A stretch of DNA of 64,000 nt from Mumia sp. Pv4-285 (GTDB lineage Bacteria; Actinomycetota; Actinomycetes; Propionibacteriales; Nocardioidaceae): NCBI RefSeq assembly GCF_041320275.1, contig NZ_CP162023.1, positions 4,340,001-4,404,000 on the forward strand, given 5' to 3'. Positions within the stretch are counted from its first letter, which is position 1; every line of letters starts with the position of its first letter. Shown here one piece after another: positions 1 to 64,000 of the stretch. The position numbers were made by a program, and so were the translations under genes. The notes beneath the pieces are model-generated. The model saw only the letters and a program-made list of their open reading frames with translations. It was not told the origin of the DNA and searched no databases.

Positions 1-1607
1 TCGTCGCCGGGGTACGACCCAGCCTCGAGCTCGGCCGCCATCTCGGGAACGACGGCGTCCATGATGGCCACGATCCCCGAGGCGTACGGCGCGAGGTCCG
101 ACGGGGCGACCCCTTCGGCGCGCGCCAGCGCGAGCGCGTGGGCGTACCCGCTGACGGTCGTCCAGAACAGGTCGAGCAGCGCGAGGTCGTAGGCGGACGC
201 GCGACCGGGGTCCTCGCCCAGCCAGGTCACCGTGCCGGCGAGCGCGGCGAGCACGTCGGCGACGCGCGCGTACACGTCGCGCGGTCCGCTCACGAGGACG
301 AGCGCCGCAGGTCTGCCGATCGTCGTGGTCGGTGTCATCACCGCGCCGTCGAGGTACGCCACCTCGCTCTCGGACACCCAGTCCGCCATCGCCCGGGCCC
401 GGTGAGGTGTGTCGGCCGTGAGGTTGACGACCGTCGCCGCCGCCAGCGCGGACCCGGCCGCCTCGAGGATCTCTCGCGCGGCGGCGTCGTCGATCACCGA
501 GACGATCGTCAGGTCGCTGGCGGTCACCGCCTCCGCGACCGAGATCGCCTCGCGCGCACCGTCGCGGACGAGCTCCTCGGCGCGACCCGGCGTCCGGTTC
601 CACACGGTGACCTCGTGACCGGCGGCAAGGAGCGCACCGGCGAGCGCCCGGCCCATGGGCCCCATCCCGAGCACCGACACCGAAGTCGCCGGCCGACTCG
701 TGGCACCCGCCGTACGACCGAGGGGGTGGAGCAGCTCGACGACACCGGCCATGTCCTCGGAGCCGTGCCCGTCGTCGACGCGACGCTGCATCAGGTCGTG
801 CAGGGGTGCGTACAGCTCCGCGCTCACTCCCTGGGCGATGCTCGCCTCGCCGATCGAGTCGTTCGCGACCTGCATCGCCAGCGGGGAGCCCGTCTGGGAG
901 TAGTCGCCGCGGTCGATGCTCCGCGCGGAGCCGGGGAGCGTCCCCAGCATCGCGGAGAGCCAGGGCACGAGCAGGTCCTCGGTGAAGGACTCGACCCCGT
1001 GCCCTGCCGAGCGGACCAGCGCGGCGGCGTGGAAGAACCCGCCGAGCATGCCATACATGCCCGCGAGCAGGGAGAGGTCGTACAACGCCGCGGCTCCGTC
1101 GTCCTCGCTCACGTGGACGGGCCGGCCGAGCACGGCGAGGACGTCGCGCGTGGACTCGTACGCCTCCCGCGACCCGCTGTAGAGCACCGAGGCCTGCGGC
1201 CCGCCGATCAGCTCGGGCACCGCCATGATGCCGCCGTTCAGGGTCGTGTGACCTCGGTCCCGAGCCGCGGCGGCGAAGGATGCCGCCTCCTGCGGCGTCC
1301 CGTTCGTGAGGTTCGCGACGATGCGGCCGTCCGACGCCGGCGCCGCGTCCAGGACCGCACGGGCAGCGTCCTGGTTCACCACGCAGACCACGACGAGATC
1401 GCTCGCCGCGAAGGCCGCTGTGAGGTCGTCGGCTGCTCGCGCGCCACGGACGACGAGCGCGTCAGCCCTTCCCGCGGTGCGGTTCCACACCGTGGTGACG
1501 AACCCCGCGTCGACGAACGCCGCAGCGAGCGCGGAGCCCATCGCGCCGAGGCCGATCACGGACACGGTCGGCGGGGTGGTGGAGCGGGTGGTCAGGTCGT
1601 CGGTCAT
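1..1607 (-). CDS. Tandem-duplicated NAD(P)-binding imine-reductase-like protein (3' end beyond left edge)
   Basis: Translating the minus strand from the ATG at 1607 gives an open frame of 535 residues that runs off the window edge. It holds two copies of the imine reductase / 6-phosphogluconate-dehydrogenase-like fold. Copy 1 starts near residue 15 with the Rossmann motif VIGLGAMG and continues through VWNRT to a helical domain with YDLSLLAGMYG. Copy 2 starts near residue 311 with VLGMGPMG, again VWNRTPGR, then YDLALLDLFWT near residue 485. Members of this family are normally about 290 residues with one copy, acting as dimers that exchange the C-terminal helical domain, so this is a head-to-tail fusion. 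They reduce imines or beta-hydroxyacids with NADPH. The substrate here is unknown. The divergent HxlR gene is the likely regulator. Confidence 0.85.
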   Translation of the reverse strand, partial: MTDDLTTRSTTPPTVSVIGLGAMGSALAAAFVDAGFVTTVWNRTAGRADALVVRGARAADDLTAAFAASDLVVVCVVNQDAARAVLDAAPASDGRIVANLTNGTPQEAASFAAAARDRGHTTLNGGIMAVPELIGGPQASVLYSGSREAYESTRDVLAVLGRPVHVSEDDGAAALYDLSLLAGMYGMLGGFFHAAALVRSAGHGVESFTEDLLVPWLSAMLGTLPGSARSIDRGDYSQTGSPLAMQVANDSIGEASIAQGVSAELYAPLHDLMQRRVDDGHGSEDMAGVVELLHPLGRTAGATSRPATSVSVLGMGPMGRALAGALLAAGHEVTVWNRTPGRAEELVRDGAREAISVAEAVTASDLTIVSVIDDAAAREILEAAGSALAAATVVNLTADTPHRARAMADWVSESEVAYLDGAVMTPTTTIGRPAALVLVSGPRDVYARVADVLAALAGTVTWLGEDPGRASAYDLALLDLFWTTVSGYAHALALARAEGVAPSDLAPYASGIVAIMDAVVPEMAAELEAGSYPGD

Positions 1608-1687
1608 GTCGCCTCTGCTCACTGTCGGGAGACCCTGGTGATCTCGCTCGCCGTGACCAGCGTCGGACCCGCGCAGTACGATCGACA

Positions 1688-1712
1688 AGTACCTACTTAT
1701 TTGTTTGGTACT
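1688..1712. promoter_or_regulatory. Inverted repeat AGTACC-N13-GGTACT, candidate HxlR operator
   Basis: Perfect 6-bp arms lie in the 121-bp divergent region, in an unusually AT-rich spacer just upstream of the HxlR gene and its GGAGGT ribosome site (1718-1723). HxlR regulators bind dyads of this kind, so autoregulation plus control of the divergent reductase is inferred. Confidence 0.5.
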
Positions 1713-1728
1713 CACCCGGAGGTAAGAA

Positions 1729-2067
1729 ATGAGCGATGACGGCGGCTTCGGCCCGTACACCTGCGCTCTCGACGCCGGCATGACGGTCGTCGGAGGCAAG
1801 TGGAAGGCCCTCATCCTCTGGGCGCTCCGTGACCGACCGCTGCGGTTCGGCGCTCTGAGGCGAGAGGTCGGGGCGATCAGCGAGAAGATGCTGATCCAAC
1901 AGCTCAAGGAGCTCCAGGCGTACGGCGTGGTGCACCGCGAGTCCTACCACGAGGTCCCGCCCCGCGTGGAGTACTCGATGACGCCGTCAGGCAAGGCACT
2001 GCTCGACGCCCTCGACCCGCTCGGCGACTGGGCCGAGGAGCACCGGGAGCAGATCCTGACGCGCTGA
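1729..2067 (+). CDS. HxlR-family winged-helix transcriptional regulator
   Basis: This 112-residue protein covers a complete HxlR (PF01638) domain. It has an N-terminal Cys at residue 12 in YTCALDAG, the family signature GGKWKALILWAL, then FGALRREVGAISEKMLIQQL as the recognition-helix region, and the wing ending in YSMTPSGKALL. HxlR proteins are small dimeric regulators that often sense electrophiles, oxidants or redox state, frequently through the N-terminal Cys. The start ATG is fixed by GGAGGT five bases upstream. It is transcribed divergently from the tandem reductase, the usual arrangement for an HxlR regulator and its oxidoreductase target. Confidence 0.9.
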   Translation: MSDDGGFGPYTCALDAGMTVVGGKWKALILWALRDRPLRFGALRREVGAISEKMLIQQLKELQAYGVVHRESYHEVPPRVEYSMTPSGKALLDALDPLGDWAEEHREQILTR

Positions 2068-2124
2068 GTGCGGGAAGGGCCCGGCCCCTCCCGTACTCCA
2101 CACCTCCGCCCCGTGGGCGCGGGG

Positions 2125-3111
2125 CTACTGCAGGTCGTCGATCGCCCGCTGCGACCCGGGGTGGACCGGGATCGGCTCGGACTTCGCGGCGTCGTCGATC
2201 GTGATGTCCTTGGCCGCCGGGTGCACCGCGACCAGCGCGTCGGTGTCCTCGTACACGAGCGTCGTCAGCGCGCACGCGACGTTGTCGGGCATGTCGTTGC
2301 GGGCGAGGAGAACGTTCGGAACGGCGATCGTCGGCACGTCGGCGTCGAGCTCGTAGGTGGCCGCGGGGATCGCCGCCTCCTCGTACACGGGGTTGACCTC
2401 CTGGAGGGTCTCCAGCTGCGGCGTGATGTCGATGAACTCGACGTCGTCGCCGATCGAGGTGAAGAGGTCCGTGATCGCCGGCGTCGGCAGTCCGCCGGAC
2501 CAGACCAGGCCGTCGATCGAGCCGTCCTTCATCCCGTCGACGGTCTTGGTCAGGTCGAGGCGCTGCGCGGAGACGTCGCTCTGCGCGAGACCGGCCGCCT
2601 CGATCAGCCGCTGCGCGATGACCTCCGTCCCCGACTTCGGAGACCCGGTCGAGATCCGCTTGCCCTTGAAGTCCTCGATGGACGCGATGTCGGCGTCCTT
2701 GCGGACGACGACCTGCGTGTAGTTCGGATAGATGCGGCCGATCGAGGAGACCTCCTGCTTCTCCGTGAACGACCCGGTGCCCTCGACCGCGTCGGCCGCG
2801 GTGTCGGCGAGCGAGAACGCGATGTCGTAGTCGCCGGCGACGAGCTGCTGCACGTTCTGCACCGACGCGCCCGTCTCCGCGGCGGTCGCCTTGAGGTCGG
2901 TCTCGTCGTTGATCAGCTGCGCGAGACCACCACCGACGACGTAGTAGACGCCGGTCGAGTTGCCGGTCGCGATGCCGATCCGGCCGGAGCCGGCGTCGCA
3001 GCTGTCCTCGTCACCGCCCGCCTGGTCGTTGTCCTGCTGGCCGCCGCAGGCCGCGAGCGCGAGGGAGGCGGTGAGGGCTCCGGTGGCGATGAGCGTACGG
3101 GTTCGTCTCAT
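2125..3111 (-). CDS. TAXI-family TRAP transporter solute-binding lipoprotein
   Basis: This is a 328-residue extracytoplasmic binding protein. The N-terminus has a lipoprotein signal with lipobox LAAC at about residues 18-21 and a charged linker. The mature domain begins GRIGIATGNSTGVYYVVGG, the TAXI-family start, followed by the conserved GSPKSGTEVIAQRL segment. TAXI proteins bind dicarboxylates, glutamate or similar acids and deliver them to a fused TRAP permease. The gene is 7 bases downstream of the fused permease on the same strand, so the two form a complete transporter operon. The start at 3111 is chosen because the signal peptide begins there; the open frame extends further upstream only through the permease in another frame. 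Confidence 0.93.
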   Translation of the reverse strand: MRRTRTLIATGALTASLALAACGGQQDNDQAGGDEDSCDAGSGRIGIATGNSTGVYYVVGGGLAQLINDETDLKATAAETGASVQNVQQLVAGDYDIAFSLADTAADAVEGTGSFTEKQEVSSIGRIYPNYTQVVVRKDADIASIEDFKGKRISTGSPKSGTEVIAQRLIEAAGLAQSDVSAQRLDLTKTVDGMKDGSIDGLVWSGGLPTPAITDLFTSIGDDVEFIDITPQLETLQEVNPVYEEAAIPAATYELDADVPTIAVPNVLLARNDMPDNVACALTTLVYEDTDALVAVHPAAKDITIDDAAKSEPIPVHPGSQRAIDDLQ

Positions 3112-3118
3112 GGCTTCT

Positions 3119-5236
3119 TCACTCCTGGGTGATGGGTGTGGCGGTGGACGTCGGATGGTCTCCCCGGCGTCCGACCACGTGGACGACCACGGCTGCGGCG
3201 AGCAGCGCGAGACCGACGGCGATCGACACCGGGACGAGGTAGAGCAGGAGGAGCGCGGCTGGGATGCAGAGCAGCCGCTCGAGGCGCCGGGTCGGACCGA
3301 ACATCCAGCCCGACGTCGCGACGGCGAGCGCGGCCACAGCGCACGCGACGACGAGGGTCGTCCAGACGACGTCGACGAACGGTGCTCGACCGAGAAGAGC
3401 GGCGCCATTGTCGGTCATGATGAACGCCATCGGGGCGAGGAACGCCGGCAACGTGTACTTGCAGGCCTGCCACATCGTGGCGATGACCTTGCCGCCGGTG
3501 ATCGCGGCGGACGCCACGGCCGCCAGGGCGGTCGGCGGCGACACCTCCGAGAGGACCGCGTAGTAGAAGATGAACATCGCGACCTCGGGACCGTCCGCGC
3601 CGAGGCTGATGAGTGCCGGCCCGATGACGATCCAGCTGAGGATGAACGACGCGGTGACCGGGACGGCGAGGCCGAGCACGATGATCGCGACGGCAGAGAA
3701 CAGCGCGCTCAGGACGACCAGCGTCGCGTGGTTGGGTGCGAGTGCGTCGGCGGCGTCGACGAGCAGGTCCGACAGCACCTGCCCCAACCCGGTCTTCGCG
3801 ATCGTCGAGGTGATGACGCCGGCCGCGGCGCATACGGCGATGACTGGAACGGCGGCACGGATGCCGGTCGCGAGCGCGACGTACAGACGCAGGACGTAGT
3901 CGCGCACCGAGTCGCCCAGCGGCAGCGTCTCGGCCGTCGCCTGGTCCTCCTCGATGCCGCCGACGAACCGCCGGCGCGACAGCACCGCCTCCAGCAGCCC
4001 GAAGAACGCGGCCACCGCGGTCGCGTAGACGACCGCCTTGAACGGCGGGACGTCCATCGCGAGGAACACGATGATCACGCCGAGGCTCACGAAGTGGTAG
4101 CCGAACCGGCCGAGCAGCGCCCACGGGCTGTTGACGTCGACGTCGACCCGGCGCGCCCCGAAGCGCCGCGCATCGATCTCGACCGCGAGGAAGATGCCGA
4201 GGTAGTAGAGCAGCGTCGGGACCAGCGCCCAGCCGAGCACCTGGAGGTACGAGACGCCGAGGTACTCCGCGATGATGAACGCCGCCGCGCCGAGGGTCGG
4301 CGGCGACAGGATCGCGCCGATGCCGGACGCCGCGAGCATGCCGCCCGCGGCCTCCTTCGGGTAGCCGGCGCGCTTGAGGATCGGCCACGCGAACGACCCG
4401 AGGGTGACCGCGGTCGCCGTCCCCGAGCCGGACACCGTGCCGAGCAGGAAGCCCGAGGTGGCGACCGTACGACCGGGGGCGGTGCCCGACTTCCGGAACA
4501 GCGAGAAGCTGAACTCCACGAAGAACCGCCCCGCGCCCATGCGGTCGAGCACCGCGCCGTAGATCGTGAAGAGCACGATGTACGACGCCGCGACGTCGAG
4601 CGGCACCCCGAAGAACCCGCTGGCCTCGTTGTAGAGCGCGTTGACGATCTGGTCGATGTCCTCGCCGCGGTGCGAGATCACCCACTCGATGGGGAGGAAC
4701 CCGCCGTAGTAGGCGTACGCGAGGAAGGCCGCGCACACGATCGGGAGCACCCAGCCCGTCGTACGGCGCGTCGCCTCGAGCACGAGCAGCAGGAGGACGA
4801 GGCCGGCCGCGACGTCGACGGGTTCGAGCGCCCCTTGACGGTCGAGGAACGCCGAGAAGCCCCCGCCGCCGGTGCTCCACTCGGGGAGGGGAAGGACCGG
4901 GTAGAGCCCGACGACGAGGGCAGCCAGAGCGAGCAGCCAGTCGACCGGGCCGGGGTCGTCACGACCCTCGGGACGGCGTCGGGCACGCCCGCGGTAGAGC
5001 AGGAACGCCAGCGGGAGCGTGACGCCGAGGAAGACGATCAGGTAGAACTGGTTGCCCTGCCGCAGGGGGAAGAAGACCTGCCACAGGACGAACGCCGCCA
5101 CCGCGAAGCACCACAGCGTCATCGCCTGGTCCCACCGCGGCGAGAGCCGGCGCGACGGGCGTTCCTCGTCGTACTCGGAGGCCAGACGGTCGAGGTCTTC
5201 CTTGTCGACCGGGGTTTCGCGCTCGGCGGTGGGCAT
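3119..5236 (-). CDS. TRAP transporter permease, fused DctQM (4TM/12TM type)
   Basis: A protein of about 705 residues with many hydrophobic segments. The first part (to about residue 190) resembles the small DctQ subunit; the rest is the large DctM subunit, with GTVSGSGTATAVTLGSFA and the conserved SPPTLGAAAFI and SPPTALAAVA re-entrant motifs. TAXI-type TRAP systems typically use one fused permease and a secondary, sodium-coupled mechanism. A GTG at 5266 would add 10 residues. I prefer the ATG at 5236, which begins a charged cytoplasmic leader (MPTAERETPVDKED). It is the first gene of the permease-TAXI operon, divergent from the response regulator that probably controls it. Confidence 0.92.
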   Translation of the reverse strand: MPTAERETPVDKEDLDRLASEYDEERPSRRLSPRWDQAMTLWCFAVAAFVLWQVFFPLRQGNQFYLIVFLGVTLPLAFLLYRGRARRRPEGRDDPGPVDWLLALAALVVGLYPVLPLPEWSTGGGGFSAFLDRQGALEPVDVAAGLVLLLLVLEATRRTTGWVLPIVCAAFLAYAYYGGFLPIEWVISHRGEDIDQIVNALYNEASGFFGVPLDVAASYIVLFTIYGAVLDRMGAGRFFVEFSFSLFRKSGTAPGRTVATSGFLLGTVSGSGTATAVTLGSFAWPILKRAGYPKEAAGGMLAASGIGAILSPPTLGAAAFIIAEYLGVSYLQVLGWALVPTLLYYLGIFLAVEIDARRFGARRVDVDVNSPWALLGRFGYHFVSLGVIIVFLAMDVPPFKAVVYATAVAAFFGLLEAVLSRRRFVGGIEEDQATAETLPLGDSVRDYVLRLYVALATGIRAAVPVIAVCAAAGVITSTIAKTGLGQVLSDLLVDAADALAPNHATLVVLSALFSAVAIIVLGLAVPVTASFILSWIVIGPALISLGADGPEVAMFIFYYAVLSEVSPPTALAAVASAAITGGKVIATMWQACKYTLPAFLAPMAFIMTDNGAALLGRAPFVDVVWTTLVVACAVAALAVATSGWMFGPTRRLERLLCIPAALLLLYLVPVSIAVGLALLAAAVVVHVVGRRGDHPTSTATPITQE

Positions 5237-5251
5237 GACCGGTAACGTATG

Positions 5252-5267
5252 CGTGATCCACGTCACA
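5252..5267. promoter_or_regulatory. CRP/GlxR-like site CGTGA-N6-TCACA
   Basis: Nine of the ten conserved positions of TGTGA-N6-TCACA match. It sits 16 bases upstream of the TRAP permease ATG in the region shared with the response regulator. Catabolite-type cAMP-CRP control of the transporter is inferred. If the GTG at 5266 were the true start, the site would lie inside the coding region. Confidence 0.4.
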
Positions 5268-5346
5268 GAGACCGGTCCGAGCGCCAGCCTTTACACAGTC
5301 TTGACGTCGCGCCCGACGCCATCGAGACACCCCCAGGAGGCCCGCC

Positions 5347-6009
5347 GTGCGAGTCCTTCTCGTCGAGGACGACGACGCCGTCGCCAGCGCGCTCGGCGCC
5401 GCCCTCCAGCGCGTCGGCCTGGCCGTCGACCGCGCCGCCGACGCGAAGGAGGGCTGGCAGAAGCACGGTGACGCGTCACTGGTCCTGCTCGACATGGGAC
5501 TGCCGGACTCCGACGGGCTGGCGCTCTGCCGACGGATCCGGGCCGCGCAGAGCGAGGTTCCGATCATCGCCGTCACCGCCCGGCGGTCCGAGGCCTCGGT
5601 CGTCGCCGCGCTGCAGTCGGGCGTCGACGACTACGTCACGAAGCCGTACAGCACGCAGGTTCTCCTCGCCCGCATCGACGCCGTCATGCGGAGGTACGGC
5701 CACGCGCCGGCCGCCTCCACGCTCCGGGTCGGCGACCTCCGGCTCGACGCCGACGACCAGCGCGCCGCGCTCGACGGCTTCGAGCTCGACCTGGCGCCCA
5801 AGGAGTTCGCGCTGCTCCTGGTGCTCGCCCAGAACGCGGGCCACGTCGTCGACCGGACGACCCTCATGGAACGCATCTGGCACACCACCTGGGTCGGCGG
5901 TTCCCGGACGCTCGACGTCCACGTCGCCACCCTGCGCGCCAAGCTCGGCCGCCCGGAGCTGATCGAGACGGTGCGCGGCAAGGGCTACCGCATGCCGGCA
6001 GCGGGGTGA
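5347..6009 (+). CDS. OmpR/PhoB-family response regulator
   Basis: A 220-residue response regulator. The receiver domain spans about 1-115, with the acidic pocket EDDD (8-11), phospho-acceptor Asp in LLDMGLPDSDG, the switch residue in AVTARR and the conserved Lys in VTKPYS. The winged-helix effector (about 128-217) ends in the typical TVRGKGYRM. The GTG start follows AGGAGG (5335-5340) with six-base spacing, and the kinase begins four bases after the stop. The layout, divergent from a TRAP-TAXI operon, fits a TctDE/DctBD-like system that senses an organic acid and induces its uptake. That role is inferred from position. Confidence 0.95.
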   Translation: MRVLLVEDDDAVASALGAALQRVGLAVDRAADAKEGWQKHGDASLVLLDMGLPDSDGLALCRRIRAAQSEVPIIAVTARRSEASVVAALQSGVDDYVTKPYSTQVLLARIDAVMRRYGHAPAASTLRVGDLRLDADDQRAALDGFELDLAPKEFALLLVLAQNAGHVVDRTTLMERIWHTTWVGGSRTLDVHVATLRAKLGRPELIETVRGKGYRMPAAG

Positions 6010-6013
6010 GCCG

Positions 6014-7411
6014 GTGCGCCGCCGCCTGCTCGTCCTCTCGACCGTCGCTCTGTCGGTCCTCCTCGTCGCGCTGATCGTGCCGCTGATCGGTACGTACGCC
6101 TCCGACCGCACGCAGGACCTCTTCGTCACCCGGCAGGCCGACCTGAACCGGCTCACCGTCGTCGCCGGCACCGCCCTGGAGACAGGCTCGGTCGCGTCCC
6201 TGCGCTCGGAGCTCGCTCGGTACGAGGAGGTGTACGGCGCCCGCCTCGTCGTCGTCGACGCCGACCGCCGCACGGTGGCCGCGTCGCCGGGCGAGCTGGA
6301 CCCCGCAGCCGTTCCCCGTGCGGTCTCTCGGGCGCTCGCCGGCAACAGCGCCGAGGAGCCTCAGCCGTTCTGGCCGTGGTCGGCGGAGACGTACGTCGTC
6401 GCCGCGCCGATCGGACGAGACGCCGAGGTGTTCGGCGCTGTGGTGATGGATATCCCGACCGGCCCCGTGCGCGACGACGTCGCGACACGACTCGCCCTGC
6501 TGCTCGCCGCCGGCCTCGGCGTCCTGCTCCTCGCCGCCGTGGGCGTCGCTGTCCCGCTCGTCCGGTGGATCCTTCGCCCCGTCGACGAGCTCGACGACGC
6601 CACGCGACGGATGGCGCACGGCGACCTCTCGACACGGGTGCCGGCCGACGACGGCCCGCCCGAGCTGCGTCGTCTCGCGTCCTCGTTCAACGACATGGCG
6701 GATCACGTCGAGCTCTCCCAGCAGCAGCAGGCGGAGCTGGTGGCCGACGCGTCTCACCAGCTCGGCAACCCCCTGACCGCGCTCCGGCTCCGCGTCGAGA
6801 CGTTGAGCGCCGGCGCCGATGACGAGGTCGCCGCCGAGCTCGACCTCGTGCTCCGCGAGACCGACCGCCTCACACGCATCGTCGACTCGCTCCTCGACCT
6901 CGGCCAGGTCGAGGCGGAGCGCGCTCCGCTGGTGCCGGTGGACGTCGCCGCCGCCGTGCGGACACGGTGCCACGTCTGGGAGCCGGCGATCGCCGACCTC
7001 CGGGTCGATGCTCCGTCGAGCGCCACGGCGCTCGCGACCGCCGACGTCGTCGACGTGGTCCTCGACGCGGTGCTCGACAACGCGACGAAGTTCGCCGCCG
7101 GCGCCCCGGTCGAGGTGAGCGTCCTCGAAGGGCCTGAGACCGTCGACCTGGTGGTGCGCGACCACGGTCCCGGCATCCCTGAGGACGACCTGCCGAAGGT
7201 GGGCGCCCGGTTCTTCCGCGGAGCGCGGCACCAGAACGTGCACGGGACCGGCCTTGGCCTGGCGATCGTCCGCGCGCACGTGGTCAAGGCCGGCGGCGAC
7301 CTGGTCGTACGCCGACCCGCGGGCGACGGCCTCGAGGTACGGGTGATCCTCAGGCGCCCCGCTCGCGGTAGTAGCGCAGCGCGCCGGGATGCAGCGCGAG
7401 CGGCGACGTGA
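6014..7411 (+). CDS. Sensor histidine kinase partner of the response regulator
   Basis: A 465-residue membrane kinase. TM1 is at about 5-27, an extracytoplasmic sensor of roughly 130 residues follows, TM2 is at about 157-178, then HAMP (RPVDELDDATRRMA), a dimerisation domain and the ATPase. The H-box reads SHQLGNPLTALRLR, with Gly-Asn where SHELRTPL is usual. ATP motifs are VLDNATKFA (N box), DHGPGIP and GTGLGLAI. The gene is cotranscribed with the regulator. Its last 20 codons run past the end of the catalytic domain and are antisense to the 3' end of the convergent TAXI gene (62-bp overlap). Confidence 0.93.
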   Translation: MRRRLLVLSTVALSVLLVALIVPLIGTYASDRTQDLFVTRQADLNRLTVVAGTALETGSVASLRSELARYEEVYGARLVVVDADRRTVAASPGELDPAAVPRAVSRALAGNSAEEPQPFWPWSAETYVVAAPIGRDAEVFGAVVMDIPTGPVRDDVATRLALLLAAGLGVLLLAAVGVAVPLVRWILRPVDELDDATRRMAHGDLSTRVPADDGPPELRRLASSFNDMADHVELSQQQQAELVADASHQLGNPLTALRLRVETLSAGADDEVAAELDLVLRETDRLTRIVDSLLDLGQVEAERAPLVPVDVAAAVRTRCHVWEPAIADLRVDAPSSATALATADVVDVVLDAVLDNATKFAAGAPVEVSVLEGPETVDLVVRDHGPGIPEDDLPKVGARFFRGARHQNVHGTGLGLAIVRAHVVKAGGDLVVRRPAGDGLEVRVILRRPARGSSAARRDAARAAT

Positions 7412-8300
7412 AGATCGCCGCACCCAGCGTCGGCTGGCTCACCCCGGGCTCCAGCCGCTCGATCTCGTCCTGGGCCTCGAAGACGAGGCGCGTGACCGCG
7501 TAGGCGACGTCGTCGCCGAGGGACGGGTTCGCGACGAGGTAGTTCTTGACGCTGAGCGTGCTGACGGCGTCCGGCAGGCCGTACGCGCTCGGCGGGATCG
7601 GCGCTCGCACGTACTGCGGTCCGTACGCCGCGACCATCGGCTCGACCACTCCACCGAGGTCGAGCAGGCGGATCGGCACCTGGTCGGCGAGCAGCGCGAT
7701 GGCCTGGTTGGGCAGCCCGCTGACGAAGAAGAAGGCATCGAGGCGCCCCGAGCGCAGGTCGTCGGCCGAGTCCTGCAGCGAGGAGTCGGCGTAGCGTGCG
7801 GTCGGCTCGCGCACACCGTGGACGTCGAGGACGCGCCCGGCGATGACCCGCGTGCCGGACCCCGGCGCGCCGACGCCGATGCGCGCCGTGCGCAGGTCGC
7901 CGACCCGCCGGAACGGCGAGTCCTCGCGTACGACGAGGTGGACGAAGCTGTCGTACATCCGCGTCAGGGCGACGAGGTCTCGGTCGTCGGACGTGACGGC
8001 ATCGGCGGCCGCGTCGCCGAGGGAGAACCCGACGTCGCACTCCCCTTCGGCGACGAGCCGGAGGTTCTCGAGCGAGGCGTCGGTGCCACGCGCCCGCGCG
8101 TCCACCCCGTCGAGCCTGGCTTCGAGCACGGTCGTGAGCGCGCGCCCGTAGCGCACGAAGACACCGCCCGGGTTGCCGGTCGCGATCCGTAGGGTCGTGC
8201 GGTCGAAGGAGGTCCACCCCCGACCGACACAGCCGGCCACGCCGGCGAGCAGCGGCAGTGCGAGCAGCGCCAGCGCGCGACGGCGGGGAAGGTCGGGCAC
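7350..8300 (-). CDS. Second TAXI-family solute-binding lipoprotein (orphan)
   Basis: A 316-residue protein with a basic N-terminus, hydrophobic stretch and lipobox AGVAGC (about residues 17-22). The mature region has the TAXI start LRIATGNPGGVFVRYG and the segment GVGAPGSGTRVIAGRVLD. It resembles the 2.1-3.1 kb binding protein but has no permease beside it; it lies convergent to the kinase. It may be a second binding protein for the same permease or a periplasmic ligand presenter for the kinase. Both roles are inference. The start is the GTG at 8300, giving a standard signal peptide; an upstream extension of the frame has no signal character. Confidence 0.88.
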   Translation of the reverse strand: MPDLPRRRALALLALPLLAGVAGCVGRGWTSFDRTTLRIATGNPGGVFVRYGRALTTVLEARLDGVDARARGTDASLENLRLVAEGECDVGFSLGDAAADAVTSDDRDLVALTRMYDSFVHLVVREDSPFRRVGDLRTARIGVGAPGSGTRVIAGRVLDVHGVREPTARYADSSLQDSADDLRSGRLDAFFFVSGLPNQAIALLADQVPIRLLDLGGVVEPMVAAYGPQYVRAPIPPSAYGLPDAVSTLSVKNYLVANPSLGDDVAYAVTRLVFEAQDEIERLEPGVSQPTLGAAIFTSPLALHPGALRYYRERGA

Positions 8301-8356
8301 CGGTCGATCCTCGCGCTCGGAGGCGCCACACAGCAAGGGCCGCAAGCTCTTGCGTC

Positions 8357-8372
8357 TCGAACATCTGTACGA
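8357..8372. promoter_or_regulatory. LexA (SOS) box TCGAAC-ATCT-GTACGA
   Basis: It matches the actinobacterial SOS consensus TCGAAC-N4-GTTCGA at 11 of 12 arm positions. It ends two bases before the candidate -10 TAGACT (8374-8379), which is six bases from the ATG at 8386, so LexA bound here would block the promoter. Several M. tuberculosis 13E12-family genes are known LexA targets. Confidence 0.7.
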
Positions 8373-8385
8373 ATAGACTGTGTTC

Positions 8386-9723
8386 ATGGACGCCCGAGCC
8401 CTCGTCGACGACCTGCGCCGCTCGGTGCAGGCGGCTGCCGATGTGCCGTGGGAGCTCGCGGCCACCGAGCAGCAGGCAGACCTGTTGACGACGGCTGCTG
8501 CTGCCCGCGCCTTGCTCGACGGAGTGCTCGCGCGCGGGCTCTCAGCGTTCGCCGAGGCCGGTGGTCCCGAGGAGGCCGGAGCGCCGAACGTCAAGGCGTG
8601 GGCGCGACGTGACCTGCGGCTCGACGCCTCGGAGGCCGGGCGGCTCCTCACCGCCGGTCGCACCATGAGGGCGCTGCCGCGGGTGGCCGAGTCGCTGTAC
8701 GCCGGCCGGATCCGTCTCGCCCACGTGCACGAGTTCAGCGCCGGGCTCAAGAAGACTGACCCGCTCGTCGTGACGGCGGCCGAGGACTACCTGCTCGACG
8801 TCGCCGAGCGGAGCGAGCCTGCCGCTCTGAGGGCCGAGATCCGCGAGTTCGTCGAAGCAATCCATCCCGATGAGCTCGACGCCGCCTACATCCGCGGCAT
8901 GGACCGCCGCGACATCCAGGTCTCGAAGGTCGGAGAAGGCTACGCGGTCACCGGGTTCCTCGACATCGCCACTGGATCCAAGCTCAAGGCAGTCGTCGAC
9001 CACCTCGGAGCACCCGACGACCGCCACGACACCCGGTCGCCTTCGCAGCGGCGCGTCGGCAACCTCGACCGCCTGCTGACGCACGTGCTCGAGCACGGCC
9101 TCCCGACCCGCAAGGGGTTCCGACCACAGATCCACGTGACGGTCGACCTCGAGCGTCTCCAAGGCGACCTGAGCGCCGCGCCGGGTCGACTGCACGGGTG
9201 GGGCGCGATCCCCGACCTGCTGCTCGGCGAGCTGCTCTGCGACGCCGACATCACACCGGTACTCACCGACGGCCAAGAACTCGCCACCGGTGATCTCCAC
9301 GCCGCCCGACGCACCGCCGACGTCCTCAACGTCGGCCGCACCGAGCGGCTGGCGACCCAGCGACAACGCATCGCCGTGAAGCATCGGCAACACGACGTCT
9401 GCGCGAACCCGGGATGCCACAACACCCATCTCGAGATGCACCACATCGACTGGTGGGCGCGCGACTTCGGACGCACGGACCTCGCCGACCTGCTCGGCCT
9501 GTGTCCGAGATGCCACCACCTGCTGCATGCCGGGCTTCTCGAGGTCTCGCGTGAGCCCACCACGGGCGAGGTCGTCATCACGACGCAACGTGGGCGGCGG
9601 CTCACCGCGAGCGACGAGAGAGAACGCGGCTTCCGCCGGCTACTCGCCAAACGACGACTCCGCGAGATTCGCCGCATGGTGCACGATCAGGCGGAGCGAG
9701 AACGCGCTGCCTCAGCGGCGTGA
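8386..9723 (+). CDS. DUF222 / HNH endonuclease-domain protein (13E12 family)
   Basis: A 445-residue protein. The N-terminal three quarters is the DUF222 domain (helical, ARRDLRLDASEAGRLL region, later RVGNLDRLLTHVLEHGLP). The C-terminus is an HNH nuclease domain: CANPGC, then LEMHHIDWW with the catalytic His pair, and CPRCHHLLHAG completing the zinc site. These proteins are abundant, multicopy and mostly uncharacterised in actinobacteria. A GTG at 8380 is possible, but ATG 8386 is preferred because a -10 hexamer lies exactly six bases upstream, typical of leaderless mRNA. The SOS box in the promoter suggests DNA-damage induction. Confidence 0.92.
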   Translation: MDARALVDDLRRSVQAAADVPWELAATEQQADLLTTAAAARALLDGVLARGLSAFAEAGGPEEAGAPNVKAWARRDLRLDASEAGRLLTAGRTMRALPRVAESLYAGRIRLAHVHEFSAGLKKTDPLVVTAAEDYLLDVAERSEPAALRAEIREFVEAIHPDELDAAYIRGMDRRDIQVSKVGEGYAVTGFLDIATGSKLKAVVDHLGAPDDRHDTRSPSQRRVGNLDRLLTHVLEHGLPTRKGFRPQIHVTVDLERLQGDLSAAPGRLHGWGAIPDLLLGELLCDADITPVLTDGQELATGDLHAARRTADVLNVGRTERLATQRQRIAVKHRQHDVCANPGCHNTHLEMHHIDWWARDFGRTDLADLLGLCPRCHHLLHAGLLEVSREPTTGEVVITTQRGRRLTASDERERGFRRLLAKRRLREIRRMVHDQAERERAASAA

Positions 9724-9741
9724 CGCATGGGTGGGGCAGAG

Positions 9742-9778
9742 GTGGGCACGACCGGATCGGGGGACCGGTCGTGCCCAC
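9742..9778. terminator. Strong bidirectional hairpin terminator
   Basis: A perfect 14-bp GC-rich stem (9742-9755 with 9765-9778) and 9-base loop lie between the convergent HNH gene and the enoyl-CoA hydratase. On the plus strand a TTTT run follows at 9787-9790. It probably ends both the HNH transcript and the long minus-strand catabolic operon. Confidence 0.85.
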
Positions 9779-9821
9779 ACCTGAGTCTTTTCGGCTGGCC
9801 GGCGACCTGACTGGCGGCCCG

Positions 9822-10571
9822 TCAGCCCTTCTTGCGGTTGAGGAACGCGAGCATTGCGGTGCGCGCCTCGTCCGAGCCGAACAACCGCCCGGACTGATCG
9901 GCCACCTCGTCGCCGAGCGCATCGATCCGCGCCACGAGGTCGGCATTGAGCAGAGCCTTCGTCTCGCGCAGGCCCTGCGGGTACGCCTTGCGCAGCCCCA
10001 CGAGCACGCGCTCGACCGCGGCATCGAGCTCGGCCGCCGGCACGACCTCGGTCACCAGCCCGTACGCCGCCGCTTCCGCCGCTGCGAACGTCTCCCCGGT
10101 CAGGAAGGTCCGCGACGCGGCGCGTGGGGTCATCCGGGCCAAGGTGGTCAGCGAGATGACTGCCGGCGCGAGTGCGAGACGCACCTCGGTGAACGCGAAC
10201 GTCACCTCCTCTGCGCAGACGACGACGTCCGCGGCGCCGACGATTCCGAGCCCGCCGGCACGGACTGGGCCGTGAAGACGTACGACGACCGGCTTCGGCA
10301 GAGTCGCGATGAGACGCTGCAGGTCGACCAGGCCCTTGGCGCCCTCGACCATCCCGCCGCCTGCAGCCTCCGAGAGGTCGGCGCCCGAGCAGAACACCGT
10401 GCCTGCGCCGGCGATGACGACGGCGAGCACATCAGGGTCGGCCGCCGCGGTCTCCAGGTGCCCGGAGAGCTCGGTCACGAGCTGCTTCGACAGCGCGTTG
10501 CGGTTGTGCTGGCTGTCCAGGGTGATCGTCGCGACCTGGTCGACGACGTCGAGGTGGACGAGCTCTGTCAT
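9822..10571 (-). CDS. Enoyl-CoA hydratase/isomerase family protein (EchA7-like)
   Basis: A 249-residue crotonase. The N-terminal beta region leads to FCSGADLSEA, the first oxyanion-hole segment (A-D/G-A-D-L type), and RAGGLGIVGAADVVV, the second. The family's usual catalytic Glu positions are only partly conserved (VRLALAPAVI), so hydratase versus isomerase/lyase chemistry is uncertain. It is the last gene of the minus-strand acyl-CoA carboxylase operon, 39 bases after an acyl-CoA dehydrogenase, matching the position of echA7 after fadE12 in mycobacteria. Expected role: hydration or hydroxymethylglutaryl-type cleavage step of a branched acyl-CoA pathway (inferred). Confidence 0.9.
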   Translation of the reverse strand: MTELVHLDVVDQVATITLDSQHNRNALSKQLVTELSGHLETAAADPDVLAVVIAGAGTVFCSGADLSEAAGGGMVEGAKGLVDLQRLIATLPKPVVVRLHGPVRAGGLGIVGAADVVVCAEEVTFAFTEVRLALAPAVISLTTLARMTPRAASRTFLTGETFAAAEAAAYGLVTEVVPAAELDAAVERVLVGLRKAYPQGLRETKALLNADLVARIDALGDEVADQSGRLFGSDEARTAMLAFLNRKKG

Positions 10572-10610
10572 GGATGCTGCTCCTTCGTGAAGCGACGGGA
10601 GGGCGGACGG

Positions 10611-11777
10611 TCAGTACGACTTCGGGAGGCCGAGCGAGAACTGCGCGATGAAGTTGAGCACCATCTCGCGGCTCACCGGTGCGATGCGCGACAGGCGCGA
10701 GCCTGCCAGCATCTGCACCAGCCCGTACTCCTCGGCGAGCCCGTTGCCGCCGTGGGTCTGGATCGCCCGGTCGACGGCCGTGCAGACGACCTCGCCTGCG
10801 GCGTACTTCGCCATGTTCGCCGCCTCCCCGGCAGCCATGTGGTCGCCGGCCGCATACAGCGCCGCGGCCTTCTGCGTCATCAGCCGCGCGAGCTCGATCT
10901 CGATGTGCGTCTGCGCCAACGGGTGGGCGACGGCCTGGTGGGCGCCGATCGGCGCCTTCCACACCTGGCGCGTCTTCGCGTACTCGGTGGCGAGCTCCAG
11001 GGCGAGACGTGCCGTGCCCGTCGCGAACGACGCCGCCATGATCCGCTCGGGGTTGAGCCCTGCGAAGAGCTGCTCGATCCCGGCGTCCTCGCTCCCGATC
11101 AGCGCATCGGACGGGAGCGCGACGTCGTCGAAGAACAGCGTGAACTGCTTCTCGGGGCTGACGATCCCCATCGGGATCTCCTGCCAGGTGAACCCGGGGG
11201 TGTCGGTCGGGACCAGGAAGAGCGCGGGCTTGAGATTGCCGGTCTTGTGGTCCTCGGTGCGCGCGACCACCAGGACGTGGCTGGCCTCGTCGACCCCCGA
11301 GATGTAGGTCTTGCCGCCGGAGAGGCGCCAGCCGCCGTCCTCCTGGCGGTACGCCGTCGTGATGATCTTGTGCGAGTTGGATCCGGCGTCGGGCTCGGTG
11401 ATGGAGAACGCGAACGTACTCGTGCCGTCGGCGAGGCCGGGCAGCCAGCGCTGCTTCTGCTCGGCAGTGCCGTACTGGGCGATGATCGTGCCGACGATCG
11501 CCGGCGAGACCACCATCAGGAGCAGCGGGCAGCCTGCGGCGGCCAGCTCCTCGCACACCGCGGCGAGGTCACCGATCTCACCGCCACCGCCGCCGAACTC
11601 CTCAGGCACGGCGACCCCGAGGTAGCCGAGCTTGCCGGCCTCCTCCCACAGCTCGCTCGTCTTGCGACCCTCGCGGTACGCCGCGTTGAAGTAGTCCCGG
11701 CCGTACTTGCGGCCCAGGTCGGCGACCGCCTTGCGGAGGGCGCGACGCTCCTCGGTCTCGGCGAATGCGGTGGTCAT
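10611..11777 (-). CDS. Acyl-CoA dehydrogenase (FadE12-like)
   Basis: A 388-residue flavoenzyme covering the N-terminal helical domain, beta middle domain and C-terminal helical domain. Visible motifs are FAFSITEPDAGSNSHK (FAD/substrate loop), LSGGKTYISG, and the C-terminal signature IQTHGGNGLAEEYGL. It abstracts alpha/beta hydrogens from an acyl-CoA and passes electrons to ETF. The start ATG at 11777 overlaps the biotin carboxylase stop (ATGA), so the two are translationally coupled. With the upstream dehydrogenase this makes two acyl-CoA dehydrogenases bracketing the carboxylase, as in the mycobacterial accA2/accD2 locus. Confidence 0.93.
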   Translation of the reverse strand: MTTAFAETEERRALRKAVADLGRKYGRDYFNAAYREGRKTSELWEEAGKLGYLGVAVPEEFGGGGGEIGDLAAVCEELAAAGCPLLLMVVSPAIVGTIIAQYGTAEQKQRWLPGLADGTSTFAFSITEPDAGSNSHKIITTAYRQEDGGWRLSGGKTYISGVDEASHVLVVARTEDHKTGNLKPALFLVPTDTPGFTWQEIPMGIVSPEKQFTLFFDDVALPSDALIGSEDAGIEQLFAGLNPERIMAASFATGTARLALELATEYAKTRQVWKAPIGAHQAVAHPLAQTHIEIELARLMTQKAAALYAAGDHMAAGEAANMAKYAAGEVVCTAVDRAIQTHGGNGLAEEYGLVQMLAGSRLSRIAPVSREMVLNFIAQFSLGLPKSY

Positions 11778-13861
11778 GCGTTCTCTCCTTCGTCGGTGCC
11801 ATCTTCGTCGGTGCCGGCCTCGATCACGGCGAGCACCGCGCCGGACTCCACCTGGGAGCCTGCGGCGACCGCGAGCTCGGTGACGACGCCGTCGGTCGGC
11901 GCCGTGATGGTGTGCTGCATCTTCATGGCCTCGAGGACGACGACCACGTCGCCCTGCGAGACGGACTGACCCGCATGCACGCCCACCGAGACGACCGATC
12001 CGGGCATCGGCGCGAGCAGGGAGCCCGCGACGACCTGGTCGGCCGGGTCGGTGAACCGCGGGACCACGGCGAGGTCGAGCGGTCCCTCGGGGCCGTCGAC
12101 GTCGACGGTCGCGCCGTGCACCGCCACGGCGTACGCCCGTGCGACGCCGTCACGCTCCAGCACGACGTGATCCGCCGCGACCGAGGTCGCGACCGGGGCG
12201 GCGACGTCGTCCGCCTGCGGTTGCGGCGTGAGCCGACCGACCACCGACGCGTACGCGGCCGTGACCTCCGCTCCTCGCACCTCGTACGTCACCGTGTGCG
12301 GTTGGCTCGCGACGTTGCGGTAGCCCGCGGGGATCCGGGACAGGACCTTCGCCGACTCCGAGGCCGCCGTTGCCGAGGCGAGAGCCGCGGCGGTCGCGTA
12401 GTCCGCCACAGCGGCAGTCCCCGCGCGAGGAGCGGACCATGCGTCGATCCGCTCCTCCAGCAGGAGGGTGCTGAGCTCGCCGGCCACGAACTCCGGTGCG
12501 CCGAGGATGCCGTGCAGGAGGTCGAGGTTCGTGGTGACGCCGTGGAACCGCGTCCGGCCGAGCGCACCCCTCAGCGTCCGGATCGCCGACGCGCGGTCGG
12601 GCCCGTACGCGATCACCTTGGCGAGCATCGCGTCGTAGTGGATCCCGACCTCGCTGCCCGCCTCGACGCCGGAGTCCAGACGCAGGCCGTACGACGTCGG
12701 CCCGGTGAACTGCGCGACCGACCCGGGCAGGTCGAAGGCGCGCACGGTGCCGGTCTGCGGCGAGAAGTCGTCCGCGGCGTCCTCGGCGTACAGACGGACC
12801 TCGATCGCGTGGCCCCGGGGTGCAGGCGGCTCGGACAGGCCGGTCACCTCCTGGAGCGACCGGCCCTCCGCAACGGCCAGCTGGAGTGCGACCAGGTCGA
12901 GGCCGGTGACGGCCTCGGTGACCGGGTGCTCGACCTGGAGCCGCGTGTTCATCTCGAGGAAGGAGATGAGCGCGGGTCGCTCGTCTCGTTCCTCGACGCT
13001 GCGCCCATGCTCGTCTCGTTCCTCGACGCTGCGCCCATGCTCGTCTCGTTCCTCGACGAGGAACTCCACCGTCCCCGCGCCGGTGTAGCCGACCTGCTTC
13101 ACGAGCGAGCGTGCCGCGTCGTGCAGCGCCGTACGGGTCGCGTCCGACAACCCCGGTGCGGGGGCCTCCTCGACCACCTTCTGGTGACGCCGCTGGAGGG
13201 AGCAGTCGCGGTCTCCGAGCACCCAGCACGTGCCGTGCGCGTCGGCCATCACCTGCACCTCGACGTGCCGCGCGTGCTCGAGGTAGTGCTCCACGAACAC
13301 CGTCGTGTCGCCGAACGCCGACCCGGCCTCGGCGGCTGCCTGCTCCAGCGCCGCCGGGAGCGCGGCGAGATCGCGCACGACCCGCATGCCGCGACCACCA
13401 CCGCCCGAGGACGCCTTCACGACGAGCGGGAGGTCCGACGTCGTCATGGCCTCCGGCTCCAGGAGTCCGGCGACCGGACCACCGGCTGAGGCCATCAGCT
13501 CCTTGGAACGCACCTTCGACCCCATCGCGGAGATCGCCTCCGGGTCCGGCCCGATCCAGACGAGCCCGGCGTCGCGTACGGCCGCCGCGAACTCCGCGTT
13601 CTCCGACAAGAACCCGTACCCGGGGTGGATCGCGTCCGCGCCGGACGCCTGTGCCGCCGCGATGACGAGGTCACCGCGCAGGTACGTCTCGCCTGGCGCG
13701 TTGCCGGGAAGGCGTACGGCGGCATCGGCGTCGCGCACGAAGGGTGCGTCCGCGTCCGCGTCGGAGTGCACCGCGACCGTCTCGATGCCGAGCGCGCGGC
13801 AGGTGGCGAACACCCGCCGGGCGATCTCGCCCCGGTTCGCCACGAGCACCTTCTGAATCAT
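11774..13861 (-). CDS. accA2: Acyl-CoA carboxylase biotin carboxylase/BCCP subunit with in-frame repeat insertion
   Basis: About 695 residues: biotin carboxylase N-domain (VLVANRGEIARRV), ATP-grasp (SSGGGGRGMRVV; FLEMNTRLQVEHPVTE), C-domain, and a C-terminal biotinyl domain with EAMKMQH, the Lys near residue 646 carrying biotin. It carboxylates biotin with bicarbonate and ATP for the partner carboxyltransferase. Roughly residues 266-296 contain an acidic/basic insertion, EERDEHGRSV repeated 2.6 times, between VEFLV and FLEMN, where homologues have only a short turn; it is encoded by a 30-bp tandem repeat. The start at ATG 13861 has AAGGA upstream; an alternative GTG at 13888 would overlap the carboxyltransferase stop (GTGA). 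The symbol is by synteny. Confidence 0.92.
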   Translation of the reverse strand: MIQKVLVANRGEIARRVFATCRALGIETVAVHSDADADAPFVRDADAAVRLPGNAPGETYLRGDLVIAAAQASGADAIHPGYGFLSENAEFAAAVRDAGLVWIGPDPEAISAMGSKVRSKELMASAGGPVAGLLEPEAMTTSDLPLVVKASSGGGGRGMRVVRDLAALPAALEQAAAEAGSAFGDTTVFVEHYLEHARHVEVQVMADAHGTCWVLGDRDCSLQRRHQKVVEEAPAPGLSDATRTALHDAARSLVKQVGYTGAGTVEFLVEERDEHGRSVEERDEHGRSVEERDERPALISFLEMNTRLQVEHPVTEAVTGLDLVALQLAVAEGRSLQEVTGLSEPPAPRGHAIEVRLYAEDAADDFSPQTGTVRAFDLPGSVAQFTGPTSYGLRLDSGVEAGSEVGIHYDAMLAKVIAYGPDRASAIRTLRGALGRTRFHGVTTNLDLLHGILGAPEFVAGELSTLLLEERIDAWSAPRAGTAAVADYATAAALASATAASESAKVLSRIPAGYRNVASQPHTVTYEVRGAEVTAAYASVVGRLTPQPQADDVAAPVATSVAADHVVLERDGVARAYAVAVHGATVDVDGPEGPLDLAVVPRFTDPADQVVAGSLLAPMPGSVVSVGVHAGQSVSQGDVVVVLEAMKMQHTITAPTDGVVTELAVAAGSQVESGAVLAVIEAGTDEDGTDEGENA
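12980..13058. repeat. 30-bp tandem repeat (2.6 copies) inside the biotin carboxylase gene
   Basis: Two identical 30-bp units occupy 12980-13009 and 13010-13039, followed by a 19-base partial copy. The unit begins CTCGTCTCGTTCCTCGACG on the plus strand. Thirty bases is ten codons, so copy-number change keeps the frame. The unit resembles the outer end of the REP-type elements seen at 15.8 and 63.4 kb. Confidence 0.97.
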
Positions 13862-13884
13862 CTGTCGTCCTTCGCTCGTCGCGC

Positions 13885-15501
13885 TCACAGTCGGAACACC
13901 CCGTAGCCGCGGGCGCCCTCGACGGGCGCGTTCGCGATCGCGCTCAGGCAGATGCCGAGCACGGTGCGGGTGTCGCGCGGGTCGATGACACCGTCGTCGT
14001 AGAGCAGCCCGGACGTGAAGTACGCCAGCGACTGCTCCTCGATCTGCTTCTCGATGAACGCGCGCATCTGCTTGTCGCCGTCCTCGTCGTACGGCTGTCC
14101 CTTCGCCTCGGCGGCGCCGCGGGCGACGATCGAGATGACACCCGCGAGCTGCGCCGGACCCATCACCGCCGACTTCGCGTTGGGCCAGCTGAACATGAAG
14201 CGCGGGTCGTACGCTCGGCCGCTCATGCCGTAGTGGCCGGCGCCGTACGAGGCGCCGATCACGATGGAGATGTGCGGCACGGTCGAGTTGGAGACCGCGT
14301 TGATCATCTGCGCGCCGTGCTTGATGATGCCGCCCTGCTCGTACTCCGCGCCGACCATGTAGCCGGTCGTGTTGTGCAGGAATAGCAGCGGCGTGTCCGT
14401 CTGGTTGGCGAGCTGGATGAACTGGGTCGCCTTCTGCGCCTCCTCACTGAACAGCACGCCCTGCGCGTTCGCGAGGATGCCGATCGGACGGCCGTGCACC
14501 GAGGCGAACCCGGTGACCAGCGAGGAGCCGTACAGCGGCTTGAACTCGTCGAAGCCCGACGTGCCGTCCGGACCGCCGTCGACGATGCGCAGGATCACCT
14601 CCCGCGGGTCGAAGGGGACCTTGAGGTCCGACGGCACCAGGTCGAGCAGCTCGTCGGCGTCGAAGCCGGGCTCGTCGTACGAGGCAGCCGCGTCGGGACC
14701 GTGCTTACGCCAGTTGAGGCGTCGCACGATCTGGCGACCGAGGCGGATCGCGTCGTACTCGTCGACGGCGAGGTAGTCGGCGAGGCCCGACGTCCGGGCG
14801 TGCATCTCGGCGCCGCCGAGCGACTCGTCGTCGGACTCCTCGCCGGTCGCCATCTTCACCAGCGGCGGACCACCGAGGAAGACCTTCGCGCCTTCCTTCA
14901 CCATGACGACGTAGTCGCTCATGCCGGGCACGTACGCACCGCCGGCGGTCGAGTTGCCGAACACCAGCGCCACCGTCGGCACGCGGGCCGCGCTCGAGCG
15001 CGTGATGTTGCGGAACGTCGCGCCGCCAGGGATGAAGATGTCCTTCTGCGTCGGGAGATCGGCGCCGCCGGACTCGACCAGGTTGATCGTGGGCAGCCGG
15101 TTCTCGGCAGCGATCTGCGCCGCGCGCAGGCCCTTCTTCACCGTGAGGGGATTGCTCGACCCGCCCTTCACGGTCGGGTCGTTGGCGATGATCATGCACT
15201 CGACGCCTTCGACGACGCCGATGCCGGTGACGAGCGACCCGCCGACGGGGAAGTCGGTCCCCCACGCCGCGAGCGTGGAGAGCTCGAGGAACGGTGCACC
15301 CTCGTCGAGCAGGAGCTCGATCCGCTCACGCGCGAGCAGCTTGCCGCGGGCGTGGTGGCGATCGATGTAGCGCTGCCCTCCGCCCGCCAGCGCCTTCGCG
15401 TGCTGCTCGGCGAGGTCGGCGATCTTCGCCAGCATCGCCTCCCGGTTGGTCGGCGGTGCGTCGCCGGTGGTCGGAGCGGCGTCTGCCGCGGTCGTGGTCA
15501 T
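13885..15501 (-). CDS. accD2: Acyl-CoA carboxylase carboxyltransferase subunit (AccD2-like)
   Basis: A 538-residue carboxyltransferase with fused N and C crotonase-like domains. N domain: RGKLLARERIELLLDEGAPF, ESGGADLP, FGNSTAGGAYVPGMSDY. C domain: RPIGILANAQGVLF, FLHNTTGYMVG (oxyanion glycine loop), SYGAGHYGMSGRAYDPRF. This class (methylcrotonyl/geranyl-type, about 540 residues) transfers carboxyl from biotin to an acyl-CoA. The sequence alone does not settle the acyl substrate. The ATG overlaps the stop of the winged-helix gene (ATGA). It pairs with the biotin subunit encoded immediately downstream. Confidence 0.94.
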   Translation of the reverse strand: MTTTAADAAPTTGDAPPTNREAMLAKIADLAEQHAKALAGGGQRYIDRHHARGKLLARERIELLLDEGAPFLELSTLAAWGTDFPVGGSLVTGIGVVEGVECMIIANDPTVKGGSSNPLTVKKGLRAAQIAAENRLPTINLVESGGADLPTQKDIFIPGGATFRNITRSSAARVPTVALVFGNSTAGGAYVPGMSDYVVMVKEGAKVFLGGPPLVKMATGEESDDESLGGAEMHARTSGLADYLAVDEYDAIRLGRQIVRRLNWRKHGPDAAASYDEPGFDADELLDLVPSDLKVPFDPREVILRIVDGGPDGTSGFDEFKPLYGSSLVTGFASVHGRPIGILANAQGVLFSEEAQKATQFIQLANQTDTPLLFLHNTTGYMVGAEYEQGGIIKHGAQMINAVSNSTVPHISIVIGASYGAGHYGMSGRAYDPRFMFSWPNAKSAVMGPAQLAGVISIVARGAAEAKGQPYDEDGDKQMRAFIEKQIEEQSLAYFTSGLLYDDGVIDPRDTRTVLGICLSAIANAPVEGARGYGVFRL

Positions 15502-16652
15502 GCGGGTTCCTCCAAGGTGAGCTCGACCGGCCGGCCGAGGTAGCGCGAGAATCGGTCGGCCGCGTACGCGAACCGGTCGCGTACGTCGGCCGGTGTGCGG
15601 ACGAGCATGGTGAGGGTGAGCCGGACCGGGTCGGCCCTGCGCTGGGGCTTCGGCCACTTCCACCCACCGACGACGCGACCGTCCTCGACGGCGAGGCCCC
15701 AGAAGAAGATGCCCTCGATGGGTTCACGGGCGTACTCGGCGCTGGCGTCGACGGCCTGGCGGTTCTTGTAGGCGATGAGGTACTCGTCGTACGGCGGCAG
15801 CAGGTGGCTGCCCAGCCCCCCGCTGGTCGAGGCGTCCGCCCCACCCCCGCTGGTCGAGGCGACGGAGTCGATCGAGACCCCCCAGTACGTCAGCCCTTCC
15901 CGCTCGTACGACTCCGCACCGCACGCCTCGTATCCCCTCCGGGCGTCACCGACGGTGATGCCGCCCCACCAGGAGAGGTCGTGCGGCGTCGCAGGACCGT
16001 GGCCCTGCAGATAGCGCTCAGCCAGTCGCGCCACGGCCTCGTCGTGGTCCAGCGGGTCCGAGGCGGGAACGCGGTCGTCGAACGCGGCGAAGGTCTGCTG
16101 CTTGCCCTGCGGGGCTCCGCTGATCGCGACCCGGTCGAGCTCGGCGCTGAGGGTGATGAACCCGATCCGCTTTGCCGCGTCGATCCCGCGCTGCTCCAGC
16201 CGCTCGGCGAGGTCCTTGCGGGTGAGGTGCTCGCCGTCACCGAGCGCCTCCGCCACCGCGTCGTTGACCCGCGCACGCTCCGCGGGCTCGTCGAGCCCTG
16301 TCGCACGCCACGCCGACGCCATCGTGCGGATGATCCGCGGCCCGGTCAGCTCGAGCATCCAGCGCGCATCGGCGGGACGGACGAAGTGCCACGTCGGACG
16401 CAGGACGTGCGTCCGAAGGATCTCGCCGGACGCGACGAGGCTCTCGACGTCGGCCGCCGTGACCTCCCCGGCGGAGCGCTGGGCGAGCGCCCAGCCGGCG
16501 TCGACGTACTCCTGCGCCTGCACCGCGCCCAACTTCGCGACCACGTCGACCGGGCTCGCGAACGGCTCGCCGACCAGGCGCTGCCGTCTCATGCGCTCGA
16601 CGCGCAGCGGCGCCCAGTCGCCGTCGGAGGGTTCGGTGTAGGTCGCGACCAT
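15498..16652 (-). CDS. Winged-helix DNA-binding-domain protein (HTH_42/PF06224 family)
   Basis: A 384-residue member of the YcaQ/AlkZ-like winged-helix family. It shows LRVERMRRQRLVGEPFASPVDVVAKLGAVQAQEY at the N-terminus, HVLRPTWHFVRPADARWML in the middle, and PPYDEYLIAYKNR near residue 285. Some relatives are DNA glycosylases for cross-links, so either a repair or a regulatory role is possible. Residues about 258-277 (ASTSGGGADASTSGG) are a low-complexity insertion encoded by a REP-type repeat. The gene is coupled on both sides (TGATG with the upstream dehydrogenase, ATGA with the carboxyltransferase) and is an odd member of a catabolic operon. Confidence 0.85.
   Translation of the reverse strand: MVATYTEPSDGDWAPLRVERMRRQRLVGEPFASPVDVVAKLGAVQAQEYVDAGWALAQRSAGEVTAADVESLVASGEILRTHVLRPTWHFVRPADARWMLELTGPRIIRTMASAWRATGLDEPAERARVNDAVAEALGDGEHLTRKDLAERLEQRGIDAAKRIGFITLSAELDRVAISGAPQGKQQTFAAFDDRVPASDPLDHDEAVARLAERYLQGHGPATPHDLSWWGGITVGDARRGYEACGAESYEREGLTYWGVSIDSVASTSGGGADASTSGGLGSHLLPPYDEYLIAYKNRQAVDASAEYAREPIEGIFFWGLAVEDGRVVGGWKWPKPQRRADPVRLTLTMLVRTPADVRDRFAYAADRFSRYLGRPVELTLEEPA
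15820..15880. repeat. REP-type element (CCGCTGGTCGAGGCG ... CGATCGAGACCC) inside the winged-helix gene
   Basis: CCGCTGGTCGAGGCG occurs at 15820-15834 and again at 15847-15861 (27-base period, nine codons), followed by CGATCGAGACCC at 15869-15880. Exactly the same two end sequences, on the opposite strand, delimit a 74-bp element at 63407-63480. Related palindromic repeats are common in Nocardioidaceae-type genomes (from memory). Confidence 0.85.
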
Positions 16653-17905
16653 CAGAACCCCAGGATCTTCGCGATCAGATCGTTCATGACCTCGGTGGCG
16701 CCGCCGCCGATGCCGAGGATGCGGGAGTCGCGGTAGTGGCGCTCGACCTCGGACTCCCGCATGTAGCCCATCCCGCCGTGGATCTGCACGGCCTCGTCCA
16801 CGACGAAGTCGCACGCAGCCACGGCGTCGTTCTTCGCGACCGCGGCGTCGGCGGCGAGCCGCATCGGATCGATGCCGCTCTCCCCCGCGGTGGCTGCGGC
16901 GGCGCGCGCTTGTTCCGATGCGAGCGCGGCGCGCTCGACAACCTGGCGGGTGTACGCCCGCGCCGTCACGGTCGCGCGGTGCATCTCCACCAGCTTGTGC
17001 CGGATGACCTGACGTCCCGCGAGGGGCCGGCCGAACGTCTCCCGCTCCCGGGCGTACGCCACCGTGAGGTCGAGCGAGCGCTGCGCCGTCGCGTACGCCT
17101 GGACCGCGAGGCTCAGGCGCTCGTTGACGAACTGCTGCATGACGAGGACGAAGCCGCCGTTCTCCTCGCCCACGAGGTTGGCGACGGGCACGCGTGCGTC
17201 GTCGAACGCCAGCTCGGCGGTGTCGGAGCAGTGCCAGCCCATCTTGCGCAGCGGGCTCGCGACGGTGAAGCCGGGCGTTCCCTTGTCGACGACGAGGAGG
17301 GAGATCCCGCCGTAGCCGTCACCGCCGGTACGCACCGCCGTCGTCACGAAGTCGGCGCGCACCCCGGACGTGATGAAGGTCTTGGCGCCGTTGACGACGT
17401 ACGTGTCGCCGTCGCGCACCGCACGGGTCCGCAGGTTCGCGACGTCGGAGCCGCCACCGGGCTCGGTGACCCCGAGCGAGCCGATCTTCTCGCCGGCGAG
17501 GGTCGGGCGGACGTACCGCTCGACCAACGACGCGCTCTGCTCGGTGGGGTTCGCGCCGTGCGCCTCCACGCTCTGCTCATTTCGGGCTGCCGCCACGATG
17601 TGGGGCAGCGCGATGCCGTGCGTGTAGAGGGCGGCGATGAGGCCCGACGATCCGCCGGACTCGATGATCGCCTCGGTCACGACGGAGATGTCGACGACGT
17701 CACCGCCCTCGCCGCCGACGTCCTCGGGGAAGCCGATCCCGAGCAGTCCTGCCGCGGCCGCCGCCTTGTGCAGCGTGCGGGGGATCTCGCCCTCGTCCTC
17801 CCAGCGCGGGAGGTTGTCGAGGACCTCCGTGCGGACGAAGCGCGTCACGGACTCGCGCAGCGCCGTACGCTCCGGGGTCGACCACGCGTCGTACGGTGCC
17901 GTCAT
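16652..17905 (-). CDS. Acyl-CoA dehydrogenase (FadE13-like) with in-frame insertion
   Basis: A 417-residue acyl-CoA dehydrogenase. Motifs: GFPEDVGGEGGD, SLGVTEPGGGSDVANL, VNGAKTFITSGVRAD, GRPLAGRQVIRHKL, and the C-terminal QIHGGMGYMRESEVERHYRDSRI followed by GGGATEVM. Residues about 109-124 (QSVEAHGANPTEQSAS) interrupt the conserved stretch between HIVAAARNE and LVERYVRPTLAGEKIG, where homologues are contiguous; the insertion has EQS repeated 12 residues apart. The FAD- and substrate-facing motifs are intact, so it is probably active. The ATG overlaps the AtuA-like stop (ATGA). Confidence 0.93.
   Translation of the reverse strand: MTAPYDAWSTPERTALRESVTRFVRTEVLDNLPRWEDEGEIPRTLHKAAAAAGLLGIGFPEDVGGEGGDVVDISVVTEAIIESGGSSGLIAALYTHGIALPHIVAAARNEQSVEAHGANPTEQSASLVERYVRPTLAGEKIGSLGVTEPGGGSDVANLRTRAVRDGDTYVVNGAKTFITSGVRADFVTTAVRTGGDGYGGISLLVVDKGTPGFTVASPLRKMGWHCSDTAELAFDDARVPVANLVGEENGGFVLVMQQFVNERLSLAVQAYATAQRSLDLTVAYARERETFGRPLAGRQVIRHKLVEMHRATVTARAYTRQVVERAALASEQARAAAATAGESGIDPMRLAADAAVAKNDAVAACDFVVDEAVQIHGGMGYMRESEVERHYRDSRILGIGGGATEVMNDLIAKILGF
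17533..17578. repeat. Short repeat insertion in the acyl-CoA dehydrogenase gene
   Basis: CGCTCTGCTC occurs at 17533-17542 and 17569-17578, exactly 36 bases (12 codons) apart, flanking a GC-rich core. The segment encodes the extra residues absent from the normal acyl-CoA dehydrogenase alignment. It differs in sequence from the elements in the neighbouring genes. Confidence 0.75.
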
Positions 17906-19698
17906 CGCGACTCCTCGACCAGCTCAGCCGGAACGATCGCCGCGGGGACGTCGGCGACGCGTGCGCGGAGCCACTCGCCGAGCGCCTTCGCCTGCGGGTC
18001 GAACCGGGTCGACGCGGCCACGCCGTCGCCGAGGAACCCGTGCAGCACGACGTTGACCGCGCGGAGGTTCGGCAGCGGATGGATCTCGAGGTCCAGGTCG
18101 GCGGCCTCGGGCAGCAGCGTGCGTACGCCGGCGTCGTCGAGGAGGTCGACCAGCCACGCGTAGGCGGCGCCGGGATCGGCCGCGTCGCTGCGCACCCACA
18201 CGCCGACGTTCGCGTCACCACCCTTGTCGCCGCTGCGGGCGTGCACGAGCCGCCCGATCGGAACCCTTCGCGCGCCACTTTCTGAGGGCTCGCGAGCCAT
18301 TTCCTGTGCCGATGCGTCTCGCGCACCCGCGCGAACCGGCTCGCGAACGCCCGCAGAGTGGCTCGCGAGCGTGGGAGGGGGTGCGATCTCGGTGCGCGTG
18401 CCGTCGGCGAGGACGACGGTGTGCGGCACCAGCTCCTGCGCGACGTATCCCGGCGTGTAGACCCCGTACGGCGTGCCGGCCGCCGGCGGTCGGGTGACGG
18501 TGAAGCCCGGGTACGAGGCAAGCGCAAGCTCGATCGCCGCCGACGAGAACGAGCGCCCGACGGGATCGGGCGACGGGTCCTTGACGTGGCACCGCAGCAG
18601 GGCGGTCGCGCGGCCCTGCGTGTCAGGGTCGGGCACGTCGGTGCGGTCGAGCTGCCACTCCACCTCGGCCGGCACCCCGGCGGGCGAGTCGGCGAGGGCG
18701 TCCTCGACCTGGGCGCGTACGAGCGCTGCCTTCGCCTCGATGTCGAGACCGGTGAGGACGAGCTCGACGCTGTTGCGGAAGCCTCCGAACGCGTTGAGCG
18801 CGACCTTGGTGGTCGCCGGCGGGGCGGACCCGCGGACCCCGGAGACGGCCACGCGGTCGGGTCCGACCTGCTCGAGGGCTACCGAGTCGAGGTGTGCGAC
18901 GACGTCGGGCCCGGCGTACGCAGGTCCGGCGATCTCGTAGACGAGCTGGGCGGTGACGGTGTCGACCGTGACCACGCCGCCGGTGCCGTCGTGCTTGGTG
19001 ATGACGCTGCCGCCGTCCGCGCCGACCTCCGCGATCGGGAAGCCGGGGTGCAGCATCACCTTGGGGTCGATCTCGGCGAAGCCGGCGAAGTTGCCACCGG
19101 TGGCTTGCGTCCCGCACTCGATCACGTGCCCGGCGACGACGGCGCCGGCCAGCTGGTCGAAGTCCTCGCGCCCCCATCCGTAGGCGTGGATCGCGGGACC
19201 GACCACGACGGACGCATCGGTGACGCGCCCGGTGACGACGATGTCGGCACCGGCGTCCAGGGCGGCGGCGATGCCGAACGCCCCGAGGTACGCGTTGGCG
19301 GTCAGGGGCTGCTGACCGGCGTGACCGACCAGACCGAGCTCCGCGGCGCGCGGACGGAGGTCGTCCCCCTCCACGTGGGCGACCACGACGTCCACGCCCT
19401 GCTCGGCGGCGATCTCGCGGAGCTTCGCCGCGAGACCTGCGGGGTTGAGGCCGCCCGCGTTGGTGACGATGCGGACTCCGCGCTCCTTGGCGAATCCCAT
19501 GCACTCGGTCATCTGCTTGACGAACGTCTTCGCATAGCCGAGCGACGGGTCCTTCATCCGGTCACGCCCGAGGATCAGCATCGTGAGCTCGGCGAGGTAG
19601 TCGCCCGTGAGGTAGTCGAGGTCTCCTTCGGCCAGCATCTCGCGCATGGCGGCGAGACGGTCGCCGTAGAACCCGGAGCAGTTGCCGATGCGGATCAT
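17902..19698 (-). CDS. AtuA-family (DUF1446) acyclic terpene utilisation-like protein with repeat insertion
   Basis: A 598-residue protein in two parts: the large AtuA/DUF1446 domain (IRIGNCSGFYGDR start, VTNAGGLNPAGLA, VTGRVTDASVVVGPAIHAYGW, ECGTQATGGNFAGF) and a C-terminal domain of about 100 residues (HARSGDKGGDANVGVW). AtuA is required for citronellol/geraniol degradation in Pseudomonas but its reaction is unknown. Mycobacteria carry a homologue next to fadE13-accD2. Residues about 443-477, at the junction of the two domains, are an Arg/Ala/Ser-rich insertion encoded by a repeat element also present at 38.7 kb. Both ends are ATGA-coupled to neighbours. Confidence 0.88.
   Translation of the reverse strand: MIRIGNCSGFYGDRLAAMREMLAEGDLDYLTGDYLAELTMLILGRDRMKDPSLGYAKTFVKQMTECMGFAKERGVRIVTNAGGLNPAGLAAKLREIAAEQGVDVVVAHVEGDDLRPRAAELGLVGHAGQQPLTANAYLGAFGIAAALDAGADIVVTGRVTDASVVVGPAIHAYGWGREDFDQLAGAVVAGHVIECGTQATGGNFAGFAEIDPKVMLHPGFPIAEVGADGGSVITKHDGTGGVVTVDTVTAQLVYEIAGPAYAGPDVVAHLDSVALEQVGPDRVAVSGVRGSAPPATTKVALNAFGGFRNSVELVLTGLDIEAKAALVRAQVEDALADSPAGVPAEVEWQLDRTDVPDPDTQGRATALLRCHVKDPSPDPVGRSFSSAAIELALASYPGFTVTRPPAAGTPYGVYTPGYVAQELVPHTVVLADGTRTEIAPPPTLASHSAGVREPVRAGARDASAQEMAREPSESGARRVPIGRLVHARSGDKGGDANVGVWVRSDAADPGAAYAWLVDLLDDAGVRTLLPEAADLDLEIHPLPNLRAVNVVLHGFLGDGVAASTRFDPQAKALGEWLRARVADVPAAIVPAELVEESR
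18275..18370. repeat. Dispersed repeat (copy 1) inside the AtuA-like gene
   Basis: Contains CCACTTTCTG (18275-18284) and the 23-base segment 18338-18360 (GGCTCGCGAACGC, one base, CGCAGAGTG). The same two blocks occur in the same order at 38677-38686 and 38717-38739, the longer one matching at 22 of 23 bases. Several GGCTCGCGA/TCGCGAGCC inversions give it strong dyad character. Confidence 0.9.
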
Positions 19699-20537
19699 GC
19701 GGCACCGCCCTGTCGGGACGCGACCGGCTTGGGGTCTGGGCCGGGCAGACCGGCGAAGGCCTGAACGAGGTCGAGGTACTCGTCGGCGGCGGCGCCGTGC
19801 GCCGTCACGTCGACGTCGGCACGGACCCGGCGGCGGGTCGCGAGGAGCGCGAAGTCGTAGCCGTCGCCGGTCACCTTGTCGGCCGCGTCCTCCGGGCCGA
19901 AGGCCCACACGTCACCGTCGGGCCCGAGCAGCTCGACGCGGATCGGCGTCGTCGGGACGTCGCGCCCACGGACGAGGTACGCGAACCCGCGCGTGCGGTA
20001 TCCGAGGTTGGCGACGTGCTTCGCGCGCGCGTCCCTCGGGAGGTCGGTCCCGAGCGCCTCGGCGACGTCGCGGCTGTGCGCCCACGTCTCCATCAGGCGG
20101 GCGGTAGCCATCGATGCCGGACTCATCGGCGGCCCGAACCAGGCGATCTTCTCGCCGCGGGGCACGGCTCGGAGCGCGTCGGCCAGACGCGTACGTCCGT
20201 CGCGCCAGGCCGCGAGCAGAACGACGGGCCCGAGCGCGGCGAGGCGCTCGGCCTCGGCGTCGACGAAGCCGGTCGGGTTGGCGGCGGCGTTCTTCATCAG
20301 CTGTCCGAACGCCTCCCCGCCCTCGATGGCGGCGAGCGACGCGTCGTCGGTCCAGTGCAGGTGCGCGACCTGGTGCGCGATCGTCCACCCCTCGGCCGGC
20401 GTCGGGCGCGCCCAGCCAGCCTCGTCGAGGGCGGCGACGAGCGCGTCGAGCTGGGCCGACTCCGCGGCGAGGTCGGCGAGGACCGACTCGAGCACCGCGT
20501 TGCGGTCGGACGTGGGGTCGGGTGATGCGGTGGTCAT
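19695..20537 (-). CDS. TIGR03084-family (DinB/maleylpyruvate-isomerase-like) metal-binding protein
   Basis: A 280-residue protein. The N-terminal four-helix DinB-like domain shows GWTIAHQVAHLHWTDD, supplying the His/Asp metal ligands, and a later METWAHSRDVAEAL with a further His. The C-terminal part (about 180-270) is the SCP-like wing typical of TIGR03084. Family members probably catalyse thiol-dependent isomerisation or transfer, using mycothiol in actinobacteria; the actual reaction is unknown. It sits between the TetR regulator and the AtuA-like gene, immediately adjacent or overlapping on both sides, so it belongs to the same pathway. Confidence 0.85.
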   Translation of the reverse strand: MTTASPDPTSDRNAVLESVLADLAAESAQLDALVAALDEAGWARPTPAEGWTIAHQVAHLHWTDDASLAAIEGGEAFGQLMKNAAANPTGFVDAEAERLAALGPVVLLAAWRDGRTRLADALRAVPRGEKIAWFGPPMSPASMATARLMETWAHSRDVAEALGTDLPRDARAKHVANLGYRTRGFAYLVRGRDVPTTPIRVELLGPDGDVWAFGPEDAADKVTGDGYDFALLATRRRVRADVDVTAHGAAADEYLDLVQAFAGLPGPDPKPVASRQGGAA

Positions 20538-21137
20538 TCAGCGCTCCAGCTCGGTGTCGAGGGTGTCGGCCCAGGTGTCGAGGATCGAGGCCCGACGTGC
20601 GGTGTCGTCGGTGAGGGACGCCGCGAGACCGAGGCCTCGGGCGAGGTCGAGCGTGGCTTGGACGAGCTGCCGGTTGCGGCCGCGGGAGTCGTCGATGCCC
20701 AAGAGCTCGACCGCATAGGCGTGCGTCTCGCGCCCGATCCGTCGCTCGAGCGGCGCGACGGCCTCGCGGAGCTCGTCGTCGGTGCGGGCGGCGACCCACA
20801 GCTCGAGCGCGGCGAAGAACACCGGGGAGACGAACTGGGCGGTCAGCGCCTCGAGGACGGCGCGGGTGCGTCCCTCCTCCGGGAGGTTGGCGACCGACTG
20901 CGCCATCTCGTCGCGACGGAGCTCGGTGAGGTGCTCGACGGCGGCGATCACGAGCGCCTGCTTGCTCGGGAAGTGGTGCAGCTGCGCGCCACGCGAGACG
21001 CCGGCGCGGTGCGAGACGACGGTGGTGCTGGTGCCGGACCAGCCGAGCTCGACCAGCGAGTCGACGGTGGCTTCCAGCAGGCGCTGGCGCATCAGCCTGC
21101 TGCGTTCCCCCTGGGGGGTGCGGATGGTCGAGGTCAC
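20538..21137 (-). CDS. TetR-family repressor of the acyl-CoA carboxylase operon
   Basis: A 199-residue TetR regulator. The helix-turn-helix occupies about residues 30-52 (GTSTTVVSHRAGVSRGAQLHHFPSK), followed by an all-helical ligand domain. Start choice: TTG 21158 and GTG 21137 are both in frame; I prefer the GTG, which begins just before the conserved helix 1. It is the first gene of the minus-strand operon and its TGA directly abuts the next ATG, so it is autoregulated if it represses the operon promoter. The ligand is presumably a pathway acyl-CoA (inferred). Confidence 0.88.
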   Translation of the reverse strand: MTSTIRTPQGERSRLMRQRLLEATVDSLVELGWSGTSTTVVSHRAGVSRGAQLHHFPSKQALVIAAVEHLTELRRDEMAQSVANLPEEGRTRAVLEALTAQFVSPVFFAALELWVAARTDDELREAVAPLERRIGRETHAYAVELLGIDDSRGRNRQLVQATLDLARGLGLAASLTDDTARRASILDTWADTLDTELER

Positions 21138-21254
21138 CCCTGAATCATCACCCCGCAACTAACAAACAGTCAACCCTGTCTTTTTGTCCGAGCACTCGTG
21201 CCACGCCCCCGAATCGGTTCGCCGCCGCCCGCTCGGCGCCCCTACGCTGTGCCG
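21138..21254. promoter_or_regulatory. Divergent promoter region of the TetR operon and the MOSC gene
   Basis: Minus strand: TTGACT (21168-21173) could be the -35 of the TetR operon with TGATGA (21145-21150) 17 bases on. An imperfect dyad (ACAAACAG ... CTGTCTTTTTGT, 21162-21187) overlaps it and is a candidate TetR operator. Plus strand: TACGCT (21243-21248) is six bases before the MOSC GTG, a leaderless-type -10. Confidence 0.4.
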
Positions 21255-22067
21255 GTGCGCATCACGTCGTTGCACCTCTACCCCGTCAAGTCCGCGGCCG
21301 TCCTGGACGTCGCGGAGGCGTCCATGGAGCCGTGGGGCCTGGCCGGCGACCGCCGCTGGCTGGTCGTCGACCCGCTCGGCAACAAGGTCGACCCCCTCCG
21401 GCACCCGCGGATCCTCACCGTGCGCCCGACGCCGATCGACGGCGGTCTCCGCCTGTCCTCCTCCGGCCACCCCGACCTCGATGTCGAAGCACCCGTGACC
21501 GGCCCCCGCATCCGGATCGGGCTCTCACGCCAGTCCGAGCTCCGGTACGCCGGCCCGACGGCGGCGACCTGGCTCTCCGCGGTCGTCGGCGCCGACCTCC
21601 GCCTCGCGTGGCAGGACGACCCGCGCGCACGCAGCGTCTCCAGCAAGCACGGCGGCGCACCTGGTGACGTTCTCTCGTTGGCCGACGCGGCCCCGATCCT
21701 GCTGACGACCACGTCGTCGCTCGACCGCCTCAACGCGCTCATCGCGGACGGGCCCGAGCCCACGCCGCTGCCGATGGACCGCTTCCGTCCGAACGTGGTC
21801 GTCGACGGCGACCTCGCGCCGTTCGTCGAGGACCGGTGGCGTTCGGTCCGGCTGGGCGAGGTCGAGCTCCGGTTCACCGAGCTCTGTGACCGGTGCGCGA
21901 TCACGACGATCGACATGCAGACGCTGCGGCGCGGCAAGGAGCCGGTCCGCACCCTCGCCGCGCACCGCAGGTGGGACGGCCAGACGTGGTTCGGCGTCCG
22001 CCTGCTCCCGATCGGACGCGGCACGCTCCGCGTCGGCGATCCGGTCGAGGTCGTCGCGACGTCCTGA
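21255..22067 (+). CDS. MOSC-domain protein (MOSC_N plus MOSC)
   Basis: A 270-residue protein. The N-terminal MOSC beta-barrel begins VRITSLHLYPVKSAAVLDVAEA and has GDRRWLVVD; the C-terminal MOSC domain contains MDRFRPNVVVDG and the conserved Cys region FTELCDRCAITTID, which in relatives faces the molybdenum or sulfur-transfer site. Related proteins are mARC/YcbX type reductases of N-hydroxylated compounds. It appears to be a stand-alone gene. The GTG at 21255 is chosen for the start of the barrel and for a -10 hexamer exactly six bases upstream (leaderless). Confidence 0.88.
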   Translation: MRITSLHLYPVKSAAVLDVAEASMEPWGLAGDRRWLVVDPLGNKVDPLRHPRILTVRPTPIDGGLRLSSSGHPDLDVEAPVTGPRIRIGLSRQSELRYAGPTAATWLSAVVGADLRLAWQDDPRARSVSSKHGGAPGDVLSLADAAPILLTTTSSLDRLNALIADGPEPTPLPMDRFRPNVVVDGDLAPFVEDRWRSVRLGEVELRFTELCDRCAITTIDMQTLRRGKEPVRTLAAHRRWDGQTWFGVRLLPIGRGTLRVGDPVEVVATS

Positions 22068-22181
22068 CGTCACCTTCCGCACCGCCTGGCGACGGAGGCG
22101 ACCGTCTGTCGCGTCCCCGCGACCGTTCGTCGACACGCCCGGTGTCGTCGTGGACCCACGACGACGCGCGCTGGCAGCGTG

Positions 22182-22197
22182 TGTGACCGCAGTCACA
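22182..22197. promoter_or_regulatory. Perfect CRP/GlxR-type site TGTGA-N6-TCACA
   Basis: All ten consensus positions match (flanks extend the dyad to GTGTGA...TCACAC). It is centred about 85 bases upstream of the DUF3311 ATG. In corynebacteria and mycobacteria CRP-family proteins bind this motif, so cAMP-dependent control of the symporter operon is inferred. The rest of the 206-base gap shows no other clear signal. Confidence 0.75.
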
Positions 22198-22273
22198 CGG
22201 GTACGGGTCTGGTGCGTCGCGTGCGACCGCACGCCGCGCGCCCCCGCGAGGGCCGAGACCGAAAGGCAGTCAG

Positions 22274-22675
22274 ATGACCTCTGAACCTCCTCCCACGGTC
22301 GAGGATCCGACCGTGCACGAGACACCGCCACCGGCGAACAAGCCGCTGCTGGCGCTCGCCTCGGTCCTCCTCGCGATCCCGGTGATCGCGCTGCTGTGGG
22401 TCGACTCGTACGCCCGTGAGGACCCGAAGCTCGGACCGTGGCCGTTCTTCTTCTGGTACCAGTTCCTGTGGGTATTCATCACCGCCGCGCTGACGTACAC
22501 CTCGTACCGGATCGTTCTCGTCGCCCGCCCGCACCGTCCGATGACCAACGCTCCGGGTCAGCACATCGGTGACGTGCAGGACGCCGACCTCTTCGACGGC
22601 GACCCCTGGGACGCCGAAGATCCGGGGCCGGACGGACAGGCGAGGCACCGCGGCACCGAGGAGGGCGACCGATGA
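22274..22675 (+). CDS. DUF3311 small membrane protein (symporter partner)
   Basis: A 133-residue protein. A Pro/Glu-rich cytoplasmic N-terminus is followed by two transmembrane helices (about 25-45 and 60-80) with PFFFWYQFLWVFITAALTY, the DUF3311 core, and an acidic C-terminal tail. DUF3311 genes almost always precede an SLC5-type sodium:solute symporter, and here the TGA overlaps the symporter ATG (ATGA). It is probably an accessory subunit of the transporter. AAGG lies seven bases before the ATG. Confidence 0.88.
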   Translation: MTSEPPPTVEDPTVHETPPPANKPLLALASVLLAIPVIALLWVDSYAREDPKLGPWPFFFWYQFLWVFITAALTYTSYRIVLVARPHRPMTNAPGQHIGDVQDADLFDGDPWDAEDPGPDGQARHRGTEEGDR

Positions 22676-24381
22676 GCGAATCCCTTCGGGACGCCCTTGC
22701 GAGCTCGGGCTCCTCAGACCAGATCAACGGGGTCGGCGTGACCGTCCTCATCCTGCTGTTCGCGCTGGTCACGGTGATGGGGTTCTACGCCTCACGCTGG
22801 CGCCGCCCACCGTCGATGGAGTCGCTCGACGAGTGGGGCCTCGGCGGCCGCAAGTTCGGCACCTGGGTGACCTGGTTCCTGCTCGGTGGCGACCTCTACA
22901 CCGCGTACACCTTCGTGGCCGTCCCTGCCGCGATGTTCGCGACGGGTGCGGTCGCAGGCTTCTTCGCGGTGCCGTACACGATCGTGCTCTACCCGATCAT
23001 CTTCGTCTTCATGGCGCGGTTGTGGTCGGTCAGCCACCGGCACGGGTACGTGACCCCGGCCGACTTCGTCCGCGGGCGCTACACGAGCCGCGGCCTCGCC
23101 CTCGCGGTCGCGCTCACGGGATTCATCGCGACCATGCCGTACATCGCCCTGCAGCTCGTCGGCATCCAAGCCGTGCTCGAGGTGGCCGGTCTCGGCGGCG
23201 GCTCCAACTGGCTGGCGAAGGACGCACCGCTGTTCATCGCGTTCGCGCTGCTCGCCGCGTACACGTACTCCTCGGGCCTGCGGGCGCCGGCGGTGATCGC
23301 GTTCGTCAAGGACACGTTGATCTACCTCGTCATCATCGTCGCGATCATCTACCTGCCCTCGCAGGTCGGCGGCTGGGACGCGATCTTCGGCGCCGCCGAG
23401 GAGAAGATGACCGCGCCGAACCCGGCGACGGGTGCGCCGACCGGCTCGTTCATCCCGACCGGGATCGATGCCCACTGGGCCTACGCGACGCTCGCGCTCG
23501 GCTCGGCGTTGGCGCTGTTCATGTATCCGCACTCGATCACCGCGACGCTCTCGAGCCAGAGCCGCAACACGATCCGGCGCAACGCGTCGATCCTGCCGGC
23601 GTACTCGTTCATCCTGGGCCTGCTCGCGCTCCTCGGATGGGTCGCGATCGCCGCCGGGACGCAGCCCGTCGGGCTCGACGGCGAGCCGAACGCGCAGCTG
23701 GTGATCCCGCAGCTGTTCGAGGACATGTTCCCGTCGTGGTTCGCGGGAGTGGCGTGGGCCGCGATCGCGATCGGCGCACTGGTGCCGGCCGCGATCATGT
23801 CGATCGCCGCAGCGAACACGTTCACGCGCAACGTGTACAAGGAGTTCATCAAGCCGCACGCGACACCCAAGCAGGAGGCGCAGGTCTCCAAGCTCGCGTC
23901 GCTCGTCGTGAAGGTCTTCGCGCTGCTGTTCGTGCTGACGCTCGACAAGCAGAACGCGATCAACTTCCAGCTGCTCGGCGGCATCTGGATCCTGCAGACG
24001 CTCCCGGCCATCGTGTTCAGCCTCTACACCAAGTGGTTCCACCGCTGGGGCCTGCTCGTCGGCTGGGCGGTCGGCATGGTCTACGGCACGATCAGCGCGT
24101 ACGACGTGATCAACCCGGTCACCGGCAAGCACTTCGGCGGCTCGCTCGCCGACATCCCGGTCATCGGCCACCTCGGCTACATCGCGCTGACGGCCTTCGT
24201 CATCAACATCGCCGTCGCTGCCCTCATCACCGTCGCCCTGCGGGCCGGGAAGGTCTCGAACGGGGGTGACGAGACGATCGCCGGCGACTACTTCGCGGAC
24301 TCCGGGGACCCCCGGGTGATGCAGAAGCTCCCCGAGGTCGGCGAGGCGCCGAAGCCCGCAGGCGGGTCGCCGACCACGTGA
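22672..24381 (+). CDS. SLC5-family sodium:solute symporter (MctP/monocarboxylate type)
   Basis: A 569-residue membrane protein with about 13 helices. It shows LDEWGLGGRKFGTWVTWFLLGGDLYTAYTF near the start, the SLC5 region MYPHSITATLSSQSRNTIRRN, and AAIMSIAAANTFTRNVYKEF, typical of the solute:sodium symporter family. Relatives with a DUF3311 partner (MctP, YodF) transport monocarboxylates or amino acids such as lactate, pyruvate, alanine or proline; the substrate here is undetermined. The C-terminus is an acidic hydrophilic tail. The perfect CRP-type site upstream of the operon fits a carbon-source transporter. Confidence 0.9.
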   Translation: MSESLRDALASSGSSDQINGVGVTVLILLFALVTVMGFYASRWRRPPSMESLDEWGLGGRKFGTWVTWFLLGGDLYTAYTFVAVPAAMFATGAVAGFFAVPYTIVLYPIIFVFMARLWSVSHRHGYVTPADFVRGRYTSRGLALAVALTGFIATMPYIALQLVGIQAVLEVAGLGGGSNWLAKDAPLFIAFALLAAYTYSSGLRAPAVIAFVKDTLIYLVIIVAIIYLPSQVGGWDAIFGAAEEKMTAPNPATGAPTGSFIPTGIDAHWAYATLALGSALALFMYPHSITATLSSQSRNTIRRNASILPAYSFILGLLALLGWVAIAAGTQPVGLDGEPNAQLVIPQLFEDMFPSWFAGVAWAAIAIGALVPAAIMSIAAANTFTRNVYKEFIKPHATPKQEAQVSKLASLVVKVFALLFVLTLDKQNAINFQLLGGIWILQTLPAIVFSLYTKWFHRWGLLVGWAVGMVYGTISAYDVINPVTGKHFGGSLADIPVIGHLGYIALTAFVINIAVAALITVALRAGKVSNGGDETIAGDYFADSGDPRVMQKLPEVGEAPKPAGGSPTT

Positions 24382-24418
24382 CCGCGCCGGTCGGGTCCGA
24401 TCGGCCTAGCGTGGGCGC

Positions 24419-25063
24419 ATGACCACCATCGCTGTCATCGGCGCCACCGGGTTCGCGGGCGGCGCGATCGTGTCGGAGGCGCTCGCGCGCGGCTTCGACG
24501 TGGTCGCCGCCGCGCGCGACACCGCCTCCATCGGTCCGGCCGACCACCAGACGACCCGCGACGGCGACGTGTACGACGCGGAGTTCGTCGACGGCCTCGC
24601 CCGAGACGCCGACGTCGTCGTGGTCGCGGTCCCCCACCACGGGCAGGACCGCGACCTCGTGGAGGCGGTCCCCGCCCTCGCCGAGGCCGTACGTCGTCAC
24701 CACCGACGCCTCGGGTGGGTCGGTGGTGCCGGCTCGCTGCGCGTCGCCGAGGACGGGCCGATCCTGATGGAGACGCCGGACTTCCGCGAGGAGTGGAAGC
24801 CCGAGGCCAGGGCCGGCTATCGGGCTCTCGACGCGCTCACCCGGACCACCGAGGACGTGAGCTGGTTCTACGTCAGCCCCTCGGCGGCGTTCGGCCGGCT
24901 CGCCGACATCCCCGCGCGAGGCACCTACCGGCTCGGTGGCGACGTCCTCCTCACCGAGCCGGACGGCACCTCGTCCATCTCCGGACCGGACTTCGCGCAG
25001 GCGTTCGTCGACGAGATCGCGAGCCCGACCCACTACCGCGAGCGGTTCACCGTCGGCTACTGA
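24419..25063 (+). CDS. NAD(P)H-binding atypical SDR (YwnB/NmrA-like)
   Basis: A 214-residue single-domain Rossmann protein with TTIAVIGATGFAGGAIVSEALARG (glycine motif GATGFAGG), VVVAVPHH, the LGWVGGAGSLRV segment characteristic of the YwnB/flavin-reductase-like atypical SDRs, and SWFYVSPSAAFG. Catalytic Tyr-Lys of classical SDRs is absent, as usual in this group. Function (redox sensing or flavin/quinone reduction) is unknown. TAGCGT at 24407-24412 lies exactly six bases before the ATG, so the mRNA is probably leaderless. Confidence 0.87.
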   Translation: MTTIAVIGATGFAGGAIVSEALARGFDVVAAARDTASIGPADHQTTRDGDVYDAEFVDGLARDADVVVVAVPHHGQDRDLVEAVPALAEAVRRHHRRLGWVGGAGSLRVAEDGPILMETPDFREEWKPEARAGYRALDALTRTTEDVSWFYVSPSAAFGRLADIPARGTYRLGGDVLLTEPDGTSSISGPDFAQAFVDEIASPTHYRERFTVGY

Positions 25064-25098
25064 GCGACCCGCTCCCGGCCTCCACTACGGTGGTCGCC

Positions 25099-26085
25099 GT
25101 GCCCGAGCGCGAGATCACCAGCGACGTCGCCCTCTGCCTCCCGAACGGGCGGCTCAACCCCGAGGCGGTCGGCTGGACCCGGCAGCCGCTGCACCGTGCG
25201 AACCTCCGCGGCTGGGGGCGTACGAAGCGGTGGGAGTACTGGGGAGTCGTCTCCGCGACCCATGCGATCGGCATCCAGGTGTCGTCGCTCGACTACGCGG
25301 CGGTGCACGGCCTGTACGTCCTCGACCGCGTGACGGGCGAGGAGTGGCGCACCGACGCGATCAGCCCGCTCGGACGCGGTGTCGCCCTGCCCGATCGTGC
25401 TGGTACGGGGCGGGTCGCCGCAGTCGCCCAGGACCTCACCGTCGACATCGTCCAACCCCAGAACGGCGAGCGTGGGGCGACGACGATCCGCGCGAGCGCG
25501 GCGCGTCTCTCGCTCGCGCTCCGCGTCGAGCAGCCCGAGGGCCACGAGTCGATGGGCGTCGTGGTCCGGTGGAGCGACCGCCGTTTCCAGTACACGGTCA
25601 AGGATCTGGCCCGACCGGTGAGCGGCATGCTCGCGATCGACGGGACGACGTACGAGATCGAGAAGGCGCACGCCGTGCTCGACCACGGTCGCGGCGTGTG
25701 GCCGTACCGGATGACCTGGAACTGGGGTGCAGGATCCGGAACCGGCGGCAACGCCGTCCAGCTCGGCGGCCGGTGGACCGACGGGACGGGCTCGACCGAG
25801 AACGCGATCCAGGTCGACGGCACGCTCCACAAGATCGGCGCGACCCTGAGCTGGTCGTACGACCGCGACGACTGGTCCGCGCCCTGGAGGGTCACCGGCG
25901 ACGGCGTGGACGCCACGTTCCGTCCGGAGCACGTCCGGGTCGCGAAGACGGAGCTGCTCGTGCTCGGCAACGCCACGCACCAGGCGTTCGGGACCTGGTC
26001 GGGGACGGCACGCGGCGACGACGGGACGACGCTCGACCTCGACGGCCTGGTCGGCTGGGCCGAGGAGGCACGCAACCGCTGGTGA
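25099..26085 (+). CDS. DUF2804 domain-containing protein
   Basis: A 328-residue protein matching the DUF2804 family over its full length: EITSDVALCLPNGRLNPEAVGW at the start, NLRGWGRTKRWEYWGV, DHGRGVWPYRMTWNWG in the middle and a C-terminal beta-rich segment. The fold resembles lipocalin-like/hydroxyneurosporene-synthase-like proteins; no enzymatic function is established. No signal peptide is visible. The start is the GTG at 25099, preceded by TACGGT (25086-25091) as a likely leaderless promoter. It does not overlap the SDR. Confidence 0.85.
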   Translation: MPEREITSDVALCLPNGRLNPEAVGWTRQPLHRANLRGWGRTKRWEYWGVVSATHAIGIQVSSLDYAAVHGLYVLDRVTGEEWRTDAISPLGRGVALPDRAGTGRVAAVAQDLTVDIVQPQNGERGATTIRASAARLSLALRVEQPEGHESMGVVVRWSDRRFQYTVKDLARPVSGMLAIDGTTYEIEKAHAVLDHGRGVWPYRMTWNWGAGSGTGGNAVQLGGRWTDGTGSTENAIQVDGTLHKIGATLSWSYDRDDWSAPWRVTGDGVDATFRPEHVRVAKTELLVLGNATHQAFGTWSGTARGDDGTTLDLDGLVGWAEEARNRW

Positions 26086-26224
26086 CCGCGCGTCTGCGAC
26101 GCGCTGCGTGGCCAGAACCGGCGCGAGACCTGCGGTGGAGCCGTTGCCTGGTTACGCTCCCCACAGCCGGCAGGGAAGTCGGTACGCCGGCGCGCCCGTC
26201 GGTGGGGAGAGCGGGGGCTCAGCG

Positions 26225-28600
26225 ATGAACGACCACGAATCACCCGACGACGCCGTCTCGGGGCTGACGCTGGAGCAGAAGGCGTCCCTCACCTCGGGAA
26301 GCGACTTCTGGCACACCCAGGGCGTCGAGGACGCCGGCATCCCGTCGATCATGATGGTCGACGGACCGACCGGGCTGCGCAAGCAGGACGGTGAGCCGGG
26401 CGTCTCCATGGGCCTGCGGTCCAGCATCCCCGCGACCTGCTTCCCCACTGCCACCTCGCTCGGGTCGTCGTGGGACACCGACCTCGTGGAGCGCGTCGCC
26501 GCGGCGATCGCGCGCGAGGCGCGCGCCGAGGACGTCGCGATCGTGCTGGCCCCCGGCGTCAACATCAAGCGGTCGCCGCTGTGCGGACGCAACTTCGAGT
26601 ACCTCTCCGAGGACCCCTACCTGTCGGGCGAGCTCGGCCTCGCGTTCGTGCGCGGACTCCAGTCCGAGGGCATCGGCGCCTCGATCAAGCACTTCGCCGC
26701 GAACAACGCCGAGACCGACCGGATGCGTGTCTCGGTCGACGCCGACGAGCGGACGCTGCACGAGATCTACCTCGCCGCGTTCGAACGGGTCGTGACCGAC
26801 GGCGACCCGTGGACCGTCATGGCGTCGTACAACAAGATCAACGGCACGTACGCCACCGAGAACGCCTGGCTCCTGCGGGAGGTCCTGCGCGACACGTGGG
26901 GCTTCGACGGTGTCGTCGTGTCCGACTGGGGTGCCGTCCACGACCGCGTCGCAGCGCTCCTCGGGGGCACCGACCTCACGATGCCGCCGTTCGGTGACGA
27001 CGACGCCGTCGTCGCTGCGGTCCGCGACGGGGCGCTCGACGAGCGCGTGCTGGACGAGGCCGTACGCCGGGTGCTGGCGCTGGTGGGTCGCGCCGAGGCT
27101 GTCGCGGGTAGCGAGGGCAGCGAAGGCGCCGAGACCAGCCATGACGATACGGCCCCCACCGACCAGCACCTTTCTCACCACGCTCTCGCGCGCGAAGCCG
27201 CAGCGTCGGGCGCGGTGCTGCTGAAGAACGAGCGCGTCGGCGGTGTACCCGTCCTGCCGCTCACCGACGCGACGCCGATCCTCGTCGTCGGCGAGCTCGC
27301 ACGGACGCCGCGGTTCCAGGGCTCCGGCTCGTCGCGCGTGAACCCGACCCGCGTCGACGTGCCGCTCGACGCGCTGCGTGAGGCGACCGGGGTCGAGCTG
27401 GCGTTCGAGGCCGGCTACACCCTCGGCGGCACGCCCGAGGAGGACCGGGCGCTGCGGACCGCAGCCGTCGAGGCGGCGCACGGCGACCGCACCGTCGTGT
27501 GCTTCCTGGGACTTCCCGACGACTACGAGTCCGAGGGCTACGACCGGACCCACCTCGAGCTCCCGCCGGCCCAGGTCGAGCTCGTGCAGGAGCTGGCGTC
27601 GGCCAACCCGCGCGTGGTGGTCGTCCTCGCCAACGGCGGCATCGTCACACCCGTCGCCTGGTCGCGCGAGGTGCCCGCCCTGCTCGAGATGTGGCTCGGC
27701 GGGCAGGCTGCGGGCTCGGCCGCCGCCGACCTGGTCCTCGGACGCGCGGAGCCCACCGGGCGTCTCGCCGAGACAATCCCGTTCCGGCTCGAGGACACCC
27801 CGGCGTACATCGACTTCCCCGGCCACCTGGGACACTCCCGCTACGGCGAGGGCGTGTTCGTCGGCTACCGCTACTACGACGTCAAGCGCATCCCGCCGGC
27901 GTACCCGTTCGGGTTCGGGCTCGGCTACACGACCTTCTCGCAGGCCGATCTCGCGGTCGACGTCACCGGAGAGGGCGACGGCGTCCGCGCCACGGTGTCG
28001 GTGACCGTCACCAACACCGGTGCGCGACGCGGCACCGAGGTCGTCCAGGTCTACGTGTCGGACCTCGAGGCACCCGTCGCCCGCCCGGAGCGCGAGCTCA
28101 AGGGCTTCGCACGGGTCACCCTGGACCCCGGCGCCTCGGAGCGCGTGACGATCGAGCTGGGTCCTCGAGCCTTCGCCTTCTGGCATCCGGCGCTGCGCCG
28201 CTGGACGGTCGAACCAGGCATGTTCACGGTCTCGATCGGCGCCTCTTCCGCCGACCTGCGTCGCAGCGTCACCGTCGACGTGCGCGGCGACGTACCCCGG
28301 AGCCCGCTGACGGCCGAGTCCACGCTCGCCGAGTGGTTCGCCGACCCGGTCGGTGGCCCGCTCGTGGCGAAGGCGTTCGGCGGCAACGACGACGAGCCCA
28401 GCGCGACCGAGCAGGCGATGGCGGCCCAGGTCCCGCTGTCGACGCTCGCGGGGCTAGCCGGGTTCCCGCGGGCTCAGGTCGACGCGCTCGTGGAGCAGGC
28501 GGCCAACCCGCCCTCACCGGCCGCGGAGGAGTCCGACGCGCCGGTCGAGGCCGGAGCGACAGCGGAGGATCGAGACCCTACGCCCCGACCGGCTGACTGA
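26225..28600 (+). CDS. Glycoside hydrolase family 3 beta-glucosidase
   Basis: A 791-residue cytoplasmic GH3 enzyme without signal peptide. The TIM-barrel domain has GPTGLR, GRNFEYLSEDPYL, SIKHFAANNAE and the nucleophile Asp in VVVSDWGAVHD (about residue 238). A sandwich domain follows, then a fibronectin-III-like domain (about 580-690). It hydrolyses beta-linked glucosides or xylosides from the non-reducing end. A Ser/Glu/Gly/Thr linker at about 294-318 (VAGSEGSEGAETSHDD) separates the two catalytic domains and looks expanded, possibly by a degenerate REP element at 27105-27165. The 3' end overlaps the convergent YbaK gene by 23 bases. It may complement the CebEFG/BglC system at 32-37 kb. Confidence 0.92.
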   Translation: MNDHESPDDAVSGLTLEQKASLTSGSDFWHTQGVEDAGIPSIMMVDGPTGLRKQDGEPGVSMGLRSSIPATCFPTATSLGSSWDTDLVERVAAAIAREARAEDVAIVLAPGVNIKRSPLCGRNFEYLSEDPYLSGELGLAFVRGLQSEGIGASIKHFAANNAETDRMRVSVDADERTLHEIYLAAFERVVTDGDPWTVMASYNKINGTYATENAWLLREVLRDTWGFDGVVVSDWGAVHDRVAALLGGTDLTMPPFGDDDAVVAAVRDGALDERVLDEAVRRVLALVGRAEAVAGSEGSEGAETSHDDTAPTDQHLSHHALAREAAASGAVLLKNERVGGVPVLPLTDATPILVVGELARTPRFQGSGSSRVNPTRVDVPLDALREATGVELAFEAGYTLGGTPEEDRALRTAAVEAAHGDRTVVCFLGLPDDYESEGYDRTHLELPPAQVELVQELASANPRVVVVLANGGIVTPVAWSREVPALLEMWLGGQAAGSAAADLVLGRAEPTGRLAETIPFRLEDTPAYIDFPGHLGHSRYGEGVFVGYRYYDVKRIPPAYPFGFGLGYTTFSQADLAVDVTGEGDGVRATVSVTVTNTGARRGTEVVQVYVSDLEAPVARPERELKGFARVTLDPGASERVTIELGPRAFAFWHPALRRWTVEPGMFTVSIGASSADLRRSVTVDVRGDVPRSPLTAESTLAEWFADPVGGPLVAKAFGGNDDEPSATEQAMAAQVPLSTLAGLAGFPRAQVDALVEQAANPPSPAAEESDAPVEAGATAEDRDPTPRPAD

Positions 28601-29078
28601 TCTCCGCACGCGTCGCACCCACCGCGTCGGCCAGAGCGTCGGCGTCGACGGTGATGCCGACGCCGTGCCCTCCGCCGCCGATCGAGATCTGTCCGGTGAT
28701 CCCGCTGTCCATCACGACGGGCCATGCCGTCGTGCTGCCGAGCGGCGTGATGGTGCCCCGCTCGTACCCCGTCACGTCCTTGGCGGTTGCGGCGTCCGGC
28801 ATCGACACCCGGTTGACGCCGAGCAGCGCACGTAGCCGCGGCCACGAGAACTCGCGGTCGCCCGGCACCATCACGAAGCGGTAGTCGCCGTCACTCACCC
28901 GCACGACCAGCGTCTTGACCAGAGCTCGCGGGGCGACGCCGCGTGCCTCGGCCGCCTCCTCGAGCGACCGAACCCGGCCGTGCCGGGTGACGGAGTGCTC
29001 GAGCCCGAGCGCCTCGGCGGCGGCGATCGCGCGGGCGGACTGGTCGGAGGAGTTCGGCGTGTCGCTCATGGTGACCAT
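28578..29078 (-). CDS. YbaK/EbsC-family aminoacyl-tRNA deacylase-like protein
   Basis: A 166-residue YbaK/ProX-type editing domain: SARAIAAAEALGLEHSVTRH, the conserved Lys in LVKTLVVRV, and the glycine loop YERGTITPLGS. Such proteins hydrolyse mischarged tRNAs (for example Cys- or Ala-tRNA-Pro) in trans; specificity cannot be assigned from sequence alone. A second in-frame ATG at 29069 is possible. The stop lies inside the 3' end of the convergent GH3 gene. Confidence 0.88.
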   Translation of the reverse strand: MVTMSDTPNSSDQSARAIAAAEALGLEHSVTRHGRVRSLEEAAEARGVAPRALVKTLVVRVSDGDYRFVMVPGDREFSWPRLRALLGVNRVSMPDAATAKDVTGYERGTITPLGSTTAWPVVMDSGITGQISIGGGGHGVGITVDADALADAVGATRAEISQPVGA

Positions 29079-29126
29079 CGAAGCACCCCGGTGGTCGCGC
29101 AGCCGGTGACCCGCGGCCTCCCTCGT

Positions 29127-29738
29127 TCAGCCGTCGGAAGGCGGTGCGGACATCGGCGACTGCCCAAGGGCACGGGCGACGGCCACGAGGTTCGCGGCCA
29201 TCGTCACGCCCGTCGTCCGCGACCAGTCGTGGCCCTCGTCGGTCTCGGTGAAGCTCGGACCAGGTCCGGGGCCGCGGTTCCAGTAGGTCCACGCCTGGCC
29301 GGGCACGGTGAACCCGATGTCGCCCAGCGCACCCGCGATCTCGGAGATCACGTGGTGGGCGCCGTCCTCGTTGCCCGTGACGACCACGCCCGCGACCCGG
29401 TCGTACGCGACCGGCTTCCCGTCGTCGTCGGTCTCGGAGATCATCGCGTCGAGCCGTTCGATCGCCTGCTGGGCGTACGAGCTGGGGTGGCCGACCCAGG
29501 TCGGCGTCGCGAAGACGAGGATCTCGCTCGACGTGATCGATTCGTGCACCCGCGGCCAGTCGTCACCGTCGCCCATGTCGGTCTCGACACCGTGGGCGAG
29601 GTCGAGGTCGGCCAGCCGGTAGCTGGTGGTCTCCACTCCCCACCCCTTCATCGCCGACACGACGACGTCGGCGAGAACCTGGGTGTTCGATGGTTCGGGT
29701 GACGGTTTCAGCGAGCAGTTGAGCAGCGTGGCACGCAC
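29127..29738 (-). CDS. Flavodoxin-fold NAD(P)H-dependent FMN reductase-like protein
   Basis: A 203-residue flavodoxin-like protein: MRATLLNCSLKPSPEPSNT is the phosphate-binding start, FATPTWVGHPSSYAQQAIERL the second FMN loop, and GVVVTGNEDGAHHV the third. Such proteins reduce flavins, quinones or nitro compounds. The GTG start is fixed by AAGGAGG five bases upstream. It lies on the same strand 57 bases after an SDR gene and may be part of the SDR/phosphatase/SDR transcript. Confidence 0.88.
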   Translation of the reverse strand: MRATLLNCSLKPSPEPSNTQVLADVVVSAMKGWGVETTSYRLADLDLAHGVETDMGDGDDWPRVHESITSSEILVFATPTWVGHPSSYAQQAIERLDAMISETDDDGKPVAYDRVAGVVVTGNEDGAHHVISEIAGALGDIGFTVPGQAWTYWNRGPGPGPSFTETDEGHDWSRTTGVTMAANLVAVARALGQSPMSAPPSDG

Positions 29739-29780
29739 GTGGCCCTCCTTGGTCGGTTGCCCGTCGGGTACCCGGGGCGG

Positions 29781-29806
29781 GTCACACCATGCAGGTCACA
29801 CCATGC
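29781..29806. repeat. Tandem 14-bp duplication at the 3' end of an SDR gene
   Basis: GTCACACCATGC occurs at 29781-29792 and 29795-29806. The duplication places an equivalent stop context twice: the SDR stops at 29796-29798 and a second copy of the same triplet lies 14 bases on. It looks like a small recent tandem duplication. Confidence 0.85.
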
Positions 29807-30554
29807 GGCGGACGATCCCGAGCGGCGCGTGCCGCAGCACGAACGCGAGCGGGCGCCACGGCCACGACGGCACGATGCGCTCCGGCTTCTCGCTGTCGAT
29901 CGCCTCGACGAGCGCGTTGGAGCCGGTCTCGGTGTCGACCATGCCCTTCGGCTTCTGCTCGACCTGGTCGTTCATCTCGGACGCGATGTATCCCGGGAAG
30001 ATCGCACTCACCGCGATGTCGTGCCCCTTGCGGTTCACCAGGTCCGACCGGATGCCCTCGGCGAGGTGCGCGAGACCGGCCTTGGTCGCGGCGTACGTCG
30101 TCATCGAGCCCGGCATCCCACGCATCGCCGACATCGACGAGACGACGACGAGGTGGCCGGAGCGCCGCTCGTAGAAGTGCTCCATCGCCGCCTCGCACTG
30201 CGCCAGCGCCGCGACGAAGTTCGTCTCGGCCGTCTGGCGGTTCGCGTCGAACCTGCCGGTGCCGATCCGGCCACCCTTGCCGATGCCGGCGTTGACCACG
30301 ATCCGGTCGAGGCCTCCGAGGTCGGCTGCCGCCGCCTTGAACACCGAGAAGACCTGCTCGTGATCGGTGACGTCGAGGGCGTGGACGACGACGCGGATCG
30401 ACGGGTACGCCGCCTCGAGCTCTGCCTTGAGCGCCTCGAGCCGATCGACGCGGCGGGCGGTGAGCGCCAGGTCGTGGCCCTTGGCGGCCCAGACACGCGC
30501 CATGCCGGCGCCGAGGCCGGAGCTCGCACCGGTGATGAGGATGGTCTTGCGCAT
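29796..30554 (-). CDS. Classical SDR-family oxidoreductase
   Basis: A 252-residue classical short-chain dehydrogenase: TILITGASSGLGAGMARV (TGxxxGxG cofactor motif), VVNAGIGKGG, catalytic Ser in VVVSSMSAMRG and YAATKAGLAHL (YxxxK). The charged/hydrophobic C-terminus WRPLAFVLRHAPLGIVRR is typical of SDRs associated with membranes and lipid substrates. It follows the phosphatase gene by 16 bases and is probably cotranscribed with it. Confidence 0.92.
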   Translation of the reverse strand: MRKTILITGASSGLGAGMARVWAAKGHDLALTARRVDRLEALKAELEAAYPSIRVVVHALDVTDHEQVFSVFKAAAADLGGLDRIVVNAGIGKGGRIGTGRFDANRQTAETNFVAALAQCEAAMEHFYERRSGHLVVVSSMSAMRGMPGSMTTYAATKAGLAHLAEGIRSDLVNRKGHDIAVSAIFPGYIASEMNDQVEQKPKGMVDTETGSNALVEAIDSEKPERIVPSWPWRPLAFVLRHAPLGIVRRMV

Positions 30555-30570
30555 CGGTTCTCCTGGGCTG

Positions 30571-31248
30571 TCAGCGGTAGGTGACGAGGTCGGCCGGGAG
30601 GTGGGTGTGCTCGTTGAACGACACCAGGGTCCTCCCGGAGGATCCCGTGATGATCGTCGTGACGCCGGCGTTGATCGTCACGGTGTTCAGGCGCGGCCAC
30701 AGCTCCTGGGCCTGCGGCGTCCACGTCGGAGCGTCGCCCGCGAGCACGTGCGCGGCGACGATCGCGAGCGGGCCGCCGGAGGTGAAGACGACGGCGGAGT
30801 CTCCCTTGCCCAGCGACTCGGCGAGACGCCCGAAGGCGGCGAGGACCCGGGCGGTGAAGTGCGCGTACGGCTCGGGGTACTCGTCGTCGTGCTCGCCGCT
30901 GATCCAGCGCGTCACAGCCGCGACGAACACCCGCTGGAACTCCTTCGGGTCGGTCACGGAGGTGGCGGCACCCGGTGCGTACGCCTCGACGACCGACTCG
31001 TGGGGGAACTCGTCCCACCCGTGGTCCACGTCGTATCCGTCCGACGGACCGGCCGCGTCGAGAGCGGCGATGGCGGTCTGCGCGTGGCGCAGCATCCCAC
31101 CGGCGACGGCGTGCGACGGGAGGAACCCCGAGGCCTCCCAGGACTGGCCCAGCGCGGCCGCCTGGGCGTACCCCCGCTCGGAGAGCTGGTCGTAGTCGTC
31201 GGTGCCGAAGGAGGCCTGTCCGTGTCGGACGAGGTGGATGGCGCTCAC
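30571..31248 (-). CDS. Histidine phosphatase family protein (phosphoglycerate-mutase-like)
   Basis: A 225-residue branch-1 histidine phosphatase. The catalytic LVRHGQASFG is at residues 7-16, the second arm is at MLRHAQTAIA, and the second catalytic His position is replaced in the SGGPLAIVAAHVL segment (VFTSGGPLA, with Ser/Gly where many members have SHGG). Substrate is unknown. The GTG at 31248 overlaps the stop of the upstream SDR (GTGA), so the pair is translationally coupled, an arrangement seen in other actinobacteria with lipid-metabolism genes. Confidence 0.88.
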   Translation of the reverse strand: MSAIHLVRHGQASFGTDDYDQLSERGYAQAAALGQSWEASGFLPSHAVAGGMLRHAQTAIAALDAAGPSDGYDVDHGWDEFPHESVVEAYAPGAATSVTDPKEFQRVFVAAVTRWISGEHDDEYPEPYAHFTARVLAAFGRLAESLGKGDSAVVFTSGGPLAIVAAHVLAGDAPTWTPQAQELWPRLNTVTINAGVTTIITGSSGRTLVSFNEHTHLPADLVTYR

Positions 31249-32093
31249 GACGACACCCGCGCCCCTGCGCGCCGCGCTCCGCCGGCCGCCTCCTCGTCGG
31301 CGGCTGCCTGGCGCGCCGTCCGGAGCATCATGGCGCGGTAGAGCCAAGGGGCGAAGCGCTTCGCGGCGTACGCGACCCGGGCGTCGCGGTCGGGCAGGAT
31401 CACGCTCTTGCCGGCGTCGAGCTGACGAAGGACGTCGGCCGCGATCGTGTCGGCGCTGCGGCCGGACCCTTCGATGAGCTTGCGCGCGGACTCGCTGGCG
31501 CTCGGGTCGGCGCTGCGGATCGAGTCGGCGAGGTTGGTCCGGAAGAACGACGGGCAGATGACCGCGACACCGACGCCGTACGGCTCGAGCTCCCACCGCA
31601 GGCTCTCGCTGAGGGCGACGACGCCCGCCTTGACCGCGGCGTACTCGGTCATCCGGGGCGGATGGACCAGCCCAGCCGCCGAGGCGGTGTTGAGGATCTG
31701 GCCGCTTCGCTGCTCCTTCAGCATCGCGGCGAAGGTGCGGCACCCGCGGGCCACGCCGAGGAGGTTGATCTGGGTGATCCAGTCCCAGCTCTCGGACGTG
31801 GTGAGGTCGACGCGGCCGCCCGACGCGACCCCCGCGTTGTTGACGACGAGATCGATGCCGCCCCAGGTCTGGCGGACCCACGCGAGGGTCGACGTCCAGT
31901 CGTCGTCGCTGCGGACGTCGAGCTGGCGGTAGGTGAGCCGCCCGGGCAGCGCTGCCAGGCCGGAGGGGAGATCAAGGTGGACGTCGGTCGCGAGGACCCG
32001 GCACCCGCGCTCGAGCAGCTGGGTCACCAGCGAGAGGCCGAGGCCCGACGCTGCGCCGGTGACGAGAACGCGGTCGCCTGTGCTGACGGTCAT
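31245..32093 (-). CDS. SDR-family NAD(P)-dependent oxidoreductase
   Basis: A 282-residue classical SDR: VLVTGAASGLGLSLV cofactor motif, VVNNAGVASGG, TASAAGLVHPPRM with the catalytic Ser, and YAAVKAGVVAL (YxxxK). A C-terminal extension of about 60 residues with an Ala/Arg-rich tail goes beyond the core fold. It is the first gene of the SDR-phosphatase-SDR group and diverges from the cellobiose operon. The 188-base divergent gap carries only the CebR/CRP signals, leaving its own promoter unidentified. Confidence 0.92.
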   Translation of the reverse strand: MTVSTGDRVLVTGAASGLGLSLVTQLLERGCRVLATDVHLDLPSGLAALPGRLTYRQLDVRSDDDWTSTLAWVRQTWGGIDLVVNNAGVASGGRVDLTTSESWDWITQINLLGVARGCRTFAAMLKEQRSGQILNTASAAGLVHPPRMTEYAAVKAGVVALSESLRWELEPYGVGVAVICPSFFRTNLADSIRSADPSASESARKLIEGSGRSADTIAADVLRQLDAGKSVILPDRDARVAYAAKRFAPWLYRAMMLRTARQAAADEEAAGGARRAGARVSS

Positions 32094-32183
32094 GGGCCCG
32101 AGCGTATCTAAGCGCCCGCTTACGACGCCCTCGGGCCGTCGGCCGAGCGAGCGACGACTCGGTTACGGTTCTGTAACAACACG

Positions 32184-32197
32184 TGGGAGCGCTCCCA
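32184..32197. promoter_or_regulatory. CebR operator 1, TGGGAGCGCTCCCA
   Basis: A perfect 14-bp palindrome identical to the Streptomyces CebR box. It lies just upstream of TTGACC (32205-32210), the likely -35 of the cebE promoter. Confidence 0.93.
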
Positions 32198-32216
32198 TCC
32201 GCTCTTGACCGCGCAG

Positions 32217-32232
32217 TGTGACTCGCACCACA
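32217..32232. promoter_or_regulatory. CRP/GlxR-like site TGTGA-N6-CCACA
   Basis: Nine of ten consensus positions match. It lies between the two CebR boxes, inside the presumed promoter, which would allow either activation or interference. Weaker than the site at 22.2 kb. Confidence 0.35.
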
Positions 32233-32237
32233 GTTCG

Positions 32238-32251
32238 TGGGAGCGCTCCCA
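32238..32251. promoter_or_regulatory. CebR operator 2, TGGGAGCGCTCCCA
   Basis: A second perfect copy, 54 bases centre-to-centre from operator 1 and 31 bases before the cebE start, i.e. at or just after the transcription start. Paired sites allow looping or cooperative repression by the LacI-type regulator. Confidence 0.93.
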
Positions 32252-32281
32252 TCGGCGGGAGCGGCGAAGGAGAGGGTCACT

Positions 32282-33577
32282 GTGTCACACACACGCCGTT
32301 CGCGCTGGCTGGCCACCGCAGCAGCGCTCATCGCGATGTCGTCGCTCGCCGCCTGTGGCGGGGACGACTCCGGCAGCGACTCCGAAGAGGACGTCACGCT
32401 CCGCGTGAACCTCTTCGGCAAGTTCGGGTACACCGATCTGTACAAGCAGTTCGAGAAGGACCACCCGGGCGTCAAGATCGTCGAGACGGCCGAGGGCGAC
32501 CTCGGCAAGTACAACACCCAGCTGACGCAGCGCATCGCCGCCGGCTCGGGTGCCGGCGACGTCGTCGCGATCGAGGAGGGACAGGCGGTCAACTTCCTGG
32601 CGAGCGCAGACAAGTTCGTCAACCTCCAGGACCACGGCGCGAAGGACCTCGAGGACCAGTACCTCCCGTGGAAGTTCGCCGGCGCGACCACCGCCGACGG
32701 TGCGACCACCATCGGTCTCGGCACGGACGTGGGCGGCCTGGCGATGTGCTACCGCCGCGACCTGTTCGAGAAGGCCGGCCTCCCGACGGACCGCGAGGCC
32801 GTCGCGGCGCTGTGGCCGACGTGGGACGAGTTCATCGCCACCGGCGAGAAGTTCCAGGACGGGCTGAAGGGCAGTGACGCGAAGTTCATCGACAGCGCCA
32901 CGAACACCTACAACTCGATCCTCATGCAGTCGGCGGACCACACGTACTTCGACAAGGACGAGGAGCTCGTCATCGAGACGAACCCCGCGGTCAAGGCTGC
33001 GTGGGACAAGGCCCTCGAGATGGACGACAAGGGCATCTCGGCCGAGCTGAAGTCGTTCTCGCCCGAGTGGAACGCCGGCTTCAAGAACGGCGACTTCGCG
33101 ACCATCGCGTGCCCCGCCTGGATGACCGGGTACATCAAGGACCAGGCCGGCGAGGAGAACGCCGGCAAGTGGGACATCGCGACCATCCCGGGTGGTGGCG
33201 GCAACTGGGGCGGCTCGTGGCTCGCGGTTCCCGCGGACAGCGAGAACCAGGACCTCGCCATCGAGCTCGTCAAGTTCCTGAGCAACGCCGACGGCCAGCT
33301 CGCAGCGTTCAACGCGGTCGGCAACCTGCCGTCCAACCCGAACCTGTACGAGGATCCCGCGCTGCAGGAGGCCACCAACCCGTACTTCAGCGACGCGCCG
33401 GTCGGCCAGCTGTTCGTGGCCGGTGCCGCGAACCTCGAGCCGGTCTTCCTCGGGGCGAAGAACCAGCCCGTGCGTGACGCCGTCGAGAACGCGATGAGGT
33501 CGGTCGAGAACGGTCAGCGGAGCTCGGCGGACGCGTGGGACGTCGCCGTCGCCGACGCCCAGAAGGTCGCCGGCTGA
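32282..33577 (+). CDS. cebE: Cellobiose/cello-oligosaccharide ABC transporter substrate-binding lipoprotein
   Basis: A 431-residue family-1 extracellular sugar-binding protein. Signal peptide with lipobox SLAAC (about residues 19-23), acidic linker, then the bilobed domain (VTLRVNLFGKFGYTDLYKQFEKDHPG; PAWMTGYIKDQAGEENAGKWDIATIPGG). Two CebR boxes upstream and a downstream cebF-cebG-GH1-LacI order identify it as CebE. The GTG start has AAGGAG 11 bases upstream. In Streptomyces the ATPase MsiK is encoded elsewhere; likewise no ATPase gene is present here. Confidence 0.92.
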   Translation: MSHTRRSRWLATAAALIAMSSLAACGGDDSGSDSEEDVTLRVNLFGKFGYTDLYKQFEKDHPGVKIVETAEGDLGKYNTQLTQRIAAGSGAGDVVAIEEGQAVNFLASADKFVNLQDHGAKDLEDQYLPWKFAGATTADGATTIGLGTDVGGLAMCYRRDLFEKAGLPTDREAVAALWPTWDEFIATGEKFQDGLKGSDAKFIDSATNTYNSILMQSADHTYFDKDEELVIETNPAVKAAWDKALEMDDKGISAELKSFSPEWNAGFKNGDFATIACPAWMTGYIKDQAGEENAGKWDIATIPGGGGNWGGSWLAVPADSENQDLAIELVKFLSNADGQLAAFNAVGNLPSNPNLYEDPALQEATNPYFSDAPVGQLFVAGAANLEPVFLGAKNQPVRDAVENAMRSVENGQRSSADAWDVAVADAQKVAG

Positions 33578-33620
33578 CCCGGCGCCAGCAGCGCTCCCTC
33601 CTCCCGAGCGTTGCGTGACC

Positions 33621-33664
33621 CGTGGTGCCCGCGCCGCGACCCCTACCGCGGCGCGGGCACCACG
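33621..33664. terminator. 18-bp perfect stem-loop between cebE and cebF
   Basis: Arms 33621-33638 and 33647-33664 pair completely around an 8-base loop. No T-run follows. In sugar ABC operons such intercistronic hairpins usually stabilise the 3' end of the binding-protein mRNA and lower expression of the permeases, so partial termination or processing is more likely than full termination. Confidence 0.75.
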
Positions 33665-33703
33665 CACCATCCCACCGTCCAGACCTCGTCCCCAGGAGCC
33701 GGC

Positions 33704-34615
33704 ATGCACCTGCGTGACAGGCTCGCCCGGATCGACATCCACGGCGCGCCGTACCTTTTCATCGCCCCGTTCTTCCTGCTCTTCGGGATCTTCGGGCTCT
33801 TCCCCCTCGGTTACACGCTGTGGGTCTCCCTGCACGACTGGACCCTGCTCGGCGGCAACGAGGGCTGGGTCGGGTTCGGCAACTACACCGAGCTGTTCAA
33901 CGACGGCTACTTCTGGAACAGCCTGCTCAACACCTTCGCGATCTTCCTGATCGCGACCATCCCGCAGATGATCGCCGCTCTTGCGCTGGCGCAGGTGCTC
34001 AACGCCAGCCTGCGGGCGATCACCGTCTGGCGGGTCGGCGTCATCATCCCGACCGCCACGTCGGTCGCCGCGGTCGGGATCATCTTCACGATGGCGTTCT
34101 CCCGCGACTTCGGGATCGTCAACTGGATGATCGGCCTCGTCGGCATCGAACCGATCGCCTGGAACCAGGAGCGGCTGCCGTCCTGGATCGCGATCGCGAC
34201 GATGGTCGACTGGCGCTGGACCGGCTACAACGCGCTCATCCTGCTCGCCGCACTCCAGGCCGTCCCGAAGGACCTGTACGAGTCCGCGCGGCTCGACGGC
34301 GCCTCCGCCGCCCGGCAGTTCTGGTCGATCACCATCCCGATGCTCCGCCCGACGCTGATGTTCGTCGTCACCGTCTCCACGATCGGCGGGATCCAGCTCT
34401 TCACCGAGCCCTTGCTGTTCAACCCCGGCGCGAACGCGATCACCGGCGGCGACATCCGACAGTTCCAGACGAGCGCGATGTACGTCGTGGAGCAGGCCTT
34501 CACCGGCCAGCGCTTCGGCTACGCCGCCACCATCGCCTGGGTCCTGTTCGCCGTGATCGTCCTGGTCTCGCTGGTGAACTCCCTGCTCGTACGACGAATC
34601 CGCTCGGCGGACTGA
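33704..34615 (+). CDS. cebF: Cellobiose ABC transporter permease
   Basis: A 303-residue permease with six predicted helices, starting with a cytoplasmic leader then YLFIAPFFLLFGIFGLFPLGY. The EAA loop reads YESARLDGASAARQFWSITIPMLRPT, which contacts the ATPase. The gene starts after the intercistronic hairpin and has CCAGGAG before the ATG. It lies 10 bases upstream of cebG. Confidence 0.93.
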   Translation: MHLRDRLARIDIHGAPYLFIAPFFLLFGIFGLFPLGYTLWVSLHDWTLLGGNEGWVGFGNYTELFNDGYFWNSLLNTFAIFLIATIPQMIAALALAQVLNASLRAITVWRVGVIIPTATSVAAVGIIFTMAFSRDFGIVNWMIGLVGIEPIAWNQERLPSWIAIATMVDWRWTGYNALILLAALQAVPKDLYESARLDGASAARQFWSITIPMLRPTLMFVVTVSTIGGIQLFTEPLLFNPGANAITGGDIRQFQTSAMYVVEQAFTGQRFGYAATIAWVLFAVIVLVSLVNSLLVRRIRSAD

Positions 34616-34625
34616 GGAGCGCCCG

Positions 34626-35534
34626 ATGACCACACCGATGACCGCGACCCTGCCGACGCTGACGGCCACCGACGAGCCGGAGCCCCCGGGCCGCAAGCGG
34701 CGCCGCTCGCGCATCCACCGCGCGTCGCCGCTGACGTACCTCGTCATGACGTTCGTCGTGCTCGGCTCGATCGCCCCGCTCTACTACATGGTCGTGATGG
34801 CGTCGCGACCCAACAGCGACATCACGTCCAACCCGCCGCCGCTGACTCCGGGCAGCGAGCTGGGCAACAACGTCACGCGGGTGTTCGAGAACCCCGACGT
34901 CGTCTTCGCGCAGGCGCTGCTCAACTCGCTGATGGTGGCGACGGTCGCGACGATCAGCGTCGTCACGCTCTCCGCGCTGGCCGGGTTCGCGTTCGCCAAG
35001 CTGCGGTTCCGCGGCAAGAACATCCTCCTGCTGGGCGTCATCGGCACGATGATGGTGCCGGTCCAGCTCGGGCTCGTCCCGCTCTACATGCTGATGGGCT
35101 GGCTCGGTCTCGCCGGCAGCCTGTGGTCGGCGGTGCTGCCGTTCCTCGTCACCGGGTTCGGTGTGTTCTTCATGCGCCAGTACGTCATGCAGGCCATCCC
35201 CGACGAGCTGATCGAGGCGGCCCGGGTGGACGGCGCGTCGACGACCCGCATCTTCTTCCAGGTGATCTTCCCGGCGCTGCGGCCGGCCGTCGCCGTGCTC
35301 GGACTGCTCACGTTCATGGAGCGCTGGAACGACTTCATGTGGCCCTACCTCACGCTCGCCCCCGAGAACCCGACCGTCCAGGTGGCGCTGTCGCGGCTCT
35401 CCGGCGGCTACTACACCGACCAGGCCCTGGTGATGGCGGGCACGCTGCTCGCCACCGTGCCGCTGGTCCTCGTCTTCGTCCTGTTCGGCCGCCGCATCGT
35501 CGGCGGAATCATGGAAGGTGGAGTCAAGGGATGA
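34626..35534 (+). CDS. cebG: Cellobiose ABC transporter permease
   Basis: A 302-residue permease with an unusually long basic N-terminus (about 38 residues, RKRRRSRIHR) before TM1. The EAA loop is IEAARVDGASTTRIFFQVIFPALRP. The C-terminus GGIMEGGVKG is typical of CebG/MalG-type subunits. Its TGA overlaps the GH1 ATG (ATGA), coupling transport to hydrolysis. Confidence 0.93.
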   Translation: MTTPMTATLPTLTATDEPEPPGRKRRRSRIHRASPLTYLVMTFVVLGSIAPLYYMVVMASRPNSDITSNPPPLTPGSELGNNVTRVFENPDVVFAQALLNSLMVATVATISVVTLSALAGFAFAKLRFRGKNILLLGVIGTMMVPVQLGLVPLYMLMGWLGLAGSLWSAVLPFLVTGFGVFFMRQYVMQAIPDELIEAARVDGASTTRIFFQVIFPALRPAVAVLGLLTFMERWNDFMWPYLTLAPENPTVQVALSRLSGGYYTDQALVMAGTLLATVPLVLVFVLFGRRIVGGIMEGGVKG

Positions 35535-36955
35535 CGGACCTCGTCACCGATCCGCTCACCGCCCTCGCGACGGCGTTCCCCCGGGACTTCGCGTTCGGCG
35601 CTGCGACCGCGGCGTACCAGATCGAAGGAGCTGTCTCCACCGACGGCCGGACCCCGTCGATCTGGGACGTCTTCTCCGCCGAGCCCGGGCGCGTGCACGA
35701 CGGCGACACCGGCGAGGTCGCCTGCGACCACTACAACCGCGTGCCGTCGGACGTGTCGCTGATGCGCGACCTCGGGCTGAGCACGTACCGGTTCTCGGTC
35801 GCGTGGCCGCGGATCCAGCCGGGCGGGTCGGGTCCCGCCAACGCTGCCGGGCTCGCGTTCTACGACCGGCTCGTCGACACGCTGCTGGAGAACGGCATCG
35901 CCCCCTGGGCGACGCTCTACCACTGGGACCTGCCGATCGAGCTCGAGCACGCCGGCGGCTGGCCGGTCCGCGACACCGCGTACCGGTTCGCCGAGTACGC
36001 CGGCATCGTCGCCGAGGCGCTCGGCGACCGGCTCCACGGCCTCATCACGCTCAACGAGCCCTGGTGCTCGGCGTTCCTCGGCTACGGCAACGGCGTGCAC
36101 GCCCCCGGGCGCCGCGACGGCGCGGCTGCCCTCGCCGCGTCCCATCACCTGCTGCTCGGCCACGGGCTGGCGTCCGAGTCGGTCCGCGCCGCAGCACCGT
36201 CGGTGCCGTTCGGCATCACCGTCAACCTCTACCCGACCGCGCCGGCGGTCCCCCCGACGTACGACGGTCCGGACCGTCCGGCGTACGACGACGCCGTCCG
36301 CCGCATCGAGGGTCTGTCCAACCGCTGGTTCCTGGACCCCCTGTTCGGGCGCGGCTACCCGGCCGACGTCGTCGAGGACGTCCGGGCCACGAGCGCGCTG
36401 GAGTTCGTCCGCGACGGCGACACCGACATCATCGCCGCACCGCTCGACTTCCTCGGCGTCAACTACTACACGCGGCACGTCGTCGCGCCGTCGGCGTACC
36501 CGGGCTCGTCCGGCGTCGAGTTCCTGTCGCGAGGGCTCCCGGTGACGGCCATGGGCTGGGAGGTCGACCCGGACGGGCTGTACGACATCGTGCGCTGGGT
36601 CCACGAGACCTACCCGGCCGTCCCGATCTACCTGACCGAGAACGGCTCCGCGTACGACGACGTGGTCGACGTCGACGGACGGGTGCACGACCCCGAGCGG
36701 CTCGCCTACCTGCGCGACCACCTCGCCGCGACGTCTCGGCTGATCTCCGACGGCGTCGATGTCCGCGGCTACTTCGCGTGGTCGCTGATGGACAACTTCG
36801 AGTGGGCGTACGGCTACGAGAAGCGGTTCGGGCTCGTGCACGTCGACTACGAGACGCAGCGTCGCACCCCGAAGGACAGTGCCGTCTGGTACGCCGCGCT
36901 CCTCGAGGCCCACAGGAGCGGGGCGGGCCCTCGAAGCGGGATACTGGACGGATGA
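35531..36955 (+). CDS. bglC: Glycoside hydrolase family 1 beta-glucosidase
   Basis: A 474-residue cytoplasmic GH1 enzyme. N-terminal signature FAFGAATAAYQIEGA, acid/base Glu in TLNEPWCSAF, nucleophile Glu in YLTENGSAYDD, and aglycone-site SLMDNFEWAYGYEKRFGLVHVDYETQRRTPKDSA. It would split imported cellobiose or cello-oligosaccharides to glucose. The gene is coupled upstream to cebG and downstream to the LacI gene (both ATGA). Confidence 0.94.
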   Translation: MTDLVTDPLTALATAFPRDFAFGAATAAYQIEGAVSTDGRTPSIWDVFSAEPGRVHDGDTGEVACDHYNRVPSDVSLMRDLGLSTYRFSVAWPRIQPGGSGPANAAGLAFYDRLVDTLLENGIAPWATLYHWDLPIELEHAGGWPVRDTAYRFAEYAGIVAEALGDRLHGLITLNEPWCSAFLGYGNGVHAPGRRDGAAALAASHHLLLGHGLASESVRAAAPSVPFGITVNLYPTAPAVPPTYDGPDRPAYDDAVRRIEGLSNRWFLDPLFGRGYPADVVEDVRATSALEFVRDGDTDIIAAPLDFLGVNYYTRHVVAPSAYPGSSGVEFLSRGLPVTAMGWEVDPDGLYDIVRWVHETYPAVPIYLTENGSAYDDVVDVDGRVHDPERLAYLRDHLAATSRLISDGVDVRGYFAWSLMDNFEWAYGYEKRFGLVHVDYETQRRTPKDSAVWYAALLEAHRSGAGPRSGILDG

Positions 36956-37992
36956 CGGGTAGTCGGGCGGACGGTACGCCACAACGCCCGACGCTCGAGC
37001 AGGTCGCGGCGCTCGCGGGCGTCGGACGCGGCACGGCGTCGCGGGTCATCAACGGTTCACCCGCGGTCGCCCCGCAGACGCGCGACGCCGTGATGAAGGC
37101 GGTCGCCGAGCTGGGGTACGTCCCCAACCAGGCCGCACGCTCCCTGGTCACGCGGCGTACGGGCGCGATCGCGCTCGTGATCTCCGAGCCGGAGGAGCGG
37201 CTGTTCAGCGAGCCGTTCTTCGCGGGCGTCGTACGCGGCATCTCGCGCGTGATGGACGAGCACGGCCGGCAGCTGGTGCTGGTGCTGGTGCACGGTGCGG
37301 CCGAACGCACGGACGAGCCCGCCGCGTACCTCAGCCCGCAGCACGTCGACGGCGCCCTCCTGCTCTCGCAGCACGAGGGCGACGACCTCCCGCAGCGGCT
37401 CCGCGACCGGGGTCTGACTCTCGTCCACGGCGGCCGTCCGCCCGGTGACGAGCAGGCGAGCTGGGTCGACGTGGACAACGTCGGCGGAGCCCGCGGCGCC
37501 GCGGCGCACCTGCTCGCGCGTGGCCGTACGACCGTGGCGACGATCGCGGGCCCGCCCGACATGCAGGCCGGCCGCGACCGGCTCCAGGGCTACCGCGAGG
37601 CGCTCGCCGCAGCCGGGATCCCCGACTCCCCCGACCTGGTCTCCGTCGGTGACTTCACTGAGCTCGGCGGCTGGCGGGCGATGCGTCGGCTGCTCGAGCA
37701 GCGCTCGGACCTGGACGCCGTCTTCGTCGCGTCGGACCCGATGGCGCTCGGGGCGCTGCGGGCGCTGCGCGAGGCCGGTCGTACGGTCCCGGGCGACGTG
37801 GCCGTCGTCGGGTTCGACGACTCGCCGATGGCCGCGGTGAGCGACCCTCCGCTGACGACGGTCAACCAGCCGGTGGAGCGCCTCGGACGCGAGATGGCCG
37901 AGATGCTGCTGGCGTCGCTCACGGAGTCCGAGGCGGCCGAGTCACGCAGCGTGGTCCTCCCGACGAGCCTCGTGCAGCGCGGCTCCTCCTAG
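36952..37992 (+). CDS. cebR: LacI-family repressor of the cellobiose operon
   Basis: A 346-residue LacI regulator. The helix-turn-helix and hinge are TLEQVAALAGVGRGTASRVINGSPAVAP (about residues 14-41) and YVPNQAARSLVTRRTGAIAL; the sugar-binding core ends in VVGFDDSPMAAVSDPPLTTVNQP. The CebR-box pair at the operon promoter is the natural target and cellobiose the likely inducer. In Streptomyces cebR stands upstream of cebE; here it is the last gene of the operon and is ATGA-coupled to bglC, so it is autoregulated through the same promoter. Confidence 0.92.
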   Translation: MTGSRADGTPQRPTLEQVAALAGVGRGTASRVINGSPAVAPQTRDAVMKAVAELGYVPNQAARSLVTRRTGAIALVISEPEERLFSEPFFAGVVRGISRVMDEHGRQLVLVLVHGAAERTDEPAAYLSPQHVDGALLLSQHEGDDLPQRLRDRGLTLVHGGRPPGDEQASWVDVDNVGGARGAAAHLLARGRTTVATIAGPPDMQAGRDRLQGYREALAAAGIPDSPDLVSVGDFTELGGWRAMRRLLEQRSDLDAVFVASDPMALGALRALREAGRTVPGDVAVVGFDDSPMAAVSDPPLTTVNQPVERLGREMAEMLLASLTESEAAESRSVVLPTSLVQRGSS

Positions 37993-38018
37993 TGTGCGCC
38001 GGCTCGCCGGTGTCCGGG

Positions 38019-38654
38019 TCAGGCGTCGACGTCCTCATAGGTGTTGTCGCCGCTGACGCGACGCACGGATCCCCAGCCCCACACCGCCCAGGCGACGAGG
38101 AGGACGGCACCGACGAGGGAGCCGACGGCGTCGGCGACGAGGTCGCCGACCGTGTCGGCGTTGCCCTCCGACAGCGCCGTATCGAGAACCCCGTCGGAGG
38201 AGAACTCGACGATCTCCCACAGCCCGCCGACCGCCATGCCCAAGCAGAAGGCGACGACCGCGATGCCGACGTAGTGGCGCGGGTGCGTGTCGTCGCGCGG
38301 ATCGGGCAGGACCTCGAGCCTCGCCAGCCCGATGTAGAGCACCGGCGCGACCAGGCACGGCAGCACCACATGGACGACGCGGTCGAACCACTCCAGCGAG
38401 TCGTACCAGCCGAGGGACTCACCCGTCGCGTGCAGCGTCAGCACCAGGACGAAGCCTAGGTCGTACATGCGCGGCAGGTTGACCACCCTGGCCAGCAGGG
38501 CGAGCGCGGCGGCGAACCCGAGAGCCAGCGCGGCGCCGGAGTCCCCGAGGACGAGTGCGGCTCCGGTGGCGAGCACCAGGCCGAGGCGCAGGACGTCGAT
38601 CCCGTCGCGAACGAGCGGCGTCCAGTCGCCGAGCAGGAGCGTTCGCCCATCCAC
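38019..38654 (-). CDS. Small multi-pass membrane protein (DUF2238/YjdF-like)
   Basis: About 211 residues with five to six hydrophobic helices. WYDSLEWFDRVVHVVLPCLVAPVLYIGL, FCLGMAVGGLWEIVEFSSDGVL and NADTVGDLVADAVGSLVGAVLLV resemble the DUF2238 (E. coli YjdF) pattern, in which a W-E motif is followed by a D-T-x-x-D segment. Function is unknown. The start is set at the GTG 38654 because a GGAGG-like sequence precedes it; longer starts would run into the repeat element. It is convergent with cebR (26-base gap). Confidence 0.72.
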   Translation of the reverse strand: MDGRTLLLGDWTPLVRDGIDVLRLGLVLATGAALVLGDSGAALALGFAAALALLARVVNLPRMYDLGFVLVLTLHATGESLGWYDSLEWFDRVVHVVLPCLVAPVLYIGLARLEVLPDPRDDTHPRHYVGIAVVAFCLGMAVGGLWEIVEFSSDGVLDTALSEGNADTVGDLVADAVGSLVGAVLLVAWAVWGWGSVRRVSGDNTYEDVDA

Positions 38655-38667
38655 GGCCTCCAGGCTA

Positions 38668-38750
38668 GTCCGCGAGCCACTTTCTGCAGGTCCGCGAGCC
38701 ACCGCCGTACGACAGTGGCTCGCGAACGCACGCAGAGTGTCTCGCTCGCG
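38668..38750. repeat. Dispersed repeat (copy 2), intergenic
   Basis: GTCCGCGAGCCAC occurs twice in direct orientation (38668-38680, 38690-38702) and is inverted as GTGGCTCGCGAAC (38715-38727). Blocks 38677-38686 and 38717-38739 match the repeat at 18275-18370 inside the AtuA-like gene. This copy fills the gap between two genes of the minus strand and may fold as a large hairpin. Confidence 0.88.
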
Positions 38751-38753
38751 AAC

Positions 38754-39752
38754 TCAGGAACCGATGTTCGGGTCGGCCTTCTCGATGGCGGCGGTGAGCT
38801 CCTCGAGCTGGGCGGCGTAGTCGGTGTAGGTGTGCAGCCAGTACGCCGGCCACTCCGTGTACTGCTCAGCCGCGAACGCCTTGATGTGCGACGCGGTCGG
38901 CTGTGCCTCGAGCGTCTCGAAGTTGCCCGGGTAGTTGCGGTCGTCGAACAGCAGCAGGTCGGGCTGGTAGGTGTCGGCGTTCTCGAAGCTCAGCGACTGC
39001 CAGTAGGGGAAGTCCGCGTCGGGCTTCTCCGGCACGATCACGTCGAGGCCCCACTCCTGGAAGTCCAGCAGCTCCGGCGCGTACTTCGGCACCGCCACGG
39101 CGTACGTGTCGTCGTAGGGGCCGACCGCCAGCGCGGTGAGACCGGGCTTGGCGGCCGCAGCCTCCGAGAACGCCTCGCGCGCCGACTCGAAGGCCGCCTT
39201 GGCGTCGGCACCGCTGCCGCCGTCGACGTCCGCGCCGAGCGACTCCGCGAGATCGGCGTACCCCTCGATGAGGTCGACGATCGAGTCGCCCTGCGCCGGG
39301 CCGACGATCGGGGCGAGCTCGGCGATGCGCTTGCTGGCCTCCTCGACGCCGTCCTCGACACCGCTGTACGCCTTCTCGACCGGCCAGTAGTCGCCGACGA
39401 TCAGGTCAGGCTTGAGCTCGGCGGCCTTCTCGACGTCGATCTTGCCCCAGGTCTCGCCGATGACCTCGATGCCGTCGAAGTCGACGCCCTGGAGGCCCAC
39501 GTCGTCCTTGATCGGTCCGTCGGCATAGACGGCGATCGGCTTGATGCCGTGCTCCATGAGCGCGGCGGCGGCGTAGGCGTGGGCGATGATCCGCTCCGGC
39601 ACCTCGTCGGCCTCGTAGGTCTTGCCGTCGCCCGAGACGTACGACCAGGCGCCGGTGTCGGCGTTGGCGTCGTCGGAGTCGGAGGAGCCGCACGCGGTGG
39701 CGGCGAAGGCCAGCGCGAGGCCGGCGGCGAGGACGCTGACGCGTCGGTTCAT
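38754..39752 (-). CDS. Iron-siderophore-type ABC transporter substrate-binding lipoprotein
   Basis: A 332-residue periplasmic-binding-protein (PF01497-like) lipoprotein. Lipobox AATAC near residues 17-21, then an acidic linker, and a mature domain with VPERIIAHAYAAAALMEHGIKPIAVY and ELKPDLIVGDYW, the long-helix FecB/FhuD-like fold. No permease or ATPase gene is adjacent, so it either works with a transporter elsewhere or scavenges xenosiderophores. A DtxR/IdeR-type iron box lies 67 bases upstream, supporting iron-dependent repression. Confidence 0.88.
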   Translation of the reverse strand: MNRRVSVLAAGLALAFAATACGSSDSDDANADTGAWSYVSGDGKTYEADEVPERIIAHAYAAAALMEHGIKPIAVYADGPIKDDVGLQGVDFDGIEVIGETWGKIDVEKAAELKPDLIVGDYWPVEKAYSGVEDGVEEASKRIAELAPIVGPAQGDSIVDLIEGYADLAESLGADVDGGSGADAKAAFESAREAFSEAAAAKPGLTALAVGPYDDTYAVAVPKYAPELLDFQEWGLDVIVPEKPDADFPYWQSLSFENADTYQPDLLLFDDRNYPGNFETLEAQPTASHIKAFAAEQYTEWPAYWLHTYTDYAAQLEELTAAIEKADPNIGS

Positions 39753-39818
39753 CGGTGTCTCCGTGGTGAAGATGGGGGAAGCTGCGGCGTGCAGCAGGGC
39801 CTCACCTTAGCGGACTGA

Positions 39819-39837
39819 TTAGGCGAGGCTAACCTCA
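39819..39837 (-). promoter_or_regulatory. DtxR/IdeR iron box upstream of the siderophore-binding lipoprotein
   Basis: TTAGGCGAGGCTAACCTCA matches the 19-bp consensus TTAGGTTAGSCTAACCTAA at 16 positions. It lies in the 113-base gap between the GntR stop and the lipoprotein start. Confidence 0.8.
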
Positions 39838-39865
39838 AGCCAAGATCCGAGACACCCCCGCGACC

Positions 39866-40525
39866 TCACTCGACGGGCAGCGCGACGTCGTCGTCGCGCG
39901 TGGCGGCAGGCACCACGAGGAGCCCGACGCACGCTCGGGCCGCCGCCTCGCCGTCGCCGCGGACGACCGCCGTGGCGAGCTCGTCGAGACGCGCTCGGAC
40001 CTCCGGCGTCTCGGTGGGGTCCGGGCACTGGGCCGCGAGGACGTCCTCGAGCTCCCCGAGGAGGCTGGTGCCCGCGAGCCGCCGGACGCAGCGCCACACC
40101 TCGTCGAACGGCGGGACCGTGCCGTCGGCACCGAGCATGGCGATCCGCATCGCCTTCTGCGGGTGGGCGGCAGCGGCTCGCGCGACGCCTGCCATCACGG
40201 CCTCCCGGGCCAGCGCCACCTCGGTCCTCGGATGGGCGGCGATCCGGCCGGACAGGTCCTGCTCCGCGACCGGCGCCTGGCGCACAAGAGCACCCACCCC
40301 GTGGCGGACCTCGACCCGTCCTTGGATCTCGAGCGCAGCCAGCGCCTGGGCCAGGGTGGCCCGGCTGACCCCGAGGTCGCGGGCCAGCTGACGCTCCGGT
40401 GGGAGACGGTCCCCGGCGACCAGGCCCTGGGCCTCGATGAAGTCCGAGATGTGCTGGGCGAGGTGCTCGTACAGCCGCGGACGCGGGACGGGACCGGGCC
40501 CGCGCTGACCGTCCGTCCTGCTCAT
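39866..40525 (-). CDS. GntR-family transcriptional regulator
   Basis: A 219-residue regulator. Winged HTH at about 15-85 (YEHLAQHISDFIEAQGLVAGDRLPPERQLARDLGVSRATLAQALAALEIQG), followed by an all-alpha effector domain resembling FCD but weakly conserved. It diverges from the MatC-CoA-transferase operon with a 147-base gap that contains TGGTC/GACCA dyads, so it is the likely regulator of that operon (MatR-like role, inferred). The ATG at 40525 is chosen over an upstream extension because the HTH begins shortly after it. Confidence 0.88.
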   Translation of the reverse strand: MSRTDGQRGPGPVPRPRLYEHLAQHISDFIEAQGLVAGDRLPPERQLARDLGVSRATLAQALAALEIQGRVEVRHGVGALVRQAPVAEQDLSGRIAAHPRTEVALAREAVMAGVARAAAAHPQKAMRIAMLGADGTVPPFDEVWRCVRRLAGTSLLGELEDVLAAQCPDPTETPEVRARLDELATAVVRGDGEAAARACVGLLVVPAATRDDDVALPVE

Positions 40526-40553
40526 AAGCACCGCCTCATGGACCAGAGCGTAC

Positions 40554-40610
40554 TTGACATTTGGGCCACTGGACCAGAGGCTAGGCCACTGAACCTGTGG
40601 TCTGGACCAC
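40554..40610 (+). promoter_or_regulatory. MatC-operon promoter and GntR-type operators
   Basis: TTGACA (40554-40559) is a good -35; the -10 is unclear. GTGGTC-TG-GACCAC (40597-40610) is a perfect 6-bp-arm dyad of the T-G-G-T-C...G-A-C-C-A kind used by GntR/FadR proteins. Two further GGACCAGAG copies (40540-40548, 40571-40579) and two GCCACTG copies 20 bases apart lie between. Confidence 0.6.
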
Positions 40611-40672
40611 ACTGACCTGTCTCACGCTGAACCGTCTCGCTGAACTGTCTCAAAAACACAGGAGGGGACTCC

Positions 40673-42034
40673 GTGTCCACCGAAATCGTCGCGCTGGCCG
40701 CGCTCGCGCTGGTCTTCCTGATCGCGACCGTCCGCAGCATCAACATGGGCGCCCTCGCGCTCGTGGCTGCCTTCATCGTGGGCCTCAGCGTCTTCGGTGA
40801 CGACACGGACGCGATCATCGCCGGCTTCCCGGGAGACCTCTTCGTCATCCTCGTCGGCGTCACCTACCTCTTCGCACTGGCGAAGAACAACGGCACCGTC
40901 GACTGGATCGTCCATGGCGCGGTCCGCGCCGTACGAGGCCGCGTCGCCCTCGTCCCGTGGGCGATGTTCTTCGTCTGCGCGGTCGTCACCGGCATCGGCG
41001 CCGTCAGCCCCGCCGCGGTCGCGATCGTGGCGCCCGTGGCGATGGGCTTCGCGCACCGCTACCGCATCAACTCCGTGATGATGGGGATGATGGTCGTGCA
41101 GGGCGCGACCGGCGGCAGCTTCTCGCCGATCGGCATCTTCGGCAGCATCACGAACGGCGTCGTCGACTCCAACGACATCGAGGGCAGCGCGACGTTCCTC
41201 TTCCTCTCGGCGATGATCGCCGCCACCCTCGTCGCCACGATCACGTACTTCGTCTTCGGAGGACGCGAGCTGATCCAGCGCGGCAAGGACGAGCGAGCGC
41301 TCGCCGAGATCGGCGCCACCGCCGATGCCGCGAGCAGCGCAGCGACCCGCGGCACCGTCGCGGGCACGCCCGGCTCCGTCGTGGAGCGCGGACTCCACCA
41401 CACCGATGCCGCCTCAGACGAGGTCGACGACGACACCCGCCTCAACCTCGAGCGCTCGACCACCCTCCTCGGCCTGGTCGCGCTGATCGTCGGCGCACTC
41501 GCCTTCGACCTCGACGTCGGGTTCACCGCCCTGACCGTCGCCGTGGTGCTCACGCTGCTCTTCCCGCCGTCGGCTCGCGGCGCGGTCGAGAAGATCAGCT
41601 GGGGCACGATCCTGCTGGTCGGCGGCATCGTCACGTACGTCAACCTCCTCCAGAACCACGGTGTCGTCACCTGGCTCGGCGACCGCGTCGCCGATGTCGG
41701 CGCACCGCTGCTCGCGGCCCTGCTGATCTGCTTCATCGGCGCCGTCGTCTCGGCGTTCGCGTCGACCACCGGCATCATCGGAGCGCTGATCCCGCTGGCC
41801 GTCCCGTTCCTGCTCACCGACCAGGTCAGCCCGATCGGGCTGATCGCCGCGCTCGCGATCTCCAGCTCGGTGGTCGACTGCAGCCCGTTCTCGACCAACG
41901 GCGCGCTGATCGTCGCGAACTCGGACGAGAGCGAGCGCGAGATGGTCTTCAAGCGCCTCATGCAGTGGGGCATGTCCATCGTCGTGGTCGCCCCGATCGT
42001 CACCTGGGCGATCCTGGTCCTGCCGAGCGCGTGA
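40673..42034 (+). CDS. matC: MatC-type dicarboxylate (malonate) carrier, SLC13-like
   Basis: A 453-residue membrane protein with 10-12 helices. The N-terminal half fits the MatC_N family (SINMGALALVAAFIVGLSVFG; PGDLFVILVGVTYLFALAKNNGTVDW; GAVSPAAVAIVAPVAMGFAHRY; GATGGSFSPIGIFG). The C-terminal half repeats the fold with GALIPLAVPFLLTD and SSVVDCSPFSTNGALIVAN. A hydrophilic loop of about 60 residues separates the halves. MatC imports malonate in rhizobia. Position after a GntR gene and before a CoA-transferase supports malonate or a similar diacid here. The GTG start of the next gene overlaps its stop. Confidence 0.85.
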   Translation: MSTEIVALAALALVFLIATVRSINMGALALVAAFIVGLSVFGDDTDAIIAGFPGDLFVILVGVTYLFALAKNNGTVDWIVHGAVRAVRGRVALVPWAMFFVCAVVTGIGAVSPAAVAIVAPVAMGFAHRYRINSVMMGMMVVQGATGGSFSPIGIFGSITNGVVDSNDIEGSATFLFLSAMIAATLVATITYFVFGGRELIQRGKDERALAEIGATADAASSAATRGTVAGTPGSVVERGLHHTDAASDEVDDDTRLNLERSTTLLGLVALIVGALAFDLDVGFTALTVAVVLTLLFPPSARGAVEKISWGTILLVGGIVTYVNLLQNHGVVTWLGDRVADVGAPLLAALLICFIGAVVSAFASTTGIIGALIPLAVPFLLTDQVSPIGLIAALAISSSVVDCSPFSTNGALIVANSDESEREMVFKRLMQWGMSIVVVAPIVTWAILVLPSA

Positions 42035-42837
42035 CCGACCACGAGCACACCCGCGGGGCGGGCGGCGACCACGCCGCCCGCCTCCGGGCGTCCTTCACCG
42101 CTCAAGCGGCGACCTTCGAGGAGCCGTCGCTGAACGCGGCGTTCACGGCAGGTCTCGCCTGGCTCGTGGAGGCCGCAGCACCGGAACCGTCCGACCGTTG
42201 CCTCGACCTCGCTGCGGGGACGGGACTCGTCGGCCGTGCCCTCGCTCCGCACGTCGCTCACGTGACCTGTATCGACACCACTCCGGCCATGGTCGAGCGC
42301 GGTCGTGCCGCTGCTGCGACTGCCGGACTGACCAACGTCGAGTTCGTCCTCGCTGACGCCGTGGACGCGACCGTCCCGGCGGGCAGCATCGACGTCGCCG
42401 TCACCCGGTTCTCGCTGCACCACGTGCCGGACCCTCGGGGCCTCCTCCGCGCGATGCTCGCGGCCTGCCGTCCGGGAGGCCGCCTCGTGGTCCACGACCT
42501 CGCCTCCTCCGCAGACCCGGCGATCGCCGCGCGCCAGGACGCGATCGAGACCTGGCGCGACGACTCCCACCTGCGAGCGCCCGTCCTCGGCGAGGTCGCC
42601 GAGCTCCTCCGCGGCCTCGGAGCCGCGGTCGACCGCACCGACCAGCGCTCGTACACCCGCCCGCTCGAGCCGTGGCTCGCCCAGTCCCTCACCTCCTCCG
42701 AGCGCGCCGACCGCGTCCGCAGCGCGTTCGCCGAAGAGCTCGCCGGCGGTGTCCCGACCGGCTTCGGCCCCGAGCAGCGCGACGATGGAGTCTGGTTCAC
42801 CCAGACCTGGGAGCTCACCGCCGCCCACCGTCCCTGA
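42031..42837 (+). CDS. Class I SAM-dependent methyltransferase (UbiE-like)
   Basis: A 268-residue methyltransferase: motif I LDLAAGTGLVGRAL, motif II IDTTPAMVE, LADAVDATVPAGSIDVAVTRFSLHHVPDP and PGGRLVVHDLASS. The methyl acceptor is unknown; it resembles UbiE/Methyltransf_11 proteins. GTG start overlaps the matC stop (GTGA). Its presence inside a transporter/CoA-transferase operon is unexplained; detoxification or modification of an acid intermediate is possible but speculative. Confidence 0.87.
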   Translation: MTDHEHTRGAGGDHAARLRASFTAQAATFEEPSLNAAFTAGLAWLVEAAAPEPSDRCLDLAAGTGLVGRALAPHVAHVTCIDTTPAMVERGRAAAATAGLTNVEFVLADAVDATVPAGSIDVAVTRFSLHHVPDPRGLLRAMLAACRPGGRLVVHDLASSADPAIAARQDAIETWRDDSHLRAPVLGEVAELLRGLGAAVDRTDQRSYTRPLEPWLAQSLTSSERADRVRSAFAEELAGGVPTGFGPEQRDDGVWFTQTWELTAAHRP

Positions 42838-42900
42838 CCGACCTCGCCGCCAGCGCCGTACCGACCGCCAGACTCGTCCACCGATCAGCAGGAGCACCGC

Positions 42901-44070
42901 ATGCTGTCCGACATCGTCGTCCTCGACCTCACCCGTGCCCTCGCCGGCCCGCACGCCGCGATGATGCTCGGCGACCTCGGCGCCCGCGTCATTAAGGTCG
43001 AGTCACCGACCGGTGACGACACCCGCGGCTGGGGTCCCCCGTTCGTCGGCGAGCCCGGCGACGAGGAGTCCACCTACTTCCTGTCCTGCAACCGCAACAA
43101 GGAGTCGGTGACCGCCGACCTCAAGAGCGACGACGGCAGGGCGCTCCTGACGCGCCTCGTACGCCAGGCCGACGTGCTGCTGGAGAACTTCCGGCCGGGC
43201 GTCCTCAGCCGGCTCGGCTTCTCGGAGGAGCGCCTGCACCAGCTCAACCCCCGCCTGGTGATCTGCTCGATCACCGGGTTCGGGCACGACGGGCCCGAGG
43301 GCGGGCGCGCCGGGTACGACCAGATCGCCCAGGGCGAGGCCGGGCTGATGAGCCTGACCGGCCCGTCGCCCGACGAGCCGACCAAGGTCGGCGTCCCGAT
43401 CGGCGACCTGCTGGCCGGGATGAACGCCGCGTACGGCGTGGTCGCGGCGCTGCACGAGCGCAACACCACAGGTCGTGGACGCGTCGTCCGCACCAGCCTG
43501 CTCGCCAGCATCGTCGGGGTCCACGCGTTCCAGGGCACCCGGTGGACGGTCGCCGGCGAGGTCCCCCGAGGGATGGGCAACCACCACCCGTCGATCGCCC
43601 CGTACGGCCTGTTCCGCACCGCCGACTCGCCCGTGCAGATCGCTGTCGGCAGCGAGGGCCTCTGGGCCCGCTTCGCCCCGCTGATCGGGCTCGACGCCGG
43701 CGCCGCGCCGTACGCGACGAACCCCGAACGCGTGCGCCGCCGCGACGAGCTGATCGCCCTGATCGAGGCACGGTTCGCCGACGAAGGTGCCGAGGTGTGG
43801 CTCGCCCGGCTCGCCGACGCCGGCATCCCCGCCGGCAAGGTCCGCACCCTCGACGACGTCTACACCTGGGACCAGACCCGCTCGCAAGGTCTGCTCATCG
43901 ACGTCGAGCACGAGAGCCTCGGCACCGTCCAGCTCCCCGGGCCGGCGTTGCGCCTCGACGACCACCCCTACGCCGGGGCGCGCGAGACCCACCTCGCGCC
44001 CCCGCGGCTCGGACAGCACAACGCCTCCGTCGCCGCGTGGCTCGACGCGTGCGAGACGGACGAGGCATGA
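42901..44070 (+). CDS. CaiB/BaiF class III CoA-transferase
   Basis: A 389-residue class III CoA-transferase. VLDLTRALAGPHAAMMLGDLGARVIKVESPTGDD is the nucleotide-loop start, LLENFRPGVLSRLGF the usual second motif, RAGYDQIAQGEAGLMSLTG the substrate loop, and the catalytic Asp is in VGVPIGDLLAGMNA (near residue 170, as in formyl-CoA transferase). The reaction passes CoA between carboxylic acids via a glutaryl/aspartyl-type anhydride. With matC upstream and the carboxyltransferase downstream (ATGA overlap), activation of the imported diacid is the likely job. Confidence 0.9.
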   Translation: MLSDIVVLDLTRALAGPHAAMMLGDLGARVIKVESPTGDDTRGWGPPFVGEPGDEESTYFLSCNRNKESVTADLKSDDGRALLTRLVRQADVLLENFRPGVLSRLGFSEERLHQLNPRLVICSITGFGHDGPEGGRAGYDQIAQGEAGLMSLTGPSPDEPTKVGVPIGDLLAGMNAAYGVVAALHERNTTGRGRVVRTSLLASIVGVHAFQGTRWTVAGEVPRGMGNHHPSIAPYGLFRTADSPVQIAVGSEGLWARFAPLIGLDAGAAPYATNPERVRRRDELIALIEARFADEGAEVWLARLADAGIPAGKVRTLDDVYTWDQTRSQGLLIDVEHESLGTVQLPGPALRLDDHPYAGARETHLAPPRLGQHNASVAAWLDACETDEA

Positions 44071-45578
44071 GCACGCGGCTCGGCGCCCAGGAGCTGATCG
44101 ACCTGGTCCTCGACGACGGGTCGTTCCGGTCCTGGGATGCGCCGGTGATCCGCGGCGCGGTCGACGCGTCGTACGCCGCCGACCTCGCCCGCGCCGAGGA
44201 GCGCGCCGACACCGACGAGGCCGTACTGACGGGCGAAGGGACGATCCGCGGTCGCCGGGTCGCCGTCCTCGTCGGGGAGTTCCGGTTCCTCGCCGGGTCG
44301 ATCGGCGTCGACGCGGCGGAGCGACTCACGGTCGCGGTCGAGCGCGCCACCGCCGAGGGACTCCCCCTGCTCGCCGCACCGGTCTCGGGCGGCACGCGGA
44401 TGCAGGAAGGGACGCCCGCGTTCGTCCGGATGGTCCAGATCACGGCGGCGATCTGCGCGCACAAGGACGCCGGTCTCCCGTATCTCGTCTACCTGCGCAA
44501 CCCCACCACCGGCGGCGTGATGGCGTCGTGGGGCTCACTCGGACACATCACGGTCGCCGAGCCCGGGGCGCTGCTGGGGTTCCTGGGGCCGCGCGTGTAC
44601 GAGGCGCTGTACGGCGAGGCGTTCCCGGAGGGCGTGCAGACGGCGGAGAACCTTTACGCCCACGGGATCGTCGACGCCGTGCTCCCGCCGGAGGACCTGG
44701 CCGACATCGTGGACCGGGCGCTGCGCGTGCTGCAGACGCCTCGGCCGACCGCCGGACAGGCCTCGTCGGAGGCCACCACGACCGGGCCGGACCCCGCGCC
44801 GCCGACCGACGCGTGGGAGGCCGTGCTCGCGTCGCGGCGCGAGGAGCGTCCCGGCGTACGCGCGCTGCTGCGGCACGGCGCCGCCGACGTCGTCCCGCTC
44901 AACGGCACCGGGCAGGGCGAGGCGGGGCACGGACTCGTCCTCGCCCTGGTGCGCTTCGGCGAGGCGCCGGCGGTGCTGCTCGGTCAGGACCGGCGCGAGC
45001 AGACGACCGTACGCCCCCTCGGCCCGGACGCCCTCCGCGAGGCGCGCCGCGGGATGCGGCTCGCCGCCGAGCTCGGTCTGCCGCTGGTCAGCGTGATCGA
45101 CACCCCGGGTGCGGCGCTGTCGGTCGATGCCGAGCAGGGCGGGCTCGCCGGTGAGATCGCGCGTTCGCTCGCCGACATGGTGACGCTCCCCGTGCCGACG
45201 CTGACCGTGCTGCTCGGACAGGGCACCGGCGGCGGAGCGCTCGCCCTGCTTCCGGCCGACCGGGTCGTCGCCGCGCAGCACGCGTGGCTCTCCCCGCTCC
45301 CGCCGGAAGGGGCGAGCGCGATCGTGCACCGGACCCCGGACCGGGCCGCGGAGATGGCGCGCGCCCAGGGCGTGGGCGCTGCGGCGTTGTCGGAGGAGGG
45401 CGTCGTGGACCGCGTGGTCGCCGAGACGCCCGACGCCGCGGACGAACCGGAGGCGTTCTGCCGACGCGTCAGCGCCGTGGTCGAGGAGGAGCTGGCCGCG
45501 CTCTGGGCCACCGACGACGGTGCACGCCGTGCTGCGCGACGCGGGCGCTTCCGCCACGGGCTGAGCGGCACGCGCTGA
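44067..45578 (+). CDS. Fused biotin-independent carboxyltransferase (AccD-like plus AccA-like)
   Basis: A 503-residue fusion of two crotonase-fold carboxyltransferase halves. N half (about 1-230): GEFRFLAGSIGVDAAERL, SGGTRMQEGTPAF, NPTTGGVMASWGSLGHI, AccD/MdcD-like but without the AccD zinc finger. A Pro/Thr linker follows. C half (about 260-500): IDTPGAALSVDAEQGGLAGEIARSLADM and GQGTGGGALALLPADRVV, AccA/MdcE-like. No biotin carboxylase or carrier gene is nearby. The arrangement resembles the malonate decarboxylase beta-gamma core, so malonyl-CoA decarboxylation is a plausible function. Annotation as acetyl-CoA carboxylase would be misleading. Confidence 0.88.
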   Translation: MSTRLGAQELIDLVLDDGSFRSWDAPVIRGAVDASYAADLARAEERADTDEAVLTGEGTIRGRRVAVLVGEFRFLAGSIGVDAAERLTVAVERATAEGLPLLAAPVSGGTRMQEGTPAFVRMVQITAAICAHKDAGLPYLVYLRNPTTGGVMASWGSLGHITVAEPGALLGFLGPRVYEALYGEAFPEGVQTAENLYAHGIVDAVLPPEDLADIVDRALRVLQTPRPTAGQASSEATTTGPDPAPPTDAWEAVLASRREERPGVRALLRHGAADVVPLNGTGQGEAGHGLVLALVRFGEAPAVLLGQDRREQTTVRPLGPDALREARRGMRLAAELGLPLVSVIDTPGAALSVDAEQGGLAGEIARSLADMVTLPVPTLTVLLGQGTGGGALALLPADRVVAAQHAWLSPLPPEGASAIVHRTPDRAAEMARAQGVGAAALSEEGVVDRVVAETPDAADEPEAFCRRVSAVVEEELAALWATDDGARRAARRGRFRHGLSGTR

Positions 45579-45593
45579 TCGGTGGTGGCTCTT

Positions 45594-45684
45594 CCCGTTT
45601 GAGGTGCTCACACCTCAAACCTGCCGTTCCCACCTCTCGTACGGGGTGCGATGCGGCGTTGCGGGTGTTCACACCTCAAACGGG
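45594..45684. repeat. Palindromic repeat cluster between convergent genes
   Basis: GTTTGAGGTG (45597-45606) and CACCTCAAAC (45611-45620) form a 10-bp, 4-loop hairpin. CACCTCAAAC recurs at 45672-45681, so the outer CCCGTTTGAGGTG / CACCTCAAACGGG pair (45594-45606, 45672-45684) can also pair. It lies between the carboxyltransferase and USP stops and probably serves as the bidirectional terminator. Confidence 0.8.
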
Positions 45685-45710
45685 GGCGCGTAACGCGGCG
45701 GGCGGAAGGC

Positions 45711-46595
45711 CTACCGCCGAGGAAGCGTGAGCACGGGTACGGGCGCGTGGCTCATGATGCGCGGGGCGTTCGAGCCGAGGAAGATCCGCCGGACCGGCCC
45801 CTCGCGGCTCGACGTCATGACGAGCAGGTCGCCCTCGCGCCAGTGCACCTTGTCGACCGCGCCGCGCCACGAGTCGGCGACGGCGACGATCCGGTCGGTC
45901 ACCCGGACGCCGCTCCTCTCCACCAGGGTCGCGGCGCGTTCGTGGAGAGCGTCGATCCCCTCGCGCCACGCCTCGTAGACCGCGTCGTCGGCGCGACGGC
46001 CACCGCCGTCCGGGAAAGCCGGCAGACGTCGTACGCCGAAGGTCGCGAGCGCGAGCCCGACACCGGCGTGCCGCGCCAGGAACGTGGTCGCGTCGAGCGC
46101 CGAGTCGACCGCGTCGTGGGAGTCGACAGCCAGGACGAGGCGTTCGAGACGGTCCGACGGCTCCGACCAGAACGACCGGGGCGCGAGTGCGACCGGCGTC
46201 GACGCCCGGTGGAGCAGCCACGTGCTCACGTTGCCGAGCGCCACGTGTCCCATCAGCGCATCCCCTGCCGACCCGACGACGAGCATGGTCGCGTCGACGC
46301 GCTCGGCCTCGGCAGCCAGCTCGCGCGGCACCGAGCGGGCTGTACGGACCACGGCGTCGACCTGAACCTCCGGCGGCGGGATCGTACGCGCCTCGGCGAC
46401 GGCCTCGACCGCCCCCGCCTCGAGGTGGCGGCGCCAGTCGGCATCGGCTCCGGCCACCGCGGACGCCCGGCCCCACGCGTCCGCGACCACGCTGCAGATC
46501 AGGACGTCCTCGCCGGTCGACGCCGCGATCCGGCCGGCGAGGTGCACCGCTCCGGCGCCACGCCCGTCCGGCCCGATCCCGGCCACGACGGTCAC
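45711..46595 (-). CDS. Two-domain universal stress protein
   Basis: A 294-residue protein with two UspA-like domains. Domain 1 (1-140) has GSAGDALMGHVALGNVSTWLLHRASTPVALAP, fitting the G-x2-G-x9-G ATP loop; domain 2 (150-294) has the equivalent region SSREGPVRRIFLGSNAPRIMSHAPVPVLTLP, with the first glycines changed, so it may not bind ATP. The GTG at 46595 overlaps the stop of the APC permease (GTGA), indicating that stress protein and permease are co-expressed. Confidence 0.87.
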   Translation of the reverse strand: MTVVAGIGPDGRGAGAVHLAGRIAASTGEDVLICSVVADAWGRASAVAGADADWRRHLEAGAVEAVAEARTIPPPEVQVDAVVRTARSVPRELAAEAERVDATMLVVGSAGDALMGHVALGNVSTWLLHRASTPVALAPRSFWSEPSDRLERLVLAVDSHDAVDSALDATTFLARHAGVGLALATFGVRRLPAFPDGGGRRADDAVYEAWREGIDALHERAATLVERSGVRVTDRIVAVADSWRGAVDKVHWREGDLLVMTSSREGPVRRIFLGSNAPRIMSHAPVPVLTLPRR

Positions 46596-48013
46596 GGCGC
46601 GACCTCTTCGTCGCTCGCCGGGTTGCGCAGGGTGGAGCGCTTGAAGCCGTACGAGAAGTAGAACGCCAGCGCGATCGACACCCACACCAGGAACACGATC
46701 CAGGTGACCAGCGCCAGACCCGTGATGACGTAGAGGCACGCCGCGATCGAGAGCAGCGGAACCACCGGGTACAGCGGCACCTTGAACGACCGCTCGAGGT
46801 CGGGAGCACGGCGCCGGAGGATGATCACGCCCACCGCGACCACCATGAACGCGACCAGCGTGCCGATGCTCACCGTGTCCAGGAGCCACTCCAGCGGCAC
46901 GAAGCCGGCGATGAGTGCGACGACCGTCGCGACGATGATCGTGTTCGGGACCGGGGTCAGCGTCCGCGGGTTCACCCGCGCGAAGATCGGCGGGAGCATC
47001 CGGTCGCGGCCCATCGTGAAGAGGATGCGCGTCTGCCCGTACAGGACGACGAGGGTGATGCTGAAGATCGAGATGACCGCGCCCGCCGCGAGCACGGTGC
47101 TCGGCCAGGTCGATCCGGTGACGTTCTCGAGGATCTGCGCGAGGCCGGCCTGCTGCCCTTCGAAGTCCTGCCACGGCTGGGCCGCGACCGCGGTCAGCGC
47201 CACCGCGACGTACAGGGTGGAGACGATGATCAGGGACAGGATGATCGCGCGCGGCATGGTGCGCGCCGGGTCCTTCACCTCGTCGCCTGCTGTCGACACG
47301 GCGTCGAGCCCGATGTACGAGAAGAAGATCGTCGCCGACGCCGTCTGGATGCCCGCGACGCCGAACGGGGCGAAGTCCGCGAGGTTGTTGCTGTCCCAGC
47401 CGGTAGCCGCGATGGCGACGAACAGCACGAGGACGCCGACCTTGATCGCGACCATCACCGTGTTGACGGTCGCCGACTCGCTCGCGCCCCGGATCAGGAG
47501 CATGGCGCAGAGGGCGACCAGGACCATCGCCGGCAGGTTGACCACGCCTCCGGCCTCAGGGGCGTACGACAGCGCGTGCGGGATCTCCACGCCGAAGAGG
47601 TTGTCGAGGAGCTGGTTGAGGTACTCCGACCAGCCGACCGCCACCGCGGACGCGGACACGCCGTACTCCAGCAGCAGGCACGCCGCCACGATCATGGCGA
47701 CCACCTCGCCAAGAGTGGCGTAGGCGTACGAGTACGAGGACCCCGACACGGGCACGCTGCCGGCAAGCTCGGCGTAGCAGAGTGCGGTCAGCCCGGCGGT
47801 GATCGCCGCGATGACGAAGGAGACGACAACGGCTGGTCCGGCGTCGGGAACGGCGGTGGTGAGGACGAAGAAGATGCCCGTCCCGACGGTCGCCCCGACC
47901 CCGAATCCGACCAGCTGGACGAGCCCGATCGTGCGCTTGAGGCCTTCCTCGGTGTGCGGGTGCCGCCCGACCGGCATCCGCCGGAAGATCTGCGACGTGA
48001 ACGAGTCGGCCAT
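46592..48013 (-). CDS. APC-superfamily amino acid permease
   Basis: A 473-residue permease with 12 predicted helices. TIGLVQLVGFGVGATVGTGIFFVL is the TM1 helix-break motif, AITAGLTALCYAELAGSVPVSGSSYSYAYATLGE follows TM2, and FSYIGLDAVSTAGDEVKDPARTMPRAI is the cytoplasmic loop typical of cationic amino acid transporters (CAT/YfnA type). It is the first gene of the permease-USP pair. The substrate is probably an amino acid; nothing in the sequence fixes which. Confidence 0.92.
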   Translation of the reverse strand: MADSFTSQIFRRMPVGRHPHTEEGLKRTIGLVQLVGFGVGATVGTGIFFVLTTAVPDAGPAVVVSFVIAAITAGLTALCYAELAGSVPVSGSSYSYAYATLGEVVAMIVAACLLLEYGVSASAVAVGWSEYLNQLLDNLFGVEIPHALSYAPEAGGVVNLPAMVLVALCAMLLIRGASESATVNTVMVAIKVGVLVLFVAIAATGWDSNNLADFAPFGVAGIQTASATIFFSYIGLDAVSTAGDEVKDPARTMPRAIILSLIIVSTLYVAVALTAVAAQPWQDFEGQQAGLAQILENVTGSTWPSTVLAAGAVISIFSITLVVLYGQTRILFTMGRDRMLPPIFARVNPRTLTPVPNTIIVATVVALIAGFVPLEWLLDTVSIGTLVAFMVVAVGVIILRRRAPDLERSFKVPLYPVVPLLSIAACLYVITGLALVTWIVFLVWVSIALAFYFSYGFKRSTLRNPASDEEVAP

Positions 48014-48077
48014 GACCGATCAAACGCACGCCCTCGACGTGTCCGCAAGCCGGAGTCGTCCGACCGGGCCGGCCGAC

Positions 48078-49397
48078 TCAGCGCGCAGCACCCTCCAGGG
48101 TGCGCGCGATCGCGTCGAATCCGCGGGACCTGGCGTGGTCGAGCGCGGTGCGCCCTTCCTTGTCGGTGATCGCGGTGTCGACGCCCTCGTCGACGAGGAT
48201 CCGGACGATCTGCTGGTACGGCCGGGACCCGTCGCCGAGGATCACTGCCTCGAGCAGCGCCGTCCAGCCGAGGTCGTTGACGTGGTCGAGGTCGACCCCG
48301 GTCTGCGCGACGCGGCGCACGTAGTCGACGTGCCCCCGCTCCGACGCGGGGATCGGCGAGAGGCCGCCGAACCGGTTCTTGATCGCAAGGTCCGGCCTGG
48401 CCGGCAGCAGGATCTCCAGCATGTCGACGCTTCCCGTCACGCCGGTCACGAGCCACGGGGTGTCGTGGCGGTGGTCGAGCGCATCGGGGTCGGCGCCGAG
48501 GTTCACGAGCAGGCGCGCCACGGCGGTGCGGTCGTTCGCGCTGGCGAGGAGAAGCGGTGTCTGCTGCAGCTCGTTGCGGGTCTCGAGACCGGCGCCGGCC
48601 CGCAGCGCGAGAGCGGCCGCGTCGGCGTCGCCCCGCTCCGCCGCCCGCAGCAGGCGGCCGTTCGCCTGGGCCCGCGGGATGCGCTCGGCGTCGGCTGCCC
48701 GCCGCAGGAGCTCGGCCTGCGCGTCAAGGCCGCGGCTGCGCGCGTGCTGTACGGGCGAGACCCCGTCGCGGCGGGACGGCACCGTGACGTCGGCGCCTGC
48801 CGCGACCAGCACCCGCGTCGTGTCGACGTAGTCCCTCGCCCGCTCCGCCTTGGCGAACACGAGCGCCTCGTGCAGCGCCACCCAGCCGAGGTTGTTGACG
48901 TGGTCCAGGGCGACGCCGGCCTGGACCAGACGACCGACGATGTCGGCGTGACCTCGCTCGGCCGCACGGATCAGGCCGGTGCCGTCGAACGAGTCGAGGC
49001 TCTTCACGTCCGCGCCGTGGGCCAGCGTGAGCTCGAGCAGGCGGAGGTAGCCCTCGCTGGTCGACACCAGGTACGGGCTCTGGACCGTGTCGTCCTTGGC
49101 GTTGACGTCCGCGCCCGCGTCGATGAGGCGGCGCGCGGTCGCGACGTCGTTCTTCCACGCTGCGGCGAGGAGACGGGAGTCGAGCTCGTCCTGGGAGAGG
49201 TTCACGTACGGGTCCTTCGCGGAGGGAGCCGTGGTCGGGCTCGCAGGGGTCGACGGGCTGGTGGACGGGCTGGGGGACGGTACGGCGCTGGTCGCCGCCG
49301 AGCCGGCCGGCTCTCGGCCGGCGCGGGGTTCCGTCCCGGTGCACCCGGCCAGCACGACGACGAGTGCGGCGACGACGGCCGCGACGGGACGGGTCAT
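48078..49397 (-). CDS. Ankyrin-repeat lipoprotein
   Basis: A 439-residue lipoprotein with lipobox VLAGC (about 15-19), a Ser/Thr/Pro linker to about residue 60, then ankyrin repeats to the end (ARRLIDAGADVNAKDD; ARLLVNLGADPDALDHRHDTPWLV; LDHARSRGFDAIARTLE). The array is internally duplicated: LDHVNNLGWVALHEALVFAKAE in the first half matches LDHVNDLGWTALLEAVILGDGS in the second. An extracytoplasmic protein-binding scaffold is expected. Its ATG overlaps the stop of the GntR gene (ATGA). Confidence 0.88.
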   Translation of the reverse strand: MTRPVAAVVAALVVVLAGCTGTEPRAGREPAGSAATSAVPSPSPSTSPSTPASPTTAPSAKDPYVNLSQDELDSRLLAAAWKNDVATARRLIDAGADVNAKDDTVQSPYLVSTSEGYLRLLELTLAHGADVKSLDSFDGTGLIRAAERGHADIVGRLVQAGVALDHVNNLGWVALHEALVFAKAERARDYVDTTRVLVAAGADVTVPSRRDGVSPVQHARSRGLDAQAELLRRAADAERIPRAQANGRLLRAAERGDADAAALALRAGAGLETRNELQQTPLLLASANDRTAVARLLVNLGADPDALDHRHDTPWLVTGVTGSVDMLEILLPARPDLAIKNRFGGLSPIPASERGHVDYVRRVAQTGVDLDHVNDLGWTALLEAVILGDGSRPYQQIVRILVDEGVDTAITDKEGRTALDHARSRGFDAIARTLEGAAR

Positions 49398-50035
49398 CGC
49401 GGGCCCATCGACGACACCGCGCGTACGGCGGAGTCACGGGCATGGGCGTCGACGATCGCGACGGCGCGCTCGGCGTCCCCGGCGACCAGCGCGGCGTACA
49501 GGTCGGCGTGCTCGTGGTGGACGGTCGCAGGATCGGTGTGCTGGCGCAGCAGCCAACGGCGCCGCTCGGTGAGTCCGTCGAGGATCTCGCCGACGATGCT
49601 GCCCGGGTCGATCTCCACGAGCACCTCGTGGAAGCGCGCGTTGGCGGCGACGGCAGCGTCGAGGTCTCCGAGCCCCAGCGCGTCGGCGGCCTCGTCGAGG
49701 ACGAGACGGAGCGGCTCCAGGTCGGCCGTCGGCGCGTCGGACGCGAGCCGGCGGACGAGGACGCCCTCGAGCGCACCGCTGACCTGGGTGAGCTCGGCGA
49801 TCTGCGCCGTGTCGTACTGGCGGACCTCGATCCCGCGGGTCGCGCGGTCGACGGCGAAGCCTTCGCGGACGAGGGCGTGCAGCGCCTCGCGGACCGGGAC
49901 GCGCGACACCCCGAGGTCGCTCGCGATCGCGCGCTCGACGAGGCGGGTGCCCGGGGCGTAGTCGCCGCGCACGATGCGCTCACGGACGGCGGAGCGGACG
50001 TCGTCCCGCAGCGGTCGGAACGGTTCGGCGGTCAT
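49394..50035 (-). CDS. GntR-family (FCD-type) transcriptional regulator
   Basis: A 213-residue FadR/FCD-type regulator: N-terminal winged HTH (LRDDVRSAVRERIVRGDYAPGTRLVERAIASDLGVSRVPVREALHAL) and a helical FCD domain with metal-ligand-type residues in ANARFHEVLVE and TVHHEHADLYAAL. FCD regulators usually sense carboxylic acids. It is coupled to the ankyrin lipoprotein, an unusual target. A GGTATACC palindrome lies 9 bases upstream of its start. Confidence 0.9.
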   Translation of the reverse strand: MTAEPFRPLRDDVRSAVRERIVRGDYAPGTRLVERAIASDLGVSRVPVREALHALVREGFAVDRATRGIEVRQYDTAQIAELTQVSGALEGVLVRRLASDAPTADLEPLRLVLDEAADALGLGDLDAAVAANARFHEVLVEIDPGSIVGEILDGLTERRRWLLRQHTDPATVHHEHADLYAALVAGDAERAVAIVDAHARDSAVRAVSSMGPR

Positions 50036-50043
50036 GCAAAAAC

Positions 50044-50051
50044 GGTATACC
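50044..50051. promoter_or_regulatory. GGTATACC, candidate FCD-GntR operator
   Basis: The FadR/FCD consensus TNGTATACNA is approximated (CGGTATACCA). It is 9 bases upstream of the GntR ATG, consistent with autoregulation. Confidence 0.5.
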
Positions 50052-50134
50052 AAACTGCCAAACCCTCGATCTCGCCCGTTTTCGCACGACCGGCCCGGGG
50101 TACCGAGTCGATGCCGACGAAGGGAGCCCGTCCG

Positions 50135-50689
50135 ATGGCCACGCCGACCGCCTCACGCGCCCGCCGAACGGACCGGTCCGCCCGACCACCGTCACTCACG
50201 CTCCCCGGGATCCTCCTCGGTGTGGGGCTGGGCGGCTTCGTCGACGGGATCGTCCTCCACCAGGTCCTGCAGTGGCACCACCTGCTCACGTCGACCGACA
50301 CGGACAACGTCGGCGTCCCGTACTACCCCGCCGACACCGTCCACGGCCTCGAGATCAACACGCTCTGGGACGGGATCTTCCACGCCTTCACGTGGGTCAT
50401 GGTCCTGGCCGGGTTGGCAGTCCTCTACTCGCGGGTCCAGCACTCGCGCGGCCGCGTATGGGCGTCGCGCGCACTGTGGGGGTGGGCCCTCGTCGGGTGG
50501 GGCCTCTTCAACCTCGTCGAAGGAGTGGTGGACCACCACCTGCTCGGCATCCACCACGTCCGGACCGGTCCCGACCAGCTCGCGTGGGACCTCGGCTTCC
50601 TCGCGCTCGGCGCACTCCTCGTGCTCGGTGGCTGGCTGCTGCAGCGCGGAGCCACGTTCAGCGACGCGTCCGCGACAGAGCGCCGATGA
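50135..50689 (+). CDS. DUF2243 membrane protein
   Basis: A 184-residue protein with four helices matching DUF2243: ILLGVGLGGFVDGIVLHQVLQWHHLLTS, GLEINTLWDGIFHAFTWVMVLAGLAVLY, FNLVEGVVDHHLLGIHHVR and LGFLALGALLVLGG. The repeated His residues suggest metal or heme handling. DUF2243 genes are usually paired with a caa3-type CtaG, as here (ATGA overlap). Start at 50135 (GGAG ten bases upstream) is preferred to the ATG at 50111. Confidence 0.87.
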   Translation: MATPTASRARRTDRSARPPSLTLPGILLGVGLGGFVDGIVLHQVLQWHHLLTSTDTDNVGVPYYPADTVHGLEINTLWDGIFHAFTWVMVLAGLAVLYSRVQHSRGRVWASRALWGWALVGWGLFNLVEGVVDHHLLGIHHVRTGPDQLAWDLGFLALGALLVLGGWLLQRGATFSDASATERR

Positions 50690-51588
50690 CGTACGCAGGA
50701 GCCGTGCTGGCGCACGGACCCGGCGGGCACGAGGGCGGCTCCGGTGACGTCGTCGGCACGGTCGTCACGCTCGGCGGCTCGGCGCTCGTCGGCGTGGTGG
50801 CCCTGGCGTACGTGGTCGCGGCGGTGGCAGAGCGCCGACGACGCGGATGGCCGTACGTCCGGGCCGCGATGTTCGTCGCCGGAGCCGCGGTGCTGGCGTT
50901 CGCCTTGTCGCCGCGCGTCGACAGGTTCGCCGATGCGAGCTTCTCCGGCCACGTCGCCCAGCACCTGCTGCTCGCGATGCTGGCGCCGCTCGGCCTCGTC
51001 CTCGGCGCGCCGGTCACGCTGGCCCTGCGCACCCTCCCGCACCGGAGCGCCGTCGGCCTCGGCCGGCTCCTTCGCTCCCGTCCGGTGTGGGTGGTCACGC
51101 GTCCGGTCGTGGCGCTCACCCTCAGCAGCGGCGGCCTCGTGCTGCTGTACTTCACCCCGCTGTACGACCTGACCACCCGCAGCCAGGCCGTGCACGTGCT
51201 GGTCCATCTCCACATGCTGCTGGCGGGCGTCCTGTTCGCGTGGGTCGTCGCAGGGCCGGACCCCGCGCCCGGTCGCCCCGGAGTGCCTGCACGGCTCGTC
51301 GTGCTCGGCGCAGCGATCGCCGTGCACGCGACGGTCGCCCAGCTGTTGTACGCGGGGCTCTTCGTGCAGGTCCGTGAGCCCGTGGCGCAGCTGCAGGCAG
51401 GCGGCAACCTCATGTACTACGGCGGCGACGTCATCGAGCTGATGCTCGCGCTCGCGCTGCTCCTCACCTGGCGCCGGACGCACGAGGGCCCCGCGACCGT
51501 GCGGTCGCGGGGCCCTGCGGTCGAAGCAGGGATCAGACGAACGACTCGTCCTTCGCCGCCTTCTCGAGCAGGATCGCCGGCGGGGTGA
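50686..51588 (+). CDS. Cytochrome c oxidase assembly factor CtaG/caa3 family
   Basis: A 300-residue membrane protein with about seven helices and conserved His: GHVAQHLLLAMLAPLGLVLG, VHVLVHLHMLLAGVLFAW, HATVAQLLYAG and NLMYYGGDVIELMLALALLL. This fits caa3_CtaG (PF09678), implicated in copper insertion into cytochrome oxidase. The membrane core ends near residue 265. The remaining 35 residues (Arg/Pro/Ser-rich) are encoded across a terminator hairpin and antisense to the convergent fadB, so the C-terminus is suspect. Confidence 0.86.
   Translation: MTYAGAVLAHGPGGHEGGSGDVVGTVVTLGGSALVGVVALAYVVAAVAERRRRGWPYVRAAMFVAGAAVLAFALSPRVDRFADASFSGHVAQHLLLAMLAPLGLVLGAPVTLALRTLPHRSAVGLGRLLRSRPVWVVTRPVVALTLSSGGLVLLYFTPLYDLTTRSQAVHVLVHLHMLLAGVLFAWVVAGPDPAPGRPGVPARLVVLGAAIAVHATVAQLLYAGLFVQVREPVAQLQAGGNLMYYGGDVIELMLALALLLTWRRTHEGPATVRSRGPAVEAGIRRTTRPSPPSRAGSPAG
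51485..51516. terminator. 15-bp perfect hairpin inside the CtaG 3' end
   Basis: Arms 51485-51499 and 51502-51516 are fully complementary around a 2-base centre (effectively a 4-base loop). It lies between the end of the CtaG membrane core and the fadB stop, where a bidirectional terminator is expected. No strong T-run follows on the plus strand. Confidence 0.7.
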
Positions 51589-53725
51589 AGCGCTCGCCGT
51601 ACGCCTCTGCGAGCTCCTGCGCCCGCTCGGTGAAGGCCTTCACGCCGATGCGGCCGTCAGCGGCCTCGTAGCCGTTGATGTACTGCAGCGCACCACCGAA
51701 CACCGGCGGGAAGCCGATGCCGAAGATCGAGCCGATGTTGGCGTCGGCGACCGTACGGAGGACACCCTCCTCGAGGCAGCGGACCGTCTCGATGGCCATG
51801 ATGAAGGTGTAGCGCTCCTGCATGTCGGCCCAGGGGATCTCGGCGCCTTCCTTGCGGAACTGCGAGAGGCCCGACCACAGGTGCTTCTTGGCGTCGGCGG
51901 GGTACTCGTAGAACCCGGCACCGGCGGCCTTGCCCTTGCGGTCCTGGTCGACGAGCATGTTGATGACGTCCATCGCCGGGCTGTCCGGGAACGCCTTGCC
52001 CTCGCCCTCGGCAGCGGCCTTGGCCTCCGCGTTGATCTTCTGCGGCAGCGTCAGCGTCACCTCGTCGATCATCGCCAGCGGCGGCGCCGGGAAGCCCTTG
52101 GTCGTCGCGGCGCGCTCGATGGAGACCGGGTCGAGGCCCTCGGCGAGCATCTCGGCGCCCTCCATGGTGAGGGTGCCGAAGACGCGGCTGGTGAAGAAGC
52201 CGCGGCTGTCGTTGACGACGATCGGGGTCTTCTTGATCTGCTTGACGTAGTCGAGCGCGCGGGCGATCGCCTCGTCGGAGGTCTTCTCGCCCACGATGAT
52301 CTCGACCAGCGGCATCTTGTCGACGGGCGAGAAGAAGTGGATCCCGATGAAGTCCTCGGGGCGCTTGACGCCGTCGGCCAGGATGGTGATCGGCAGGGTC
52401 GACGTGTTGGAGCCCAGCAGCGCGTCGGCGTTGACGATCGGCTCGAGGTCACCGAAGACCTGCTTCTTGAGGTCGACCGACTCGAACACGGCCTCGATGA
52501 CGAAGTCGCAGCCAGCGAGGTCGGCGTAGTCGGCGGTCGGGTGGATGCGCGCGAGGATCTCGTCGCGCTTCTCAGCCGTCAGGCGCCCCTTCTCGACCTG
52601 CTTGTCGAGGAGGTTGGTGCTGTACGACTTGCCCTTCTCGGCAGCCTCGAGGGAGACGTCCTTGAGAACGACGTCGATGCCCGCACGCGCGGAGACGTAC
52701 GCGACACCGGCGCCCATCATGCCCGCGCCGAGGATGGCGACCTTGGAGGCCTTCGTCGGGGCGATGCCTGCGGGGCGCGACCCGCCCGCGTTGATGGCAC
52801 CGAGGTCGAAGAAGAACGCCTGCGTCATGTTCTTGAACTGCTGGCCGGTGACCAGGTCGACGAAGTAGCGCGACTCGATGCGCGACGCGGTGTCGAAGTC
52901 GACCTGAGCGCCCTCGACGGCCGCCGACATGATGTTGCGCGGCGCCTTGTACGGGGCACCCTTGGTCTGCTTGCGCAGGGTGGCGGGGAACGCCGGGAGG
53001 AACTGCGCGAGCTTGGGGGTGGACGGGGTGCCACCGGGCATCCGGTAGCCCTTCTGGTCCCACGGCTGCGTGGAGGCGTCGGCGTTGTCGACGTTGGCGA
53101 GGATCCACGCCCTGGCCGCCGGGACGAGCTCGTCCTGGGTCGCGACGAGCTCGTCGACGAGCCCGGTGGCGAGCGCCTTGGCCGGCTTCATGCGCGGGCC
53201 CTGCAGCAGCACCTCCATGAGCGCCTTCTGGAGGCCGAACATGCGCACGGTGCGGGTGACGCCGCCACCGGCGGGCAGCAGGCCGAGGGTGACCTCCGGG
53301 AGGCCGATCTCGTAGCCGCCCTCCACCGCGATGCGGTGGTGGGTGGCCAGCGCGATCTCGAGGCCGCCACCGAGGGCGGCGCCGTTGATCGCGGCAACGA
53401 CGGGCTTGCCGAGGGTCTCGAGCGCGCGCAGCGACGCCTTCATCTCCTCGACGCCGGCGAAGACCTCCGGCGCGTCGGCCGGTGTCATCTGCGTCATCAG
53501 CTTGAGGTCGCCGCCGGCGAAGAAGGTGCTCTTCGCGCTGGTGATGACGACGCCGACGACGTCGTCCTTCTCGGCCTTCAGGCGCTCGACGGCGGCCTTC
53601 ATCGAGGCCTGGTAGGCCTCGTTCATCGTGTTGGCGCTCTGGTTGGGATCGTCGAGGACAAGGGTGACGATGCCGTCCTCGCCGCGCTCGTAACGGACGG
53701 CGTCCGCGGTTGCGTTCTCAGTCAT
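51533..53725 (-). CDS. fadB: Multifunctional fatty acid oxidation protein (enoyl-CoA hydratase / 3-hydroxyacyl-CoA dehydrogenase)
   Basis: A 730-residue FadB/FadJ-like enzyme. The enoyl-CoA hydratase domain (about 10-200) has FFAGGDLKLMTQ and AINGAALGGGLEIALATHHRIA with the oxyanion loops, then GLPEVTLGLLPAGGG with the catalytic Glu. The NAD-binding domain starts with VAILGAGMMGAGVAYVSA (near residue 338) and contains the HFFSPVDKMPLVEII segment with the catalytic His. The 3HCDH C-terminal domains complete the enzyme. It hydrates trans-2-enoyl-CoA and oxidises the product to 3-ketoacyl-CoA. It follows the thiolase by 37 bases. Confidence 0.95.
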   Translation of the reverse strand: MTENATADAVRYERGEDGIVTLVLDDPNQSANTMNEAYQASMKAAVERLKAEKDDVVGVVITSAKSTFFAGGDLKLMTQMTPADAPEVFAGVEEMKASLRALETLGKPVVAAINGAALGGGLEIALATHHRIAVEGGYEIGLPEVTLGLLPAGGGVTRTVRMFGLQKALMEVLLQGPRMKPAKALATGLVDELVATQDELVPAARAWILANVDNADASTQPWDQKGYRMPGGTPSTPKLAQFLPAFPATLRKQTKGAPYKAPRNIMSAAVEGAQVDFDTASRIESRYFVDLVTGQQFKNMTQAFFFDLGAINAGGSRPAGIAPTKASKVAILGAGMMGAGVAYVSARAGIDVVLKDVSLEAAEKGKSYSTNLLDKQVEKGRLTAEKRDEILARIHPTADYADLAGCDFVIEAVFESVDLKKQVFGDLEPIVNADALLGSNTSTLPITILADGVKRPEDFIGIHFFSPVDKMPLVEIIVGEKTSDEAIARALDYVKQIKKTPIVVNDSRGFFTSRVFGTLTMEGAEMLAEGLDPVSIERAATTKGFPAPPLAMIDEVTLTLPQKINAEAKAAAEGEGKAFPDSPAMDVINMLVDQDRKGKAAGAGFYEYPADAKKHLWSGLSQFRKEGAEIPWADMQERYTFIMAIETVRCLEEGVLRTVADANIGSIFGIGFPPVFGGALQYINGYEAADGRIGVKAFTERAQELAEAYGERFTPPAILLEKAAKDESFV

Positions 53726-53762
53726 GTGTGGCTGCTCCGTGTGAGTCTGGTGGGCGAGGAGG

Positions 53763-54974
53763 TCAGAGGCGCTCGACGACGGTGGCGATACCCATGCCGC
53801 CGCCGACGCACAGCGTGGCGACGCCGTAGCGCTGGTCACGACGCTCGAGCTCGTCGACGAGCGTGCCGAGGATCATCGCGCCGGTCGCACCGAGCGGGTG
53901 GCCGAGCGCGATCGCGCCGCCGTTGACGTTGACGATGTCGTGCGGGACGGACATGTCCTTCATGAAGCGGAGCACGACGGCGGCGAACGCCTCGTTCATC
54001 TCGTACAGGTCGATGTCGCTCGCCTCGAGGCCCGCCTTCGCGAGCGCCTTGCGGGTCGCGGGCGCGGGGCCGGTGAGCATGATCGTCGGCTCGGAGCCGG
54101 ACACGGCGGTGGAGAGGATGCGGGCGCGCGGCGTCAGGCCGTTGCGCGTGCCGGCCTCCTCGTTGCCGATCACGACGATGGAGGCGCCGTCGACGATGCC
54201 GGAGCTGTTGCCGGCGTGGTGGACGTGGTTGATCTTCTCGACCGAGTGGTACTTCTCGAGCGCGACCGAGTCGAATCCGGCGAAGTCACCGATGGCCTCG
54301 AACGACGGCGCGAGCGACGACAGCGACTCGACGGTGGTGCCGGGACGCACGAACTCGTCGTGGTCGAGGATCGTCAGGCCGTTGATGTCGGTGACCGGGA
54401 TGACCGACTTGGCGAAGTAGCCGTTGGCGATCGCCTTGGCCGCGCGGGCCTGCGACTCGGCGGCGTACGTGTCGACGTCGGTGCGGCTGAAGCCCTCGAC
54501 GGTCGCGATCAGGTCGGCGCCGATGCCCTGCGGGACGAAGTCGGTGTCGAACGCGGTCCGCGGGTCGAGCGCCCAGGCGCCGCCGTCGGTCGCCATCGGG
54601 ACGCGGCTCATCGACTCGACGCCACCGGCGAGGATCAGGTCCTCCCAGCCGGAGCGGACGCGCTGCGCGGCCTGGTTGACGGCCTCGAGGCCCGAGGCGC
54701 AGAAGCGGTTGAGCTGGACGCCGGCGACCGTGTCGGGCAGTCCGGCGGCGAGCGCGGCGGTCTTGGCGATGTCGGAGCCCTGGTCACCGACCGGCGTCAC
54801 GACGCCGAGGACGACGTCCTCGACCTGGGCGGGGTCCAGTGTCGGGTTGCGCTTCTGGACTTCCTCGAGGAGCCCGGTCACGAGGCTGATGGGCTTCACC
54901 TCGTGCAGGGATCCGGTCTTCTTGCCGCGCCCGCGAGGGGTGCGGATCGCGTCGTAGATGAATGCCTCAGTCAT
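53763..54974 (-). CDS. fadA: Acetyl-CoA acyltransferase (thiolase)
   Basis: A 403-residue type II thiolase. Nucleophilic Cys92 is in [14 protein letters not shown], the substrate loop is [13 protein letters not shown], the base-activating His is in [16 protein letters not shown] and the second Cys in [10 protein letters not shown]. It cleaves 3-ketoacyl-CoA to acetyl-CoA plus a shortened acyl-CoA. It is the first gene of the fadA-fadB operon; a TTGACA-N17-TAACTT promoter and a 16-base palindrome precede it. Confidence 0.96.
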
Positions 54975-55006
54975 GGCGGTCCTTCGATTCGTTGGCGACC
55001 CGGCAG

Positions 55007-55035
55007 AAGTTACTTGTCAGTAACGGCCATGTCAA
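55007..55035 (-). promoter_or_regulatory. fadA promoter overlapped by palindrome GTTACTTGTCAGTAAC
   Basis: Minus strand: -35 TTGACA (55030-55035), 17-base spacer, -10 TAACTT (55007-55012), 32 bases before the ATG, with AAGGA as ribosome site. The palindrome GTTACT-TGTC-AGTAAC (55009-55024) covers the -10 and spacer, so a bound protein would block transcription. Confidence 0.75.
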
Positions 55036-55052
55036 TGATACGCACACCACTA

Positions 55053-55069
55053 TGACAGCGGTACTGTCA
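55053..55069. promoter_or_regulatory. Dyad TGACAG-CGGTA-CTGTCA upstream of fadA
   Basis: Perfect 6-bp arms with a 5-base spacer, 18 bases upstream of the fadA -35. The same arms and spacing occur at 61883-61899 in the promoter of the AMACR-like gene. Confidence 0.75.
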
Positions 55070-55089
55070 CAGTGCCAACCGGGTCCCGA

Positions 55090-55974
55090 TCACTTCCGCG
55101 GCGGGCGCGACCACTCACCGAGCAGGGCCTGGAGCGCGGCGATCAGCGCGACCGGCTGGTCGAGCATGATGTGGTGCCCGGCGTCCGGGACCACCGTCAC
55201 CGGCACGTGCCCGCCGAGCCGCTCGGCGACGGCGGCCGTGATGTCGGTGGTCGCCATCCCGCGCTCGCCGCGGATCAGCGCGGTCGGGCACACCGTCGAC
55301 GTGAGGTCCTCCGGCTCCATCTGCGCACTGAAGAAGATCTTCGGGTCGAACTTCCACGTCCATCCGTCCGGGACCTCGCGGACGGACCCTGCGGCGATGT
55401 GCTCCTCGACGTACGGCAGCGTCGCCCCGTCCTCGGGCAGCGTCCGGAAGCGGGCCACCACGGCCTCCCACGTCGGGTAGACCCGCGTTCCCGGCAGCCG
55501 GCGCCGGGACTGCTGCCACGCCCGCGCCTCCGGGGTGATCTGGCGCACCGGCGAGTCGATCGCGCATGCGCCCGCGAGGTCGGCGCCGTAGTCGCGCGCA
55601 GCGGCCAGCGTCACGAAGCCGCCCATGCTGTGACCGATCACGACGGGCTTGGTCCCCGAGGCGCCACGGCCCACTCCCTCGGCACTCGCGACCGCCATCA
55701 GCTCGCGCGCATAGGTCGCGATGCCGTACGCCGGCCGCCTCCCGGAGTCACCGTGTCCGGACAGGTCGATCGCGACCACGCGGTGCGACGCGGTCAGGAA
55801 CGGCGCGACGTGGTCCCACCACCCCGCGTGCGCCGCGCCGCCGTGGACGAGCACGACGACGGGCTTCCCGGGCTCGCCCCACGTCCGGTACGCGATGCGT
55901 GCGCCGTCGACGTCGATGTCGTGGCGGTGGTACGGCTCGGCGAGCGCGTCGGTGAACCAGGCGGGAACTCCCAC
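55090..55974 (-). CDS. Alpha/beta-fold hydrolase
   Basis: A 294-residue hydrolase: VVLVHGGAAHAGWWDHVAPFL (oxyanion His-Gly), VVAIDLSGHGDSG, nucleophile Ser in VVIGHSMGGFVTLAAA, an acid in the LIRGERGM region and catalytic His in VVPDAGHHIMLDQP. The substrate (ester, thioester or lactone) is unknown. Start GTG 55974 is preferred over an in-frame GTG four codons upstream because GAGG precedes it at good spacing. It follows the MerR gene on the same strand. Confidence 0.88.
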   Translation of the reverse strand: MGVPAWFTDALAEPYHRHDIDVDGARIAYRTWGEPGKPVVVLVHGGAAHAGWWDHVAPFLTASHRVVAIDLSGHGDSGRRPAYGIATYARELMAVASAEGVGRGASGTKPVVIGHSMGGFVTLAAARDYGADLAGACAIDSPVRQITPEARAWQQSRRRLPGTRVYPTWEAVVARFRTLPEDGATLPYVEEHIAAGSVREVPDGWTWKFDPKIFFSAQMEPEDLTSTVCPTALIRGERGMATTDITAAVAERLGGHVPVTVVPDAGHHIMLDQPVALIAALQALLGEWSRPPRK

Positions 55975-56033
55975 GAGTGACCTCACTTGCAGACAGACCT
56001 GACGGTTTCTTCGCGCAATCGTACGCTGTCGCC

Positions 56034-56744
56034 TCAGGTCCGCCGTCGGATCGTCGCCCGCTTCGTCTCGTTCACCGCGCTCTCGTAGGCCGTCACGAGC
56101 GCCTGCACGGTCAGCGGCTTGAACTGCTCGATGATCGCCGCGATCGCCTCGGGCGGCTCTCCGCTCGCGCGGTAGTGCGGGAGGACCTTCTCCCGAAAGA
56201 CCTCGGTGAGCTCCTCCGCCATCGCGCGGGCGTGCGTCTCGATGATCCGCTCCGCCTCGACTGCTCCGTCCACCGGCAGGCCGAGGTTCATCAGACCGAT
56301 CCCGACGGACAGGTGTGCGGGTGCCACGCGGAAGACGTCCTCGTCCGGCGTCGGCTCGACGACGCGCAGCGCGACCAGCAGCTCGATGTCGTCGTCGGAC
56401 AGGGACCGCCCCGCACGCCGTTCGAGCGTCGCCCGGTCGACCGATTCCGGGAGGTCGGAGAGCCACGGCGCGAGCATCGTCCGCTGGAGGGCGACGTCAC
56501 CCGGCGTCGCCTCGGCGGGAAGCCGCTCCAGGTAGCCCTCGATCGCCGACAGCGTGAAGCCGTGCGCCTGGAGCTCGCGGACGAGCTCGAGACGGGCGAG
56601 ATGGTCCGCGCCGTAGAAGCCGTTGCGGCCCTCGCGCACCGGAGGCGGGATCAGCCCGCGGCCCGCGTAGAAGCGGATCGTCCGCACGCTCATGCCGACC
56701 CGCTCGGCGAGCTGTTCGACGGAGAGACGCTCGGAGGGAGTCAT
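56034..56744 (-). CDS. MerR-family transcriptional regulator
   Basis: A 236-residue MerR regulator. The N-terminal winged HTH reads LSVEQLAERVGMSVRTIRFYAGRGLIPPPVREGRNGFYG with the usual DHLARLELVRELQAHGFTL second part. The effector part (about 110-236) is helical and longer than in metal-responsive MerR proteins, without a Cys motif, so a small organic ligand is likely. Its neighbours (hydrolase, fadA-fadB, racemase) suggest it regulates acyl-CoA metabolism, as LiuR does in proteobacteria (inferred). Confidence 0.9.
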   Translation of the reverse strand: MTPSERLSVEQLAERVGMSVRTIRFYAGRGLIPPPVREGRNGFYGADHLARLELVRELQAHGFTLSAIEGYLERLPAEATPGDVALQRTMLAPWLSDLPESVDRATLERRAGRSLSDDDIELLVALRVVEPTPDEDVFRVAPAHLSVGIGLMNLGLPVDGAVEAERIIETHARAMAEELTEVFREKVLPHYRASGEPPEAIAAIIEQFKPLTVQALVTAYESAVNETKRATIRRRT

Positions 56745-56802
56745 GGCCGCACCCTAGCGCCGGGCCTGCCGCATCGTCCGGCTCACGGTGGAGGCGTGCG
56801 CG

Positions 56803-57222
56803 TCAGGCGGCCCCCATCGGCAGGATCACGACCGGGCACGGCGCCGTACGGGCGAGGACGTCGCTGACGGAGCCGAGCGCGTTGTGCTTGATCGACGACG
56901 TGCCGTGGCTGCCCAGGACCAGCATCTGCGCGCCGGCAGCGACGGACAGGAGGACGTCCACCGGCAACCCCTCGTGGACCCCGACCGAGACCTCGACGTC
57001 GCCGCCGTGAAGGATCGCAGCCTCCTCCGTCTCGCGCGCGATCTCCTGCGCGTCGGCGATCGTCTCCACCGACGAGCGCTGCGGGTCGACGGTGACCACG
57101 ACCTGCACCGCGGCGCCGCGGAGGTCGGCCTCGGTCATGGCCCAGTGCAGCGCCCGGCGCGCTCCGGCAGACCCGTCGCTGCCGACGACGATCGTCCCTG
57201 TCTTCTGCGGTGACGTGCTCAT
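56803..57222 (-). CDS. Single-domain universal stress protein (UspA family)
   Basis: A 139-residue UspA protein: TIVVGSDGSAGARRALHWAM at the start and the canonical ATP-binding loop GSHGTSSIKHNALGSVSDVL (G-x2-G-x9-G-S) near the C-terminus, then CPVVIL. It should bind ATP. It is divergent from the MarR gene, with 98 bases between; no DosR-type box was recognised. Confidence 0.92.
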   Translation of the reverse strand: MSTSPQKTGTIVVGSDGSAGARRALHWAMTEADLRGAAVQVVVTVDPQRSSVETIADAQEIARETEEAAILHGGDVEVSVGVHEGLPVDVLLSVAAGAQMLVLGSHGTSSIKHNALGSVSDVLARTAPCPVVILPMGAA

Positions 57223-57294
57223 GTCGCCATCCTGTCGGTTCGGCGTGCGTGAGGCGACCTCGAAAGACCGATCACGGACGACGCTTGGGGTGAT

Positions 57295-57324
57295 GCATAA
57301 GCAAGTGATATAACTTCCTTATGC
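57295..57324. promoter_or_regulatory. 30-bp near-perfect palindrome and leaderless promoter of the MarR gene
   Basis: GCATAAG (57295-57301) and CTTATGC (57318-57324) are outer arms; AAGT (57303-57306) and ACTT (57313-57316) are inner arms. It covers TATAAC (57309-57314), a -10 with TTGGGG (57285-57290) 18 bases upstream, and the ATG at 57321. A MarR dimer bound here would block its own leaderless transcript. Confidence 0.75.
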
Positions 57325-57800
57325 AATCTGCTCCTGCGCACGACCTTGCCGTCGCGCTCGAACGGCTCGTCACCCTCCTCCGCCATCTCGCGCCGTCCGG
57401 GCTCTCCCTCACGGCGGTCGGCACGCTGGGGACGCTCGAGCGCTCAGGCCCCGCGCGCCTGACCCGGCTGGCCGCTGCCGAGGGCGTCTCGCAGCCCGCG
57501 ATGACACAGCTCGTCACGCGGCTCGAGAGTGGCGGTCTCGTACGCCGCCAGGCCGACCCCGACGACGGCCGCGTGGTCCTCGTCGCGATCACCGACGACG
57601 GCTCCGCGTGGCTCGCGAACCGACGCAGCACCCGCACGGAGCTCCTCACCCAGCTCCTCGCCGACCTCTCGCCCGCCGACCAGCAGGCGTTGGCCGACGC
57701 CCGGCCGGCCTTCGAGGCGCTGACCCGCCTCGTCATCCCCACCCCCGAGGGTCAGCCCTCCCCCGTTCTGCCCCCGTCTGAAAGAAGGAAGCGTTCGTGA
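57321..57800 (+). CDS. MarR-family transcriptional regulator
   Basis: A 159-residue MarR protein: winged HTH with LTRLAAAEGVSQPAMTQLVTRLESGGLVRRQADPDDGRVVLVAITDDG (DxRxxx wing). Long N- and C-terminal helices form the dimer. The ATG at 57321 lies six bases after a -10 and has no Shine-Dalgarno sequence, so it is probably leaderless. The stop overlaps the GTG of the MFS gene (GTGA), a common repressor-exporter layout. Confidence 0.93.
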   Translation: MQSAPAHDLAVALERLVTLLRHLAPSGLSLTAVGTLGTLERSGPARLTRLAAAEGVSQPAMTQLVTRLESGGLVRRQADPDDGRVVLVAITDDGSAWLANRRSTRTELLTQLLADLSPADQQALADARPAFEALTRLVIPTPEGQPSPVLPPSERRKRS

Positions 57801-59509
57801 CGTCCCACTCCTCGACCGCGGTCCCGAGCCCGTTCAAGCAACCGAAGGCGGTGTGGGCCGTCGCGTTCGCCTGCGTCGTGTCCTTCATGGGCATCGGCCT
57901 GGTCGACCCGATCCTGCCCGTGATCGCCGAGGACCTGCAGGCGACGCCGAGCCAGGTCTCGCTGCTGTTCACCAGCTACCTGGTCGTCACGGCCGTGGCG
58001 ATGCTGTTCACCGGTTTCATCTCCAGCCGCATCGGCGCCAAGAAGACCCTCATCGCGGGCCTCGTCATCGTCGTGGTCTTCGCCGCGCTCGCCGGGTCGT
58101 CGGACACCGTCGACCAGATCGTCGGGTTCCGCGCCGGCTGGGGCGTGGGCAACGCGCTCTTCATCGCGACGTCGCTCGCGGTGATCGTCGCGTCCGCGTC
58201 GGGCGGGTTCGCGGGCGCGATCATCCTGTACGAGGCAGCGCTCGGACTCGGCATCGCCGTCGGTCCGCTGATCGGCGGGCTGCTGGGCGAGGTGAGCTGG
58301 AAGGGGCCGTTCTACGGAGTCTCGGCGCTGATGGCAGTCGCGCTGATCGCGACCGTCGTGCTGGTCGAGCCGACACCGAAGCCGGAGCAGAAGACCTCGC
58401 TGGTCGCCCCGCTGCTCGCCCTGCGCCACCGCGGGCTGCTCACGCTCTCGCTCACGGCGCTCTGCTACAACTGGGCGTTCTTCACCGTCCTCGGCTACAC
58501 CCCGTACCCGATGGAGCTCGGGGCGATCGAGCTCGGGTTCGTGTTCTTCGGCTGGGGTCTGCTCGTCGCGTTCTTCTCCGTCGTGGGCGCACCGCGCCTG
58601 CAGGCGCGCTTCGGGATCGCCCGCACCCTGTACGCCAACCTCGCCGTCTTCGGAGTCCTGGTCCTGCTCATCGGCCTGTTCGTCGAGCAGCGGACCGTCC
58701 TCATCGCCGCGGTCGTCGCGACCGGTGTCGTCATCGGCATCAACAACACCGTCACGACCCAGGCGGTCATGACGATCTCGCCCGTCGAGCGCCCGATCGC
58801 TTCTGCCGCGTACGGGTTCGTCCGGTTCATCGGCGGCGGACTGGCGCCGTTCTTCGCCGGCAAGCTCGTCGAGCGCTTCGACATGCACATGCCGTTCTAC
58901 GTCGCGGCCGTCGCCCTGGTGCTGGGGATCGGCATCCTCGCGACCGCGCACAGGGCGCTCAACGCTGCCGAAGCCGCACAGGCCGAGGACCTCGAGCAGG
59001 TGCCCGCGCCCGGGCCGGTCGACCGCGTCGTCGCGCAACCAGCGTCGCTGCCACCCGCCGCGACCGACCGCGTGCTCGTCGCCGCCGTCGACTCCACCGA
59101 CCGCGCCGGCGACGTGGTCGCTGCGGCAGGGCGGCTCGCCCAGCGTTACGGCCGAACCGTGCACGTCGTCCACGCGCAGGAGACGGCCGTGACGCCCGAG
59201 GCGGCCGTCGACACCGAGACCGTCGCCGCAGCCGAGGCGCTGGTGTCGCAGCACCTGGCTGCGCTCGCGCAGGAGGGGGTCCCGGCCGTCGGCCACGTCC
59301 TCCTGCACGCGCAGGGGCACGGCGGCGCGGGGCGCATGGTCGCCGAGTACGCGAACGCGGTGGACGCCCGGGCGCTCGTCATCGGCCCGCCGACCGCGGG
59401 AGGGCTGCCGGCGCTGCTCGAGGAGTCGGCGAGCCAGGAGCTCTGGCGGCACGCCCGGACGAGCATCGTCGTCGTCAACCACCAGCCGGAGCCCGAGCTG
59501 GTCGGCTGA
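57797..59509 (+). CDS. MFS exporter with C-terminal universal-stress-like domain
   Basis: A 570-residue fusion. Residues about 15-410 are a 12-helix MFS drug exporter: motif A region GFISSRIGAKKTLIAG, motif C region LGIAVGPLIGGLLG. Residues about 435-565 (TDRVLVAAVDSTDRAGDVVAAAGRLAQRYGRTVHVVHAQE; ALVIGPPTAGGLPALLEE; TSIVVVNH) follow the UspA alpha/beta plan but with a degenerate ATP loop. The gene is GTGA-coupled to a MarR repressor, so efflux of a toxic compound is likely. The soluble domain probably gates or senses. Confidence 0.9.
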   Translation: MTSHSSTAVPSPFKQPKAVWAVAFACVVSFMGIGLVDPILPVIAEDLQATPSQVSLLFTSYLVVTAVAMLFTGFISSRIGAKKTLIAGLVIVVVFAALAGSSDTVDQIVGFRAGWGVGNALFIATSLAVIVASASGGFAGAIILYEAALGLGIAVGPLIGGLLGEVSWKGPFYGVSALMAVALIATVVLVEPTPKPEQKTSLVAPLLALRHRGLLTLSLTALCYNWAFFTVLGYTPYPMELGAIELGFVFFGWGLLVAFFSVVGAPRLQARFGIARTLYANLAVFGVLVLLIGLFVEQRTVLIAAVVATGVVIGINNTVTTQAVMTISPVERPIASAAYGFVRFIGGGLAPFFAGKLVERFDMHMPFYVAAVALVLGIGILATAHRALNAAEAAQAEDLEQVPAPGPVDRVVAQPASLPPAATDRVLVAAVDSTDRAGDVVAAAGRLAQRYGRTVHVVHAQETAVTPEAAVDTETVAAAEALVSQHLAALAQEGVPAVGHVLLHAQGHGGAGRMVAEYANAVDARALVIGPPTAGGLPALLEESASQELWRHARTSIVVVNHQPEPELVG

Positions 59510-59533
59510 CGGGCCGCCCGCCCCGAGGGGGCG

Positions 59534-60676
59534 TCAGATGCCCATCGTGCGCCCGATGATCTCCTTCATGATCTCGGTCGTGCCGCCGTAGATCGTCTGG
59601 ATGCGGGTGTCCGCGTACGCCTTGGAGATCGGGTACTCGCTCATGAACCCGTAGCCGCCGAACAGCTGGAGGCACTGGTCCACGGTCTTCTTCTGCAGCT
59701 CGGTGGTCCACCACTTGCCCATCGCGGCGTCGGCGACGGTCAGCTCGCCGGCGTTGAGCGCGAGGATCGACTGGTCCACGAAGACCTGGGCGATCTGCGC
59801 CTCGGTCTCGAGGCTCGCGAGCACGAAGCGCGTGTTCTGGAACGACCCGATCGGCCGCCCGAAGGCCTTGCGCTCCTTGACGTACGCCAGCGTCATGTCG
59901 ATCACGGCGCGGCACGCGGCGGCAGCGGTGACCGAGATGGTGAGGCGCTCCTGGGGCAGCTTCTCCATCAGGTAGACGAAGCCGTTGCCCTCCTCGCCGA
60001 GCAGGTTCTCCTTCGGCACCTTCACGTCGGTGAAGAAGAGCTCGGCCGTGTCCTGAGCCTTCAGGCCGAGCTTGTCGAGGTTGCGTCCGCGCTCGAAGCC
60101 CTCCATGCCGCGCTCCAGCACGAGCAGCGAGACGCCCCGGGCGCCGGCGGTCGGGTCGGTCTTCACGGCGACGATGACGAGGTCGGCGAGGATGCCGTTC
60201 GAGATGAACGTCTTCTGGCCGTTGACGAGGTAGTGGTCGCCCTGGTCGATCGCCGTGGTTGCGATCGCCTGGAGGTCGGACCCGGTGCCGGGCTCCGTCA
60301 TCGCGATCGCGGTGATGGTCTCGCCCGTGCAGAACGACGGGAGCCAGCGGGCCTTCTGCTCGTCGGTCGCGTACGACAGCAGGTATCCGGACACCAGGTC
60401 GTTGTGCAGCGCGAAGCCCACCCCGGTCGCGGCCGCGTGCGCGAGCTCCTCCTCGATGATCGCGTTGAAGCGGAAGTCGCTCACACCACCGCCGCCGTAC
60501 TCCTCGGGCATCATGAACCCGAGGAAGCCCTGCCGCCCGGCGGCGAGCCACATGTCGCGCGAGACGATGCCGTCGATCTCCCACTGGTCGTGGTGCGGGG
60601 TGATCTCCTTCGCGACGAACGTACGGAACGCGTCGCGGAACGCCTCGTGGTCCTCGGTGAAGATGGTGCGCTTCAT
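59534..60676 (-). CDS. Acyl-CoA dehydrogenase
   Basis: A 380-residue acyl-CoA dehydrogenase of the FadE/ACAD long-chain-like type. MPEEYGGGGVSDFRF, AIAMTEPGTGSDLQAI, VNGQKTFISNG, and the C-terminal QLFGGYGFMSEYPISKAYADTRIQTIYGGTTEIMKEI contain the usual FAD contacts and the catalytic Glu position (GGTTEIMK). The ATG overlaps the stop of the AMACR-like gene, making a two-gene operon for alpha-methyl-branched acyl-CoA entry into beta-oxidation. Confidence 0.95.
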   Translation of the reverse strand: MKRTIFTEDHEAFRDAFRTFVAKEITPHHDQWEIDGIVSRDMWLAAGRQGFLGFMMPEEYGGGGVSDFRFNAIIEEELAHAAATGVGFALHNDLVSGYLLSYATDEQKARWLPSFCTGETITAIAMTEPGTGSDLQAIATTAIDQGDHYLVNGQKTFISNGILADLVIVAVKTDPTAGARGVSLLVLERGMEGFERGRNLDKLGLKAQDTAELFFTDVKVPKENLLGEEGNGFVYLMEKLPQERLTISVTAAAACRAVIDMTLAYVKERKAFGRPIGSFQNTRFVLASLETEAQIAQVFVDQSILALNAGELTVADAAMGKWWTTELQKKTVDQCLQLFGGYGFMSEYPISKAYADTRIQTIYGGTTEIMKEIIGRTMGI

Positions 60677-61872
60677 GGGCGGTCCTTCATGTCGGAGTCC
60701 TTCGGGTCGGAGGAGGCGGAGGGGCGCTGGACCACGGCGCCGGACTCGATCAGCGCGTCGACGTCGCCGACGCCCCACGCTGCGAGGGTCTCGCGGGTGT
60801 GCGTGCCGGGCAGCGAGGGCGTACGACCGAGGGCGGTCGTCGTGCGCGAGAAGCGCGGTGCGGGCGCCGCTTGGACGACCCCCTCGTGCTCGACGTACGT
60901 GCCGCGAGCGGCGAGGTGCGGGTGCTTCGGCGCCTCGCGCATCGGGACGACAGGGGCGACGCAGGCATCGGTGCCCTCGAACAGGGCGGCCCACTCGGCC
61001 TGGGTGCGCTCGGCGAACCTCGCGGCGATCCGCTCGCGCAGCTGCGGCCACGCGCGCGGGTCGTTGCGGTCGGGGAGGTCGTTCAGCTCCATGATGCCGG
61101 TCATCTCCGCGTAGAACTGCGGCTCGAGCGCACCGACCGACATCCAGCGGCCGTCGGACGTCTCGTAGACGTCGTAGAACGGCGCGCCGCTGTCGAGCAG
61201 GTTGGTGCCCCGCTGGTCGCTCCAGGCGCCGACCTGGTTGAGGTTCGTGATCATCGTGAGCAGGTGGGCGGTGCCGTCGACGATGGCCGCGTCGATGACC
61301 TGACCCTGCCCCGACGAGCGCGCCTCGACGAGTGCGGCGAGGACTCCGACGACGAGGTACATCGACCCGCCGGCGAAGTCGCCGAGGAGGTTCATCGGGA
61401 TCTGCGGCGGTCCTCCGGCGCGGCCGATCGGGTCGAGCGCACCGGCGACCGAGACGTAGTTGACGTCGTGACCCGCGCTGGAGGCGAGCGGCCCGTCCTG
61501 GCCCCACCCGGTCATCCGTCCGTAGACCAGGCGCGGGTTGCGCGCGAGGCACACGTCGGGCCCGAAGCCCAGACGCTCGGCGACTCCCGGCCGGAAGCCC
61601 TCGATCAGGACGTCGGCACGCTCGACGAGGTCGAGGACGACCCCGGCGCCGGCGGGGTTCTTGAGGTCGACCGCGATCGACCGGCGCCCACGGGCCATCA
61701 CGTCCCGGTCCTGCGGGAGGACGGCGAGCCCACCCGGGGTGGCACGGTCGACACGGATGACGTCGGCGCCGAGGTCGGCGAGCAGCATCGCCGCGAAGGG
61801 ACCGGGGCCGATGCCGGCGAGCTCGACGACGCGGATCCCGGCGAGCGGGCCCTGCTGAGTGGCTTCGGTCAC
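60673..61872 (-). CDS. Alpha-methylacyl-CoA racemase-like CoA-transferase family protein
   Basis: A 399-residue CaiB/BaiF-fold protein of the AMACR/Mcr branch: RVVELAGIGPGPFAAMLLADLGADVIRVDR, LIEGFRPGVAERLGFGP, GHDVNYVSVAGAL (catalytic His of Mcr) and LLGDFAGGSMYLVVG (catalytic Asp). These residues support epimerisation of 2-methylacyl-CoAs (pristanic or bile-acid type) rather than CoA transfer. A GTG start at 61872 lies six bases after CACAAT, a likely leaderless promoter, and the TGACAG dyad is just upstream. Confidence 0.9.
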   Translation of the reverse strand: MTEATQQGPLAGIRVVELAGIGPGPFAAMLLADLGADVIRVDRATPGGLAVLPQDRDVMARGRRSIAVDLKNPAGAGVVLDLVERADVLIEGFRPGVAERLGFGPDVCLARNPRLVYGRMTGWGQDGPLASSAGHDVNYVSVAGALDPIGRAGGPPQIPMNLLGDFAGGSMYLVVGVLAALVEARSSGQGQVIDAAIVDGTAHLLTMITNLNQVGAWSDQRGTNLLDSGAPFYDVYETSDGRWMSVGALEPQFYAEMTGIMELNDLPDRNDPRAWPQLRERIAARFAERTQAEWAALFEGTDACVAPVVPMREAPKHPHLAARGTYVEHEGVVQAAPAPRFSRTTTALGRTPSLPGTHTRETLAAWGVGDVDALIESGAVVQRPSASSDPKDSDMKDRP

Positions 61873-61878
61873 CCGGTG

Positions 61879-61909
61879 ATTGTGACAGCATTACTGTCAC
61901 TATTGTCAA
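61879..61909 (-). promoter_or_regulatory. AMACR-gene promoter with dyad in a 19-bp spacer
   Basis: Minus strand: -35 TTGACA (61904-61909), 19-base spacer, -10 CACAAT (61879-61884), start codon six bases on. TGACAGTAATGCTGTCA (61883-61899) fills the spacer. A 19-bp spacer holding a dyad is the classic MerR-activated geometry. The -35 overlaps the stop of the DUF4173 gene. Confidence 0.65.
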
Positions 61910-64000
61910 GGGGCCTGCCGCACGGTGCTCGACAGGTCCTCCGCGCAGGTCCCGCTCCACTCGCCGACCGCCCCACCTTCCATCGCGTCGGCTGCTCGCG
62001 CGCGCCCGAGGTTCCACTCCAGCCAGTCGTCGTCCGCGGGCTCCCAGTAGGCGAGCGCACACCCACGGTCCGCCGCCGGCAGGTCGGCGAGCACCGGGAC
62101 CGCGTCGTCGGAGAGGTCGGCGAAGTAGGCCCAGTCGATCTTGCCCGTCTCGGCGTACCGCTCGAGGTTGCGCTCGGCGACCCACGCGTCCGGGTTGATC
62201 GCCGCCAGGCCCAGCAGCACCACCGCACCGCTCAGCAGCGCGAACCGCGGAAGCCACCTGGCCCGGAGCGCGATGCCGCCGACCAGGACGGCGACGACAA
62301 GCAGGCCGAGCCACGCCTCGAACACGTCGACCAGGACCCGGAGCTGGGTGAAGCCGTACGCCTCCTGGTAGACGTGCATGCGGTAGAGCGCCGACGCGAC
62401 CACGACCAGCGTCTGCGCGCACAGCAGCCCGAGCGTCCCCCGCAGCCAGGCGCGGTCCGTGGCGGTCTCGCGCGGCGCCCGGCGCGTCGCCGCCCAGACC
62501 ACGACCAGCGTCAGCGCGGTCGCGACCGTGAGCTGTCCGAACCCGCGGTGCACGTACTCGGCGTACGTGAGGCCCGTCGTCTCCCGCAGGTACGCGTGCC
62601 CACCGAAGACCACCGTCGCCTGGGCGACCAGGAAGACCGCGAACACGGCGTTGACGGCGAGCACCGGCGTCAGCCACTCGAACCGCGCACCGGTCGAGCG
62701 CGCGGCAGCGGCCGGTCGGTCGACGCGGGGAGGGTTGAGCGCCAGGTACGCCGCGGCGAGCACCGTGCCGCCGACAGCGACGGTGACGAAGGCGCGGAGC
62801 ACGAACGTGTCGATCGTCAGGTCGGGGACGAGCACGTCGACCCACTCGGCGACCAGCGCGTCCGCCGAGACGAAGAGCGCCCCGAACACGAGGAGGCCGA
62901 GCACCGACCACACCACCGTACGGAGCAGCGCCGCCCCGTGGCCCAATCCGGTGAGGACGGTCAGCGTCCGTCCCAGCCACGGCAGCCCGCGCAGTCCGGC
63001 GAGCGGCCAGGACAGGCCGGAGAGGACGAAGCCGGGCAGCGAACGAGCGCCGGTGACCGCGCACACGCACACCGCCGCGCCGGCAAGCAGGCACAGCACC
63101 ACGATCCACTCCGCCGCCCGGACGACGCTCGTCGCCGCGAGGAGCACGCAGACCACCGCACAGGCGACGACGAACGGGTCACGACGTCGGTGCTCGGACG
63201 CGAGGATCACCGCACCCGCGCCCATGAGGACGAGGAACGTGCCGATCCCGAGACTGCGGAAGGGCAGCACGATCGCGGCGAGGACACCGACGCCCAGCGC
63301 ACCGAGCAGGACCGCCAGTCGCGCGGGGGTGCCGCGCTCGGGCCAGAAGCTGCCGAAGAGGTCGTCGAGCAGCGGCTGGGCTCCGACCGGCGACGGTGCC
63401 GGGGACGGGTCTCGATCGCTCGTCCTGAGGGACCCGAGCTCGCGAGGGTTGCTCGAAGGGCTTCGCGCCTCGACCAGCGGAGGAAGAGGACGTCCGTGCG
63501 GAGGTGGCGGGACGGGAGTCATGGCGTCCTCCTGACGCGTGACGGGGCGGTCGTGGGGGTGGAGCGGGAGGTCGACACTCACGCGGGCACCGTCGGTGCC
63601 GGGCTCGGGGTCGACGAAGCTGATCGTGCCGCCGTGGAGGTCGGTGACCCACCGGGCGATCGCCAGCCCGAGGCCGGTGCCGCCCGTGCCCTCGGCTGCG
63701 TTCAGGGTGCCGAACGGCTCGAAGACGCGGTCACGGTCGGACGGGTCGACCCCGGGCCCACGGTCGTGGACCTCGAGCCGGTAGCGGTCGCCGTGCAGGG
63801 TGACCTTGACGCTCACGGTCTCGCCCGCCGGGCTGTGACGCGACGCGTTGTCGAGGAGGTTGGACACCAGCTGGCGCAGACGGGCAGGGTCCGCGTGCAC
63901 GACGAGGTCGTCCGGATCGACGTGCACCGCGTACGACACGTCGCGCCCGAGGACACGGCTCTCGGCGACCGCGTCGTCCAGAAGGTCGCGCATCTCCACG
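61906..64000 (-). CDS. Histidine-kinase ATPase domain fused in frame to DUF4173 membrane protein (5' end beyond right edge)
   Basis: One open frame runs from the right edge to the stop at 61906-61908. Its first 150 residues are a kinase ATPase end: LLDDAVAESRVLGRDV, QLVSNLLDNASRHS (N box), VHDRGPGVD, GTGGTGLGLAIARWVTDLHGG. Then, without a stop, a Pro-rich stretch leads to a DUF4173 (DUF4153-like) protein with about 11 helices and the C-terminal INPDAWVAERNLERYAETGKIDWAYFADLSDDAVP region. An ATG at 63522 preceded by AGGAGG would start the membrane protein alone (538 residues), so the in-frame join may be a near-miss of two genes rather than a true fusion. A REP element encodes residues 13-39 of that shorter form. 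Confidence 0.8.
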   Translation of the reverse strand, partial: VEMRDLLDDAVAESRVLGRDVSYAVHVDPDDLVVHADPARLRQLVSNLLDNASRHSPAGETVSVKVTLHGDRYRLEVHDRGPGVDPSDRDRVFEPFGTLNAAEGTGGTGLGLAIARWVTDLHGGTISFVDPEPGTDGARVSVDLPLHPHDRPVTRQEDAMTPVPPPPHGRPLPPLVEARSPSSNPRELGSLRTSDRDPSPAPSPVGAQPLLDDLFGSFWPERGTPARLAVLLGALGVGVLAAIVLPFRSLGIGTFLVLMGAGAVILASEHRRRDPFVVACAVVCVLLAATSVVRAAEWIVVLCLLAGAAVCVCAVTGARSLPGFVLSGLSWPLAGLRGLPWLGRTLTVLTGLGHGAALLRTVVWSVLGLLVFGALFVSADALVAEWVDVLVPDLTIDTFVLRAFVTVAVGGTVLAAAYLALNPPRVDRPAAAARSTGARFEWLTPVLAVNAVFAVFLVAQATVVFGGHAYLRETTGLTYAEYVHRGFGQLTVATALTLVVVWAATRRAPRETATDRAWLRGTLGLLCAQTLVVVASALYRMHVYQEAYGFTQLRVLVDVFEAWLGLLVVAVLVGGIALRARWLPRFALLSGAVVLLGLAAINPDAWVAERNLERYAETGKIDWAYFADLSDDAVPVLADLPAADRGCALAYWEPADDDWLEWNLGRARAADAMEGGAVGEWSGTCAEDLSSTVRQAP
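63407..63480. repeat. REP-type element (copy 2) inside the DUF4173 gene
   Basis: Bounded by GGGTCTCGATCG (63407-63418) and CGCCTCGACCAGCGG (63466-63480), the reverse complement of the ends seen at 15.8 kb. Its 74 bases have strong dyad character and are translated in frame as a Ser/Pro/Arg-rich stretch before the first helix. Confidence 0.88.
63522..63533 (-). promoter_or_regulatory. Strong internal ribosome site and ATG for the DUF4173 part
   Basis: Minus strand AGGAGG (63528-63533) is five bases before the ATG at 63522. In the neighbouring frame this ATG is followed at once by TGA (ATGA), the usual gene junction in this genome, which suggests the kinase may once have ended here. Confidence 0.7.

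Follow-up and report, generated by a model that had tools for sequence, protein, structure and literature searches.

Do four in-frame peptide insertions within 5.4 kb of one catabolic operon share an origin, and is that origin a mobile repeat? The operon lies in a stretch of 64,000 nucleotides (the window) from the soil actinobacterium Mumia sp. Pv 4-285 (Nocardioidaceae), which has a GC content of 70% and a genome of 4,649,352 bases in a single contig. The original prediction held that a biotin carboxylase, a "winged-helix" protein, an acyl-CoA dehydrogenase and an AtuA-like protein each contain an internal repeat that keeps the frame, in the manner of the palindromic elements of Rickettsia, from which in-frame selfish repeats are best known. 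The features concerned are as follows (positions in the window).

11774..13861, minus strand: biotin carboxylase/biotin carrier subunit of acyl-CoA carboxylase (Pfam Biotin_carb_N, CPSase_L_D2, Biotin_carb_C, Biotin_lipoyl)
12979..13058, minus strand: element A, 2.7 perfect copies of a 30-bp unit (VEERDEHGRS), from TRF
15498..16652, minus strand: AlkZ-like DNA glycosylase family protein (Pfam PF06224, E 4.3e-47)
15820..15879, minus strand: family B element in frame, two cores 27 bp apart (exact 33-mer copy at 15847-15879 plus a second core)
16652..17905, minus strand: acyl-CoA dehydrogenase (Pfam)
17561..17587, minus strand: 27-bp insert, about ARNEQSVEA, not a repeat family, missing in five sister species
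17902..19698, minus strand: AtuA-family protein with C-terminal AtuA ferredoxin-like domain (PF07287, residues 2-429; PF23544, residues 480-578)
18268..18370 (about), minus strand: family D palindromic DNA in the interdomain linker of AtuA (inverted repeats, alignment)
38670..38752, no strand assigned: second family D element, intergenic (sequence match)
63408..63480, plus strand: long (73-nt) family B element, antisense to and in frame in a histidine-kinase/DUF4153 ORF, between those domains

The four sites were compared using orthologous regions fetched and aligned from 17 genomes. Sister species were represented by five genomes of the same genus: G001 (Mumia xiangluensis), G005 (M. quercus), G002, G003 and G004. 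A wider loop survey, by the anchors used, yielded the AtuA linker at 32 of 80 loci and the biotin carboxylase loop at 40 of 80. Repeats were counted in a sample of 1.25 Mb of Pv 4-285, consisting of evenly spaced stretches plus the window and 90% coding, with gene calls from our own codon-usage script, which are distinct from the deposited annotation.

Four extra peptides in one operon

The orthologue alignments revealed an in-frame extra peptide at all four proposed places, and all four fall in loops or linkers. The prediction was nevertheless only partly borne out, since these real extras do not represent a single phenomenon. The repeats in the AlkZ-like and AtuA proteins are dispersed. For the inserts in the carboxylase and the dehydrogenase dispersal is not supported, as the carboxylase unit (at 0-1 mismatch) and the dehydrogenase piece have no second locus, so that membership of a dispersed family holds for two sites of the four. 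By GRAVY, the AlkZ-like insert scores +0.12 and the other three are hydrophilic, as had been expected of all four. The label "winged-helix" gives way to the Pfam assignment of that protein to the AlkZ-like DNA glycosylase family.

Element A occupies a 31-residue loop, VEERDEHGRSVEERDEHGRSVEERDERPALI, of the biotin carboxylase. Whole-genome search found three copies of the unit at its locus and, at 0-1 mismatch, no second locus in Pv 4-285, so the array was rejected as a dispersed family. A distant tie to dispersed sequence is conceivable: the 20-mer of element A matches four other places in the whole genome at 2 mismatches (control 0), and GGTCGAGGAACGAG has 12 matches in the sample at one mismatch or fewer, as opposed to 2 in reversed sequence. 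Copy number differs between relatives. Pv 4-285 has three VEERDE units; the loop of G001 is 21 residues long with two VEERDE motifs, and those of G002, G003 and G005 are 11-12 residues long with the unit unrepeated. G004 (21 residues) and G008 carry unlike insertions at the same position. Element A is a single-locus tandem unit of varying copy number, as minisatellites are, and looks like a local tandem duplication that took in native VEERDE codons. In an AlphaFold2 model of the carboxylase (32-row alignment, mean pLDDT 87.5), it is a loop of low confidence (57, 49 and 67 over ten-residue blocks) between the confident strands 261-272 and 297-305. At the same turn, the protein of a Propionibacteriales MAG (locus L231) has 42 inserted residues of unrelated sequence, which contain a CAATCTCGGCGCGA repeat.

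At its insert, the Pv 4-285 acyl-CoA dehydrogenase is nine residues longer than the proteins of all five sisters. The 15-mer core of the insert occurs once in Pv 4-285 and, at up to one mismatch, nowhere in the five sister genomes; being single in its genome, it was rejected as a dispersed family. By the prediction's own rule a mobile repeat should recur elsewhere in the genome. The carboxylase unit (at 0-1 mismatch) and the dehydrogenase piece do not, and therefore we do not regard either insert as a demonstrated mobile repeat or extend the Rickettsia analogy to them. The two probably arose separately, as local events in loops that are equally permissive.

The AlkZ-like insert is of a different kind, with an exact 33-mer found at two more places (three in all). 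B-type sequences of other length and subtype occur at the same spot in G001, G003 and G005 (in G003 and G005 here and below, sequences are called B-type by resemblance), and the residues between anchors number 22, 18 and 60 in these species and 27 in Pv 4-285. The regions fetched from G002 and G004 yielded no orthologue, and no fully empty one was seen among the sister regions aligned. The predicted structure, from a 3-row alignment, has a mean pLDDT of 42.6 and was discarded as uninformative.

In AtuA, inverted repeats of family D make up the extra DNA, which lies in the stretch joining the AtuA domain to the ferredoxin-like domain. Family D has nine genome matches at up to 2 mismatches (control one), three of them in the window, including the claimed recurrence at 38.7 kb, which proved to be a genuine copy. 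Two other copies fold with z of -2.9 and -3.9. Family D is thus a dispersed repeat carried in frame, as the Rickettsia elements are. The surrounding motifs had been described as otherwise contiguous, but this fails for AtuA, where linker length and sequence vary in all species aligned. B-type DNA is found in the linkers of G001, G003 and G004, a D-like palindrome in G005 and neither in G002, so that B-type or D-type DNA is present in five of the six Mumia species.

Among relatives, 4 of 32 AtuA linkers contained a perfect stem beyond codon-shuffled controls (p below 0.05; 1.6 expected). Two belong to Aeromicrobium with the motif CGAGTGGTGCA (17 and 12 bp), one to Aeromicrobium sp. Root495 (21 bp), and the fourth, borderline stem to a MAG (10 bp, p 0.049). 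A third Aeromicrobium linker with CGAGTGGTGCA had no stem significant against the same controls. In the three Aeromicrobium genomes with CGAGTGGTGCA in this linker, the motif is dispersed, with 17, 33 and 15 matches to its arms as opposed to 1, 0 and 0 in the control; it had no match in six other genomes searched. The linker of G013 is filled by a long perfect inverted repeat. By locus, the long perfect inverted repeats in AtuA linkers of two other genomes were placed near 9571-9624 of L082 and near 6005-6062 of L201, with no further copies in the fetched stretches.

Distribution of family B within and between genes

Family B elements, mostly 31-73 nt long, consist of GGTCTCGA, a variable middle and CTCGACCAGCGG, and 57 such strings are present in the fetched loci. 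All of the six commonest over-represented 14-mers in the 1.25-Mb sample belong to this family. The exact 14-base core occurs 121 times in Pv 4-285, 114 times in G001 and 168 times in G004; G002 and G003 have none and G005 has 2. In 52 other genomes there were at most 8 exact cores each, where the reversed control reaches 6. An exact 31-mer has 28 copies spread over 25 places, of which three are within genes, and a 40-mer from a second biotin carboxylase is present at 4 places in the genome. The recurrence claimed at 63.4 kb is real and is a family B copy, itself within an open frame. The short consensus (the commonest copy) is stop-free in all six frames, which is not remarkable at 70% GC. Likeness to a palindrome was not upheld: compared with shuffles, B folds no better, with z from +1.75 to -0.90 under RNA and DNA parameters.

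A phylum-wide pattern search gave a match in 110 of 296 genomes, most with few matches. G281 (29 matches), G344 (27), G324 and G314 are enriched for GGTCTCGA...CTCGACCA elements of other subtypes. Because such elements are enriched in some actinobacteria, family B may be part of a wider superfamily. In Pv 4-285, one intergenic cluster (L191, genome 4264200-4265044) holds 18 B cores of mixed orientation among the matches listed, with recurring spacings near 25, 66 and 71, a composite higher-order repeat.

Position relative to genes was classified for 93 of the 121 exact cores (97 were listed, and those at 4431909, 4431938, 4431968 and 4435977 were left out). These form 46 clusters, 31 intergenic and 15 in called genes. 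Given that about 10% of the sequence is intergenic, the per-base difference is about 19-fold. Convergent gaps hold 13 of the 31 intergenic clusters, compared with 65 of 553 gaps overall (Fisher p 4.6e-5), whereas divergent gaps are avoided (4 of 31 versus 172 of 553). This placement, mainly extragenic, near gene 3' ends and often clustered, is REP-like.

The short core alone was rejected as proof of coding copies. At one mismatch or fewer it has 52 matches in the sample, 30 intergenic and 22 coding, and reversed sequence gives 1 and 22. A looser two-part rule found 37, 21 and 27 loci in the samples of Pv 4-285, G004 and G001, as opposed to 9, 2 and 2 in reversed sequence. Since the core is not in excess within genes, coding copies were judged by full-length copies or arrays, and since many coding matches under the looser rule look like chance, they were read one by one. 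With the peptides read individually, 10 of the 15 coding clusters, in nine genes, contain a full B copy or array well within the gene. The carriers are the second biotin carboxylase, a TPP enzyme, a PucR regulator, an M20 peptidase, an FMO-like enzyme, a maltokinase-like protein, an acyltransferase E2 (two clusters), the histidine kinase/DUF4153 ORF and the AlkZ-like protein. By arithmetic from domain coordinates, the copies in E2 and the TPP enzyme lie between Pfam domains. Another full copy, in a PaaD-type gene (L181), is so near the called start (about 20 codons or fewer) that it may be extragenic; the core-only coding clusters L172, L174, L187 and L193 (4415442) may be chance. Family B is thus a dispersed repeat residing in frame in at least nine genes, and here, as for family D in AtuA, the analogy with Rickettsia held.

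Spacing between cores differs sharply between the two settings. In coding tandem arrays, 22 of 22 spacings are multiples of three (11 of 11 in Pv 4-285, 8 of 8 in G004 and 3 of 3 in G001), compared with 39 of 87 intergenic spacings (54, 9 and 24 in the three genomes). Counted by array, the figures are 10 of 10 and 11 of 34 (Fisher p 1.4e-4), bearing in mind that spacings within one array or gene are not independent, that two of the four sister arrays share one gene and that the coding class requires an open frame at the locus. One coding pair that looks like chance (L138) is outside the 10 arrays, as are the other looser-rule rows from Pv 4-285.

Origin of the in-frame copies

At several of these sites the loops of sister species are shorter or filled differently. 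Between the anchors of the second biotin carboxylase there are 33 residues in Pv 4-285 and 4-9 in the five sisters, with one in-frame TGA in the matched stretch of G003. The M20 peptidase loop has 49 residues in Pv 4-285, 9 in G003, 18 with one B-like unit in G005 and 97 with B units in both orientations in G004; G001 has a four-unit variant array, and G002 a short repeat without clear B. The FMO-like enzyme has 44 residues in Pv 4-285 and 40, 21 and 49, with B-type DNA, in G001, G003 and G004; B was not visible in G002, and G005 yielded just a distant paralog. Loops that are much shorter or have no visible B are found for the second biotin carboxylase (five sisters), the M20 peptidase (G003) and the FMO-like enzyme (G002). 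Sisters also have in-frame B arrays or copies in DnaX (G001, G004), UvrD/PcrA (G004) and Mfd (G004), at loci L329:4599-8228, L333:5138-7279, L340:5660-8218 and L355:15964-17985.

We consider it likely that small dispersed repeats copy themselves, that selection keeps in-frame copies in permissive loops and that arrays there grow by triplets. Mumia genomes would carry such repeats in species-specific subtypes, namely B (GGTCTCGA-middle-CTCGACCAGCGG) and D (true palindromes). The repeats are dispersed, and identical copies lie both in and between genes; their spread would be selfish, presumably by transposition or template-switch copying. Most copies would settle near gene 3' ends and some inside genes. 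Purifying selection would then eliminate copies that disrupt frame or fold, so that presumably neutral survivors remain in linkers and turns. Surviving copies do reside in open frames, at loops that are empty or shorter in sisters. The CTCGACCAGCGG half could subsequently expand into tandem arrays, probably by slippage, and within genes only arrays with the observed triplet spacing would persist.

What moves the repeats is unlikely to be a RAYT, because a Y1_Tnp gene (PF01797) was found in none of the six Mumia genomes, although it was found in 5 of 14 control genomes. Neither target-site duplications nor terminal inverted repeats were seen by eye for B at the compared sites.

A less likely account is that the in-frame elements are old, ancestral Mumia insertions rewritten in each species by gene conversion, with little new insertion. 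The AlkZ-like, M20 and FMO-like sites hold differing B subtypes at the same place in several species, and because several sisters have B-type DNA in the same loops, B insertions may indeed be old and later homogenised. Against little new insertion, however, B is found in the second biotin carboxylase of Pv 4-285 alone among the six species (the G003 copy having the in-frame TGA), the M20 loop of G003 has 9 residues, and the G004 array in that loop has units in both orientations. Moreover, the repeats in AtuA linkers come from unrelated families (B types, D types and the Aeromicrobium palindrome), which argues for at least some repeated insertion events.

We regard as improbable the view that all four extras are ordinary loop-length variation and local minisatellites with no dispersed element. 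It fits the carboxylase (single locus at 0-1 mismatch) and the dehydrogenase insert, and the AtuA linker is variable in every species aligned. Yet dispersed copies largely refute it for AlkZ-like and AtuA, as do the exact AlkZ-like 33-mer at two other loci and the 31-mer at 25 places inside and between genes. Least probable of all is that the repeats are functional, as intergenic 3'-end signals or useful flexible peptides: B is enriched in convergent gaps and present in sisters' repair and replication genes, but both strands of the same B DNA are read, and in several different frames; B also has no strong fold, and three sister species have 0-2 exact cores.

Beyond self-copying repeats under selection for frame, it is quite possible, though we put it forward tentatively, that certain loops and linkers of Nocardioidaceae are recurrent landing pads for unrelated, lineage-specific repeats, as the AtuA linkers of Mumia, Aeromicrobium and other genomes would illustrate, a RAYT-less system remodelling the proteome in parallel across genera. 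Mumia can be cultivated, is rich in GC and offers many in-frame sites; its species differ in whether they carry family B, and no RAYT was found. It permits testing whether small selfish repeats alter enzymes or stay neutral, and what moves them; together with its relatives, it permits asking why repeats of different genera end up in the same linkers. Annotators should be warned that such loop insertions can be repeat-derived.

Comparison with known repeat systems

Searches of open-access literature turned up no title or opening of an abstract on such elements in Actinobacteria or Mumia. Minisatellites and intragenic tandem repeats are an apt description of element A and of how B arrays grow but leave identical dispersed B copies unexplained. 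MITEs such as Correia/NEMIS and ERIC, in the excerpts available of PMC2229807 and PMC10969869, are likewise non-autonomous and able to fuse in frame. Unlike them, B has no terminal inverted repeats or target duplications by eye, and no partner IS was identified.

GTAG/CGTC-tagged REPs, including intragenic ones, were described by Di Nocera 2013, and the accessible part of that survey (PMC3733652) suggests linkers and loops as neutral sites. As presented there, these REPs resemble B in being 20-40 bp long, high in copy number, mostly downstream of genes and in tandem clusters, with some within genes, including repair and replication genes; the in-frame B copies in sisters' DnaX, UvrD/PcrA and Mfd echo the published intragenic REPs in repair genes. 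CGTC REPs without a dedicated transposase are also mentioned in that part (PMC3733652). Actinobacteria are not named in its phylum lists, nor does the word appear anywhere in the paper (PMC3733652). B differs from these REPs in that it is not a good palindrome and that the six Mumia genomes are without a Y1/RAYT gene; by reading, common copies have no GTAG or CGTC tag at their ends.

Rickettsia palindromic elements, according to the passages available of PMC10969869 and PMC2229807 (citing Ogata 2000, 2002), are stem-loops of 105-150 bp. They share with the Mumia repeats small size, dispersal, in-frame residence in conserved genes, the coexistence of several families per genome and the presence of intergenic copies. 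They are long, stable stem-loops, which B is not, while D copies do fold. Compared with the elements in those passages, B is mostly 31-73 nt long, forms a weak hairpin and builds tandem arrays that are triplet-spaced in genes. The host differs as well, being here a soil actinobacterium of 70% GC.
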